64,000 nucleotides of DNA. It comes from Lindgomyces ingoldianus. Its lineage: Eukaryota > Ascomycota > Dothideomycetes > Pleosporales > Lindgomycetaceae. The stretch spans positions 99,060 through 163,059 of the forward strand of contig NW_022985233.1 in assembly GCF_010093535.1 (NCBI RefSeq), in the 5' to 3' direction. A program made the position numbers and the translations under genes. Shown here one piece after another: positions 1-64,000 of this stretch; position 1 is the stretch's first letter; every line of letters begins with the position of its first letter. The notes beneath the pieces are model-generated. The model was not told the DNA's origin and made no database searches. It saw nothing but the letters and a program-made list of their open reading frames with translations.

Positions 1-2565
1 GTTCATGTCGACGAGCATAGCAGCAGGAGGAGGAGAGGGTCGAGGGTCGGCACCTGAGGTGGGATGGCTTCCACGATACATTGGTCGACAGACCACATGG
101 AGATTTAGGGAATAACACAAGATATAAACTAGGGCACTTTGGAGATTCAGGCACGGCCCCGACCCTGACTGTGATGCAGGCACGGCATCAGCTCGTAGTC
201 AAACTATCGGGCACATGGAGACAGGCGCAGAAAGCAGAAAAGTTGGAAAGGTGGCCAGTGGACTGCAGAAGCACGATTGCGTGCGTCTGTAATGGAATAC
301 CCGCCGTGAGGTCTTGCAGAGGCTGCAAGGTTCTGGAGAAAAAGCCAACGGAACTCGCAGTCCGTGCAGGGCTGACGTCTGACTATCCACTACACCTCCG
401 GCTGCTCCTGGACCACAGCCGAAGCAGCAGGGCATGTAGGGATGGGTGGAGGGAGGGTCTGGGGGGGTACGAGGGCAGGACTCACAGGTGCTAGGCGGGC
501 TGCTTGATGCGGCGAGGACGGCTCACGAGGCGCAGAGGGAACTCTGGGCACACAATGGGAGCTGCTCGCACAGGCAAAGGCGAGGAATAGCAATAAATAT
601 GATAATACCGGGTAGCAAAAGGCACAGAGAATGAGAAGGGGGAGGGCCACGACGGGAATCCGTGCTGCGGCAAAGGAGCAGACGAGGGCTGGCCGGGACA
701 GGGAGTGCTCAGCGCCCGCCGCAGGACGATGTGCCTATCCCAGCTATCCCAGCGTGAAGAGATGACTGGCACAGGCACCGCCAGGAACATGGTCGTGGAG
801 CTGTTGCTGTTTGAGAGCCGAGCGAGAAGGGCTGACAGCTCTTGGGAGCGTCGGCTCGTCTGGCGGCGGTAGGGGCAGCACGGGCGGGTGCGGGCAATAA
901 TTGGGGGCACGTATTGCCTGCTCGCGGTTCCCTTTCATCAACCCGTTGGTAGTCCAGCGCGGCAGAATCAGTGATGAAGAGATGCAGCTGGGCGGCCGCA
1001 GCGTAGCGTGTTTGGCCTCCTGCGCGACGTGCAGGCCGCTGCAGCGACAGGCAGGAATACGGGACTCGTGCGCCTGCTCAGGCATCTGGGCTCAGATGTC
1101 GGCCAGCATCCAACAGCGGCCGTTCGGAGGCTGGCCAACCGCAATCAATCCCGTCGCTGACTGGTGCCGATCATGCAGCGTGGGAGCGACGGTGGGATGC
1201 AGCGAACATGTCCATGTTATTGCGGCAAAATCCCGTGAGAGAATTGCTCCAGCATTTCTCCAGACCGGGCGTCGGGTTCTCCAGCGCCAGCTTGGTGAGC
1301 ATCCAATGAGCTTCACATAGATTGGGTTTCAAAGTGCGCCGACGCTCCAGGACTGCTCGAGCACCCGGCCAGGACTGCGGCGTGGCCTGTCCGCGACAGC
1401 CATCGCACCGTTCGGCCCTCTGCTCCTCTTCCCCTCTCGCTGCACGGCCCGCCGACCATCCCTCGCAGCGCGCTCAGATTCGCTCCGCTGCCCGCTGGAG
1501 CAGCAGCGCGACGCCTCTCTCCGGCGGAACAGGACAGAGGCTGAGCTGTGGCGTGCCCAAGTGCTGCCGGAGAAGAGTGGTGATTCATGAGGGGCGTGCC
1601 GTGTCGGGCTCAGCAGCAGGTGGAGAGCAGATTGCAGTCCCCGCCGTTAAAGCAGCGGCGAATCGGTCGGGACGAGGCCTCGCGGCAGCCGTTTGCGCGC
1701 AGTGACGAACACTCCCCGGCTCATCTCATTCCCACGCTCCCCTGTGTGCTCAACGCCCGCCTCTGGTCTTGCGTGCATGGAGCCATTCTTGGCGTGCTCC
1801 AAAAGCACCCCATGCCCCTCTGTCGGTTTCCCAGCCATGCAGCTCACTACTTTATGCGCATGCTTGGTGATAGCAGGCCTGCTATGGGACGGCGTCCCTC
1901 CACTTACGCCTCGCGTCTCGGGTCCTTCGAGACCTGCTTTCGACATGGCGTACCGTCCCAGAGTTTCGAGGCCAAATGAGCATGCCTACACGAGACTGCT
2001 GTTAGCATCCAATGAAGGCTTCCCGTCCGCCACTGTCACCGCCGGCTCCAGATTCCTTGCAGTAGCGCATCGAAATGCCGTCCATGGCGAAGATTGGGGA
2101 GGTGCGTGCCAGCATCCTTTCGTGTCAGTGTCCACTAACCTCAGAAGCACCTGCGGCCTATTAACTTCAGACCTACTTCTGCAACGCCCATGTCCGAGCG
2201 AGTCCGAAAAGTAGGTTCTATTATCGGCCTTGCACAGCAGCGGCGAGGGCTGCAGTGGAGGGCAAAATTGCGTTTGATGCTGGGGCTGTTTCTGTTCAGT
2301 TTCGAGCTCGCAGGACCCGTGGATGATGTGCGAAGTTTGAAGCTTGAGGTTTGAAGCTTAAAGCTTGTTGCACGTGACAAGCGAATCAATCGGAGGACTT
2401 GATTATGTAACTTACACAGCCACGCTAACGCGTCTCAAAAATTTAGCGCCTCGAGCATGGCTGACCGGCTTCATTCCCCTTCGCTGCTACCACCTGTTGT
2501 TGGCCCATCACCGCCCCAGTTCAGTGCCTAGTTCCTGCTACAGTTCTAACAATTGCTATCAGACA
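1..2565. other. Upstream region without a supported gene
   Basis: This stretch is GC-rich and holds several overlapping open frames of 60-170 codons on both strands. None shows a recognisable domain, signal peptide or consistent codon pattern. An 11-bp unit, GTTTGAAGCTT, occurs twice at 2335-2345 and 2349-2359, and a CACGTG lies at 2371-2376. Both are just upstream of the WW-domain gene. I see nothing else that I can support. Confidence 0.5.
2371..2376. promoter_or_regulatory. CACGTG E-box-like site
   Basis: A palindromic CACGTG lies about 190 bp upstream of the chosen start of the WW-domain gene. In fungi this core is bound by bHLH factors such as Cbf1/Pho4-type proteins. Occupancy is inference. 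The same core precedes other genes in this window. Confidence 0.3.
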
Positions 2566-3387
2566 ATGTCTTCATCCCCCAAGGACACGGCCCGTGCTGT
2601 CGACTCGAATTCCTCCCTGCAGAAGCGACGGCGCAGCAGAAGTGCGACCGACAGTGATGGCCGCAGGCGCAGCCCGCCAGCTCCATCTCCCAAGGAAGCT
2701 GACAGGCGCGACGAAGCTCCAAGTGAAGACGCTCCACCTCTCCCCGACGAGGCTCCGCCAGAGGATGATGGGTGGGAGCCCATCTGGGACGCCAATGCCC
2801 AAGCATATTACTTCTTCAACCGTTTTACTCAGGCCAGTCAATGGGACAACCCACGCGTTCCGGAAGCATCTGCGAACGGCTATGGCGCCGGCACATCCAC
2901 ATCGAGCGGCTTCGGTGCATATGGATCAAGCAGCTCTGGCGCGCCAGGTACTTCATCACCACCGAAACGTCGGCATGGCGGATACAATCCCGCGATACAT
3001 GGTAGCTATGATCCAAATGCCGATTACGCCAAAGAGGCGGAGCGTGAAGAGGAGGAGGAAGAGGCTGCCGCCGCCGCCGCTGTTGCTGCTGCTGCGGCCG
3101 GGCTAGCGAACCCGACTCAGGAGCTCAGTGTTAGTGGTCACTTCAATCGCTTTACCGGTCGCTTTCAGGGTGCCGCGCAAAATCCAGAGCGGCATAACGA
3201 CGAAAACAAGAGCCACCGCCAGCTGAGCGCATTCTTTGATGTCGATGCGGCTGCCAATGCCCATGATGGCCGTAGTCTGAAAGCAGAGCGCCAAAACAAG
3301 AAGCTCTCGAAGCAGGAGGTCAAGGCTTTCCGCGAGAAGCGACGCGAGAAGAAGGAAGAAAAGCGCCGGGCGTGGTTGAGGGACTGA
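2566..3387 (+). CDS. WW-domain protein with Lys/Arg-rich C-terminus
   Basis: This single exon encodes 273 aa. The frame is open back to 2365, but the ATG at 2566 is preferred because the upstream residues look like translated leader and the protein from 2566 starts with a polar N-terminus. There is an RS-rich segment (about 20-45), an acidic/proline stretch (50-68), then a WW domain (about 67-97) with W70, W93 and the final Pro near 96. A Glu run followed by an Ala run comes at about 160-185. The C-terminus is strongly basic and probably helical. WW domains bind Pro-rich ligands, often in splicing or transcription factors. The RS and KR segments suggest a nuclear role, which is inference. It converges with the YAR1-like gene. 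Confidence 0.85.
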   Translation: MSSSPKDTARAVDSNSSLQKRRRSRSATDSDGRRRSPPAPSPKEADRRDEAPSEDAPPLPDEAPPEDDGWEPIWDANAQAYYFFNRFTQASQWDNPRVPEASANGYGAGTSTSSGFGAYGSSSSGAPGTSSPPKRRHGGYNPAIHGSYDPNADYAKEAEREEEEEEAAAAAAVAAAAAGLANPTQELSVSGHFNRFTGRFQGAAQNPERHNDENKSHRQLSAFFDVDAAANAHDGRSLKAERQNKKLSKQEVKAFREKRREKKEEKRRAWLRD

Positions 3388-3880
3388 GTGTCCCCTTGGT
3401 AAGCACGTTGCAAAGTAATTAACATGTAACATTTATATGACGACTAATGCACGACCTACAGGAAGAGGCGTCAAAACTGGCGTATTGTTGAAGCGGGGTT
3501 TCGCAAGACGAGGATCATCGCCAAAGGATCATGTATGCTGTCTTTGATATCCATTTTACAATGTCCGATGGCCTATCAGGAGATCTGCCCGGAGATTTTC
3601 TGCCTGGAGATTTTCTGCCTAGTCCCAATCGACAAGGAGGGTACACTATCTTTCTGTTTCTCCGTGCACGGATATAGAATCTTCGGTGCATCATGTCCTC
3701 TGTCTGCCACGTGGCCATGGGTGCCGTCATCCAGGGTGTCAATTGTTGCTCCTTTAATCTGACGGCTGGCTCATCTGAAGTTCCTTACGGGACAGTAACA
3801 CGAGGAGTGTCAGCAAATATAGCTTAATATCGGTCGTCCCTCTTTCGTTCATCAAGCCTGCGAGCACCCGTCGCTGGTGT
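3388..3880. other. Convergent 3' intergenic region
   Basis: This is the space between the stops of the convergent WW-domain and YAR1-like genes. It contains a 15-bp direct duplication, GGAGATTTTCTGCCT, at 3591-3605 and 3606-3620. No gene is seen. Confidence 0.5.
3591..3620. repeat. Two-copy 15-bp tandem repeat
   Basis: The unit GGAGATTTTCTGCCT is present twice, head to tail and exact. It is followed by AGTC and lies in a convergent 3' intergenic region. It is probably a simple slippage duplication. Confidence 0.8.
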
Positions 3881-4549
3881 TCATCCCTTCCTTTTGCCTT
3901 CTTCGACGCCGGCTGCTCTTTGCTCGTCCGTGCTGTTGGGATTGCTATTGTCCGCCTCGTGTTCCACATCCATGCCGTCGTCCGCATCGGAGTCCCCAGA
4001 AGCAGCTCCCGCTTGTCCAATCGCTTTCTCCAATCCTTCTACGGCCCCAAGCAACCACTCCACCACCTCCTTCTTGTCGTTTATCTCAGCCTCGAACACT
4101 GCATCGTGCCCTACCCTATTGATGATGGTGACGTCGGCCCCCCGTTGAATCAGCAGCTTAACGCTTTCCAGATGCCCGTTAAGCGCCGCCCAGTGGAGAG
4201 CTGTATTCCCCGCATCATTCACCGCATTGATAAGACTGGGTGCAGATGTCGTAACCTTGTCGACGTTGTAAGAAAGTAAAAGCTTGATAACATCTACGAT
4301 CTTCATTTAGCTCTCATTCAGCCACCGCACAGATGATATAACAGTACCTATATGTCCGTTCGCTGCAGCATAATGCAGGGCGCTATTCTTCGAGTACAGA
4401 TCAAGCGCTGCGGCTGCTATTTCAGCTTTCGGCTGCTTTGTCTTGGTGGAGAGTTCCGCAAGGAAGGAGTCAAGCTCCGAGGTCTCATTTACGCGGGCAA
4501 GGTACAGGATGTCGTCAATCGAATCTTCGTCTAATGCAACCTGAGACAT
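3881..4549 (-). CDS. YAR1: YAR1-like ankyrin-repeat ribosome-assembly chaperone
   Basis: Two exons (4549-4348 and 4293-3881) join across a 54-bp intron (donor GTACTG, acceptor CGTAG) to give 204 aa, close to the roughly 200 aa of yeast Yar1. The join reads through the ankyrin repeat, giving a continuous 'NGHIDVIKLLLSYN'. An acidic N-terminal helix is followed by two clear ankyrin repeats ('SALHYAAANGH' and 'TALHWAALNGH'), a partial third, and an acidic Asp/Glu-rich tail. Yar1 in yeast binds newly made Rps3 and keeps it soluble until it enters the 40S subunit. That role is transferred from family knowledge. Any small ankyrin protein could look similar, but size, repeat number and acidic tail fit YAR1. 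Confidence 0.8.
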
Positions 4550-7500
4550 AGTGGGCTTAGGGTCCCTTTGGGGTCCCTTTGCACTTTGGGAGGTGGCTTT
4601 TCGCAAAGGAGAGACCTGCGTAAATTTTTTGGTGGGGGATGAATTACGTAGGTGCAGGCCGACACCGCTAGTCCAGAAGCGGGATACGGCCGGTTTGACC
4701 TCGTGCATCTCCAGACTTCGATGACCCTGCCTTTCAGTCTCCCAAGAGCAATCTACACAAATTGTGCGTCGGAATACTGCAATCGGCCCTACTAACCAAG
4801 TTTCATTCATTCCTTATCATGATCTGATTTCATTCAATTTGTCAGGCATCCTTGTACTTCCCTCAGCAGCGGGCACAGTCCAGCCACCGATACAGCTCAA
4901 TCTACTTCGGCGCTTCCATATACTAGGGTCCCGAATAACAGTCTAAAGCCACTTTCTACGTTAATCATTACTCTTTTGGTGTATTGCTACTCAATTGACA
5001 CTTCTTATCAAAGCTTTGGCTCGCCAACTCACGCCACATTTTCGTACAGCCTTCTAAAAGCTTTCATCAATTCCCCACAGCTACAATCAAAGATCTAACC
5101 CAAAGATTCTCTCACCGCGAGGTTTCCTTCGCCGTGGCATGGACTAGATCTTACGTTATTGCCTCATAAAGCGGATCCCCGCGGCTTTCAGATTGGTTTC
5201 TCACTTCTATCGGATGTAAACAATCAGCCCACTTTGGGCTTTCTTCGGTTCGCCAAACCCAGTCGTAGTCTATATGAGCCGTAATCGCCCGGCCCATGGA
5301 CCTGGTTGCTTCTACGCGATCTCCGATCATGTCTGCTACGGCACAAGTATTGCCTTGCAACTATCAAAGCCGACTTTTCATCGCTCTATCTCGGCAAAGT
5401 CTTTTTGTTTGGACAGATGGTTCCGCCGAGGCCACCTCATATCGCAGCAAGAGTGCCAAGGCCATCTCCATAGGTGATCAAGGTTTGTTGAGGATGTATT
5501 AGGTATGTCGTAAATGGGATCTAGACATGTAAGCAATGTACGACGAGTTCACTCGCCAATTTGGGACAAGGAGGATTCATACCGACCGGATGAAAGCCGA
5601 ACCAAACTTCACCAAAAGCCCAACCGCAGTTACCATACTTGATCCCTCATCTTAAGCCGCGACATCTGACCGAATATCATGCAGGTACGGAGTCGTAGCC
5701 GAGTTGGTTCGGCATTCCTAAAGGTCCCAATGGGCATCTGATGTCTATCTGTCGTTCCTCTTTTCCGAATCCTGAAGCAAGCATCAGGCAACAGTTGATC
5801 TAGCTGCAGCTCAAAATAGCTGAACTACGTGGGGCGATTTATTGCTCGCTCTTTTCCAGATCAGACTCGTTCGAGCTTTCATATATTACCACAGGCCACT
5901 TGTTTCACCCTCAGCTCATTCCTTCTCATTGTATATAATAACTTCCTCAACAATTGTCGCTCGACATATCCTAAATCTTGGCGAGAGGTTGCACGGAAGA
6001 CTCTGCCGAACTCGCCTGTGACAGACTAGACCGAATGTCATATGATTAGTAGGGCCGACATGCACGACATGGCGTGTTAAACCCGAACAAATATCGCCGA
6101 CGCATATCCCGCCCCCCCTGACCTTGCTTTCTGCGCGTTTCCACTGGAGGGACTCTAGCTCAGTGCTTCTTTCTAGATTTAGCACTAGTCACCCATGATG
6201 CTGCTATCCAGCTGGCACAGCGATATTTTATTACTGCACAAGGACGACACGCCATAATGGGTTTGAATCAATTCCGTCAACTATTGATTCTGGCACATAT
6301 TCCAGGTTGGATAGTCGTATCCAAGGTAGGAATTCTACCGGACATCAGCAAGCTCAGCCTCTTCCAGACGGACGCGAACAGTCCACTACAAACAGCCTGA
6401 TGGGAGCAGCATTTCCATCACTCCACTTCACAGGAGCTCCAGCGCCATTCCGTTAACTTTCAATTAGTTTTAGTGAGACTATGACCCTTTCCTTCATCCG
6501 TTTGGACGGGCCCTACTTTACACCCGGTGATCTCCGACCTCACAAGACCCTCAATTTTTTCAGAGTTCTATTACTTACATATTCTCTTCACACATTTTTT
6601 GGCCAATGCTCTCTGATATATGCTGTCTTGGTGGTGTCAGTAGAGCACTGTATACAATTCATCTCCGGAGTAGCTTCCTACTTCTTGTCTAACTTTCTTA
6701 GAATATCGCAATTGCCCAAATGCGCACAAACTACTCTCCAGTCTCCTTCCTGTCGACCGATTATAACTCTAAAACATATAGTCTACTAGCCAGTGGAGTG
6801 GCGTTAGCTCCATCCTGGCTCTTCCGTTTTAAGTCGTGTGCCGAAAAGTTGCATCGCCGATAGAAGCCCATAGCCGATCAACCATGGTATGTATTCGAAA
6901 GGGTTGTGTTGGTAAATAACTCTCCCTAAACGGTTCCGAAATGCGAGTGACATGTTTATTTGTACTAGTACTGTACTTACCGTCTACTTACCTCTTGTTC
7001 TACAATTAATGGGCAATTAAAAATCGTTTCTATAACGTCGAGTCTTCTCTTTGATAATTTCCTACATCCTTAATGCATATATCATAACCTGAGAACAGTA
7101 TTATGCTCTTTTAAGTGTTTAGAAATGAATTACTGTTTTAACTGACTCTTTCACCTGTTTTCTCAAAAGGGGTTCTCTAGCACCTGCTTTACCTTGCTAC
7201 ACGCTTGGAAGGCTGCAAGAGATTCCAACGTGTTCCAGATCTACGCGTAGCTGGCATAGGCTTTGCGGTTTACCTTACGACCTGTTACCAAGCCAAAAGG
7301 TTAAGTGAACGGGAGCTAGAAATTTGGTTTCGCTATGCTGTGCACGTTGGATTTGAGCTTATATGTTGCATAGGTAAGAAACAACTTGATGAGTGCGTTG
7401 AAGCCTAGACAGATTGGTTTGGCATAGGTATCTTAAATGCGACTAGCTGTGATGAGCAAGAACGAAATGTCCCATACTTCAAGATGTTTCATAAGGATGG

Positions 7501-7828
7501 ATGGACTTTATTCTAAACAGGGGGAGATATTGTTACTTATTGTGTTACTTATGTATCTGACGAATCAAAAAGATCTATTGTAAGATAGCAAACTCTTTTT
7601 TCTTGACCCACTCCTTGGTTCGAGCAATGGCTTCGTATACCCAACCCCTGGTAATATTCTATTGTAGATGCTGTCACAATATGCTGTGTCGTTCACGCCT
7701 TAACATCCCCCTAAATCCCAATCCCATTCTAGGAGTTCATTACCACTATCACCATACCCAAACCAAGCAATCGTACACATATCCATTCCCTAACTATATC
7801 AACCACCCCTTCATCTCATACATCACTC
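4550..7828. other. Gene-poor, AT-richer intergenic region
   Basis: About 3.3 kb with no frame longer than roughly 100 codons and no recognisable domain. Base composition falls below that of the flanking genes, especially at 6900-7150 and 7500-7600. A tRNA A-box-like string near 5697 lacks a matching B-box and cloverleaf. This may be degraded repeat sequence, but I cannot identify an element or its ends. Confidence 0.4.
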
Positions 7829-9460
7829 TCACTCATACCTCAACACCCACCTCACACCTTCCATCCCTTGCCTCCTCTTCACCCTAACATGAAGCTGCCT
7901 AGTAGGCTTCAACGTCCCGACCGGAATCGCCTTCGCATCAACTGGCGGATCAAACGCCACCCTCTCCTGTCCCTCGGGCGGCTCGAAATCAAATGCCATA
8001 GCCATAACAGCTGCTAGCGATGCAATCTCCATTTGCGCGAAATAGCGTCCGGGGCAGAGATGCAAGCCGCCGCCAAACGCGCGGAAGGCTGCAGGATTGA
8101 CGGCGTCGTCTTTGGAACTAGAGCTGGGGTTGGGAATGGCGCCGGAGGGCGATGACCTCGTGCCAGAGGGCGTGTGGAGGAAGCGGTGGGGGTTGAAGGA
8201 AGTAGCGTCGGGACCCCAGGTTGAAGTGGAGGTGTGAAGGACGCCGCCTGCAATTTGTACGACGGAGCCGGCGCGGAGTAGGTATGTGTCCGCGATGATG
8301 GTGTCGGCGGTTACGAAGCGGGGGGTTAGCATTGGAGAAGTCATGCGGAGGGTTTCTCGCATGACGGAATTAAGGAGGGGGCAGGAGTTTTTGAGACAGG
8401 TGTAGGATATCGTGTCTGGGGATACGAGGGCGTTGGATTCGACTTCCTGTCTGATTTCAGCAAGAAGGTCCGGCCGGCTGAAGATATTGTTGAGAACCCA
8501 GAAGGTGGTGATGCTGGCGTTGGAGTTGAATCCGAACGCTATGCCCATTTCCAGCCGCGCCTTTTCCGACGTGGAAATTCCGAAGGTGTCGTGCAGTTTG
8601 TTGCGCTCTTGGAGGAGGCAGTAAGCTTGATTTATCCGCCCCTTTTCGATGTAGTCGACGAAGCCCGCAACGCAGTTCTCCAGACCTTGATATGCTTCTC
8701 GACAGGTGAGGTTTGGCAGAAGGCCGAGCAGGAAGGTCGGCATTCCAGCATCCCATTTCCAGAAGTCCTCGATCAATTGCGGATTCAGAGCAAATGGATT
8801 CTCTGGCCCATAGAAAGTCTTCATAGCTGAAGCCGTCACTGTTCGCGTTACCCACCTGAACAACTCAATTGTCGATCCATCAGAGATAGCATTCACAGCA
8901 TCGCTGAACAGATGCAATTGCACGGCACTGATGCCGCCAATTCTGCCTGCATTCAACGGCGGATTGATGATTTCATGTGACGTGTCCAACATGGGTTTCC
9001 GGTTTTCTAGCTTCGCTTTCGCGTCCCTGATGATCTCCTTTGTGGCGTTGCTTGCCCCAACCATGCGGGGCGTCATTTCGACAACGATGGGGTCGAAGCT
9101 GAGGGTTGCGGGCGAGCGCATGATGTGCTGAGCCATGCTGGGAGAGAGGACAACATAGGTGCGACTGTTGAGTATGGGGAGTGTGACAATTGGGCTCTTG
9201 GTTTGCGCACTAGGCATTATGGTGAGTCGCGGCTACTACTTCTAGGCATTTGGTATGAAGGTGTGATCAACTTACCTGATCTTTTCAAAGTAGCTCGCGC
9301 CATCGCGCATTAAGCCAATGATATGTCCAATGAGGGGTATCTTGGGCTGGATGACAGGAGGTTCTCGCGGATCAAGCTTCACACGAAAGAAATTGACGAG
9401 GAAGGCAGCAGAGAGTAAACCCAGCACGAGAGCCGCTACAATTGCCTCCGCCGTCGCCAT
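7829..9460 (-). CDS. Cytochrome P450 monooxygenase (CYP7/8-like)
   Basis: Two exons (9460-9276 and 9209-7829) joined over a 66-bp intron (GTAAGT...CCTAG) give 521 aa, the usual P450 length. The N-terminus has a single membrane anchor (about 5-24) and a Pro-rich hinge, so it is probably an ER protein. The heme loop 'FGGGLHLCPGRYFA' has the axial Cys at about 447. The K-helix ETLR is at about 347-350. The I-helix reads 'FGFNSNASITTFW', with Asn where most P450s carry an acidic residue before Thr. This resembles CYP7/CYP8-type enzymes (sterol 7-alpha hydroxylase or prostacyclin synthase fold). The substrate cannot be told from sequence. No biosynthetic cluster surrounds it. It is divergent from the AIM6-like gene, with 567 bp between the starts. 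Confidence 0.88.
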
Positions 9461-10027
9461 GGTAGTAGATGCTGTTGTGACACAGACTGTTTACAACATG
9501 CCGACAGGGACGATCGCCTTTAAACCTTGGGAGAGGCTGGTCGCTTCGACGCTTAGTCGTGATTGGAATTGGCATGGTGTTGGTGCGGCAAGCCGCTATC
9601 AACGCTAAGTGGCTCTATCCCACTCCACTTCTCAAGAAAAATGAATAACAAAAACCACAGATCCTTCTAAACGAGCCGGCACGTGCAAGGCAAGACAGAA
9701 ACCCGAGCCATTGCGCGGAGGAGGTTGTGGTGTTGATACCGGGGCCACTTTCGTTTGCGTAACCCCCCGGATTCCCGGCTGTGAAATCAAGCTTCGATGT
9801 CAAGGGGCGTGCCATCGATGATTGGTCCGGGTGGCACCTGGTTGGATCCCGTTCCTGACTGCATTTCTTCATCTCCACCTGCACCCAAGACGGTATATAA
9901 AGACCTTCAATGCCATCAGTGTCTCAGCCAACTGGACATCTATGACCATACAACTATTCGTTCTCCTCGTCGTTCACTATAGCCACTATCCGCCTCCATC
10001 CGACCCTCTTCCCGCATTCCTCACGCC
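9461..10027. promoter_or_regulatory. Divergent promoter region, P450 / AIM6-like
   Basis: A 567-bp interval separates the two start codons. A CT-rich tract and a 'GGTATATAA' TATA-like box at about 9892-9900 lie 130 bp before the AIM6-like start. No coding sequence is supported here. Confidence 0.4.
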
Positions 10028-11237
10028 ATGCACCTTGTATTAACGCTCTCTTTCATACTGTCCGGGTCAGGAACAATAGCGTCTTCAATCCCAGATGTTT
10101 CCGGCACGCTGCAAAACATTTTAAAGAACACAGACAACTCTAACAAATACACGTATCCCACCGATCTCACGCGCGGAATTATTCCAGTATGACTATGTCA
10201 GTCATGCGCTGAACTGCTGAAAACTCATTAAGAGCTAGAAACCATTTCACAGTCATAATGACTATTGGAGAGATGTCCCCTTCTATTCGGGACTGAGCTA
10301 TGGCGCTATAAGCACGGAGGCGGATGTTTGGTTGATTAATGGGACGCTATATGTATGTTGGGGGTTTGACAACTGTTGCCAAAATATGCCAACTTTTCCC
10401 TTGTATCATCGAAACCGAATCGTTTTTGTTGACTATACTATTTCCTTCTCATTAGATTTTGTCTCGCACCCATCATTAAGTTCTCTTCTCTGTGCTTTTT
10501 TACAAATGTCCAATTTCCTGATCCGGCCCCATCCGCCGCCTTTCACATTCCCTGACAACCTCCAGGTCGGTCACGAACTCGGCGCCCTAACCACAGAGCG
10601 CACCCTCGAATCCCTTTATATCAACCCAATCCTAGACACGCTCCACCGACAAAACCCAGTCACTAAATTTTCGCCCTCTCCAACCCGGAACGGTGTATTC
10701 GATGCCGACAGTGGACAAACCCTTTACCTCTTCATCGACCTCAAAACCTCCGGCTCCGAAACCTGGCCCGCAGTCCTTAAAGCCCTCGCCCCTTTAAGCT
10801 CCGCAAACTACCTTTCAACCTACGATGGCACAGCCTTCAAACCCGGACCCGTCACCATTATCGGAACAGGCAACACCCCGCTCTCCGCCATCCAATCTGC
10901 CATCCCTCGCTCCGCATTCTACGACGCTCCACTCCCTCTTCTCTCCTCCACATTCTCTAATATCACAGCTTTCGACTCCCCAATCGCAAGCACCGACTTC
11001 GCTGTCCAGTTCGGGAAAGTCGTAAACCAAGAGTTCAACGCTACCCAACTCGACGTCCTGCGCTCGCAAGTCAAAACCGCGCACGATAAGGGAATCAAGG
11101 TGCGGTATTGGGATCAACCGGGGTGGCCGGTGGGGACGCGAAATGCGGTTTGGAGGACGTTGATTGATGAGGGGGTTGATATTTTGAATGTGGATGATTT
11201 GAAAGGATGTGCGGAGTTTTGGGAAGCGAGGGGTTGA
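10028..11237 (+). CDS. AIM6-like protein, PLC-like phosphodiesterase fold
   Basis: Three exons (10028-10186, 10239-10352, 10566-11237), all phase 0, encode 314 aa. Introns are 52 bp (GTATGA...GCTAG) and 213 bp (GTATGT...TCCAG). The first about 20 residues form a signal peptide. Exon 2 carries 'PFHSHNDYWRDVPFY' and 'STEADVWL', and exon 3 continues 'VGHELGALT' and 'SLYINPIL'. Together these are the pattern of yeast Aim6 and related GDPD/PLC-like TIM barrels, with the HSHND His as candidate catalytic residue. Late motifs 'RYWDQPGWP' and 'VDILNVDDL' fit the barrel's end. The enzyme activity of this family is not established. The 213-bp intron is itself open in frame. Confidence 0.8.
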
Positions 11238-11535
11238 CTAGCTAGTGAGGGTGATGGTGATGCTTCGCCCTCCACCGTTCTAGGGCATTTGTTGGGGAGT
11301 TTTGGACACTGCGTGAATACTGATTTTGGCATTTTGGGTTCGGAATCTGGGACGAGTATGAGTGTTTTTCAAAGTGTGGAATTTGGATCTTGGCAATGGA
11401 ATGGTTGGAGATGAGTTTTGAGGAATGTGAATAACGGACCATAAAACATACTATACTATATATGCTATACAAATCTCCCCAGCATAATGTACACTAAACA
11501 TACACAACAAAAACCAATACATCAATATCTTCACC

Positions 11536-13566
11536 CTACACCTTCCCCAACGCCTCTCTAACCTTCCCAACCACCTCCCTCGCCCTCCTCCTCCTTTCAA
11601 CCCCCACATCTTCAACAATTGGTCTCTCATACCCTTCCACAATCACCCTAACCCCCTCCTCCACAACTTTCAACGTCTTCCTCCCCTCCTCTCTAACCTC
11701 CGCCTGCCAAAGCCCCCTCGCCCTCTCCCACAACTTCTGCATCCGTCGAAGTGAATACACAAAGCCTAGAGCTGCAATAGCGCTGGCTTCAAAAACGCTG
11801 AAAGACGGTATTGAGACATAAAAGAGAGCCGAGAGAGCGGTGGAAAGGGAAGTTGTGGAGAGGGTGGTGAGGACGAGGCGTTGGGCGAGGGCTTGGAGGT
11901 GTGGGACGGTTTCTTGAAGGAGAGAGGTGCGGGATACGGAGATTTGAGAGCGCCACGGCTGTGATGACCGGCGTTCTGTCGATATTTTCGTTAAAGGGGT
12001 TTCTTGGTCCAGCGGAATTGGAGTCGAGGACGATGGGTTGTTTTGCAAGAATTGTTCATTGGCTCCAGCCTGCGGGAGAGGGGAGGTGGGTTGGAGCGAT
12101 TGAATGTTTTCGGGGAACCCGGCTTGGTTTATGCGGCCAGCCAGGTATATGCAATTCTTCTCTGCGTCTACTAGCCACCGACGCTCTAATATCTCGGACG
12201 TGATCATCCCAACATCGTCCACACGCCAGAGAAGTTTCCACCACGAAATCTTATGCCAGTTACGAGCCTCAAATGCTTCATCTAGCTGGTCTCGGAGTTC
12301 TGTATGCGCAGTTTCCGCCCAGGAATCGAGGTGCTTGAGAATGGATGCGGCTTCTTGTCGAGGCGTGGTTGCTATTGCAGCTTTCTCTCGATGGTGTGCA
12401 GCTTCTCTCATGATATTGGCCTCGATATCATCCGTGACAGATTCGATGAACTGTTTGATTGCCGGCTTTAATTGTGAACCAGATGGGTGAAGTCCTTGGA
12501 TAAGCCAGTGTGATAAGTTAGGCATACCGCTACTATGCCACCCTTTTTCATAGATTCTTGAGTTTGCAATTGACTCTCTGAAGCTTGCCAATGCTTTGGT
12601 GCCCGTGGTAAGGTTCACCAAGGAGCATGTATTCTCCTCATTCAAAGACGTCTCGTCTAAAGACGCAGGTGCGTCAATGGCAAGTTTAACAATACCTTTC
12701 ATATCACAAAGGCTGTCATTTGCATATCTGCCATACGCCACCGCGCTGTCGATCCCCTCGCCGAGCACCAAGGTTTTATGTACCGGGTATGGAGATGGAC
12801 TACTCCTGACTAATGAAGCCTGTAGTTTCGGGACTATGATGGCATCACCCGGTTCCTCTGACGCGCAAGGTGTACCAGATCCCGAGAGATCGGCATTTAA
12901 GGTAGACACGAGAACTTCCAGATTGTATGCTTGTAGGGTTCGTGATGGGATCGAGAGGATTTTGAATAGCGGATTTGGAGGGTGCGCATCGGTTTCGTCT
13001 CCGTACCTGGAATCTCTATCAGCATCGAAGCGCGTTGCTCTGTAACGTGGATTCCAACCGCAACAAAACTGCTCTCCCGACCTCATCCTCTGATGCCTCC
13101 AACAGTTTCTCCCAGAGTCCTTCCGCACTCAATGGATCCGCGAGTAGTAATCGGACGAGCTTCTGTGCGCATCTTTGATCGCTCAGAGAGAGTACTGTGT
13201 CTAACGTTAGCTTGAAGAATAGAGAACTTGCACTTAGGATATACCCGCAACCCGAACGACAGGATCTTCCACTGACAACCCTCGCAGAGCCAATTGAAGC
13301 CTGCTAATATTAACATACGTCTCCGCTGCATCACTCAGTTCCGACAGGGCATTGTAGAGCTCTTTCTTTCGCGGGGGAATACTGGGGCCCGCATTTATCG
13401 CTGTCGGAGAAACTTGTGTCGAGGCGAAACGGATCCGGAGGTTCGAGCATGGCGGAGGTGCTCGAATTGGCGTATTGCGATAGCTTATGAAGGATGTAGA
13501 TCGGCTAATTCCTCTTCTACTTAGGAGGCACGTTGATCGCTGCACGAAAGCCACCCATGGAGGCAT
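11536..13566 (-). CDS. Mitochondrial membrane protein, possibly Mmc1-like
   Basis: Three exons (13566-13245, 13200-13059, 13006-11536) give 644 aa. Intron 1 is 44 bp with a clear CTAAC branch site. Intron 2 is 52 bp, with branch CTGAT and acceptor TTCCAG, but its donor (GTTGGA) is weak, and GTTGCG 6 bp upstream is an alternative in the same phase. The first about 45 residues are Arg/Ser-rich without acids, a likely mitochondrial presequence. A long helical middle region contains the motif 'WWKLLWRVDDVGMIT'. Two hydrophobic segments lie at about 530-552 and 555-572, followed by an Arg/Glu-rich amphipathic tail. This layout suggests a matrix-facing inner-membrane protein. It may be the fungal dynamin-like cristae protein Mmc1, but that name is a tentative recollection and no GTPase motif is visible. 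Confidence 0.7.
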
Positions 13567-13924
13567 TGGGTTGGAAGTTGAACCTGACTTTTGCGCGAGT
13601 TCGAAGATGATGTCGGAACTAGATCGGAAGAACTGTCGGACCGGTAACGTCACGTGCTTGGGTTTGCATGGACATGTGCAACCGCTGGACACATTAAAAG
13701 CTTTGTGTTCCAAAAATAAAATCTCATTCCCAGCTACGCTGGCACTCTAAGCCATGGGCACTTGATCAGCCCAATTACAACTATTCATCGTAGGCTTCCC
13801 TCTAGGTCACGGCCCCCGGCTTCACAATACGCCTGATTGGTATACTAGTGACAGTGTAATGCCCAGGTCAGAAAGAAGAGTCAGATACTCTTATCAAATT
13901 GAGCCGTCAGTCCCAAAACCGCTA
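13567..13924 (-). promoter_or_regulatory. Spacer upstream of the mitochondrial protein gene
   Basis: A 358-bp gap separates the calcineurin stop from the next start on the same strand. It contains CACGTG at 13651-13656, 85 bp before the downstream start, in the context GTCACGTGC. No gene is seen. Confidence 0.4.
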
Positions 13925-15967
13925 CTAGCTCCTTCGGCTACGTCCAGACCCGGATGACCTTAAGAAGTGATTAGCACTGGGTAGTATGCTTGTGGAGAGG
14001 CAGAGACTTACATGCTGATTCTTCTAGCGACGGTCGCGAGTCCTGTATCGTTGTCCGCCTCCTTGGTAGCCTTCTCGAGAGCCTGCTCTCGGCTAACCTC
14101 TTGCGATTTTCGAACTTCTTCATGGCTTGGTGGGAGTCGCTCGTTCTGGAGATCAACCTTTCGGGCGTCTTCGAAGCTATGAATAGCTTGCTTAATTCCC
14201 TCTGCACCGAGCATGAGGGTACCCGCAGGGAGTCTGCCACCGGATGCTGTCTTCAATTCAGTAACGCGCTCAGACTCTTCACGTAATACCTGGAATACGC
14301 GAGAGAGTCTGCCAATAGCAAGAATCTTGTTCTTGATTGCCCGACGCTTGAATTCGGTGGACTCTGGATCCATGTTTGCAGAAAGTGGTGGGGAAGAGGG
14401 ACCTGAAGGTAGGGAGCTGGGAGTCTCCTCCTCAAGCTCTTCTTTCGAACAGGTATTCAATATTGCAATGAGCATATCAGTGACTATGAAAATTAGCAAC
14501 GGTCCAAGTGTCATAGAGAGGGGATGTACTTTTTTCACCAACAAATGGAAGTGACCAAGTGAACACATCCATGAAGTTGGGCAACCAGTAGGGATGGGGC
14601 GTGCAGTCTGAACCTGGTTAGCGGGGTCCTAAGCCGGTGCCGATTACCACTCTTACTAAATTGTCTGATGTTCATCACATTGTTCTCATACTTCAGAACC
14701 GCCGCCTTGTTGTTGTAAACATCCAGATAATTCGGCGCACTGAAAATCGTCATGACGCTAGGGAAGCCGGTAGTACGAGTCTTACGGTACATACGATACC
14801 CAGCGTCTTGGGCTTCGTGGGCGCGGATGATGGACAGAAGATTGTTCTTCTCAAGGAAAGCGCATGCGGCCGGGTATGAAAAGAAGTACGAGCATCCGCG
14901 GACATGATTGTGGATGAAGAAGTCGTTTGTCTTCTCCTGCCCGAATTCCTCCAGTGGGTCGGCCCACAGAATATCACACATCAGTCCGTGAGTGGGCGGC
15001 TCCCGGAACCTATCAATCTAAGAAACAGTCAGTGGCTGTTCGTTCCATTGTTATGCTTGTTCAATACTCACACTCTTCAAGTCTTCCAGAGTATGTAGCT
15101 CAGGGCTCAACCCGCCATGTATACATAAAAATTGTTTGTTCATGACTGCGGCGAGGGGTAATGCGCAGAAGGATTCCATGCAAGCTTCGTAGACCTGCTC
15201 CGAATACTTATGCTTGCACTCTAACTTGAACGTAAAGTAGTCGGTTAAATGCCGACACTCGTGGTTCCCACGGAGCAACCAGAGGGTGTTTGGATACCAG
15301 ATTTTCAAAGACCACAGATACAGAACGCACTGAAGAATGTCAGTACTATCTCTCTCGAACAGCGAGAATGCGCCTTGCCTCAATGCTGAAGTATCCTCGA
15401 TCAACGTAGTCTCCTAAGAACAAGTATCGCGTCTCAGCAGGGTCCCCGCCTACTTCGAACAGCTTCATGAGGTCGTAATATTGCCCGTGAACGTCGCCGC
15501 ACACCGTAATAGGCGCGTCCATCTCCAACAGATTCGGCTCTGACTTTAGAATCTCGGTACCTTTTCGTATGATCCATAGAGCTTGGTCCTCAGTCAGACG
15601 ACCCTCGCGGTAAAAATGCTGCTTCAGGAACTGCAGATTGGGCTTTGTGCGATCTTGCGGCGACAAGAATTGGTCCTGAGTCGGCGGGTGGAAGGCAGGC
15701 GCTTGAACATCTGACAGCCAAGGCGGGGTCAGCTGAAATTCGCGTGCGAAGATGGACATTGAAGCTCAAAGCATGTTTGCTGTATTCTGTTGGGAAGAGT
15801 GGAACAACCATACCCTTGCAGACGCGCTCTAAGGTGCTCACTTGGGTGCCATCTTCCATCGTATGCAGGGTGAAGTCAATCTCAGGCAGGGGCTTCTTCT
15901 CTTTGACAGCGCGGATGGCATTGTCCAGGTATTTGGTCTGGTCAAACGGCTGCTGGCTGTTGTCCAT
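13925..15967 (-). CDS. cnaA: Calcineurin A, Ca2+/calmodulin-dependent Ser/Thr phosphatase 2B catalytic subunit
   Basis: Seven exons (15967-15814, 15710-15379, 15329-15072, 15017-14657, 14607-14530, 14483-14012, 13958-13925) close exactly to 562 aa, the normal size for filamentous fungi. Phosphatase signatures are present: GDVHGQ, GDYVDRG and RGNHE. The calcineurin B-binding helix follows ('[19 protein letters not shown]'), then a Ser/Pro-rich linker typical of filamentous fungi, the calmodulin-binding segment ('[20 protein letters not shown]') and the C-terminal autoinhibitory part ending in an Arg/Ser tail. The enzyme dephosphorylates Crz1-type transcription factors and controls growth, stress and virulence in fungi. 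Intron 2 (15378-15330) uses a GC donor. The last exon is only 34 bp and is supported by a GCTAAT branch and a frame-closing TAG. Confidence 0.97.
15330..15378 (-). other. GC-AG intron of calcineurin A
   Basis: A 49-bp intron interrupts the catalytic domain between 'GYFSIE' and 'CVLYLW'. The donor is GAG|GCAAGG and the acceptor CTTCAG. No GT donor nearby restores the invariant protein, so the non-canonical GC donor is strongly supported. Confidence 0.9.
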
Positions 15968-16754
15968 GCTAGGCAGACTTGGCGAGGGCAGCGACGCAGG
16001 ATTGTGGGTATGGGTGGCAGAGAAGAGCGGGAGGCAACGAGGGGGGAGTGGGGAGGGTAGCGGAGACCCTGTAGTGGCGACGGGTGAAACGAGTGCCGAG
16101 GCTGTCTGGAGTGGTGCGGATAGCTCAGAACTATGGTAAGCTAGAACTGGATGTGAATAGAGTCGCTGTCGTCGGCGTCGCGTGCCTAGTGGTGTGCTGG
16201 CAAACTGGAGCTGGATAGGGCTGAGAAAATCCCAAGGTGTCGACCTGGAGGGGACGCCGCTTATGTAATGCGAAATACCTGAGGGTTCCCAATGGGGAAG
16301 TTGGTCAGAGAACAACGTCACTGCACATGAACGGTGGAACAGTTCAACGCAACACTTTCATCTGTGTTGAGATTTTGATCACACTTTGTGAGCATGGAAA
16401 ACAGGATATCCGGGGTATATATTCAATTCTTAAGTGTACTACTGTACTCGCAACTTTTGCGAGTCTTACTGCTGTGGTGGGACAAATAATGGCATGGAAG
16501 CTCAATATAATACCGAAGACTGGGTATGGATGAAATTAAAGAAAAGAAGAGAGACTGGAGAAGGTGTCCACGCTAATCCAGATACAAAATAGCAAAATGG
16601 CCCAAAATGCCATGCCAAAACCGGGTATGTACAGATACTCCAATCCTCAGCATCAAGCCGTAGATATCATGCTTAAAGATGCTGGCCAAAAACTCCAGGT
16701 AAATGCTTGCATGGCGACAGTGGTCGACATGTGATACATTGTGAGATTTCGCAC
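15968..16754. promoter_or_regulatory. Calcineurin upstream region and LPMO 3' side
   Basis: This 787-bp interval lies between the calcineurin start and the stop of the AA11 gene, both on minus. Frames here run on from the first calcineurin exon without a domain. It probably holds the calcineurin 5' leader and promoter. Confidence 0.4.
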
Positions 16755-17948
16755 TTAGATCATCTCGGAGCCGTGTCGGCGGTGGAGGTGTACTCGGCGG
16801 CCACGTGCAGTACGACGAGTGATGGCGCCATTCGAACAAGACATTCCAGCAGCAAGAGCTTGCGGAACAGCACATCCACGATTGCAGAGACCAAACTGGT
16901 TGCTACCGATGCAGACTACACCACCATCGTTGGTGCATGCGACACAGTTTCCGGAAGCTGCTGGGGCAGCCGGAGCCGCACCAGTTGGAGATGGGGCGGC
17001 AGTGGGTTCAGCCAGGCTAGCGGTCGTCGTAACAACAAGAGTAGTGAAAGATGTCTGTGGGCCTCCAGCGGCTGAAGAAGCACCAGGGGCAAATATACCT
17101 CCAGGATTTGAGGTAGCAGGAAGAGAAGCGAGAACGCTAGTTGCAACAGGCCCGGTAGGGGCAGCTGAAGAAGCGCCACCACCTCCGGTAGCCTTAGCAG
17201 GAGACCCCATTGTACCGGCGCCAGCACCCATCTTGAACATCGAAGAACAGCCTCCATTGTCGACGATAGAACTACCCAGCGCGGCCCCGACCCCAGTAAC
17301 AACCGAGTCACCAGGCTGGGGATAAACAAAGTCCTGTGTTTCAACGGTTCCGCAGGTGGAATTGGGCAGGTTGATAACGAACATGTCCGGCAGCTTGGCA
17401 AAGAAGGCTGATGAGGCCTCCTGAGACGCAGCTTCAACTCCGCCCGAAACCATAATGGGAGCGCAGTTCTGATAGTATTCGCGATTGCCCACTTTATTCA
17501 GCCAGCTCCAGCTGAACGTGTATTGGCCGTTTGGAGTATCCTTTGGCATCGTTACGGGAAAGGTGTTAGCACCAGTGCCCAGGGGGGTTTCTGGTGTCAA
17601 GTTGCCTTCAACGTTCGATGGGCATCCACCAATAACGCTATGGATAACCTTCCACTGAGACTGCTTCGTAGGCTCCTTATCTGTGGTGATCGAAAACTGG
17701 CATGATCCACCACCATGAACTGCTGAGCCCATGAACCGAACTGTCTGTGTCTCGCCGGCTTTCCAGTTGTTCATTTGTACGATTTTATACCCGGTTGGGA
17801 ACTTGCATGGGAAGTCGGCGCCGTTTGGGTCTAATGGAGCGTTTTGCACGGATCCATTGTTGAAAGGGACCGGGTTGAGGAGGACCATATGAGCATTCGC
17901 GGCAGTTGCCAAGAGCGCGATGCGCAAAGTCGGAAGGAAGAACTTCAT
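16755..17948 (-). CDS. Secreted AA11-type lytic polysaccharide monooxygenase with X278-like tail
   Basis: One exon encodes 397 aa. A signal peptide ends after Ala19, so mature protein begins with His20, as the copper histidine brace requires. The second brace His is H78 in 'GSAVHGGGSCQ', and a candidate axial Tyr is Y159 in 'GNREYYQNCAPI'. These blocks match AA11 enzymes, which oxidatively cleave chitin. After a Ser/Ala/Pro/Gly-rich linker (about 250-340) comes a Cys-rich module with six Cys ('CVACTNDGGVVC' to 'GMSC'), like the X278 module often attached to AA11 and thought to bind chitin. The protein ends in a basic His/Arg tail. It probably acts outside the cell on fungal or arthropod chitin, which is inference. 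Confidence 0.9.
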   Translation of the reverse strand: MKFFLPTLRIALLATAANAHMVLLNPVPFNNGSVQNAPLDPNGADFPCKFPTGYKIVQMNNWKAGETQTVRFMGSAVHGGGSCQFSITTDKEPTKQSQWKVIHSVIGGCPSNVEGNLTPETPLGTGANTFPVTMPKDTPNGQYTFSWSWLNKVGNREYYQNCAPIMVSGGVEAASQEASSAFFAKLPDMFVINLPNSTCGTVETQDFVYPQPGDSVVTGVGAALGSSIVDNGGCSSMFKMGAGAGTMGSPAKATGGGGASSAAPTGPVATSVLASLPATSNPGGIFAPGASSAAGGPQTSFTTLVVTTTASLAEPTAAPSPTGAAPAAPAASGNCVACTNDGGVVCIGSNQFGLCNRGCAVPQALAAGMSCSNGAITRRTARGRRVHLHRRHGSEMI

Positions 17949-20900
17949 CGTGGTTATGTATATGATAGAGAATAGATATAGCTTCTGCTAAGAAATCGCG
18001 AAGACCAGCTACGCGATGCAAGGAGTTGTGCTTGATTGGAAGTTGTGGTGTTGTGAAGAACCTGAAGAGGTTATTAGAATATGTAGTTGCGTGAATAATG
18101 AGAAAGTTAGAGGGTGCCCTCTTCATTGTGTGTGTATTGACGCGGGGTGAAGTGAAGTCATCGTTGAGAGTGAACAATCTCGGAATCACAATGCAAAGCA
18201 TAGGAACAGGCTCAACAATGTCACTTACCAGTGAAATAGTGAATGGTTTAACAGCTGGTGCAAAATGTAGTCGGAATCAAGACTAGTCGAGGCTCTTTCA
18301 GAGTATGCTCAAAGTTCAACAGAAGGAATGTGAGGGAAAGTCTCCCAGAAAAAAAAGTCTCTGCCACAGGCAAGAGTCCAGAAAAGAAAACTTTGAAGAA
18401 CGGGAAACGTCTGCGGCAAGCCAGCGATGGATGGAAACACAAGGAGGGTACCGGTCATATTTAAGTTGGACTCCGCCTGAGTGTGGCGAGCAATAAGATC
18501 TCAGGCCTTCGCCGCCCAAGGTGCGTGGCACGGAAACCCACATGATGCTAAGGTGGATAATCGTGAAGTTACATGGGATGATAGGAAGATGAAGGCTGCA
18601 TCATGCGGCGATTTTGGAGTTCAAACAGGCTATTCCAGACGCGGCTTAGGTATGAAAGGGACGATGCTAGAGGAGCAGAATTAGTGGAGAAGAATAACGC
18701 AGGCACGCGGCTTTGTGAGGCTCGGCAGGTACGTTACCCGCATCATTGGCTGAGCAGGAAGGGGAGTGGAATTGTTCATGAAACACTGAGGGTGAACGAC
18801 TCATCATGGCCGCCAAAGGGGCGACGTCAGGTTTGACACCAGGTCAACCACTTCACCGACACTGGGAACCTGCAGGGGCAAAGATTGGGTGATTGGGATT
18901 GGCTGCGGCGATTCACCAAGCGAGATCCTATCGATAACTTTAATTTTCCAGGACAGCGGGGCTAGCCGAAGCGGGTTTCGGCGTCTGGCCACGGATCGCC
19001 ACTCGTCAAGCTGAAACACCACTCCCTGTCTCACAGCACCTGCAGGCCCCCATTCGTGCCAGGGCGAAGCGCCCGTGCCCCTCCACAAATTCTCCTTGCC
19101 TACCGCCTATCCATCATCCCCCAGCTTCGCAACAGTCTGGAAACGACGACTCACTGAATTCTTTTTGCCGCTGAGATTTGTGTGTCAGGACAGGTGAGGT
19201 GTCATCATGTCCAGGTATCCCGTGGTCATTACCGCCCTCGGCTTCTCACAGACTGCTTACGACCGCCGAGGTGTGAATCGTCCCGTACTGTGCCGTGAAG
19301 GAAGTTGGCGCCGAGCCAAGATGCGCATTTAGGAGCGGCAAGTGAAAGCAATCTTCAAGCTCGGAGTCTATTTTTTTGGCAGAATTTGACTTTGCTTTCG
19401 TCTTCAGAAACCCAAGAATACTTTTGCCGGCTTTGGTTGTTCAACCTTTTTGAGCTAAGTTGTTCATGCACATTCTAGATATCGAAGAAGCGTGATTGAG
19501 GAGAATGGCTGAGAAGTCTTATGCGCTGAGGAATAGCCTCAAGAGCTTCAAGGGCCGGCTAGGCAACAAAGCAGACAAGGACAGCCACCTACCAGGATTC
19601 GAGATTTACTTTCCTCGCAATATCTGGCTCTTGAAGATCGCCCTTTCTCATGCATACCGCTGCTAGTGTCTTGGTTGGTCGGTTTGAGCCAACATTGACG
19701 CCAGTAGGACGGGGCAAACTGTTTCAAACAAATGAACAGGAAGCTCAGAAAATCTTTTACGGAGCTAGAAAAGCCAGTCACCATCTTCAGGTAGCATACA
19801 TTATGTGGTCAAAGAGGCTACCTTTCCCAATGGCAATTCAGTGCATTTTCGAAGAAAGCTTTGTTCGCTTTGCACACACCAGGCTGTACCCTTGGTCAAA
19901 GATTCACTTGTTTACCGAATAGCATGTGTCATGAATGGTACATCTCACAATGGCCAGCATCTTTTATCTTGACCCTCAACTTCTTTTAACAATCCCTTTT
20001 GTATCATCTCCAGCACATGAGGTACTGGATCCGCCCTAACCAGGACTCCTTCTCCAACCCAACGTGCGCCCACCCCTTAGCCCCAAAATTACTTCCATAC
20101 CCATAGCGCAACCTGAGTCCTTCCACATGTCCTTACAACTCCTTCATCCCCATCTTAGCAGTATTCCTCACGTCCTGGACCACAACACTCGCAACAAATA
20201 GGGCAATGATAAAGGCTATAGATGTCGGTAGCTTTGGTAAATATTGTCCTAGATGTCGAAGATAAACAACCATTTTTACCACAGCATAAGTGCAGAGAAT
20301 CCCTTCAGCGACGGCCAACATTATCGTTGACGGAACAGACGTTCTGACGGCCCGATTCTGAATCTAGAGAAAGGTACCGCAGCATCCAAACCTGGCCAAA
20401 TTACGAACAAGCTGAAATAAGTCTCCTAAAGCGGTCCTTGGTGACAAGCTTTTTGATATCGCCAATCTCCCTTTTTGAAGTCCGTAATGTCGAGCCAGTA
20501 GCTAGAAGGACTTTGGAGGCAACCTAGGACCACGATAGTTGAGAGGACTTCCGTGTCCAGACGTTTCAAGGTCCAGGGCGTTAATACAATAGAGAAGGTC
20601 AAAGCAGATTGAATCTGTGAATCTGACTAAAGACTAGTCAGGTAATCGCCACGTAAGTGCGAGATAGGCTTGTTCAGACTCGAGAGTGTAGGGGGTTGGT
20701 GTCTGGGTTTTGTTGAATTCAAGTGCAGAATACTGTTCTACAATACGGAAGTGATTATGATCGCCATGCTTTCCCGTTGAAATTCGATAACTCGAGATAT
20801 AGCTTCGTCGTAACTCAGTAGTGATGCGGTATCATTAGTGCTAGCTTCCTCTAAAGGACTGGATAGGCGACTACGCTCGTCTTTTACTTGCTGTAAGTTA

Positions 20901-22034
20901 GCTGTAGTGCTAACTCCAAGTCGTAATCGGCTTCATCCTGCTCAACCTGTTGGGCGAGTAATTGATCAAGGTCTTCTTGAACAACGGAGGCTTCTTACAA
21001 ATCCCCCACCGCCTTCTTTTCTGTCCTTCTCTCTGTAATTCTTCTTTTCCTCCTCACTCTATGGCAGTGAAGTGGTGCTCTTTACCTAAATTCCTATATT
21101 CTAATACGAGCTCAGCGCTAGAAAAGTGGAGAGGGCGAGGAGACAGCAGTCTTTTTTGAAGTACCCATGCACTAAAAGGCAAGGGAAATGCTTCTTCATC
21201 ATACTCGAGATAATGTTATTCCAATGCTTTAACGCCGTGAGAGCGACAATCCGGGCGGAGTTCGTCCGTGCTGGGTCATGCTTAGTTCTGTATTATTAAC
21301 GGGTTCGATTTCTTCCGAAAAGCTGTCTTAGGAATTCCAGGGGGGAGAAGTGGACACAAAGGTCATATAGGCATTTGAATTTTATATACCGGAAAGCTCT
21401 ACCATGGGTTGCCCAATCAACTTTGCGTTTGGTATCCTACAATTACTATATAAATCATATAGCTCCTCGAACCCTCAGCTCACAATACATGACTTCTCTC
21501 ATAACTCATGCCCCCTACAAGGCTACGAATACACATCTTCCTATTTTGAAGATTCAATTTCCCAGTCCGCCAAGTCATCATGGATAATGCATGGCATGTA
21601 GATGTCGCACGGGAAATGCCTCCAGCCCTATAAAACCAAGGAAAAGTCACGTGAATGAATATCTCCTGGCTGCTCGCCATGGCTCAACCTCCCCAGCCTA
21701 CTAGCAACGACCCTCTGCACTGTGACTTAGGGGATAAGTATATCAATATCGATGGCCGGTTCGATCAGGCTGAAAGAAGGGAAATCGATGCACAACGTGC
21801 GCAATGCCATCCAGCCACACGCCATGCTGCCAATAAGAAAAGACAATGTCCGCAAGCTAAACAAGGAGAGTTTGGGGGTCAAGACTGTCCTTCAAATGGT
21901 CTCCGCCCCCAACACACTTCGCAGTGCTCAAGCCCGGCAGGTTGACTAATCAGCTTTTTGGAACAAAAAGGCTCATTTGCGATAAGTTGACTCGTCAACC
22001 GTTGGGATCTGGGTAAACTCCGTTGCCTTGCGAA
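17949..22034. other. Gene-poor 4-kb region
   Basis: No intact gene is supported. Small open frames occur on both strands. The best candidate is a short two-helix membrane fragment at 20133-20363. Another small frame at 21752-21949 has no recognised match. Composition becomes AT-rich after about 20.3 kb. Confidence 0.4.
20133..20363 (-). pseudogene. Possible terminal exon of a membrane protein
   Basis: A 76-codon phase-0 stretch follows a good acceptor (TTTCTCTAG) and ends in TAA. It has two hydrophobic segments, 'TIMLAVAEGILCTYAVVKMVV' with one residue omitted at each side, and 'TSIAFIIALFVASVVV'. I could not find an upstream exon in a matching phase: the sequence before the acceptor reaches stops. 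It may be a relic of a multi-pass protein or chance. I do not recognise the family. Confidence 0.2.
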
Positions 22035-23449
22035 ATGTACTTTCAACCATTTTCTCTAGCTATGGTATCGTCGATTTTGGCTCTGGGAGAAGCTGGCGTT
22101 TTCCGTTTACCGATTACGAGAACGACTATTGGATGGGATTTTAGATTTTCCTACGAGTCTGCTCACAAATATGTACGGCTATTATGGTGGAGTCTAAAGA
22201 AGTGGAATCTGATTTCATCATCTAGGATCGCCAAGCCGTTCTCACACCTAATCATCGAGTACAACACTCGCCAGTCTCACACGGCATTAAGAACAAGCGA
22301 TATCCAGGTGATAGAAATAGTGCATCTGGATTATGGGATATCTTTAATGCCGAGAAGAGCTATCGCGGCGACAATGACATCGTCTTCTGGAGCATCTACA
22401 CCACGCCCGTCAGCATCGGCAACCCATCACTCAAACTCAATGCCGTTGTCGACACTAGCTGGGGGCCTCTTTTCATCCCCTCCGCCAACTGCACCTACGA
22501 TGATTACGAGAAAGACCATTGTCTTGTTCATCCACTTTACAACTCGTCGTTGTCATCAACCTACCGCGAAAATCTTACCGCTACCAAGCTTGCGTACTGG
22601 AGCTACTCAGGAGTATATACAAAAGGCAGTATTTCCCTAGATAGCCTGCATGTAGGAGACCTGGAAATAAAAGAGCAAGAGTTTGAAGAAGCAACGTGGT
22701 GGCGTGCAGGATATCTGACGCGCGACGATCTTTTTGATGCTGTGCTTGGTCTTGCACTCCATCGCACATTCGATGAATGGGGCAATTTTAGTGCGCCAAG
22801 TCCATTCCAGAACATGGTTGATCAAGAGCTCTTAGACGAGGATCTGTTCACGCTACAGCTCCCACGGACCGATCACGAGAGAGGAGAGATCACTCTGGGC
22901 GGCCTACCCGAGAACGTAACCTGCAACAAGTTCATAGACGTACCATTAGACCACAGCAAAGATAGCTCTGGTGACCGTTTCTGGGATTTCTACCCTTCGA
23001 ACGGATGGAAAATCTCCGTTCAGAATATCTCTATGTGCTACGACTGCCCTTACACCACGCGACCAATTCTTACCGAAGAGCACATCGCGATCATTTCATC
23101 TTCTCACCCCTACATTTCTCTCCCAAGCGAAGTTGCGAAAAAGGCCAATGAATATATCGGCCTGAAAGAGATGATGGACTGGATTGACTGCGAGGATCGA
23201 TCGAGCTTGTTAGACTTGATGTTCACGTTTGGGCCAAATGGCGAAAGTATTACGTTAACGCCTTGGGACTATTTGATCGAGGTGTATGATGATTTATATG
23301 AACAGTTGAAGTGCGTTTCTGCGTTTCAGAATTTAGAGGGTTATGGGGAGCAAGGGTTTATTATTTTGGGAGCGCCGTTTTTGAATGGGGTGTATAGTGT
23401 GTGGGATGCTGAGAGGGAGTATATTTCGTTTGGGAATCGGCCGATGTGA
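22035..23449 (+). CDS. Secreted pepsin-fold (A1) protein with degenerate active site
   Basis: Two exons (22035-22172 and 22226-23449) joined over a 53-bp intron (GTACGG, branch CTGAT, TCTAG) give 453 aa. The N-terminus ('MYFQPFSLAMVSSILALGEA') is a signal peptide. The pepsin fold is clear: 'NAVVDTSWGPLFIP' at the first active site (Asp122), 'SSTY' and 'GSISLDSLHVG' after it, 'DAVLGLAL', and near the end 'FIILGAPFLNGVYSVWD'. The second active-site loop, normally an Asp-Thr-Gly, reads 'AIISSSHPYISLP', so the second catalytic Asp is Ser337. DTG at the first site is DTS. The protein is therefore probably not a protease. An ATG at 22023 in frame would add four residues. Confidence 0.8.
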
Positions 23450-26159
23450 ATGGATGGGTTATATTCACGAGACGCTAAGGAGAATAGGATATGCAGATGT
23501 GAGCCCATTTAAATATAACTTTGTTTCGATAGGGCCAGAGAATTATATATAAGCAATAATTGTTAGTTACGCCATCTATAACTGTCACAGTTATCTAACC
23601 CGAGTCCCCTATGGGCTTGGCATCACGTATATAGGGTCTTCAGCCTTCATATCTCTGCCTCTGACCCTAAGGTTTACTCTCCCTTTGTACACCTATCCTG
23701 CATTCTCTCTCTGTGCCTCATGCTTCCTGTTCGATGCCTCTCGCAATAACCCAATATAAAGGAATAGACGCAGATAAATAGATCGAAATGAAAGAAAGTA
23801 ATAGAAAGGTATTTGCCATGCCAAAATCATCTACTAGGTTATCTATTTGTACGTACTCATCTTCAAATACCTTAACAGAAACAAACGTAATTCTACTGCT
23901 TTAACTTGAGGCTTAGTAGGTCTTTGGAGCTTTTTCTACTATCTTTACTTTCCTAGATACAATTACTCACTTTCGGCACCTCTCTGGCATCCGCGATGAC
24001 TCATCGCCTTTGTTACCACATGCTCATTGACCTTCTTGGGCTTGAAAACGATCTGGTGTGGCTAGTGAGGGCATTAATCGAAACGTTGATTATGGGACCC
24101 CTAGCATAGATTCATCCCAGACGTCGGTCCCCGCGATAGTTTTATTTTCAGAATATTGAGGTAGATGAGGCAGCGAGATTCCTAGCGCTATCCATTAAGG
24201 TGCAGTATTCTCTAGAAGTATCAGTAAGCATTTATAGCGGTGCCTCATATGGTCACTTCTGTATTGGGTCAGCGCTATAGATGTTGAGCGTTCCATTCAT
24301 TATTGCTCAAGCTTTCCAAAAAAAAAATAAGGGGGTTTTTTGGATTAGAGAACTTTGAAGCTTAGAGGTAGGCCATTGGAGAAGATCTTGGTAATCATCT
24401 ACCAGAAATTAGTCATTCGCAGCTAGTTGAAGTTCCAAGAATATCAAACATTTAGGTGTCTTTCAACTAGTGCCTCCAATTTTCGACTTATAATCGTATA
24501 ATGTCACGGTCGCCTTTCAGCGTCATTCCCGGTAGCAGCAGCACCCCATTTTGCCAGTTTCCTCACGGGATGGCGGTCATTTTCAGTTGGATAGCACGCA
24601 GCAGTGGTAACAAGGCTATTCGTAGGACCAAGTAGCTAGCCCGGTGTGCATTTCCGGAAACCCGAAAGCAGCCAAGCTGAGAAAACAGTTATGCCGAACA
24701 CGACTGAGCAAAGGAAACTGAGCACGGAATACCCAAATCAACACCAACGACCCATGGAAAGCAATAAACCCACCCGTGTGGGCTTATCTCGCGTTTAATG
24801 CGCGATTTCGAAGCCCTGTCCGTCGCTGTCGTACCATGTGATGCAATGGAAGAAAATAGCCTAAGATACGAGCCACCCCAGCGTGACGGAAGAAATGAAC
24901 TGAGTTATATTGATATGGAAGAGATAGCCAATAGGTCGACCCTTGTTCCGAACCAGCCTCTGGATCGCTCACTCGTTGGGCTTGCCGACGAGATGCCAGT
25001 CTTGTCCAATTTCGTAGCTGAACCATTACAGTGAGATGGTGGTAGAGCGCAGCACAGAGAGCAGAGATGAGACGTTACGGAAAATACCCCAAATTATGCG
25101 GAAGACCTCGTTTCCCAGAAAAGGCGCATTTGTAATAGAATTCGCGGCTTAACTCGTCCGGGGGGAGAATAGGCACCACGATGGAACTAAATACCCACTA
25201 GACTGGTCGCATAGGCTTCCAAGCCCATCTTCCAGAATCGGCGGGGATTTATCTGATGTAAGTGGCTACCGCTGTATTTTGAAATGATATTCTTATAGCA
25301 AGACACGTCTGCGAGGGTGATTAGCATGCAACTAGTAGTCATTAAAATTGGTCATTGTATAAGGTAAGTCGCATACCTATGAGGTGGAGTAAGTTACTTA
25401 ACGGGAAAGCCAACTGAATTGGTAGTACCGCAAAGGGATTGCTTGAAACTCCTTCGCCCACTCTTCTTCTTCTCCATCATTTTCACCATCCTTTCTAGCC
25501 TCTAGAACAGAAGTCAGCTCGTCTTTAGACAATAAACACGGCCCCTTCGAATGCTCACAGGGAGTTCTTAACGTCGCTATGGCACCTCTAACCATCATCA
25601 ATGGTATCCCACATTACTCACAGAAACTTTCTAGCTTCATTTTAAGGAGGCTAATTCCCTAGCAACTTTATACTAGTTTTATATGCCAACACTTGCCTGG
25701 AACCCATCTAATACTCACCAGGCGCTCACACACTACTCACCAATGCTCACTAGCACTCACCCACCATCGCTCTCGCTTATCATTGCCCTCATCCACCATT
25801 ACTGCTCACCTCAGTGCTCTCCACCAAGATTACTCCTAAGCAGGTAGGCAGAACCAATTGCTAGCGCATTAAACTACTTTTCTGTGCTTTGCTTACCCCC
25901 TATTAGTGACGCTGACAGGGACGAAATTCGTGTAGCTTTAACTCAAGATTAGGTAGTTATACTAAGGCAAAGTACAGGTAAGGGTAAGTGTTAGGGCAAA
26001 GGTAAGAAACGGCATATTAATATATATTTCTATTAAATAATCCAGAGATCAATCTACCCTTATCTAGCGCAATAAATATGCTGGATTAAAAACCTTTTAA
26101 AAAAAAAAAAAGTTCCGGCCTCAAGCTTTTGCGTTGTTGATTCAAGATCGATAGGAATA
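23450..26159. other. AT-rich gene-poor region
   Basis: About 2.7 kb without a supported gene. It includes short A/T and pyrimidine runs, and a stretch at 25715-25830 rich in CTCAC/ACTCAC words. The composition suggests mutated repeats, but no terminal repeats or polymerase motifs were recognised. Confidence 0.4.
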
Positions 26160-26445
26160 CGTGCACCACGAGTTAATCTAGATATATTGAATACCAAGCT
26201 CTATGATAAACAGCATGGCATCTCGAAAAGTACTCGGTATGATGTTCCATGAATTGTAGTCTTATAGTTCTCGAAGGTTGCGATTGCGTAGTGCATGTTT
26301 GCTTCTTTCCCCAACAATGACTTAGAACTACATACTCCGCGTCCCCATTGTCCGGCTCAAAAGGCCGAACCGTAGTTACTCTACCTTCTTTCCTCCAGAT
26401 TTCTAAACTCTCTTTGGCAATTGAGGTCCCGGGGTACTTTTTCAC
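26160..26445 (-). pseudogene. HET-domain gene remnant
   Basis: The first frame gives 'DAEYVVLSHCWGKKQTCTT', the start of a HET domain. About 20 codons later the match moves to another frame, 'WNIIPSTFRDAMLFIIELG', and then 'IQYI*INS'. In HET proteins this last motif reads YIWIDS, so TAG at 26178-26180 sits at the Trp position. A frameshift and a stop mean the copy is broken, and homology fades after INS. HET domains mediate heterokaryon incompatibility and cell death in fungi. Only the N-terminal half of the domain remains. Confidence 0.7.
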
Positions 26446-26683
26446 GGGTTATAGTGGTCAAACAGGTCTCTAAAAGCGACTAGACCCAAATCAGACTTTG
26501 AGGGGAGAGCCGACGACTGTTAATTGAAGGCGGAGGTAGTACCGCTTTCTACACTGAAGAATTATTAGAAACAACTTTGAACAGCAAGTTGCGTACAACA
26601 TGCAATAGTGGCATTTTCAACATATATAAGTAGGTCCAAAAGTGAAGAACTTAATTTTTAGCTTTCGGTCGGTCATCATTGAA

Positions 26684-26944
26684 ATGGACCTCCAAAGTGA
26701 AACTGTCCTTTACGCGGTACTCTTTTGTGTTGCAGCATTGAGTGCATATGCGTCCTACATCTACTTCGAAGACCCGGTCCTAATTTACGATTTATACAAG
26801 CCATTGAGAGGAGCTTAGCAAGAAGCGCAACCAGGGTCAGAAGCAGAGTGGATGAGATATATCAAATTCGAGGTGATGGAAGTTAGTGCCTTGATGAAGG
26901 TAGCCGGGTATTTTCACCTCGATCTTCCCTAGCTAGAGCCTAAA
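26684..26944 (+). pseudogene. Short membrane-protein exon with two in-frame TAG codons
   Basis: An ATG opens a frame with a membrane helix ('VLYAVLFCVAALSAYASYIY') and then a soluble part. It runs 87 codons to a good donor (AAA|GTAAGT at 26945), interrupted only by TAG at 26816-26818 and 26930-26932. Both TAGs sit where Trp would read naturally (RGA-TAG-QEAQ, DLP-TAG-LEP). I do not recognise the family and found no convincing second exon. It could be a relic of a larger gene. Confidence 0.35.
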
Positions 26945-27351
26945 GTAAGTAGGCTTTGGATTCTCGCTTGCCTCATGATTCCGATTGGGAGACAGTGACT
27001 CTTCGATTCTAAACTCATTGTGGTAACGATGAAGACAATACGTCGTGATGGCAGTGAGATTGATATAGGTTTTCTTCAGAGGGCTACCCCCCACCTCAGC
27101 CGTATTAACAGCGTTCAGTCGGGGCACAATCATAGCCATATCCCAGGTACAGCATATAACCAATATTCGCACAGCATAATTATAGCTGAGACGAGCTATT
27201 AGGCCTCCTGCTGGAATTCTAGAGGACTTCATCAGGACTCAAATTTCCATCTCAAATCACCGTGCGGTCATCACTTCTCAAAGTTGCATTATTTGATACG
27301 CCTGATTCCAGACAGGCAAAGAGTGATTCGTTTTGTGCTTGAGGGCATCGA

Positions 27352-28748
27352 TTACGCCAATTCAACCTCAATAATCTTCTCCGGACCCCCCTCACAATCC
27401 TAAGTCTTTCTGATCTTCAACCCAACACTAGCAAGCAGCGTTCTCCAGTCGCTCTCAGTTATCTCTTGCGCAGCGTGACATATGAGCATCATCATATCCA
27501 CACTTGTTGAGAACTAGTTGGCATTAGTGTCTGGGATGACAATTTCGCTAAGAAGGATCTTGCTATATCCATTTTTCATGAGTGTAATTATGTTTGACAA
27601 TATCTTGCGGCATGAATCATCCGGCCAATCGTGCAAGATCATATGCAAGTAATATATTTTGGCATGCTCGACAGGTTGTGACGTGAAGAAGTCATGCGTC
27701 TGGGCTTGGATATCCTTCGGAAAGTCCGGGGCAATGGCTGAGATCGTTGCGGGGAGGTCCTGAAGTACCAGTTTCCAGGGTAAATTTGGGAAAGCGGCGT
27801 GGAAGTCAATGATATCGTGGCCGAAACTACCGCCGACGTCTACTATCAATATCTGCTCAGGGTCCGTGGGATAGTCGGAGATCTGAGGCACGTCAACGGA
27901 CCGGAACCGTCTCTTCCCGAGCGTCTTGAACTCCATGTGTGCTTTGAAGTTTTCCAAATCTTGCTCTTTTCCAGGTTGACTGATCTAGTCGAAATAGTGC
28001 AGGTCAGTTCCTATACCGTATTTAAACGGCGACTTGTCTTTGTTAGTGGGATTCTTACAGCCTGAATTCCGTAGGTATTCGGGGAGTTTGGCATGGACAT
28101 AGTTCATGTGATCGTAGCTTTTGTGCGGTCAGTGTCATGCTCACAATCGCCATTTCCGATGTGGGATAAATTACCAATTCTTCGTCATCCCTGCAGGAAT
28201 TCGAGAAGCGAGTGTAGCGGTGATAGCATTTGCAATGTACTCGTTCGGCCCTGTTTCCTTCACGAAGCCTGCAGAGCACAAGCGTTTCAAGAGACGTGCT
28301 GTATAAAATCAACAGGTGCGTTTTCTGCTTCGTGGGTGAACCCGATCTCACATAAAAGCACTGGGTCACAGCCTGTCATCTCCGCCAGTTTCTTCGAACT
28401 CTTGGGCGAGGCATCATCAGACATCATTGTCTCGAAGAGATTGAGGTCGAAGCCAATCTGTGTCGTGGCCCACCTTGACGGCTATCATGAAGTCAGGTCT
28501 TCATTGAGGTCGTGAAGCTTGTAGTCATAATTTGAGTTGCAAGGACTTACTTCGAGCTAGTTCATTTTTGCAATGACTTCAAATGGAGACTGCAGAGCTA
28601 CTACAAGATTCTGTGCAGACTCTAAGAGGGCTTTTCGTGCCTCCTCATTTCCTGCGCCATTCATCAGGCTTTCACCCTTGGTGTTAACATCCTTCAGCAA
28701 AGGGATAATGTCTGGACTCGGGGCAGTCCTAATAGAGATCGGAAACAT
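27352..28748 (-). pseudogene. O-methyltransferase (PF00891 type) with four in-frame TAG codons
   Basis: Four exons (28748-28551, 28481-28352, 28298-28175, 28117-27352) join through introns of 69, 53 and 57 bp with good splice sites, and the frame closes at TAA 27352-27354. The predicted product is about 405 aa, normal for fungal SAM-dependent O-methyltransferases. The dimerisation part has 'GNEEARKALLESAQNLV' and 'CSAGFVKETGPNEYIANAI'. The SAM loop is 'LIVDVGGSFGHD', and the catalytic His is in 'HMILHDWPDDS'. The only lesions are TAG at 28557-28559, 27985-27987, 27514-27516 and 27400-27402. From memory of the family these are Trp positions (for example MN-W-LEP, FD-W-ISQP). There are no frameshifts and no TAA or TGA. 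It is either a RIP-type mutated copy or a gene whose UAG codons are edited in mRNA. Confidence 0.8.
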
Positions 28749-29574
28749 GCATAGAAGAGTAGAGGTTGATGCAGTGGAGAGATTACGAAGGAAGCGGGAC
28801 TTATATTCAACACTTCTGCCCTCTCATGGAGAAGCCCTACGAGCGGTGTCATCATTGGGTGCCTAAAACCATACTAATTGTCACCTGCCTAGCTTGATTG
28901 GGCATCTCTGATGTGCCCAAATACTCCTGGACTAGGTCAGAAAGGCACAATATCTCTGCCCCGCACAGGTTTGGCTGGGTTCTCTGATGCAAGTTGGGGT
29001 ATTGGTCGAATCGGAATCGCGGTCCACGAAGCTTTTGCGGGGCGTCAATAGGACTGAGGTAAGCATTCTTCAGGTGCAAGTTAGGCCCAGTATGTGGTCA
29101 GCAAAGTCCTCTCTTGCCAGACCAGATTAAAGAGAGACCAAGGTAGGTTATCAAGTTTAGCACTCCACTGTTCCGGAAACCTGGAAATTGGGACCTAGAG
29201 TTATACTTCATCGAAGTTCAAATTTGAATGCTGTTGCACTTTGCAAGATCCACAGACCCCCACATCCGTTAACCCACATAGGAAGGGATTGGCCTGGAAC
29301 AAACGCACTTAAATCCGTCCCCCGTTCGACTCCCTCCCTACGAATGTTATGAAGAATAAGGCAGTTTGTTAAAATGATGTCCCGCTCTTCTCTTCTCATT
29401 CACTTTGCAATAATCACTCCCCTCAAAGAAAAACGCGCCACTGTCCTCGGAACCTTCAACATCTACTGGCACATAATCCCGTCTTAAACCTGACTCACAT
29501 CTGTAAGTGCTTTGAAGGACGACTAAGTCTAGTTCACTAATAAAAACCCCTCCTAAGCGCTACCATCCTTCAAA
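28749..29574. other. Interval between two decayed genes
   Basis: No gene is supported. A minus-strand frame at 29399-29208 includes 'RDIILTNCLILHNIRREG', faintly like the end of DDE transposases, and is listed separately. Confidence 0.35.
29208..29399 (-). mobile_element. Possible DDE transposase C-terminal fragment
   Basis: The frame contains 'DIILTNCLILHNIRREG'. A Cys-x-x-Leu-His-Asn motif of this kind closes many Harbinger/DDE_4 transposases. No catalytic part, terminal repeats or target duplication were seen, so this is weak evidence. Confidence 0.2.
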
Positions 29575-29966
29575 ATGTCCACCCCTCAATCACAATCCCA
29601 ACTTCACCCGCACCCCCAAAACAGCTCACCCTCTTCGTAACTTTCCACATCCACCCACACTTAATCCCCACCTTCCTCTCCGCTCACCGACCCGTCTGGG
29701 CAGCCTGCACCCCGGAACCCGAATGTCTCCTCTTCGACGTCTTTCAAGACCCCTCCCGACCCGGTCGTTTCCGGTTCGTGGAGGTCTGGAGCCGGGATCG
29801 GGAGTGGTTTGAAAGGGAACAATTGACGAAACCCTAATATGGGACATTGTGGGATAAGAGTAGGCTGACGTGGAGGAGGGAGATGAAAATAGAGTACTTT
29901 GAGCGCGAGGGGGAAGGGTGTGCGTTTAGGAGGGAGTATTTGGAAGGAGGGAAGGAAATGGATTAG
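29575..29966 (+). pseudogene. Broken antibiotic-biosynthesis-monooxygenase (ABM) domain gene
   Basis: From ATG 29575 the first about 16 codons (MSTPQSQS...) are in one frame. The rest, 'QLTLFVTFHIHPHLIPTF', 'HRPVWAACTPEPECLLFDVF', 'FRFVEVWSRDREWF', then 'FEREGEGCAFRREYLEGG', is in another frame, ending at TAG 29964-29966. An additional TAA interrupts that frame at 29835-29837. The pattern is the small ferredoxin-like ABM fold (about 110-130 aa). One frameshift and one stop make it a pseudogene unless there is a sequencing error plus an undetected intron. Confidence 0.65.
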
Positions 29967-30188
29967 GTGTGGGTGAAGGATAGGAGAGAAGGGTAATGTG
30001 GAGCAGAAAATGCCTGAAGCCCGAGAGGCATTTGGATTGGGAAATTGAGCTACTACAAGCACCTATGAGGGGTACCTTTGGCCAGACCTGCTACATCTGC
30101 CCCTATATCAGATAAACTCCTACCCAAGTATAGTGCTAGGGATCGTACTTGAGCCGGTAGATCTTTGCCTTCTCGCACTCCACACTCA

Positions 30189-31073
30189 TTATTTCCTCCC
30201 CTTCTTCTTCCCCTCCCCACTACCCTCCTTCCCTTCCCTCGCAAAACCCCCAAGCACCAGCGCCTCTCTCGCCGTCGTGTTGATAATCCTAAACCGATCC
30301 GGGCCTAGCAAGACACCGCCATACCACCTCGTCACAATGACCATGACATCCCAAACATCCATCAACTGCATTAGATGCAGAATTCTCCCCCCAGCTGCCG
30401 TTTCCCCGTCGTCGTCGCAGTCTTGGTAGCTCGTATCGTTCAAACCACGAATCCTCCACGCAGTGATATTGTGCGTTGCTCGCGCTGCTTTCTTATCAGT
30501 CGCAAGGAGGTGTGCGACATATGATTTGGCTTGGGCTGGGGAGTAGACTGGAGCTACACGCGCGAGGAAGATAGATTTCTTTTCCGTGATCGGCGGTGCT
30601 ATTATCCAAGGTGGTTCAGGGCCAAGGTTCACACTCGAAATGTCTTGTCGCATGGAAGCATCAGGTATTGATTCATCTGTCTCTTTGCCTTCGCCTCCTA
30701 TGTGATCTTGGATATGCAGTGTTCCCTTCTCTTCAGCTTTCTCTAAAGCATCCCGAACTTCTTCCAACAGGTCAAAGATACACGCCTCTCCAGGCCTATA
30801 CACCTGCGTAAGCACGTCTCTCACGATGTCCACAATCTGCTTTCCAACACCTTTCTGCACATCCTCGCCGACAGTCTGCGTCCCGAGTATTAAGGGTGGC
30901 GTGTCTGGATAATCTAGCGGGAACTTTAAGCGTAGAACTATGGAAGGGAGGGAGGGGAGGCGCAGGCTACAGATGCTCGCATCTTCGGAGATGGACGAGA
31001 GGGTGTCTAGGTCGAAGATTGAGTTTATGGAGGTTATTTCGTCGTTGATGGCATCGTTGAGAGAGAAAGTCAT
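30189..31073 (-). CDS. YIH1: YIH1/IMPACT homolog, RWD plus UPF0029 domains
   Basis: One exon encodes 294 aa. The N-terminal RWD domain (about 5-110) has the typical 'FPLDYPDTPPLIL' loop. A linker leads to the IMPACT/UPF0029 domain (about 160-275): 'SIFLARVAPVYSPAQAKSYV', 'THNITAWRI', 'DDDGETAAGGRIL' and 'VTRWYGGVLLGPDRFRII'. A Lys/Gly-rich tail ends the protein. Yeast Yih1 and mammalian IMPACT bind Gcn1 through RWD and restrain Gcn2, lowering eIF2alpha phosphorylation. The same role is inferred here. Length matches the family. The gene is one of three consecutive minus-strand genes. Confidence 0.93.
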   Translation of the reverse strand: MTFSLNDAINDEITSINSIFDLDTLSSISEDASICSLRLPSLPSIVLRLKFPLDYPDTPPLILGTQTVGEDVQKGVGKQIVDIVRDVLTQVYRPGEACIFDLLEEVRDALEKAEEKGTLHIQDHIGGEGKETDESIPDASMRQDISSVNLGPEPPWIIAPPITEKKSIFLARVAPVYSPAQAKSYVAHLLATDKKAARATHNITAWRIRGLNDTSYQDCDDDGETAAGGRILHLMQLMDVWDVMVIVTRWYGGVLLGPDRFRIINTTAREALVLGGFAREGKEGSGEGKKKGRK

Positions 31074-31489
31074 GATTGGAGAGGAGATGGTTGCGGGTGA
31101 GGTGGATGGTGGGGCTTGGCGGGGCTATTCCTCTCTTGCTTTTCCGGAGCCAGGTTTATTTCAACTTAAGACACACTACTTTTGACAGAAATGCCTATTG
31201 AACCTTGTCTTAACTTGTAGCTCTAAAGCGCGCCAAAGGTACCATATTTCCTCAGATGCTTTAGAGACAATTTGGAGTGTAGTTGATTTCGCAGATCTAA
31301 CAGCAGCTTTCTTAAATTGTTCTTCATGTATCAATCTTTATTAGCAAAGATTGAGCAAGAGAGGTAGCAAAATCACATTGCCGTGCCTACAGGTGTCATT
31401 ACACCCCTCTCTTAGCCTCCTTTAAACCTAATCACGCTTGCTTTTATGTCCTTCGCTCACACAGCACTCTCCTAGAAACCCTTAGGAAA
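31074..31489. other. 416-bp intergenic region
   Basis: Lies between the YIH1 start and the stop of the unrecognised gene upstream on the same strand. No gene is seen. An AT-rich part at 31250-31380 probably contains the 3' end signals of the upstream gene. Confidence 0.4.
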
Positions 31490-32980
31490 TTACTGATCGA
31501 GCGGCAAAGCGAGTCTTTGAGTAGAACTCGTTTCTCCCTGCAGAGTAACATGCGGGTCGAATTCCTCATTCCCTTGCACCCACAGCCTATCCAGACTTGC
31601 AATTGCCTCCTTCCTCTCTTCTTCATGTGGCCACTGAACTTCTCTCATCCGTTCATCCCCCAAGCCTCTTCTGACCAATGGCAGATTCTGCAACTCAGCA
31701 TCCACAAACCCGTCCATCATAAGGCAAACCAATCGTTCATGGCGTCTAACGTGCAGACGCCTCCTAAGGCCTTCGATGAGGACAAGATCAAGCGCAGAAT
31801 CCATATACTGACCCATGGGGTCCCAACCCTCGCGGTGGAGGATGCCCCATGTCTCCTCGGGGATATCTGAGTCGAGCTCGTCCTCAAGCCACGTAGCAGT
31901 GCTTGTGTCGAGGGATTGCATTGGATATGTTACCACCATCATCTCTCCTAGTTCGTCATAGGTAAGGCATAGGTTACGGACGAGTACATCCCGGAGCGTC
32001 GTAAGTGACCTCTGTGTCAATAGAAGAGCCGAGAGTTCGCACAGACCCAGTCCTTTAATCGGTGATTCAGACAGCATATCCAATTTTATTAAGAATTGGT
32101 GGAAAATCAGGATATCGTTGTCTGACCATATTTCTGTATCGCGGAGGAAGGCTTCACGAAGTGCTTGTGTTTTCGACTCCATCAGGACCCAGAATTTCAT
32201 CACCACTTTCTTGGCTTCTTGAGGCAGCCTAAGCCCACCCAATGCCAGTTCTGCCAGGATATCGTCTACAACCTTGTCTCGGTGCAACACCAGTCTGACC
32301 CAGCGGAAAGACGGAATGTCCCTCGCAAGATGCGGTCTCTCATCCATTGGCTTGAGAATTGGATCTGAGATGCATAGGTGCGGAAACAGAGTCCAAGAGA
32401 ACACGTATGCGGATTCGGGGGCATGGTATTCAGCATAGTCGTGTACAAGCGAGGTGCTGTATTTGTTCAGGCGATAATGGAATTCCTTGTCAATAGCGTA
32501 GAGGTCCATGAACGATTGGGGTGATAGCCGCATTGCGAATTGGAAGAACAAATTTGGATGGCGAAGAATGGCTTTGAAAACGTTAAAGGGCGGCCGTAGG
32601 AGTTGTGGACCGGTAGGTGAGATGGGAAAAGATTGAACCATTCCATACCGGTGGCGATAGCGGCGAACAATTTGGGGGGTGGTAAAACTCGCGATAGAGG
32701 TAAGATGTACAATATTCTGAGCTGAACTCTCTGGCTCGAGCTCTTCTACGGTGCGCTTATTTTTGCCTTTACTGAGTCCAGCGCTGGCGATCGACTCATC
32801 GTGGAAAGGTTGCTGCTGGGTGAGGCACCACGATTGCTCGGTTGGAATGCTATTTGTGGGTGTCGGCAGCCCATTTGGAATGTGTGTGACCGATGTTTGT
32901 GGAAGGTGAGATGCATCGCCCATGTAGCTTTCTTCGGCGTGTCGTGAACTTCCCATTTTTTGTCGGAAAGCGGGAAGCAA
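31490..32980 (-). CDS. Conserved-looking fungal protein of unknown function
   Basis: A single 496-aa frame. In-frame ATGs at 32980 and 32956 are both possible; the longer form is given. The first about 110 residues are polar and probably disordered, with Ser/Thr/Pro. From about 110 the chain is globular and helical, with motifs 'FKAILRHPNLFFQFAMRLSP', 'ESKTQALREAFLRDTEIWSD', 'FHQFLIKLDML' and 'ALDLVLIEGLRRRLHVRRHE'. There is no signal peptide or membrane segment. The segment near 125-170 ('LRHPNLFFQFAMRLSPQSF') is weakly reminiscent of an F-box, but I do not claim one. Codon use is even and the frame is long, so it is very likely real. Function is unknown. Confidence 0.75.
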   Translation of the reverse strand: MLPAFRQKMGSSRHAEESYMGDASHLPQTSVTHIPNGLPTPTNSIPTEQSWCLTQQQPFHDESIASAGLSKGKNKRTVEELEPESSAQNIVHLTSIASFTTPQIVRRYRHRYGMVQSFPISPTGPQLLRPPFNVFKAILRHPNLFFQFAMRLSPQSFMDLYAIDKEFHYRLNKYSTSLVHDYAEYHAPESAYVFSWTLFPHLCISDPILKPMDERPHLARDIPSFRWVRLVLHRDKVVDDILAELALGGLRLPQEAKKVVMKFWVLMESKTQALREAFLRDTEIWSDNDILIFHQFLIKLDMLSESPIKGLGLCELSALLLTQRSLTTLRDVLVRNLCLTYDELGEMMVVTYPMQSLDTSTATWLEDELDSDIPEETWGILHREGWDPMGQYMDSALDLVLIEGLRRRLHVRRHERLVCLMMDGFVDAELQNLPLVRRGLGDERMREVQWPHEEERKEAIASLDRLWVQGNEEFDPHVTLQGETSSTQRLALPLDQ

Positions 32981-33383
32981 TTACAAGTTGGAGAACGAGG
33001 GCGAAGGTTTTGAGATGCAACCAAGGTTTGAGGTTAGCCATGCTAGTTTATTGATATTATAGAAAGAAGACGAAACAATAACAAGGGAATTGGCACTTGC
33101 GAAGCCAGTAGCGGGCCGAGTGTTTTCCCGTCCACAACCAGTGGAGGGCTTCCAAGCTACAATGCGTGCACTTGTATTGACCCAGGCAGTGAAAAAATTG
33201 AACTGTCAGTGAAGTGATTGAGTGTGACGGTGGTTTTCATCACCAAGTGCCTGTTGAAGGCGGAAATGCATCTAATCTAACCAAGGATATGCCAATACCG
33301 CCTACCTTACCAGTGGATGAGCACCCATTCAACGCCGGTCGTGAATGACATGCATGGCAATACAGATCAGAAAAGCATACTCT
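32981..33383. other. 403-bp intergenic region
   Basis: This contains the presumed promoter of the 496-aa gene and the 3' side of GTP cyclohydrolase. A CCAAT-type pentamer appears in several places but nothing decisive. No gene is seen. Confidence 0.4.
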
Positions 33384-34458
33384 CTATCCTCTACTAATGA
33401 GGTTCAGGAATTCCTCTCGAGTTTTTGCGGTTGACCGCATGCGACCGAGCATGCAGCTGGTGACTGTGCTTGCCCCAGTCTTCTGAACTCCTCTCATCAC
33501 CATGCAAAGATGGCTTGACTCTACCACCACGGCGACGCCTTGGGGCTGCAGCATCTCAGACAGCGCGAGTGCGACTTGCTTCGTTAGTCGTTCCTGGACT
33601 TGGAGTCTGCGGGAGAACATCTCCGCGATTCTGGCGAGCTTGGACAATCCAATCACTCGGCGATTGGGGATATACCCAATGTGCATCTGGTGGACGAGTC
33701 AGCTCTGTGACGAATCGGGTTTTTGTACAATACGTACCTTGCCCGTGAATGGTACCAGATGGTGCTCGCATAGCGAAAATATTTCGATGTCCTTAACAAT
33801 AACCAGCTCGTCATGGTCCTCGTGGAAGACGGCCCCGTTCACGATGTCACGCAGGTTTTCCTCATACCCCTTTGTGAAGAACAACAGCGCCTTCGCATAG
33901 CGCTCTGGAGTATCAAGCAGCCCTTCTCGGTCAGGGTCTTCGCCAACACACTCGAGGATTGTCCTGACAGCTCCTGCCAACTTCGTGAGTCGCTCTTCCT
34001 TTTGTTGTTCGGTCGCTTCCTTCCTCTTCCGAGTGCCTCGGCCTTGATATGGTTAGTATTAAGAGCGCCTATTGGCTCCAGCTCTACTTACTAGGCCAGC
34101 TGAGTCCGTCAAAGTCTATGGTGGGGTGTTGGGTATATGGGCTATGTGCACGGCTCGTGGCAAGCGGCGTAGGTGCGGCACTGTCCTCCTTCCAAGTCTC
34201 CTCGTCAATATCATTGCAAATAGGCTTATGCTTGCAATTGAGGGCCAGACTGTCCATATTCGAGCTTGACGGCTTGAATTGCCCATTCGGCCCGTCGAAG
34301 TTGACGGCCTGGCGGCCACGGCTTGAGGATTCGATGGCAGCGTACAAAGTATCCCTCTCTTTCCTGTCTCGAGCTTCAGTGGAGGTACTAAGAGGTGATG
34401 GGGCATTGGTGAGGTGGGAGGGGATTGCGGGCTTCGGCTTGAGGGGTGGTGAATCCAT
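33384..34458 (-). CDS. GTP cyclohydrolase I
   Basis: Three exons (34458-34092, 34042-33738, 33686-33384) with introns of 49 and 51 bp give 324 aa. The enzyme converts GTP to 7,8-dihydroneopterin triphosphate, the first step of folate and tetrahydropterin synthesis. After a variable 110-residue N-terminus the catalytic domain shows '[20 protein letters not shown]', the zinc site '[13 protein letters not shown]' (Cys and His ligands), '[17 protein letters not shown]' and '[10 protein letters not shown]' with the second zinc Cys. It ends 'TREEFLNLI', as in other family members. An ATG 19 codons upstream (34515) is in frame, but the start at 34458 ('[11 protein letters not shown]') fits fungal homologs better. 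Intron 1 has a perfect ACTAAC branch. Confidence 0.95.
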
Positions 34459-36425
34459 GGTGGGAAAGTTTGCTTGAAAGGAAATTTTGGGAGGTCTGTC
34501 GGTTAGTTTGTTCAATGACAGCTAGGAATTTGGCGCGGGCACAAGGGCCTTCGGACAATAGCAGACCCAACGCATGGTGGAGGGGTTAAAGTGTTCGGAG
34601 GTGATGACTGGGATGAAATAACTTTCTCCCGCATACAAACCCGTCTAGCGGCGATGAGCCTTCCCGCCGCCACCGAGTTGACGTCGGTGAAGGGCTTGGA
34701 AGCGCCGGGGCCACCTTCTCGTCACGGGACAGGCCGGGCTTCTTCGGTCTCGGCTTCCTTTCTAAGCACACACTGCAACTCCTCATCGCACCACCACCCA
34801 TCACGACCGCCTTTATCCCCGTCGTAGTGTGCCCTCTGTCGACTAAGGTACGTCTTAAGGACTGGTCGCTTTTTCTTTGACGCTCAGATTCATCGTCCTG
34901 CAGCACGGATAGCGACGGTGGCAGGGTCGCTGTCGTGAAGAAGGGGTTTGTTGCGTTGTTCAAGCCCCGCCGGCGTTGTCGCAAGTCACAGCAGGGTGCA
35001 GTCGCCCATCACAGCAGCATCGCGACACCCTTTATCTGGATCGAGCACTTTGAGCGTGAAGATGTCTCGACAATACACCGTGGAGGCGGAAACGTGCGGA
35101 AGGAGAGTTGGAGGGATCTTGTTGAAAGGGTCGCGCACAGCCGCCTTCATTTCGATGTCTCCATGACATGTCCGCCAGATCGACAACGGTCATACCTAGG
35201 TATTGCGCCTGATGGACATGTCATCGATAGAATTCTGTCCATCACTCTCCAGAATGGTCGAGACTGTGGGAATCTCACTATCCCCTTCTTTCATGGTCGG
35301 ATTCACCGGCGTTGGCAATGGGAGCCAGGCACCCACAGGTCTACTGGTTGGGCTGCAGAGGCCAGCAAGACTTGAGTAGAGGCTATGGGCATGCTTCGGC
35401 TTCTCCAACTAACCCGCTCTCACTTTCGCGCCCGCTTTGGCAAAGCATTGCTTTTGTCAATATTGTATGGCGTTTGGGAATGATGGCAGTCCGCCAGAAA
35501 ACGTTGATTTATACCACGCCTCTGGTACTCCAAGCACAGCGAGGACAGACACGGGCGCTCATGCTTCTATTCTGATTCTCTCTGCGACCCTTCGGGAGCC
35601 GCTGCACACCTGGGTGCTTACTATGACGCTCGAAGCCCCGCTCAATTATCCGCCCAAGAGCCTCGACGAACTTCGTCCTTAGCGACGGCACACCACAGCA
35701 ATCCACGGAGCACTGCCTTTACTGTTCTGCGACGACCTTCGCCAAGATATAAGCGCATCTGGTAGGACACTGTCGCACCGTCGTCGCGCCCCACCTCACC
35801 ATCACTTCGTCATGCAGGTGAACGCCTTCCAGCGCTGTGGATCGTTGACACCGTCTATTGAGCCATTAGATTGGCCTTTATCGCAGCGCCTATAGTCTTG
35901 AATGTTTGCCTGTGCATTTAGATAGCTTGAGTAAAGCCAGTGCCTCGGTTTCCGTGCCCGGCGAGAGAGGGAGAAGGGAGACCTCGAAATACGGAGGTTG
36001 CATTCAGGAGTGCGCAGGATCTGAAGAGACTGGCTGTGTTTCTATGGGAGCCTCATGAAGTCGATCTCATGCATCGCAGTCGATCTGCAGCTGGGCAGGT
36101 TATCCGTCCTCCGCGGTCACGGGACTGGACGGATCGGGAGCGAGCAGGCAAAAAGCTGCGGGCTCGAAAGCATCTCGCTGCGGCGGCACACGAACAGCAA
36201 CGTCAACTAACTCCAGCGTCGCGAAGAAGAAGAGGCGCATCTGTGAATCTTTCCTGAAGACGTCACAGCACGGGCTCTATCATTTTCCTCGCTTTGTCAA
36301 CAGTCTCTTTACCAGGATAAGGGTTGTAGTTCGCTCGCGGTTCTGTCGCTCGGCTAGGCCGTGACACTCAGACCCGCGAACCTTGATGCCATCTCTCACT
36401 TCCCTCTGATGTTACTCCTGTCTCT
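34459..36425. promoter_or_regulatory. Divergent 2-kb region, GTP cyclohydrolase / CTK1
   Basis: About 2 kb between divergent start codons. Several open frames of 60-146 codons occur on both strands, but none has domain content or splice-consistent extension. The right half probably carries a long 5' leader of the kinase mRNA, which is inference. Confidence 0.4.
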
Positions 36426-39400
36426 ATGGCTGGGTTGCGACGGACCCAGGATATAGATCAGTGGAGACCAGAGGAACCGTCCATCAGAGACAGAGACAGG
36501 GAGCGCCCACGGGAGCAGCACGCCGACACCAGAGCCCCGTCACCAACGCCACGCAGGGCGAGGGACGACCCCAAACGAGGTCACCACGACCTCGACACTC
36601 GTTCATCCGCAAAACACTCGAGGGCACGATCGCGCGAGCGAAGCTCAAGCAGAGACAGGGCGCGTCATCACAGCCGTGGGGACTCAAGGGAGAATCGTTA
36701 CCGGCCGTTGAGAGGGAGGGCGCCCAGCTCAGACAGGGTTTCGCACTCGCATCGGCATCACCACTCCCACCACCACGACATCTCCCCATCCTCCAAACGC
36801 CGCCGCAGCCGCAGCCCATCCCCGCATCGCGATTCCACCAAGCGCGTCAAGCGGAGGAGAAGTCGCAGCACCGAACGATCGAAATCGCGGCCTCGCCGCC
36901 CAGACTCCTCCCACCGGCCCACCGATAGGGCATATTCGCCTCGTCCTCCCCGCTCAGACCGCGACCGACCTGTGCAACGCCATACTCCCGACTCGTACAT
37001 ACCAGCATCGACATCTCGGCGCCGTTCGCGGTCTGCTGATTCTCATTATAGGCCTGCTACGCACCGGGTGAGGAAGCGATCCACCACGCCTGACCGGAGG
37101 TCAAGGCGAGACGATTCACCGAAAAGGCACCATAAGCACCGTCATTCACCTTCTACTGAGGATCGAGGCAGAGCGCAGAGGCAAACATCCTCAAGAGACC
37201 AGGAGCGGAGCCGCAGCCGCCCATCTAGACACGCTCGTTCGCGTTCCCCGCGGCGCAGGCGGTCACACACTCCTGTTAGGAGACGATCACCCAGGCGAGA
37301 AAAAGGTCACTCTCCACGTGATACCAATCACCGCCGCTCAGCCTCACGATCGCCTTCGCATCGATCCAGACACTCTGGGAAGGCTGACAAAGAGGACGAT
37401 ATTGTCAAGCCTGCAAGAGCAAACAAGTCACCTTCCAGGAGAGGATCCCCAATTCCGCAATCTGGTTACGCCTCGGACACCCAGAAGTCCGAAGGGGGCA
37501 CCACGATGAGAGGAGGGGCTTACCATCACCAGAGTCGGCCTCCCCGCCCTGGATTGGATACACATTCAAACTTTTCTCAATCCCCGCCTTATATGACGCC
37601 AAATCAATATTCTCCCCAAGGCCAATCGCCATATCAGAATACGCGTGGCGGATGGACTGGCCAGCAGTCTTATCCTGCACAAGGGTACAGTAACCACCGG
37701 TCCTATTTCTCCTGACGTTCGCTCACAACATACAGGTCGCCAATGCAGGGCTATTCGCCTAACCAGTCTCCCTACCCCAGCCAGAATTACTCCCCAACTG
37801 GCCCTCAGGGTCAGTTCTACCCTAATCAGTCATATCCACCACAACACCAGATGCAGCCAGGCTTTCAAAGTTCTCCTTATCGAGGAGGCCATGGTGGAGG
37901 CTTACGTGGGAATCACTATAACGGGGCAGACAGACGGATGTCAGGCCCTGGGCCAACTCCAAGCTATACACCTACTCAAGGTGGCCGGGGTCGCGGCGCC
38001 GCTCCAACACAGTACTCAAATCTCTCATGGACTCCGAACACAGGCACTAGAGGTGGTCGGCCAGCCACCGAGGCTCCCCGCCATTCGACAACTCCTACAA
38101 CTCAATCAGGAGCTGACCCGGCACCACCTTCTGCTGACGAGGAAGACAACCCTTTCCGGCCTTCAAAGGACCTCCGGGTTGAAGATGAAGGGCCAAAAGA
38201 AGAGAAGAAAATGCCGCCACCTAATAAGCCTGCAGTAACACCAAGTCAGAAAACAGGTTTCAGTTTTTCCCTGAAAACGAAGGCCCCTGTTCCTTCTACT
38301 AGCGTCCCGAAGCCTGATACACCCTCAAAGCGACGAACAGAATCTCCCTCGAAAGACGTTGCGTCTGACCCCAAGTCAAGACCAACATCAACACGTGAAT
38401 CCTCCTCCAAATACCCTCTCGAGTCTCGGACTGACCGCGAACGCGAACGAGAACGAGATCGGGAGCGAGACCGAGATAGGGAGCGAGACCGGGACCGGGA
38501 CCGGGAGAGAGATAGGGATAGGGATAGGGAGAGGGACAGAGACAGAGACAGAGAGAGGGAGAGGGATAGATATCGCGAGCCCGATTATCGCGACAAATAC
38601 CGAGAGTCTGATAGACTCAGAGAGAGGGAGCGTGACCGTGAGCGGGACCGAGATCCTCGCTATGACAAGTACGATAAGTACGATACCTACTATGATAGGA
38701 AGCCTGGCTACCGAGCTCCGGACCCTCGCGATATCCGCGAGCCGCCAGATCTAAGAGACTCAAGAGGCTACCGAGAAAGGCGTGAGCCTCGAGAATACCC
38801 AGAGCCCCGAGACACACGAGATTTTTACGAGAGAGATCGTAGAGACGCATGGTCGGGCCGACGCTCTGAGCCTCGACCTGAACATCGACCTGAACCCCGA
38901 CCAGAGCGCAGGGAGCCGCCACCACCAGAACCAGTGAAGACCAAGACCGTGAAGAGAAAGCGTGCGAAACCTTTACCAACTCTCTCACCCGACTTTGCAG
39001 CTTCCGACTCTGTATACTATCGGAAACCAGGAAATGAGTCTGTTGTCGGGTCTGGTACTTTTGGCAAGGTTTTCAAAGGGGTACATGTGTACACGAAGGA
39101 AATGGTTGCCCTCAAAAAGATCAGGATGGAGGGCGAGCGCGATGGCTTCCCAGTTACCGCTATTCGAGAGATCAAGCTCCTGCAATCCCTCAGCCACGAC
39201 AACATCGTCAAGCTGCAAGAAGTCATGGTGGAGAAGAATGATTGTTTCATGGTGTTCGAATATCTTTCCCACGATTTAACGGGTTTACTGAATCATCCGA
39301 CGTTCAAACTGGATCACTCGCAAAAGAAAGACCTTGCCAAGCAGCTGTTCGAGGGTCTCGATTACCTCCATCGCCGAGGTGTATTGCACCGAGATATCAA

Positions 39401-40124
39401 AGCTGCTAACATCCTTGTCAGCAACACCGGTCAACTCAAGCTTGCCGATTTTGGACTCGCCCGATTTTACGCAAAGCGCGGCAAGCTTGACTACACCAAC
39501 AGAGTCATTACCATCTGGTACAGATCCCCTGAGCTTCTTTTAGGAGAAACTCAATACGGCCCTGCAGTCGACATCTGGTCCGCCGCATGTGTCCTTGTAG
39601 AAATTTTCACCAGACACGCAATCTTCCCGGGCGACGGCGGCGAAATCAACCAACTTGACAAAATCTACAATGTACTCGGTACGCCCACGGTCCAGGACTG
39701 GCCTGCTATCGTCGAAATGCAATGGTTCGAGCTCCTGCGCCCCACGGAAAAGAAACTCAGCTCCTTTGCTGAGAAATACAAAGACCGTGTCACACCCGCT
39801 GCATTCGACCTGCTAAGCGCGATGTTCCAGTTTGATCCAACGACTAGACCTAGCGCGTCGGATGTACTGGAGCATCCCTATTTTACGACGGAGGCACCGA
39901 GTTCGAGGCGTGCGGAGGAGCTGAAGGAGCTGGAGGGTGATTGGCATGAGTTTGAGAGTAAAGCATTGAGAAAGGAGAAGGAAAAGCAAGATAAGGAAGC
40001 AAGGCGCGCGGCACGGGAGGGCGAGAAACGAAGGGCCGAATCGGTCGCTGAGCCGGAACGAGAGGTGAAGAGAGCCCGAAGTGGGGAAAGTGCGCAAAGT
40101 CAGGGTCAGGCGGTTGGGGCATAA
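36426..40124 (+). CDS. CTK1: CTD kinase catalytic subunit, CTK1/CDK12-type
   Basis: Two exons (36426-37684, 37736-40124) joined over a 51-bp intron (GTACAG...ATACAG) give 1215 aa. Residues 1-420 are extremely Arg/Ser-rich (RS-like). About 425-600 is Gln/Pro/Gly/Tyr-rich. About 650-720 is an almost pure Arg-Asp/Arg-Glu repeat. The kinase domain spans about 847-1140, with glycine loop 'GSGTFGKVFKG', Lys in 'VALKKIRME', cyclin-binding helix 'PVTAIREIKLLQ', HRD as 'HRDIKAANIL', 'DFGLARF', and T-loop 'TNRVITIWYRSPELLLG'. This pattern assigns it to the CTK1/Lsk1/CDK12 branch, which phosphorylates Ser2 of the RNA polymerase II CTD with a cyclin. A basic helical tail follows. BUR1/CDK9 is the alternative, but N-terminal RS length favours CTK1. 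Confidence 0.9.
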
Positions 40125-43100
40125 TTGAGTTGAAAGGACGAGGCATTGGGTTTTGCTTTTTGCGATAATTGAAGGGGTGGTTTGAGGGGTTGCTATCTTA
40201 GATGAGAAGGTTACGAGCAGCATGTTTTCTCTTTTTTTTTTTTTTGGGCCGGGGGGAAGGCGAGGGCGACCTGCTCCCTCGATTATGCAAATAATTTTTT
40301 CTGGTAGAGTCTAGAGCAGGTGTTGAGTTGATGAGAGTATAGTTCTCAAAAATACGATACTTTCTGGTATATGAATTCAATGAAGGGATGGGATTGCATC
40401 TATCTCTTTCTGTCTCTGTTTCTTTGTATATATTAGCATTACTGCGAAGCTACATAGAAGGGCTTAGTGGATGGAGTATAGCAGAGAGATTATATGTAGC
40501 AGCGCAAGCGAAGGTCGAGAACAAGCTCCTCAACCGTGGAACGGAACTACAGAAATAGATATTCGCAATCGCAACGGTCAACTCGGTTCCGTGAGCTGTC
40601 AAAGTCTCTGATCCACATGATTCGCATATAGACTGGGCAGATGTAAATAATAATCGGACTGAAGCACCCTTGCATCTGGAGTGTACCTCTTGAAATACAC
40701 GTGCCCTGCCCCGTGCTGTGCTGTCGTGCAGCACCGGAGATTTCAATGCTGTCAAATCTCTCCAAGATTCCTCTTTCGGCTGCATCAGAATGTCCGGAGA
40801 TACTCGCGAGTGACCTTTGTACGATGCAGGGGGCTGTGCTGTCCACGACTGCACGCAGATGTAACACACTGACCACGATGGATGCCATGAAGAGGGTGCC
40901 ACCGTGCACAAGGCTGCTTTCTGTGAACCCGCATCGGTGCTTGGCAGAAGCGAAATTGTGTCATTGGAGCTGTTATTGGGGGGTTTATGAGGTTGAGTGA
41001 GATGTGAGATGGGGCCTTCGGACTTCGAAAGCTTGAACGTTTTGCTTATTCGAGATCCGCGCCGGGAAAAAAGTAAGCAGGATGAGGTGACGCTGTCAAT
41101 GGAATGCTCGCCACTATAAGTAACTTCCTTGAATGGTATCTACCGAGCTCTTCGATAATGTTGGTGTTGGTAGTGGTTGAGGTCGGTCGGCACGAACCGG
41201 AAGCCCGAGTTCTAGCACTGAGTGAGGGTTCTGGTGCGAGGTTTGACAACGGAGAAGGGTTTGAAGCTACGGACATTGGATATTGGTCATTCAACGGAGT
41301 CACTCACACGCAGGTTAGGTGGTTAGTTCGCCGGAGCCAGATGCAAATGGCCGATCGGTAGAATCGACGACACCTGATTGGTCGGGAGCAAGACATGGAA
41401 GATCTGGACGGAGCGGATGTCTCTGAGGTCTCCGGGCGGACGTTGGGGGGGGGGGCAGTACGCCTGAAGTTGCTCGTTCAGTCCCTCGCAGGAGAGCGAT
41501 GCGGGCGGGAGCGAGCGCTGCTGCATAGGATCCACGATGGATGATGATGTGGTAGTGGTGGATTGCCGTTTGCCGCTTTGATTGTGCTGTAAATTGCAGA
41601 GAAAAACTTTACAGTTTTATGCTGTCCTAATTAGGGAAGTGAGAGCAAGGCGGCACACGGATGGGGTTGCGGCGAAAGAGGCTGCATGAGTGCCCTGGCC
41701 CTCGCTCATCTATTGCAGAGTGCAGCGTGATGGTCAGTGGAGCGCTTGCTTTTGTTCGGTTGACGAGGGCTCTCGTCGGCAGCGCACGGTGGGCTATTCC
41801 TGGTACGACCCATATTCGTTGTGCAGATGGACTGATTGCGTGCCTTGATGGCTTTCCGTTTGGCTGGTTGGCTGCATAATGGGCAGGAGGATGTGAGGGA
41901 GAATGCCTGATGGCAGCGGAGAGGGACGGAGGGAGACGGCCAGTTGGAATGCTCCTGATAGCCCTCTCCTCACCCATACCCAGCAAATGAAGAAACGAAC
42001 AGAATAGAACACAAGCTGAAAACCGGCCAGAACGGTAGCGTTCCAGCCGCTGGGGGCCAAGGGTCTTCTAGGTTCCGCTGCGTGCGTGTGCTCTTGACGC
42101 GGTACGGACACGATAATGCGGTGTGGTTCGCAACCCGCTCCAACGGTCTCTAATCCGGATGTGGCGTGCCCAAGTGCCATTTTTCTCCACACTTACCAGG
42201 AGAAGACGGAAGAAAGTGGGCTCGCAAGGGCGGGAGAAATTTGAGTGGCTGCTGCCCCTGACGACCGGCGGGTGCAGCGCTCAAAAGGGTAATCAATGTG
42301 CCTGGTGAAGGGGTGCTCTGGAGAGCAGAAATGCACATTCCGGGGCGAAATCTCTGCCTCAGCCATGATGGATGACTTCTGGATGACTTCTGGATGACCT
42401 CTGGTGTGCTAACTAAAGCACCGCAGCCGAGACAGCAGGACTCGTATGCAGGTATGTGCTTTTGCTGCGGTCCACGAAGCACGCTGAGCGAAGAGAGCCC
42501 TTCAAGCCCTCGCACGGCTCTCGTGCCGACAACGCTGAAACACTTCCCGCTGGCCAATCCCGTGGCGACCTCTCACACCACTGATGACCACATTTCAGCG
42601 CTTGCCTTGCGATGTCGCCTCCTGAGGGTCGCCTGTGAGCGGCCGGTGTGCGCTAAACTGCTGCTGTTCATCGTCGCTCTCGTCTCTGCCCCCAGGCTCT
42701 CCGTCCCGCCGCCAGCGTATAGGAGACGAGAGACGGCTAGCGGCCTTGCGGTAGCAGCTGTCGAGCAACGCCAGAGCGGACTCTGAGTTGCCTGTCTGGT
42801 GTACTTGAAACCCCCAGGTCTGCCCGGGCTCGCGCACAGACTGCAGTTCGTCCGCAATATAGCTGATAAAAGATCGTGGATCCCGGATATATTGCACTCC
42901 CTTTGCGACCCCTCCACCACCACGGCTGTAGTCAGACTCTTACTTTACCTCTGCTCCTCCTGGGACAGACCAAGTCGACTACCGCCGTGTTGAGTCTGAC
43001 GAGGTTTCACTCCGTCGGCCTCGACCGTGTGCTCCCTCAGCCACCACCCTCTCTTACCATTGGTGCGTGGAATTCTGTACGCCTTCGGTTTCATGCCTGC

Positions 43101-43181
43101 ACGGGCACGCCAGCACTGCACATATCTCACATAACTACTCTCGACGTCCCGATCCTCGTGTGCACGGCAGACCGACCTGAC
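40125..43181. other. 3-kb intergenic region
   Basis: Starts with the kinase 3' region, including a T-run at 40229-40248. A C/G-rich part follows, with a G-run at 41448-41457 and three 11-bp repeats at 42371-42403. Open frames up to about 150 codons show no domain features. The last 300 bp probably form the 5' leader of the Ser/Pro-rich gene, whose frame stays open upstream to 42876. Confidence 0.4.
42371..42403. repeat. Three-copy 11-bp tandem repeat
   Basis: The unit GATGACTTCTG occurs twice exactly and a third time as GATGACCTCTG. It is intergenic and probably a minisatellite. Confidence 0.85.
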
Positions 43182-44600
43182 ATGTTTTCTCCCTCACAGC
43201 AGACTCAAACCATGGTAGACGTCGCCGTGTCGACCCAGCTCCAGCAATGGTCCTTCGAAAAATCCTCGCTCGTCCGCCCAGAGCGCAGTGACAGCTCGGC
43301 GTCGTCCCCGGACCTGTACAACCACCACGACAGCGAGACCCTGCGGATAGATGCTCCTGCCGTGGACCACGATACCACCGCCCTGGACCCAAAGGAGACG
43401 ATTTTCCAGGAACGATATCTCTCGTCCGAGGAGGACCTCTCGCCTATGGACTTCTCAGATTCAGACTTCGACGACACAGCCAGCATCCACGGCCTCGAGA
43501 AAAAGTGCTTCTCAGCAAGGAAGATGTCTATTTCGAGATTCGAGAAGGGAAAGAGTTGTGACATGGCGATTACAGTGTCGTATGTTTCGGCAGGTCGACC
43601 AAAGGTGATTGAACTGACGCCAGCCCCTGGTTCGCCAATCCGTGAGGCGCCGCAACGGTCAGCCTCACTACCGCTCAACCAGCTGCCAATCGCAGCCATC
43701 AATAAACTGCAGAAGGCTGACGCAGCCTCTCGACTCTCTCTAAACACAACGAGCTCAGTGAGGACTCAGTCGCGGTCGCAGTCGCGATCACGGTCGCCAT
43801 CGCCTGCGGTTAGTGTACGAAGGCCGTCGCTAGGACGTTTACCGTTCTCGAATAGCAGCAGCAAACTAAATATCTCGGATTCTTCCTCTTTCGGTGACAG
43901 CTCGACAAGAAGTAACTCTCCCTTGACGAGCGATCATTCCACCCGTCCAGCAAGTGCAGCAGCACTCTCTCACCCAGCCCCTCGATCATCGCTCTACGTA
44001 GTCTCGAATGCCAGAAACTCGCCACTCTCTCCGTTCCCTCCTCTCACCCCACAATCGCCGGGACCGCACTCTTTTCTGAGCTCAGATCCATACGAAACCA
44101 CGACAACTTCTGCAGCTTCTCCTATTATCAAATCTGGACCACACAAGCGCCTGCGAAGCATATCACAAAAGCTATCACTGGCGAAGATTGCAATCACACC
44201 ATCGAAGAAGTGGGATTCGCGCATAAATGGCAAGCCTGTTGCCATGCCTCCCACGCCCGGAACACCATTCACTCCCATGACCCCAATGACCGCTCCACCC
44301 ACATCCTTCTCATCACCAAAGAATAGGCTACGGCGAAACTCGCGGATATCTCGTCCATCCTCTGGGCGAGGACCATCTCCCGAAATTCCTCCTCTTCCTA
44401 CTACACTCTATAGCGAGTCCCGATCTTCCAAGAACATCCAGAAACTGGTGCCACGCGGCGCCAACGAGCGCGAACCCACACTTGAGCTCCCGCCATTCCC
44501 CGCCGAAGACTCCAGTGGCGAAATGACCATGTCAAGCATCAAAGCGCGACGGATACGCAAGCGGAAAAGCCTAATGGACTTTACCAAAGACTTGATGTGA
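43182..44600 (+). CDS. Ser/Pro-rich disordered protein of unknown function
   Basis: 472 aa from the ATG at 43182 ('MFSPSQQTQTMVDVAVST'). The frame is open to an ATG at 42876 (574 aa), but that extension looks like leader sequence. MVDVAV at 43212 is another possible start. An acidic block 'DLSPMDFSDSDFDDTASIHG' is followed by a more ordered, basic block 'KKCFSARKMSISRFEKGKS' and 'MAITVSYVSAGRPKVIELTP'. The rest is Ser/Pro/Thr-rich with an SRSRS run and many SP/TP sites, and the C-terminus is basic ('KARRIRKRKSLMDF'). No enzyme domain, signal peptide or membrane segment is seen. Multiple SP/TP motifs suggest regulation by proline-directed kinases, which is inference. Confidence 0.75.
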   Translation: MFSPSQQTQTMVDVAVSTQLQQWSFEKSSLVRPERSDSSASSPDLYNHHDSETLRIDAPAVDHDTTALDPKETIFQERYLSSEEDLSPMDFSDSDFDDTASIHGLEKKCFSARKMSISRFEKGKSCDMAITVSYVSAGRPKVIELTPAPGSPIREAPQRSASLPLNQLPIAAINKLQKADAASRLSLNTTSSVRTQSRSQSRSRSPSPAVSVRRPSLGRLPFSNSSSKLNISDSSSFGDSSTRSNSPLTSDHSTRPASAAALSHPAPRSSLYVVSNARNSPLSPFPPLTPQSPGPHSFLSSDPYETTTTSAASPIIKSGPHKRLRSISQKLSLAKIAITPSKKWDSRINGKPVAMPPTPGTPFTPMTPMTAPPTSFSSPKNRLRRNSRISRPSSGRGPSPEIPPLPTTLYSESRSSKNIQKLVPRGANEREPTLELPPFPAEDSSGEMTMSSIKARRIRKRKSLMDFTKDLM

Positions 44601-44700
44601 AGTACTGGGATAGTGTGAAGATGGCATGAATTTCGGTAATCTGTTTCGTTTCAAAAAAGCTTTGGTCTTTTATGCAAAGATCTGAATTCGGCCTGATCGT

Positions 44701-44727
44701 CCCATTTCCCCATTTCCCCATTTCCCC
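44701..44727. repeat. CCCATTTC tandem repeat
   Basis: Three exact copies of the octamer CCCATTTC plus CCC, about 100 bp after the stop of the Ser/Pro-rich gene. Confidence 0.85.
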
Positions 44728-46389
44728 AGTCTGTTTATTCTTTGGTGCTATTGGTGAGAGGCTGTTGCGCCACAGCTATATTAAGAGTTTCTTATTATTA
44801 TTTCGGTGTTTGAGCATGATTGAATCCAAGGCCTGGATGGCAAGGATTTTTACTTTACAAATACGTACGCGGCATCTTAGCGTGCACTGGCGTAACTCAT
44901 GGCGTATACATGGCGAAAGCATCGGCGTTCCTTTTTATTTTTTAACTTCAGGTGGTCTGGCTATGTTGCTATTCTTTTCAGATACGATACCCGCTTGGAT
45001 CAAGTATATTTTGTCTGCTGGGGTAAGAGAGAAGAGTGGTTGTCACACACTCATGACATCTGTCGCTATCCTATCTATCTGAGGGGAGTTTTCTTCTTCA
45101 TCCTTTGCGTCCTTGAATTCGCCCATGGCTATTTTTACGATGTCATGATTGATTGTTATATCAGACTATTCCTAGTATTATTCAAAAACTGTTTGTCGAG
45201 GAATAGACGCATGTTCAGCTCGATTCGACATACATTTCGCCGGTGGATTGTTAGTGGTGAGTTGTTCGGTTGTTTCTGTGAGTGGATTAGATTGGATGGA
45301 TGTGTTAGTAGTTTGAGAGTTATGATAGATGCGGGAGCATATTCATCTATTCTTTACTTCCAACTGGTTGCACCATGGCACCTCCGCCCTCTCGACGTCT
45401 TACATGTACTATTCTGACGAACTGGGATATGGTGATTGAAAATGAGCAGTGCGATGAAGACAAGACACGTCTACTGAGACACGACGTCAAGATGCAGCGC
45501 AGTGCAGTTCTCCAGGAACCCTAATCCTAGAGGATTACGATTCCCATGCTCATTCCTTCCTGATAGTGGAGTAAGGCAGCCTCCACCTCCTACCTTCATC
45601 CAGAATCCAGAATCCACCCACTCTGCGGGATTCTCGGGTCCAAAAACCCCATCCCACACTCCCTGTCATGCGGCGGCCAGAAATCTGAAACGCGCACCGT
45701 ACTCCTTTCTAACCCCACCCCAGCGCAGTGTTCGTTCCCGCTCGCTCCTCCAAGTTTTCGGTATAACCGACCGACATTGCGGCCTGCTGATCCCGTGGCC
45801 TGGTCTAGCATCTGCTGGTCTGACGGCCGCCCGATTTCGGGCCCTTGGTATCTATAATGAAAGGAATGGGCTAATACGCATGTCACGCTGGCCTTCATGC
45901 TGCAGCACAATGAACGATACCGCGCCCAAGTCTCTTCAGACTGGATCTCCGAATGGTTGTTCTAAGAATTATCCCTGTCTTATAAACATCCGTGGATTAT
46001 GCCCGTAGACAAATGTTCTAGCGCAGTTAATGCAAGCCTGGCCATGGTCGTTGGTCTCCCGCCAAGACCTACCCGTCCCATGACTGACAGCAAACTAGCG
46101 GGATGCGGGATACGGGTTCGTGGTTGTTTCATGTTGACTGACGTTGGCGTTGGGCGGGGAGAGTTATGCCTTGCGACTCAGAATGACCCGAATACCAGAT
46201 GTCGGCTCAGTTCCTAACGACAAAGACTACGCAATCGCTGGTCATGGTGTCGGATTGATGAAGATGAGTCGTAGTTATCTCTCGCACATATCAGCTCAGC
46301 TAGCCCAGGTGGCGAGAGCTTTACTCGTTGTTCCCGCCATGCCGCGCAAACCACCCATTTGATGAATGCCGAGGTGGTTAGTCAGCCAT

Positions 46390-46449
46390 CACGTGGAACC
46401 CTTCGCGAGACGTTTGGATGTGGGATGCAGGTGCAAGCGATCGCACGTG
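46390..46449. promoter_or_regulatory. Paired CACGTG sites upstream of acetoacetyl-CoA synthetase
   Basis: CACGTG occurs at 46390-46395 and again at 46444-46449, about 475-530 bp before the start codon. Two palindromic cores this close together suggest a bHLH binding region. Occupancy is inference. Confidence 0.3.
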
Positions 46450-46829
46450 CGCGGGAAAACTTTCCATGGAACTGACTTTATGTCCCCACTTTTTCCCACT
46501 CGGCAATGGCTTCCTCACCCCGCAATGAATGCCGATGGTTGCTCGCTGTTCAGATTCACCGAGGTCTGGATTCGTAAAATTACGTTCTCAGGTTGGTATG
46601 TGGAATGGATGGATATCGGTAGGTGAGGGAGTCTTCTTTGCCGTTATTGACTTGGAGGCTTTCTGCTCTTTTTGCAGACATTGTTCATTATGTTTACTTT
46701 GGGAGTTTAGGAGGGGAGAGAGAGTTTCAAAGCCGATCGTCCCGAGCAAAATTCCGGAACGCAAGAGTTGCTTGCTTTGCCTGCTTTGCCGCAGCGATAG
46801 ATAGCTAGTTAGATATCAGGGAATTACAC

Positions 46830-46915
46830 TCTCTTCTCTCTTCTCCTCTCTCCCACCTTCCCCCCTCCAGTTCCCCCCAATCCTTTCTTCCCTCTTCATC
46901 TAATCAACCCTCTTT
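46830..46915 (+). promoter_or_regulatory. CT-rich core promoter tract
   Basis: An almost pure pyrimidine stretch ends a few bases before the acetoacetyl-CoA synthetase ATG. CT-rich tracts near transcription starts are usual in filamentous fungi. Confidence 0.5.
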
Positions 46916-46921
46916 GAAATA

Positions 46922-49829
46922 ATGCCCGACCGCGACTTCCCCATCCCGCGTAAGTTATGGCAACATGCAGACCCAAAGTCCACTGCTATGTGGAAATTCA
47001 TGCAATCTGTGAATCGGAAACGGGGTCTTGATATGCAAGTAAGCTATCCCCGTCCTGTCATTTCCCAGTGTCGAATTGGTGTTCTTCAAGTGTCTTCTGT
47101 TCTGTGTGTTGTGAGACTGGACCGCACATATCCCGGAGGTACTTCCGGTGTGGCCGGAAGTTTCAGATCGGAGTTCAAATCACATTGATGATGAAGGGTT
47201 TGGGGTTTTATTGGCGCGGGGCGGATAGGATTGGAGATTGGGTGGTTGGCTTTGGTGGACGAGTCGTGAAGATTAGGCATAGTCGGACGACCTAGCGGGG
47301 CAAGATAGGTGTAAAGGGGTGGAAGTAGAACGGGAAATGGGGGAAAGGGAAAGGAGAGAAGGGTGTTTGCGCAGATTGGAGTTATGATGCTGATCAGTGT
47401 GTTCAACAGACTTTCCGAGATCTGTATGCTTGGAGTGTGGGGGAACGGAGGACGGAGTTTTGGGAGGATCTGTGGGAAGAGGCGGGGCTGATTCACGAAG
47501 GGAGTTTTGATGAGGTATGTATGACTTTTTTTCTGAACATATTGATGTGGAGTTCGATTTTATGGCAAGTGTTGTTGGACTGCAGAGGATTCTTTCATAC
47601 TGCACTAACTCGTGCGGAGGCTTTCTTACCTTTTTATCGTCTCGCTCATGCTGTGTTCCCTCATTCTCATATATGCTCGATGATATTTCTATTCTCTACA
47701 CTCGTAGTTCGTTCTTCATTTCCAGCCAATTCCGTACCTAGCCCGTCCGTTTTCAGAACGCCTACATCCACAGCCTAACCCCTCAAGGTCGTCGACACCA
47801 CTGCACCCATGAATAGCATCCCGCACTGGTTCCACGGCACGCGCCTCAACTTCGCCGAAAACATCCTCTACACCTCCTCTCCCACCTCCTCCTCCGTCCG
47901 TACCACTGCCAACAAAGAACCCAATAAAATCGCCCTCACCTCCATCCGCGAAGCTAACACCTCCATCCGCCACCTAACCTGGTCCTCCCTCCGACTGCGT
48001 GTCGGCCTTCTTTCCAACGCCTTCCGTGCTCGCGGCGTAAAGAAAGGCGACCGCGTCGCCGTCGTAGCAAGCACCTCATTTGACACATTCATTTGTTTCA
48101 TGGCAATTACGAGTCTAGGCGGGTTATTTAGTAGTAGTAGTACGGATATGGGGACGAAAGGAATTTTGGAACGGTTGGTGCAGATTCGACCGGTCTATGT
48201 GTTTATCGATGATTGGACTGTGTATAACGGTAAGACCGTGGACCTCCGACCGAAGATTAGGGAGATTGTGAAGGGGTTGAGGGGGGTGAGGGAGTTTAGG
48301 GGAGTAGTTATGCAGCCGAGGTTTGAGGGGCAGCCGGCGGATTTGGAGGGCATGGAGAGGTGTATGACGGTGGAGGGGTTTTTGAAGGCGGGGGGTGGGG
48401 ATAAGAGGTTGAGGTTTGAGCGAGTGGGGTTTCGGGACCCGTTTTTGATTGTTTATTCAAGTGGGACGACAGGCGTACCGAAGTGTATTGTGCATTCCGT
48501 CGGTGGGGTTTTGGTTAGTGTTTTGAAGGAGGGGAGGCTGCATAGGGAGTTGGGGCCGGATACGGTGCAGCTTCAATATACGACTGTAAGCCCCTTCCTT
48601 ACCCTTTCTCTCTATCTCGAAACCTTTAGTCGAAGATATGGAAGCTAACGGATCTGGTTGTACGTGGTTACAGACAGGTTGGATAATGTACCTCGTAAGC
48701 ATCCAAGCTCTCCTATATGGTAGCCGATCCATCCTTTACGATGGCTCCCCCTTCCAACCAGACCTTACCACCTTTCTCCGCATCCTCTCGGAACAACGCG
48801 TCACCGATCTCGGCACCTCCCCCCGGTACCTCCAAGAACTCCATAAACACTCCATCGCACCGCGGGACACTGTCGACCTTTCCGCCCTCCGTGCAGTGAC
48901 CTCTACGGGCATGGTCCTATCCGACTCCCTCTTCGAATGGTTCTATGACACTGCCTTCCCACCTTCTGTCCACCTCTCCAACATCTCCGGCGGCACCGAT
49001 CTCGCCGCCTGCTTTGGCATGGAGAATCCCCTTGAGCCGGTGTATGTAGGCGGGTGTCAAGGTCCGTCTCTCGGCACAAAAGTCGAAGTCTACGACAGTA
49101 CTATCGAATCCGGACCTGGACACGCGGTGCCGGATGGCGTACCCGGGGAGCTGGTCGCAACCGCCTCGTTTCCCAATCAACCGGTGTTCTTCTGGGGCGA
49201 TGAGAATGGGGAGAAATATGCGAATGCGTACTATACCCGTTTCCCACATGTCTGGACGCATGGCGATTTCATCCAGGTACATCCTGTGACGAAGCAGATT
49301 TTGTTTCTGGGGCGAGCAGATGGAGTGTTGAATCCCTCAGGTGTGAGATTTGGGAGTTCGGATATTTATAGTGTGATCGAGACACATTTCGCAGAGGTTG
49401 CGGATAGTATGTGTGTTGGGCAAAGGAGGCAGCATGATGCCGACGAAAGCGTGCTTTTGTTTTTGAAGATGGCAGAAGGAGGGCGATTTACAGATTCCTT
49501 GGTTGAGAAAGTGAAGAGAAAGATTGGAGAGGAGAGAAGTAAGAGACATATTCCAAAGTACGTGTTTCAGACATGGGACATACCGGTAAGATAATCATGC
49601 TCTGCCTGCTTCTGAAATGTGCGGAATGACTCATGTTGAGTAGACGACTGTGAACTTGAAAAAAGTCGAATTGCCGGTAAAGCAAATCGTCTCGGGGCGA
49701 ATCATCAAGCCATCGGGCACGTTAGCCAACCCCGAGAGTCTGCAATTCTACTATCAGTTTGCCAACGTGGAGGAGGTCGTTGAGCGTATGGAGAGTGAGA
49801 AAACGCAGAACATGAAAAGCAAGCTATGA
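46922..49829 (+). CDS. Acetoacetyl-CoA synthetase
   Basis: Five exons (46922-47038, 47410-47514, 47788-48585, 48674-49585, 49644-49829), all phase 0, give 705 aa, the normal family length. The enzyme ligates acetoacetate to CoA with ATP in the cytosol. Family motifs in order are 'PRKLWQHADPKSTAMWKFM', 'TEFWEDLWEEAGLI', 'PHWFHGTRLNFAENIL', the AMP-binding loop 'VYSSGTTGVPKCIVHS', 'SISGG'-like 'NISGGTDLAACF', 'HGDFIQVHPVTKQILFLGRADG' and 'NPSGVRFGSSDIYSVIE', and a C-terminal 'LKKVELPVKQIVSG' containing the catalytic Lys of adenylating enzymes. Introns 1 and 2 (371 and 273 bp) are unusually long for this window. It converges with HAT2. Confidence 0.94.
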
Positions 49830-50515
49830 AATGCTAAGGCCGGGATGCAAGCAGGTGGCAATCTACGATCGAACTGAAGGAATAGAACATCTAAATAATC
49901 TTAAAAAGATCTTTCTTAAATTAGAAAAGGCTGTCGTTGGTTATGCCTTCGATACCCGTTGGCTAAGAACAAGGGAAACAATGGCGCCGATTGGGCCTTA
50001 CACGCCTGTGTAGAAACGCCAAACTTTCCATGTACCGTCCTCTCCATCTTGTGCCAAACTCCCACATTCTCTCAATAGGTGAGGCTGATCAGGAATAATC
50101 GAACTAGAGCCTCGATTTGGCCGAACAAATGCTCCAGGTCCGGATGACGAAGGGCTTTGAGACTGAGCAGGAACGTTTGGTTGAATTGTAGCCAGTGTAG
50201 ATGTCCCGTATTGGGTCGGCGTGAGACCATGTTCAGGCGGTGAAGGTTGTTGAGATACCGGGACGTTTGATTGAGGTGTGACCGGCGCAGATGTTTCGGG
50301 TTGGTTTAGCTTAAGCTGATCCATAATCAGAGTAGGTTGCGAGTTTACAGTCAAGTAGGTCGTTGCGCTTGGCAATGAGTCTGAATTGGCAGCAACATTA
50401 TCCTCAAGAGCTATCATTGCATGTGGCAATTCATTTGTCGCTGCAGTATCACTATCAAGCGCATTGACCCAGAACAAATCAGGCCAATCAGCACGAGGAA
50501 ACAAGACGGTAGGTT
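49830..50515. other. Convergent 3' region, acetoacetyl-CoA synthetase / HAT2
   Basis: 686 bp between the two stops. A 209-codon minus-strand frame (50627-49998) overlaps the last HAT2 exon in another frame and has a Pro/Ser/Gln-rich composition. I regard it as probably untranslated. Confidence 0.4.
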
Positions 50516-51977
<1,462 letters not shown>

Positions 51978-52421
51978 GGTAGGACGGCGGAGGATGAGTG
52001 TGAGTGGCGTGTGGTGTGTAGTGTGTTGGTGTGTTGGTGTGTGAGTGAATTCGTGTCCTGTAGTTGAAGTGGAGCGGGAGCTTTGGGTGCTGGTTTTGAA
52101 GCGAGACGCGCTCTCCAGAGTTCGCGTCATTCACGTGACTATACCCTAGCAGTCTTGGCGTTCTTGGCGTTTACGACCAACATCAAGAGCAGAGCCGAGT
52201 CTGTCATGAACTCTTCGAAGACCTCTGCGTCGAGAATCTGCCCCCCTTTCCCCTTCCCCTCTCCGTCCCCTCTCTCCCCTAATTATTGCTCTCCCTCTCG
52301 CTCTTCCTCTATTTCTCTCTCTCTGCCTTTTCACCTCTCCGCCCCCTTCCGCCTCCGGCTGTACTAGTTGAACGACCTTCACTGTGAATCATCTAGATAC
52401 TTCAGTCTACCAGCCACCGCA
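51978..52421. promoter_or_regulatory. Divergent promoter, HAT2 / XRN1
   Basis: A 444-bp interval between start codons of two conserved genes. It contains TCACGTGA at 52131-52138, a GTGTGTTG repeat at about 52010-52045 on the HAT2 side, and a CT-rich tract at about 52236-52340 leading into XRN1. It is likely a shared bidirectional control region. Confidence 0.6.
52131..52138. promoter_or_regulatory. TCACGTGA palindrome
   Basis: An 8-bp palindromic E-box in the HAT2/XRN1 divergent promoter, about 154 bp from the HAT2 start and 284 bp from the XRN1 start. It fits a bHLH site of Cbf1 type. Function is inference. Confidence 0.4.
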
Positions 52422-55400
52422 ATGGGTGTCCCTAAATTCTTCCGATGGATGTCGGAGCGCTACCCTGCCATCTCTCAGCTTATTGCTGAAAACCGCATCC
52501 CAGAGTTTGACTGCCTCTATGTGAGACCATCAGTTGGCAACTTCCAGCAAGGTGACTAACAACTACCTACAGCTCGATATGAACGGTATTATTCATAACT
52601 GCACCCACAACGACTCCGACTCTCCCACCTTCCGCATGACCGAAGACAAGATGTTCATCGCAATCTTCAACTACATTGAGCATTTGTTTGGCAAGATCAA
52701 GCCCAAGCAGCTCTTCTTCATGGCCATCGACGGTGTCGCGCCCCGCGCCAAGATGAATCAGCAGCGTGCGCGACGCTTTCGGACTGCTCTCGACACTGAA
52801 AAGGCTCGAGAGAAGGCTATAAAAGAAGGCGTGGAGATGCCGAAGGAGGATGCCTTCGACAGCAACTGCATCACCCCGGGCACCGAGTTCATGGCCAAGC
52901 TCACCCAGCAACTAAAATACTTTATAAACAAGAAGGTGTCGGAGGACTTGGACTGGCAGAACGTTGAAGTTGTTCTTTCTGGTCACGAAGTCCCCGGCGA
53001 GGGCGAACACAAGATCATGGAGTACATTCGACAGGCCAAGTCCCAGCCGGAGTACGATCCGAATCGCCGCCACTGTTTATACGGCTTGGATGCTGACCTC
53101 ATCATGCTTGGGCTGCTTAGTCATGACCCTCACTTCTGCTTGCTTCGTGAGGAGGTCACCTTTGGCCGACAGAGTCAGAAAAAGTCTAAGGAGTTGGAGC
53201 ACCAAAATTTCTACCTCATGCATCTCTGTATTGTGCGCGAGTACCTAGAATTAGAGTTTCAGGAACTGGAAGAGCCCGGTGCTCTCAGCTTTCCATTCGA
53301 TATGGAGCGCGTCATCGATGATTTCATCCTCATGGCCTTCTTCGTCGGCAACGATTTTCTTCCCAATCTCCCTCATTTACACATCAACGAAGGCGCTTTG
53401 GCTCTCATGTTCAACGTTTACAAGACCGTCTTACCCAAGGCGAAAGGGTATATTAATGAAGAGGGCGTCATTAATATGGAGAGGCTGGCACTTCTCCTTG
53501 AAGAGCTTGCCCACGTTGAGTACCGTCACTTTGAATCAGAAAACGCCGACGCTGCTTGGTTCAAAGGCAAGCGACTTCAAAAAGAGGACGTAATGGAGAG
53601 GACGAAGAAGAGGGGAACCGTTATTATGTCTACCCAGCAACGAGACATCTTTTTGAAGATGAAGAGCTTTGTTAGCAAGTATCTTGCCACGAAGGACACA
53701 ACTCCTTACGACCTCCCCACCTCACTTAAAGCGGCAGATCGGAAATTCGTCCAAGATTTTGCCGACAATCTTCATCTGGAATGGAAGAGCGTTCAAACCG
53801 ACGATGGTGAGCGACATCTCCAACTATCGTTCCCTCCAAAAATGCCCGAAGATGATGACGACAGCGAGGAAAGCGAGGATGACGAAGCACAGAAGGCAAT
53901 CCTTCGAGTGCTGCAGAAGTATGAAAACGCTAAGGTCGTCGACATCTCGCCCGAGGAGGCTCAGGCAGCTATGGATAAGAAATATGAAGAGAAATTCCAG
54001 GCATGGAAGAATCAGTACTATACTACCAAATTTGAATGGGGAAGGGACAATGAGGAGGAGCTCAGGAAGCTCACTGAAAACTATGTCCAGGGATTGCAGT
54101 GGGTTCTTTACTACTACTACCGTGGTGTGGCTTCGTGGCCGTGGTTCTACGGCTACCATTATTCTCCAATGATTTCTGGTTCGTAGTCTCATTTTGAAAC
54201 ATTGATTGATATATACTAATAGCTATTTAGATGTCAAGCTAGGTTTGAACGCTGACATTAACTTCAAACTCGGGCAACCCTTCAAACCTTACCAACAACT
54301 CATGGGCGTACTTCCTGATCGAAGCAAGAAAATTGTACCCACCGCATATCACGACTTAATGACCAACCCAGATTCTCCAATCATTGATTTCTATCCCCGA
54401 GATTTCGAGCTGGATATGAATGGAAAGAAGATGGAGTGGGAGGCAGTAGTCAAGATTCCCTTTATTGATGAAAAGAGGCTACTTCCCGCAATGGCCACAA
54501 AAGAGCATCTTCTCGCTGAAGACGAGAAGGCTCGTAATTCGTTTGGTGTTTCTCTTAAATTCACTTACTCTTCAGATTTGGACTATATCTACCCATCATC
54601 TTTACCAGGAATATTCCCCGACCTCCCGCACTGTAAATGTATCGAGAATATTTTCGAGCTTCCAACCATGGAAGGCTTAGAGGTATACGTCGGTCTAGTG
54701 GATGGAGTGCAGCTCGGTGCTTCGGCTCTAGCTGGTTTCCCAAGTCTGAAGACGCTTCCATTCCATGGAAACTTGGATTTCGCTGGCGTTAGTGTATTCC
54801 AGCAAGAAAGCCGGAATGAGAGTATGATCATCACATTGTTGGATACCGAACCTCGGGTATCTCTTGCTCAAGCACAGGAAAAGCTGGGTAAAGCGGTTCA
54901 CGTTGGATACCCATTTTTGCAAGAAGCAAAAGTCGTCAGGGTGTCTGATGAGCTGTTTGACTACACTCTCCCCGCCGGAGGGCCCCCTGTGCCTATGGCG
55001 ATCCCCCATGGGCCTAGAGAGATAGAAAATTGGAAGAAGATGGCGGATCGAATCGAAAACACCTACAGCAAGCGCCTTGGTATGATCATCGGTCAGGTTG
55101 AAACTCTTGTGCACGTAGAAATGCTCAAGGGTCTCAAGAAGACCGATGACGGCGCAACTATTAAAGAATATGCCGAGATTCCTGGCGTACAAGCCGAGTA
55201 CGCTAGTCAAGCCATCGTGGACGAAGTAATCAGCGCAGACCCGCGCTTCCTGGAGAAAGCTGCTCTTCCCATCGAAGAAGAGTTTCCAGAGGGATCGCGA
55301 GCATTCTATCTTGGGGATTATGCCTACGGTCGACCCCTCCAAGTCGTTTCTCATGTAGACAATAAGGCGACTATCATGGTTTCTAGAATGAAGCGACCTG

Positions 55401-56851
55401 AACTAGATTTTGGACGGGATATTGTCCGAAAAGCCGACCAGATGACACCCTATTACCCGTCATATGTTGTCGCTCGGCAGCTCAGCATGCCCCCGCTTGC
55501 ACTGTCGAAGATCACAGCTTCTTTCAAGGTGAAATCGAGTGGTCTGATGCTAAACTTAGGACTCAATCTCAAGTTTGAGGCCAAGAAGCAGAAAGTCTTG
55601 GGTTATTCAAGGAAACCCGAAAGTGGTTGGGAATACAGCAAAAAGACCATTGAGCTGCTTGCGCAGTACATGCTCAAGTTCCCTGAATTCTTTGCCGGTA
55701 TAATTAACAACCCAAAGGGGGACAATTGGAGCGATACAGATTTCTATCCAGAAGACGTCGCCAAGCAGAAGATGAAGGAGATTGCGGCATTCTTGAAACA
55801 AGTTGAGTCGAAGAGTTTTGAGAGGGTACCTTTGGATGCCGAACAGCTTGACTCAGATGCCGTGAGAATGATCGAACAAGCGGCCGACGACAACTTCGCC
55901 GTGACACAGGACGTCGAGAACAAGAAGATTGGAAGGGTTCCGCGAAGTGCGCTTCTGAAGCCCTCAGATGCAGAACAGCGTCTTGGTCATCAGAAATTTA
56001 GTCTCGGTGACAGGATCGTTTACGTTCAAGATTCAGGCCGTGTCCCCATTGGATCTAGTGGCACCGTCGTCGGTAAAACGCGCACGGCCAGAACGACATT
56101 GTTGGATGTTGTATTTGACGCGTCCTTTATGAGCGGAACATCACTCGGCGACCGCTGTTCTCCCTTCCGCGGCTCAACCGTCCCAGCAACAGCAGTGCTG
56201 AACTTGACGGATAAACAAGTCGTTTCATACTCGTCAGCAGGCGCAGCAAAACGTCCGCAACAAACTTCGCAGCCTTTAACTGTTCAACGTGGTTACGGAG
56301 CCCCTGGGGGCCCGCAACTCGTTCCCGCCAACACACCCCCACCTATCCGTGGCTCCTACCGCGGAGCATTTGGACGGGGCGGCGGAACCGCCCTAAGGGG
56401 TAATGTGCCCGCAGAAAACGGAAACCAAGGTCAACAGCAGCAACAACAACTACCCATCCACAGCGGCCCGCGCCGCGGCGGCCGCGGTGGCTCCGCGCCG
56501 CGCGGTCCATCGAACGGCTTCCAATCCCAAAACCAAAGTCCGAACCCGAACGGCAGCCCACGCGGCAATCCGGGTTGGACTCCTCGTGGTCGCGGCGGCG
56601 GTCCAGCTTCCAAACTCAACCCGAATGCCGCTGGTTTCACGGTCGCGGATAGGGCGGATCCCACAGAGGGTGTTGTGGAACGTAATTCGAATTTCAAGGC
56701 GCAGAATTATCGGAATGTTCCTCCACCCCCAAGTCTAGATGCTCCGAGGGGTCAGAGGGGGAGGGGAAGAAGCAGGGTGGGATTTAGGGGAAGGGGAGGA
56801 CAGAGGGGTGGTGGTGGTGGAAATGGAGGCGGAGGTGCGGTGCCGCAATAA
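52422..56851 (+). CDS. XRN1: XRN1 5'-3' exoribonuclease (cytoplasmic)
   Basis: Three exons (52422-52520, 52573-54178, 54231-56851) with two 52-bp introns give 1441 aa. The protein degrades decapped mRNA from the 5' end. The N-terminus 'MGVPKFFRWMSERYP' and the acidic catalytic motifs are present: 'DMNGIIHNC' (D35), 'SGHEVPGEGEHKI', 'YGLDADLIMLGL' and 'FVGNDFLPNLPHL'. The second conserved block continues ('YRGVASWPWFYGYHY', 'LGQPFKPYQQLMGVLP'), followed by the middle XRN1 domains and an SH3-like segment with 'KFSLGDRIVYVQDSGRVPIG'. From about 1250 on, the tail is Pro/Gln/Arg/Gly-rich with RGG motifs. Length and tail distinguish it from nuclear Rat1. Intron 2 uses the donor GTTCGT. It shares a promoter with HAT2. 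Confidence 0.97.
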
Positions 56852-59800
56852 AAAAAATGCTTGATATGCATTATTTGAGGCTTCGACATTTTTACAGTTG
56901 GTACGGAGATGAATGGACTAGTGTATGAATGCTCGGGTCGGTAGGTGGATGGGTTGGTAGGTGGTATAAATTTTAAGCCTACCTGACAAATGATACATAC
57001 TAGCGTGTGTAAAAGTGCTCTCATGAGAATGCTGGAATGAGAGATTCCATAGAATCATGATGCTTTTTTGCTTGAGAATATCTTTGGATACTGCTCAGAC
57101 TAAATGGTCTTAGGTCTTCGCATCTTGAGAGGCTCTAATAGGCGGCACAAGTAAGAGCAGGGGCAGAAAAAGAGCATACCATTACCGTCCTCGAGATTTG
57201 ATTCCATAAAAGGAGTGACGCAAATGACAATGGGTGAAGAAATGAAAGTGAACTAAGGAGTGACAGCGACTTGAGTCTATGAAAGAGCGAATGAGTGGGA
57301 GTGCGACAGTGGATAAATAGGGAATGACGAACGTATCTACTATCAACTAACCTTTGTACTATTGAACGAAAAATTTACCCCTAAAACAAGTAGACGTGAT
57401 TCTAAAGACGCGCAAAGGTGGTGGATGTAGCAAGGCAGCATTAAAGAGACACTGCATGACGCAACAATATTCTGCGAAAGGCGTTGAAATCACTGCAACT
57501 GGGGTCTGAACGATAGATAGTATGGTAGAAAAGAAGCTCGTGAATGTGCGAGCACGCAATGTTCTTTGAAAGTTGAAACTAACATGGCCCGACATCAGTA
57601 AGGCCGGCCTATGCCCAAGCAACAGTCGCTAATATGATGCCAACCCAAACACCAAGTCATCTGACTTATTTGTATACCTTAAACCTCCTTGGGCTGTGAT
57701 GTATGGTTTATTCGTTGCGAGTCCAGGTGGATGATACGTCTGCCTGGACATAACATTACCTGGAAAAATCCCAGCTGCGTCTCAGACGACGGTGGCGATG
57801 ACTGCATGAAAGGAGGAAACGATGTGAGGGAGTGATAAAGGTGGTTTGCTACGAGCTTGTTGAGCTAATGGAGCTGAGACTTGATTCGGAGGATCCCGGA
57901 CTCGTGCCACTGGAACGTCGGCGAGCAGAGTTGGTGGCCATGTTCAACTGCCGCTTGGTGTGCTCGTGCATTATCCTTCATCAATGTTAGTGACTTTTGT
58001 AGGTGAATGGCGTGGATAAACGAGCCGATTATAAGATGACATCGCCCGATTAGGGTTGTCCGTATCATACTGAGTGTTGAAATTGTGCTGAGCCGTCATT
58101 GGTTCCGAAAATCTCCCAGATACGTAAACGCTGGATGTCCGATGAGACATCGCGAACGAATTACGAGTATATATATATATGTGTGTATGTGTGTGATGCG
58201 ATGGTGGGAAGGTGAAGTCTACGTGATTGATCGATGGGCAATATGAGACTCGGAGAAACAGGCTGATGCGATTGAGGATGACAGGTAACGTAGTTGAGGG
58301 AGAGATTGTTAAATAGTATTATAGCAAAGTAACGCCACGTCTAGCATGCAGGAAGCTGGTGAGCGATCGGCAAGACATGATAGAGCCGACCCACAAGGTT
58401 CGGAGCTCTGCGGTCGGAATCCAGCCATGATTCCCTAGTAATTCCTGTCGCAGTGAGCAGGGTTTGGAAATCGTAGCCATGTGACAGGCTGCGAGAGTAG
58501 AACATGAGTGGGGCGAAGGGAGCTAGATGAAGTTTGTTGGACTCCCGAAAATCTGTGATGCCATGGAGACCGCCGTCGAGGCGTTTTCTCGCCAAAGGGT
58601 CCAAAACCCTGCCCAAGTCGCGCTGAAGCAGGCGAGACGGCCTAATGAAGCCACTGACATCGGAGAGATCAACCCTCCTAGGGCGTCATTGGCCACTTGC
58701 ATGAGGATGTAGATAGCTCTGCATACAACACATTGGAATTGCTTACCGGCGTGCTCGCGTGCTTTTCTGCGTGACGGTAAATACAAATTGGATTATTGGC
58801 TATGAACATGACTCTATTGAAGCCTGATACCCCTGACTCCTGACCTGACTGTATGTATGATGCAATAGCTGGAGTTGCTAAGGTGGCGAAGAGCTCGACG
58901 TTAGGATGGGGAGCCTTAGCAGCATAGGTCGTAGAGTGCAATAACTCCGGCACGGATTGAACCGAAAAATGGCACAATGGGAGTTTGCAAAACGAGCTGT
59001 TGATGGTGAGAACTGGGAGCTGCCTTTGGTGGTGAAGTCATCGCCAAGGCTATGTTTTCCGCTTTCGGTAATCAGCAGTGCAAATCCCTGCACGAGCCGT
59101 TGAGCCATCCCGTCTCACCATGCAGGGTACAGGCACGTCAAAGACACTTGCTTCTTCTACACTTTTCGTCTCGTTTGCCTCCACAATGTCAATTTCGATA
59201 TTAGTCGTCAGAACAACTAGATATGCATCCTTTTCGGCCTCAACTATTGCTTAGTCGAAGGAGGCTCATGTGTGGTTCAAGTCAGCAATTTAGCGTTAGA
59301 CGGTCAATTACTCGAACGTACTGACCGCCCGAAGTGTGTCATATGCAGATCACAATGGAGAACTTCACACACCCTCACACTTCTACCGGCTTTCTAGCGG
59401 ATTATGAGCCTCTATGTTGCTGCGAGAGCAGCATATATGGCCATTTTCTAGCGACGGCATTGCATGCCAAGCACTTTTGGTGGAGTAAACGTTGCGTTGA
59501 AGTGCTTGCGTGCCTTCTCTTCTCGGCATCGTTATCGTGTTCATCTTCATAGGACAGTGCACGACACCGTTTGCACTATGGAGATGCAGACTCGAACGCT
59601 CTAGAACCCCATTTAGCTTAGATCTACCTATTGAGACAGTGGCATTTATTTGAGGCCGAGGACTCAATATTAGCATTACCCTGATACCGCAGTTCGCCAG
59701 ACAACTACATCTCGATGTCTCCTTTATTTTGTTAATGACTATGAGATTTGTCTCCCATGCTTCGATGCGGAAGGCCTTTCATGTCTGGGTAGCATCCACA

Positions 59801-61202
59801 GAACCAGGAATCCATCACGTCGGTAACCACAAGGAGCTTCTGTGGCGATCAGCAGTCCACAATGACGAGATATTTGCCACCATTCGCGACGTCACCCGCT
59901 TGGTCTCCGCTTTTCTACCGCCAAGCACATACGTACTCGCTGCCTGCTCCAACCACAAGCTCGAGTTGTTATGCAAGGACAACTAATCCCGTCCGTCTTC
60001 GTGTCCCACTTCGGCTGTTTTATCCGGACAATGGAGTCGTTGTTCGCGGGCCCGGAACGTGGCCGTAAGGATGTGATCGTCAAGCCTTAAACGAGATGTC
60101 GAGGGCGAGGGCGAGGAGATATGGGCATAAGGGGGTGAGTTCGCTCTCCATTTTTTTTCGAAACAATGCAGGAGCAATCACTGCCGTATTCGGAAGTAAG
60201 CAGGTAACCATTTGTAGCTCTAGACATTGGCATACCCCCAACCTAGCTTCGCTGAAAGACGACTCAATGCATGATTGAGAGCTCATCACATCTATTTCTC
60301 CAGCTACCTCTCAGTTTTCCTCTTAACAGAGTGTTTTTTGGTCTCTTCTATCTCCTGTTACATTATTCTGACAACGGCCGCGAACATCGTACAAGCGTTT
60401 TCTGCCACTCATATTAGAACACGCTACCAAAACAACGCTAGACTCCTACAGCTGGCACACCAGTATGTCCCACTGGCTTGGGAATTCTGAAACTGGTAAA
60501 AACGTTTGCGGCTCGTTATGGTGGCGGTTCCAACAGTGAGGACAGCGAGCAACTTGCCTCCTAAAAACGCGTACGTCATTGACCATCGGGTCTCTGAACC
60601 CTAACGCTGACCAATCTCAACCGGGAGCCAGCTTTTGCCGCTGTTAAAGCCGTAATGCGCAGATAGATTTCAATAACAGATATCCTAGACATACGTGCTA
60701 GCTCCTAAAATGCAACTGCGTTGACAGAGCTTGGACACGCAAATGCGGCTATGCAGAGTAGACTTTTAATCGCTTACGAACTCATCATATTGAAGCCAAT
60801 CACGTAAATTTCCCGAGGTTAAAAGGGGGCGGGGTGCCTACAATCCGGATTGACATTATTGTACTAGGATTAGCAGTGCCCTCACTATGAAATATCTCTT
60901 GCTAAGGTTCATGCCTGTTCTCTACAATATGAGGCGACTGATTCGAATCAAACCTAACTGAGACGCTGTCATTCTCTCCTTGAACTGGCTCTTCAGAAAA
61001 CTGATCGCCATGGTAGACTATAATTCCTTGTCCGCTTTCAAGACGTTTATGGTCGTTAGATAAGTGATAACTCCGAACCAGAAACAGCGATGTCCGGGTG
61101 TTCACTGCCGGATCCAATGGTTCAAGCTCATTCGGTCTCCGGGATACATCCACTTTCTGCGAAATGGTCTCAGTTGGTCAAATTTGCGTGTTCATATTCA
61201 CT
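56852..61202. other. 4.3-kb region without a supported gene
   Basis: Short frames (60-100 codons) occur on both strands but none has a domain, a plausible start context or splice extension. A small (TA)n/(TG)n tract lies near 58170-58195. The region from 59 kb onward is poorer in GC. It borders the hAT element. Confidence 0.4.
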
Positions 61203-61226
61203 CTGAAAACCAGCGCTTCCAACAGT

Positions 61227-61265
61227 CCGTAGTACGTAACCGTAGTACGTAACCGTAGTACGTGA
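61227..61265. repeat. Subterminal 13-bp repeat array of the hAT element
   Basis: Three head-to-tail copies of CCGTAGTACGTAA, the third ending GTGA, begin right after the left inverted repeat. Related ACGTA words recur at the right end (61980-62048). Subterminal repeats of this kind are transposase binding sites in characterised hAT elements. Confidence 0.7.
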
Positions 61266-61678
61266 ACGTAACTGTCACGTGAGCGGTAAGTACGTTCTTG
61301 CTTTTTGAGCCGTAAGTTACGGCTCACATCTCTGCCCCTACGTACCGTAGTACGTCTCAAAAAGTCGATATTTCTTAGCAATATAGATCCTGATTGGACA
61401 TGTCTGGGGGCACGTCAGCAGCGTGTTTAAGGTCGCGTTTTTAAGTAACAATCAGGTAAAAACCCTAAGGTTTGTGGGACGTTAGGGGATGGAGATGTGG
61501 GATCTTATGCAAATAGTTAACTTTTTGCCCAGTTTATCGTCCTAAGTCCATACTTGCCTATACTCTTGCCCATCATGAGCCAACAGATGTCCCAGTTCCT
61601 CCATCGTGGCAGGCGTACAGCCTCATCCCAGGGATCCCCCCGAGCCATGGTTGCAACTCCTACCCTACGCTATTCAAA

Positions 61679-61900
61679 ATGGCCGTCGATTTCCTCGCTA
61701 TCCCCTCCACCAGCTGCGAATGTGAGAGAGCCTTTAGTGGGGGCAGCCGCACGGTCACAATCCACAGGAACAGTCTAGGGGTTGATACGATTGAGGCTCT
61801 GCAGCTTTAAAAGAACTGGCTACGTTATTGCGCAGTGGAGAGTGAATTGACGGCTCTGGCAGACTATATTAGGAGGAAAACTCTAGCAGTTACGGCGTAA
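61679..61900 (+). pseudogene. hAT transposase C-terminal dimerisation domain fragment
   Basis: About 73 codons ending in TAA at 61898-61900. The signature 'AIPSTSCECERAFS' and the motif 'IEALQL*KNWLR' identify the dimer domain. The internal TAA at 61808 fits a CAA (Gln) to TAA change, a C-to-T transition at CpA. The catalytic core is absent. Confidence 0.85.
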
Positions 61901-62071
61901 CTTCTCGCGAGAAGTACAGCTGTAGGAGGATTGTAAGCTGTTACAGTTACGCTACGTAAGAGACTATTAATTCACTCATAACGTACGTACGTACTAACAA
62001 ACTGAGAAGTTACGGTCTAAAAAAAGCTCAATCGTAGCGTATTACGTACTGTTGGAAGCGCTGCTGAAAAC

Positions 62072-64000
62072 ATCTCTGCATGATGGCCACTACTTATCCT
62101 AACAGACCTTCTACAGTTTGGCTTGGGAGGAATAGTTGCTGCTATGGTCCATTGCTCTCGAGCAATTATCCAGCGCGAAGCTTCTGCTGACAGCTCTCTT
62201 GATCAGAAGATATGTGCCTGTTGTCAAGGCGACTTCCAAGATTCCATTACGCCAGTCAAATTTGATAGTTGCCCACAGCTGATGCGAGAGGATGGAACCT
62301 GCTTGCACGTGGAAGATATACAAACTGTTTGATGTGGTCAAAGCAGTCTATCCTTGATGGTAAGTGTACGCTATCCCTGGCCTAATTTAGGCTCTCAACT
62401 TACATTAAGAGGAGATATTGTGGACCCTTCCAAATTCGAATCATGTCTATTTCGCACCGGATAGGCTTGACAATACGTTCCCAAGTGAAATGGCCACAAC
62501 GGCGCTGACAGAATCTGATAAGAAGAAGAGCATAGATCTAGAGTCAGACTTCTCAACAAGCAAGTTTGTGGCTTTTCTAAGTTTCAACTGGGCTTGGATG
62601 ATTATCTATTTAGGTTAGTAACCTTCTTGTGTAGGTTTAACACGTCCTAAATAGGCATAGCCCTTCTATTTTGACATTGAAACTTGACTTGCTTGTTGAC
62701 AAGTCTGTCTGAAGCACCAAGACAATTTTATTCCTCTAGGCAACCAAGTTCGTTCTAGCTATGCCATTCTGTGGGAAGTTAGTAGACCCTAAAACAAATG
62801 CAAAAGGATATAAATAAGGCTTCATATTAACCAAGTCCTCGTTCTTGATTGTGTCCCTTGGCTATATATCAATATTTGTCCTAGAGAATTGTGTGTACAC
62901 TCACTGGGAGTCCTCAGTGTCATTTAAGATGTCACTTGGCGTTTGGCTGTTACGCCATTGAGGTGGTCGCTATTGGGGATTACGAAACGGCTTTGGAATT
63001 GCGTAGATATCCAGCTTGTCTAGCAAGGCATGATGTGTGGTTTCATTGGGGGCTGTGGTGATCAGAGCCGTGTTGGAGCTACCAGAGGAGAGTTATAGAA
63101 TATGGAATGCGGAAATCAGGGTAAGGGCATGTACAGTGAGGTACAGGTAACCTCCCCACTAACGTCACAACCCGACATAGTTCATTCAATCTCACCACGT
63201 ATGTACAATCTCTCTCGTCTACTCTGCCATCTCCTTGAATGAGACCAATTGGTCACGACTGATATTTGACCTGCTCGCAAGAGCTGCCCATCAAAACAAA
63301 GCAACAGACCACTTCTGGAAAGCGGGGTTAGGTTGTTAGCGGAGCACGCACGTACCATGTATATTAGTCTATTGAGACACGGCTGATGAAACAATTTATA
63401 TAAATTATTATCGCATACAATTATCCGCCTATATATATCCTTCTGCTGTGCTAGCTAGAAGGTTAACGTTTTAGTAACGTAATAATTATTATACTACTCT
63501 TCTTTTTATAAACTAATAGTCTCTATTAGCAGTACTTAAAAGTAGTAGTTAAAGCTAATTTAAATAAGATAATAATAAATAACTTTTACTTTCTATACTT
63601 TGTTATCTAGTAAGTTTGTAGAAGCTTAATTATCTCTTCTAGATTTCTAAACTAAAATTAGTTTAAATTAGCTAGGTATCTAGGCTTTAAGTATTTCTGT
63701 CCGTACGCAGCAGCAGCGTCGCGGCCTGGATACGAGCGATCGCGCACGAGCAGGATCACGTATCTATGTCACATGATGCTTGTGCGCGAACCTCTGTGCA
63801 CAAACATCTAGATATCCCCTTTTTCCTTTATATAGAGGAAAGACAAGAGTAATAGAACTAAAAACATGTTACTCTTACTTTACCTACTTTATACACTATA
63901 CACACTGTACACTACTCTTACTTTTACTACTTAAGTGCTTATACTATAAGCAGCTAGCTATTAGAGCCTATTTAACACTAATTAGTAGTTAATTTAATTA
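62072..64000. other. AT-rich distal region
   Basis: No gene is supported. A frame at 62418-62618 ends at 'LSFNWAWMIIYLG' and looks like the start of a membrane protein, but I cannot extend it. From about 63380 the sequence is extremely TA-rich (many TTA/TAA/TAG words) except for a GC island at 63700-63790. This is the composition of heavily RIP-mutated repeats. No telomeric repeat is present at the window edge. Confidence 0.45.

Follow-up and report, generated by a model that had tools for sequence, protein, structure and literature searches.

An O-methyltransferase gene interrupted by four TAG codons

The window analyzed here is a 64-kb stretch of DNA (C72:99060-163059) from the 68.4-Mb genome (99 contigs) of Lindgomyces ingoldianus (Pleosporales, Dothideomycetes). 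On its minus strand, at 28748-27352, it carries a PF00891 O-methyltransferase gene of four exons and 405 amino acids (Table 1). The coding sequence is 1218 nt long (406 codons including the final TAA) and is interrupted by introns of 69, 53, and 57 nt, whose splice sites were picked by eye and are GT..AG in all three cases. Four TAG codons are the only internal stops in frame, and the frame closes without any frameshift. The four-exon model, the TAG coordinates, and the statement that neither TAA, TGA, nor a frameshift accompanies the TAGs had been proposed from the sequence alone, and all of them were confirmed. The same holds for the four Trp codons described as still TGG (codons 70, 265, 315, and 375) and for the roughly ten untouched Gln codons, of which we count 12 intact CAA/CAG. 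The longest open piece (156 aa) matches PF00891 with a score of 52.4 bits against the curated cut-off of 22.3, and the nearest solved structures by sequence are MpaG' and LepI.

Two remnants of HET-domain genes lie 1-6 kb from the O-methyltransferase gene. The one at 26157-26391 also matches Pfam, with a score under the cut-off. Neither Rfam nor tRNA scanning of the 64-kb window returned a match. A short element of ~100 nt is found at 63698-63799 of the window; when 40 of its 1506 first-look candidates in the genome were scored, 39 of the 42 matches were copies with 91-100% identity.

Table 1. Coordinates of the features described in the text. Numbers without a contig prefix are window positions.
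Feature	Location	Strand	Details
O-methyltransferase exon 1	28551..28748	-	ATG at 28748-28746
O-methyltransferase exon 2	28352..28481	-	
O-methyltransferase exon 3	28175..28298	-	
O-methyltransferase exon 4	27352..28117	-	holds the PF00891 match; final TAA 27354-27352
TAG codon 64	28557..28559	-	Trp in nearest homologs
TAG codon 195	27985..27987	-	Trp or Tyr in nearest homologs
TAG codon 352	27514..27516	-	Trp in nearest homologs
TAG codon 390	27400..27402	-	Trp in nearest homologs
HET-domain remnant	26157..26391	-	two reading frames; TAA 26264-26262, TAG at conserved Trp 26180-26178; tblastn with intact HET proteins
Second HET-domain remnant	21087..21591	-	TAG 21543-21541 (not a Trp site), TAA 21218-21216; tblastn with intact HET proteins
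Second O-methyltransferase L020	C20:218376-218672		two Trp-to-TAG (R-W-MLHD-W) and a frame change
P450 L049	C18:1149070-1151665		two TAGs, no other visible lesion
P450 L051			TAG at apparent Trp
P450 L053			TAG and TAA
P450 L044			TGA, little other damage (by eye)
P450 L048			TAA, little other damage (by eye)
FAD monooxygenase L117	C19:1092041-1094389		one apparent exonic TAG
FAD monooxygenase L122	C31:319385-321475		one apparent exonic TGA at apparent Trp; little other damage (by eye)

Tryptophan at the TAG sites and constraint on the protein

The nearest homologs of the gene come from Lophiotrema, Pleomassaria, Corynespora, and Polyplosphaeria and share 56-64% identity with it. In the six closest (P0001-P0006), codons 64, 352, and 390 correspond to Trp in every protein and codon 195 to Trp in five and Tyr in one, so the expectation of Trp at all four sites held save for that single Tyr. 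Beyond these six the residues vary. Over all 112 aligned homologs, Trp occupies codon 64 in 31 of the 74 having a residue there, codon 195 in 54 of 111 (Tyr in 26), codon 352 in 48, and codon 390 in 75. One of the retained TGG codons, 265, is itself odd, with Gly in 83/112 homologs and Trp absent from the eight commonest states, and codon 221, where Trp is conserved in homologs, encodes Arg. The window gene has in common with fungal PF00891 O-methyltransferases the domain and the His-Asp-Trp motif, the Trp of which (codon 315) is present in 112/112 homologs. It differs from them in its four TAGs and in the changes W221R, G265W, P329T, N341S, and R370I at invariant sites.

The branch leading to the gene is of ordinary length (0.27 versus a median of 0.3). 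Within codons 152-405, these five changes fall among 49 columns that are invariant in 18 near homologs, while its branch length would predict 0.74 (P 0.0010); keeping homolog P0014, a protein that likewise differs at 5/49 invariant columns, raises the expectation to 0.93 (P 0.0026). When 46 homologs are the reference, the gene comes first of 47 at the 100% columns (3/17) and at the 95% columns (5/35) and sixth at the 90% columns (5/52). The relaxation signal thus varies with the comparison chosen. None of the five altered residues (0/5) reflects a TpG/CpA-type change. The altered invariant residues point to a loss of function, though not beyond doubt.

Dead HET-domain genes of the same genome

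In a survey of the genome for HET-domain genes, 150 of 181 candidates were scored, giving 142 matches, 38 of which (L057-L094) contain premature stops, most commonly TAG. All 38 were taken up, together with 22 stop-free HET sequences, 20 of the latter serving as queries. The alignments hold 90 stops, and for 36 the ancestral residue could be identified: Trp had become TAG in 10, the commonest identified lesion, TGA in 2, and TAA in 2, Gln had become TAG in 6 and TAA in 3, and 13 were of other kinds. Under stricter voting, the rates per conserved site were 8/103 for Trp to TAG and 7/86 for Gln to TAG or TAA, and such equal rates are as expected of TpG/CpA-to-TpA decay. Other conserved sites of the HET genes with stops were changed as well (Cys to TAC/TAT 3/52, Met to ATA 2/36), compared with 0/46 and 0/20 in 20 HET genes picked as stop-free. 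On these lesion counts and per-site rates, Trp-to-TAG is a normal product of decay in this genome, and the Gln changes indicate that the other strand is struck too.

The TpA/ApT ratio is 0.58-1.23 in HET genes with stops and 0.53-0.94 in intact ones. Since the dead HET genes mostly have a low RIP index, a low index is compatible with decay of this kind. The HET pseudogenes resemble the O-methyltransferase gene in their frequent Trp-to-TAG changes and mostly low index, but many of them mix TAG with TAA, TGA, or frame changes, whereas the O-methyltransferase gene has TAG only.

The Trp preference of the lesions

If four nonsense mutations struck the gene at random, all four would be Trp-to-TAG with a probability of 3.5e-6 to 4.7e-4 (transition bias 1 to 8); counting CpA/TpG transitions only, over 8 Trp and 12 Gln codons, a hand calculation gives P ~0.014 for the same event. 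These values overstate the case because the gene was chosen for its odd look. At columns conserved in at least 75% of homologs, TpG/CpA-type changes affect 4/7 Trp sites versus 1/40 other susceptible codons (Fisher 0.0009), and at 90% columns 2/5 versus 0/23 (P 0.026). Trp-to-TAG occurs at 4/8 Trp sites of the O-methyltransferase gene against 8/103 in the HET pseudogenes (P 0.0045), which, unlike it, show no Trp preference. We nevertheless discount this preference, since it was this very pattern that singled out the gene, and dead genes are many in the genome; in our view chance, aided by such selection, placed all four stops on Trp.

Other genes with premature stops

A second O-methyltransferase, L020, combines two Trp-to-TAG changes with a frame change (Table 1). 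For P450 genes, 92 of 242 candidates were scored, yielding 104 rows; 21 rows contained stops and 20 of these were inspected. For FAD_binding_3 genes, 18 of 76 candidates were scored. In the sugar transporter and MFS surveys, too few candidates were scored for use (9/352 and 9/546). In P450, FAD, and sugar transporter loci, exonic and intronic stops were told apart by eye from splice-like sequence. On this basis, exonic stops were found in five P450 genes (L049, L051, L053, L044, and L048), and the remaining P450 stops were judged intronic or at the edge of a match. Two FAD monooxygenases, L117 and L122, each have one apparent exonic stop; solved homologs have Phe at the site in L117.

P450 L049 has two TAGs as its sole visible lesions. 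Its first TAG corresponds to Trp in 118/120 homologs, the other two being its own public protein, gapped there, and one with Arg; its second TAG corresponds to Trp in the two nearest species and in 16/120 homologs overall. The public protein from the same species, P0113, is identical to L049 except for a start that is 22 residues longer and for 26 and 11 codons skipped round the TAGs. In L049, 1/39 invariant columns are altered (21/120 rows have at least one), as are 7/120 columns conserved at 95% (9/120 rows reach that) and 21/174 at 90% (4/120 rows). By these alignments constraint on L049 may have eased too. For this gene the preference for Trp is weak, at P 0.056, a value for which codon 213 was assigned to Trp by hand.

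The TAGs of the two TAG-only genes are often preceded by AC: 4/6 read ACTAG (28559-28557, 27987-27985, and 27516-27514 in the window, and the second TAG of L049). AC also precedes the TAG of L051; it stands before only 2/16 of the kept Trp codons listed and 0/10 HET sites.

Weighing the origins of the TAG codons

DNA mutated by RIP has a TpA/ApT ratio raised, and a (CpA+TpG)/(ApC+GpT) ratio lowered, past threshold values. The sequence-only reading had offered RIP-type C-to-T change at CpA as one of two explanations. The kind of change stands: all four stops are CpA-to-TpA on the template strand (TpG-to-TpA), a type common in the dead HET genes. Strict RIP lacks support. The RIP indices, which were to be computed over the region, are not high: the coding sequence has 0.58 for TpA/ApT and 1.34 for (CpA+TpG)/(ApC+GpT), not RIP-like by these thresholds, and 2-kb blocks at 22-30 kb range from 0.73 to 0.99 and from 1.16 to 1.23. 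A search of the genome for a DNA-level duplicate of the gene matched only the gene itself, the two best-scoring paralogs are 33% identical over 299 residues and 37% over 233 residues, and no internal repeats of at least 25 nt were found within 18-31 kb. Because of the low indices, the missing second copy, the distant paralogs, and the lack of internal repeats, strict RIP is not supported, even though every lesion has its signature on the template strand. That classical RIP struck the gene, perhaps via a duplicate since lost or by leakage from nearby repeats, would fit this signature, the two DNA methyltransferase genes of the genome (counted by position, not assigned to Dim-2 or RID), and the TpA/ApT peak of 0.99 close by at 24-26 kb. 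With a single-copy gene, such indices, and only 1/40 other susceptible conserved sites changed, we regard it as improbable. Decoding of the TAGs as Trp by a suppressor tRNA or by read-through, to which the uniform TAG stops could be attributed, is the least credible of the explanations and is given hardly any weight: TAG terminates 1/12 of the long open frames examined in the window, and the dead HET genes mix TAG with TAA, TGA, and frame changes.

The other explanation put forward was A-to-I editing, in which the four UAGs would be turned into UGG by a Tad2-Tad3 type mechanism in sexual tissue and the gene would be functional there, as in PUK1. Fungal A-to-I mRNA editing is described for Sordariomycetes and for Pyronema, a Pezizomycete, in both cases in sexual tissue (PMC11156358; Pyronema also PMC5381528). 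For Aspergillus nidulans and Botrytis cinerea, no editing on a genome-wide scale was identified, and which fungal classes have editing is left open by the review (both PMC11156358). In the literature accessible to us, we found no published report of A-to-I mRNA editing for Dothideomycetes. The window gene has in common with Fusarium graminearum PUK1 and ~70 premature-stop-corrected genes (PMC4817773, PMC11156358) UAG within a frame that is otherwise open, where Trp would have to be read. It differs from that class in being known from DNA alone, in its Dothideomycete host, in TAGs outside predicted hairpin loops, in the lack of an MV pair in the examined Ame1-type protein, and in its lost invariant residues. 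Of the edited sites in Fusarium, 62% lie in hairpin loops (and >70% of the sites edited at >=60%), with a base bias at +2 to +4 and a preference for U at -1, G at +2, and purines at +3/+4 (PMC4817773). None of the four O-methyltransferase TAGs (1/6 including P450 L049) falls in a predicted loop in a 61-nt window, compared with 142/500 (28%) UAG triplets drawn from 56 sequences of this genome and read on the stored strand; were the true rate 0.62-0.70, 0/4 would have P 0.02-0.008. The flanks fit poorly as well (G at +2 in 1/4, purine at +3 in 1/4 and at +4 in 0/4), while U at -1 of the edited A is automatic with TAG. The contact between Ame1 and Tad3 is reported to have arisen in Sordariomycetes, with a KN to MV change as a critical step (PMC11087585). 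The genome has three DUF726 (Ame1 family) genes, L028, L029, and L030, counted by position, and the Ame1-type L028 has AKV, not MV, at the Tad3-contact site, which was located from its spacing to the nucleophile Ser, independently of the Fusarium sequence; this placement could be one residue out. Across 120 listed DUF726 homologs (own protein included), the site reads AKY in 90, AKV in 7, AKN in 5, and otherwise in 11, and 7 are without the motif. L030 has ALA where L028 has AKV.

Editing of the known kind is disfavoured by the hairpin, flank, and lineage tests, less surely by the Ame1 site, and further by the five altered invariant residues and by L049 itself deviating somewhat at conserved columns. 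What survives of the proposal is TAG at Trp, and only there, in a frame without other lesion, together with the Ame1-family genes and a public protein P0113 that, by skipping codons round the L049 TAGs, resembles what the literature describes for edited Fusarium genes. Because of the Trp preference over the HET yardstick and the TAG-only L049, we keep editing as an unlikely explanation that deserves some weight. A bolder version appears to us a shade less probable still: that UAG-to-UGG editing takes place in the sexual tissue of L. ingoldianus with a site specificity different from the Fusarium one (no hairpin loop, often ACUAG). Such editing would restore the O-methyltransferase at four sites and, at two, the P450 at C18:1149670, and fungal A-to-I mRNA editing would then have arisen a third time.

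Probable decay of a single-copy gene

We favor, with a probability of about 0.7, the reading that the O-methyltransferase gene is a single-copy PF00891 gene of L. ingoldianus, once functional, now released from constraint and decaying. It rests on Trp in the nearest homologs, the excess of change at invariant residues, the HET remnants alongside, and dead HET genes with the same type of lesion. L020 also speaks for it, as do L044, L048, and L122, in which a stop of another kind stands in a gene that otherwise looks little damaged. The TAGs would have arisen from TGG when C at a CpA of the template strand changed to T. This appears to be one of the main sources of nonsense codons in the dead genes of L. 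ingoldianus, and the full-length enzyme would probably no longer be made. Against decay stand the concentration of changes at Trp sites (4/7 versus 1/40), the absence of a frameshift in 1.2 kb, the ordinary branch length, and the TAG-only L049. Two signals of similar strength, each with P ~0.001, oppose each other here: the preference for Trp and the relaxation. The decaying pseudogene is preferred because the structural, flanking, and lineage tests oppose editing of the known type and the selection of the case discounts the Trp preference.

If this is ordinary decay, Trp-to-TAG changes alone are no sign of editing where dead genes often decay at TpG/CpA, and the HET pseudogenes provide a per-site yardstick for editing claims. 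If editing were true instead, fungal mRNA editing would reach the Dothideomycetes.
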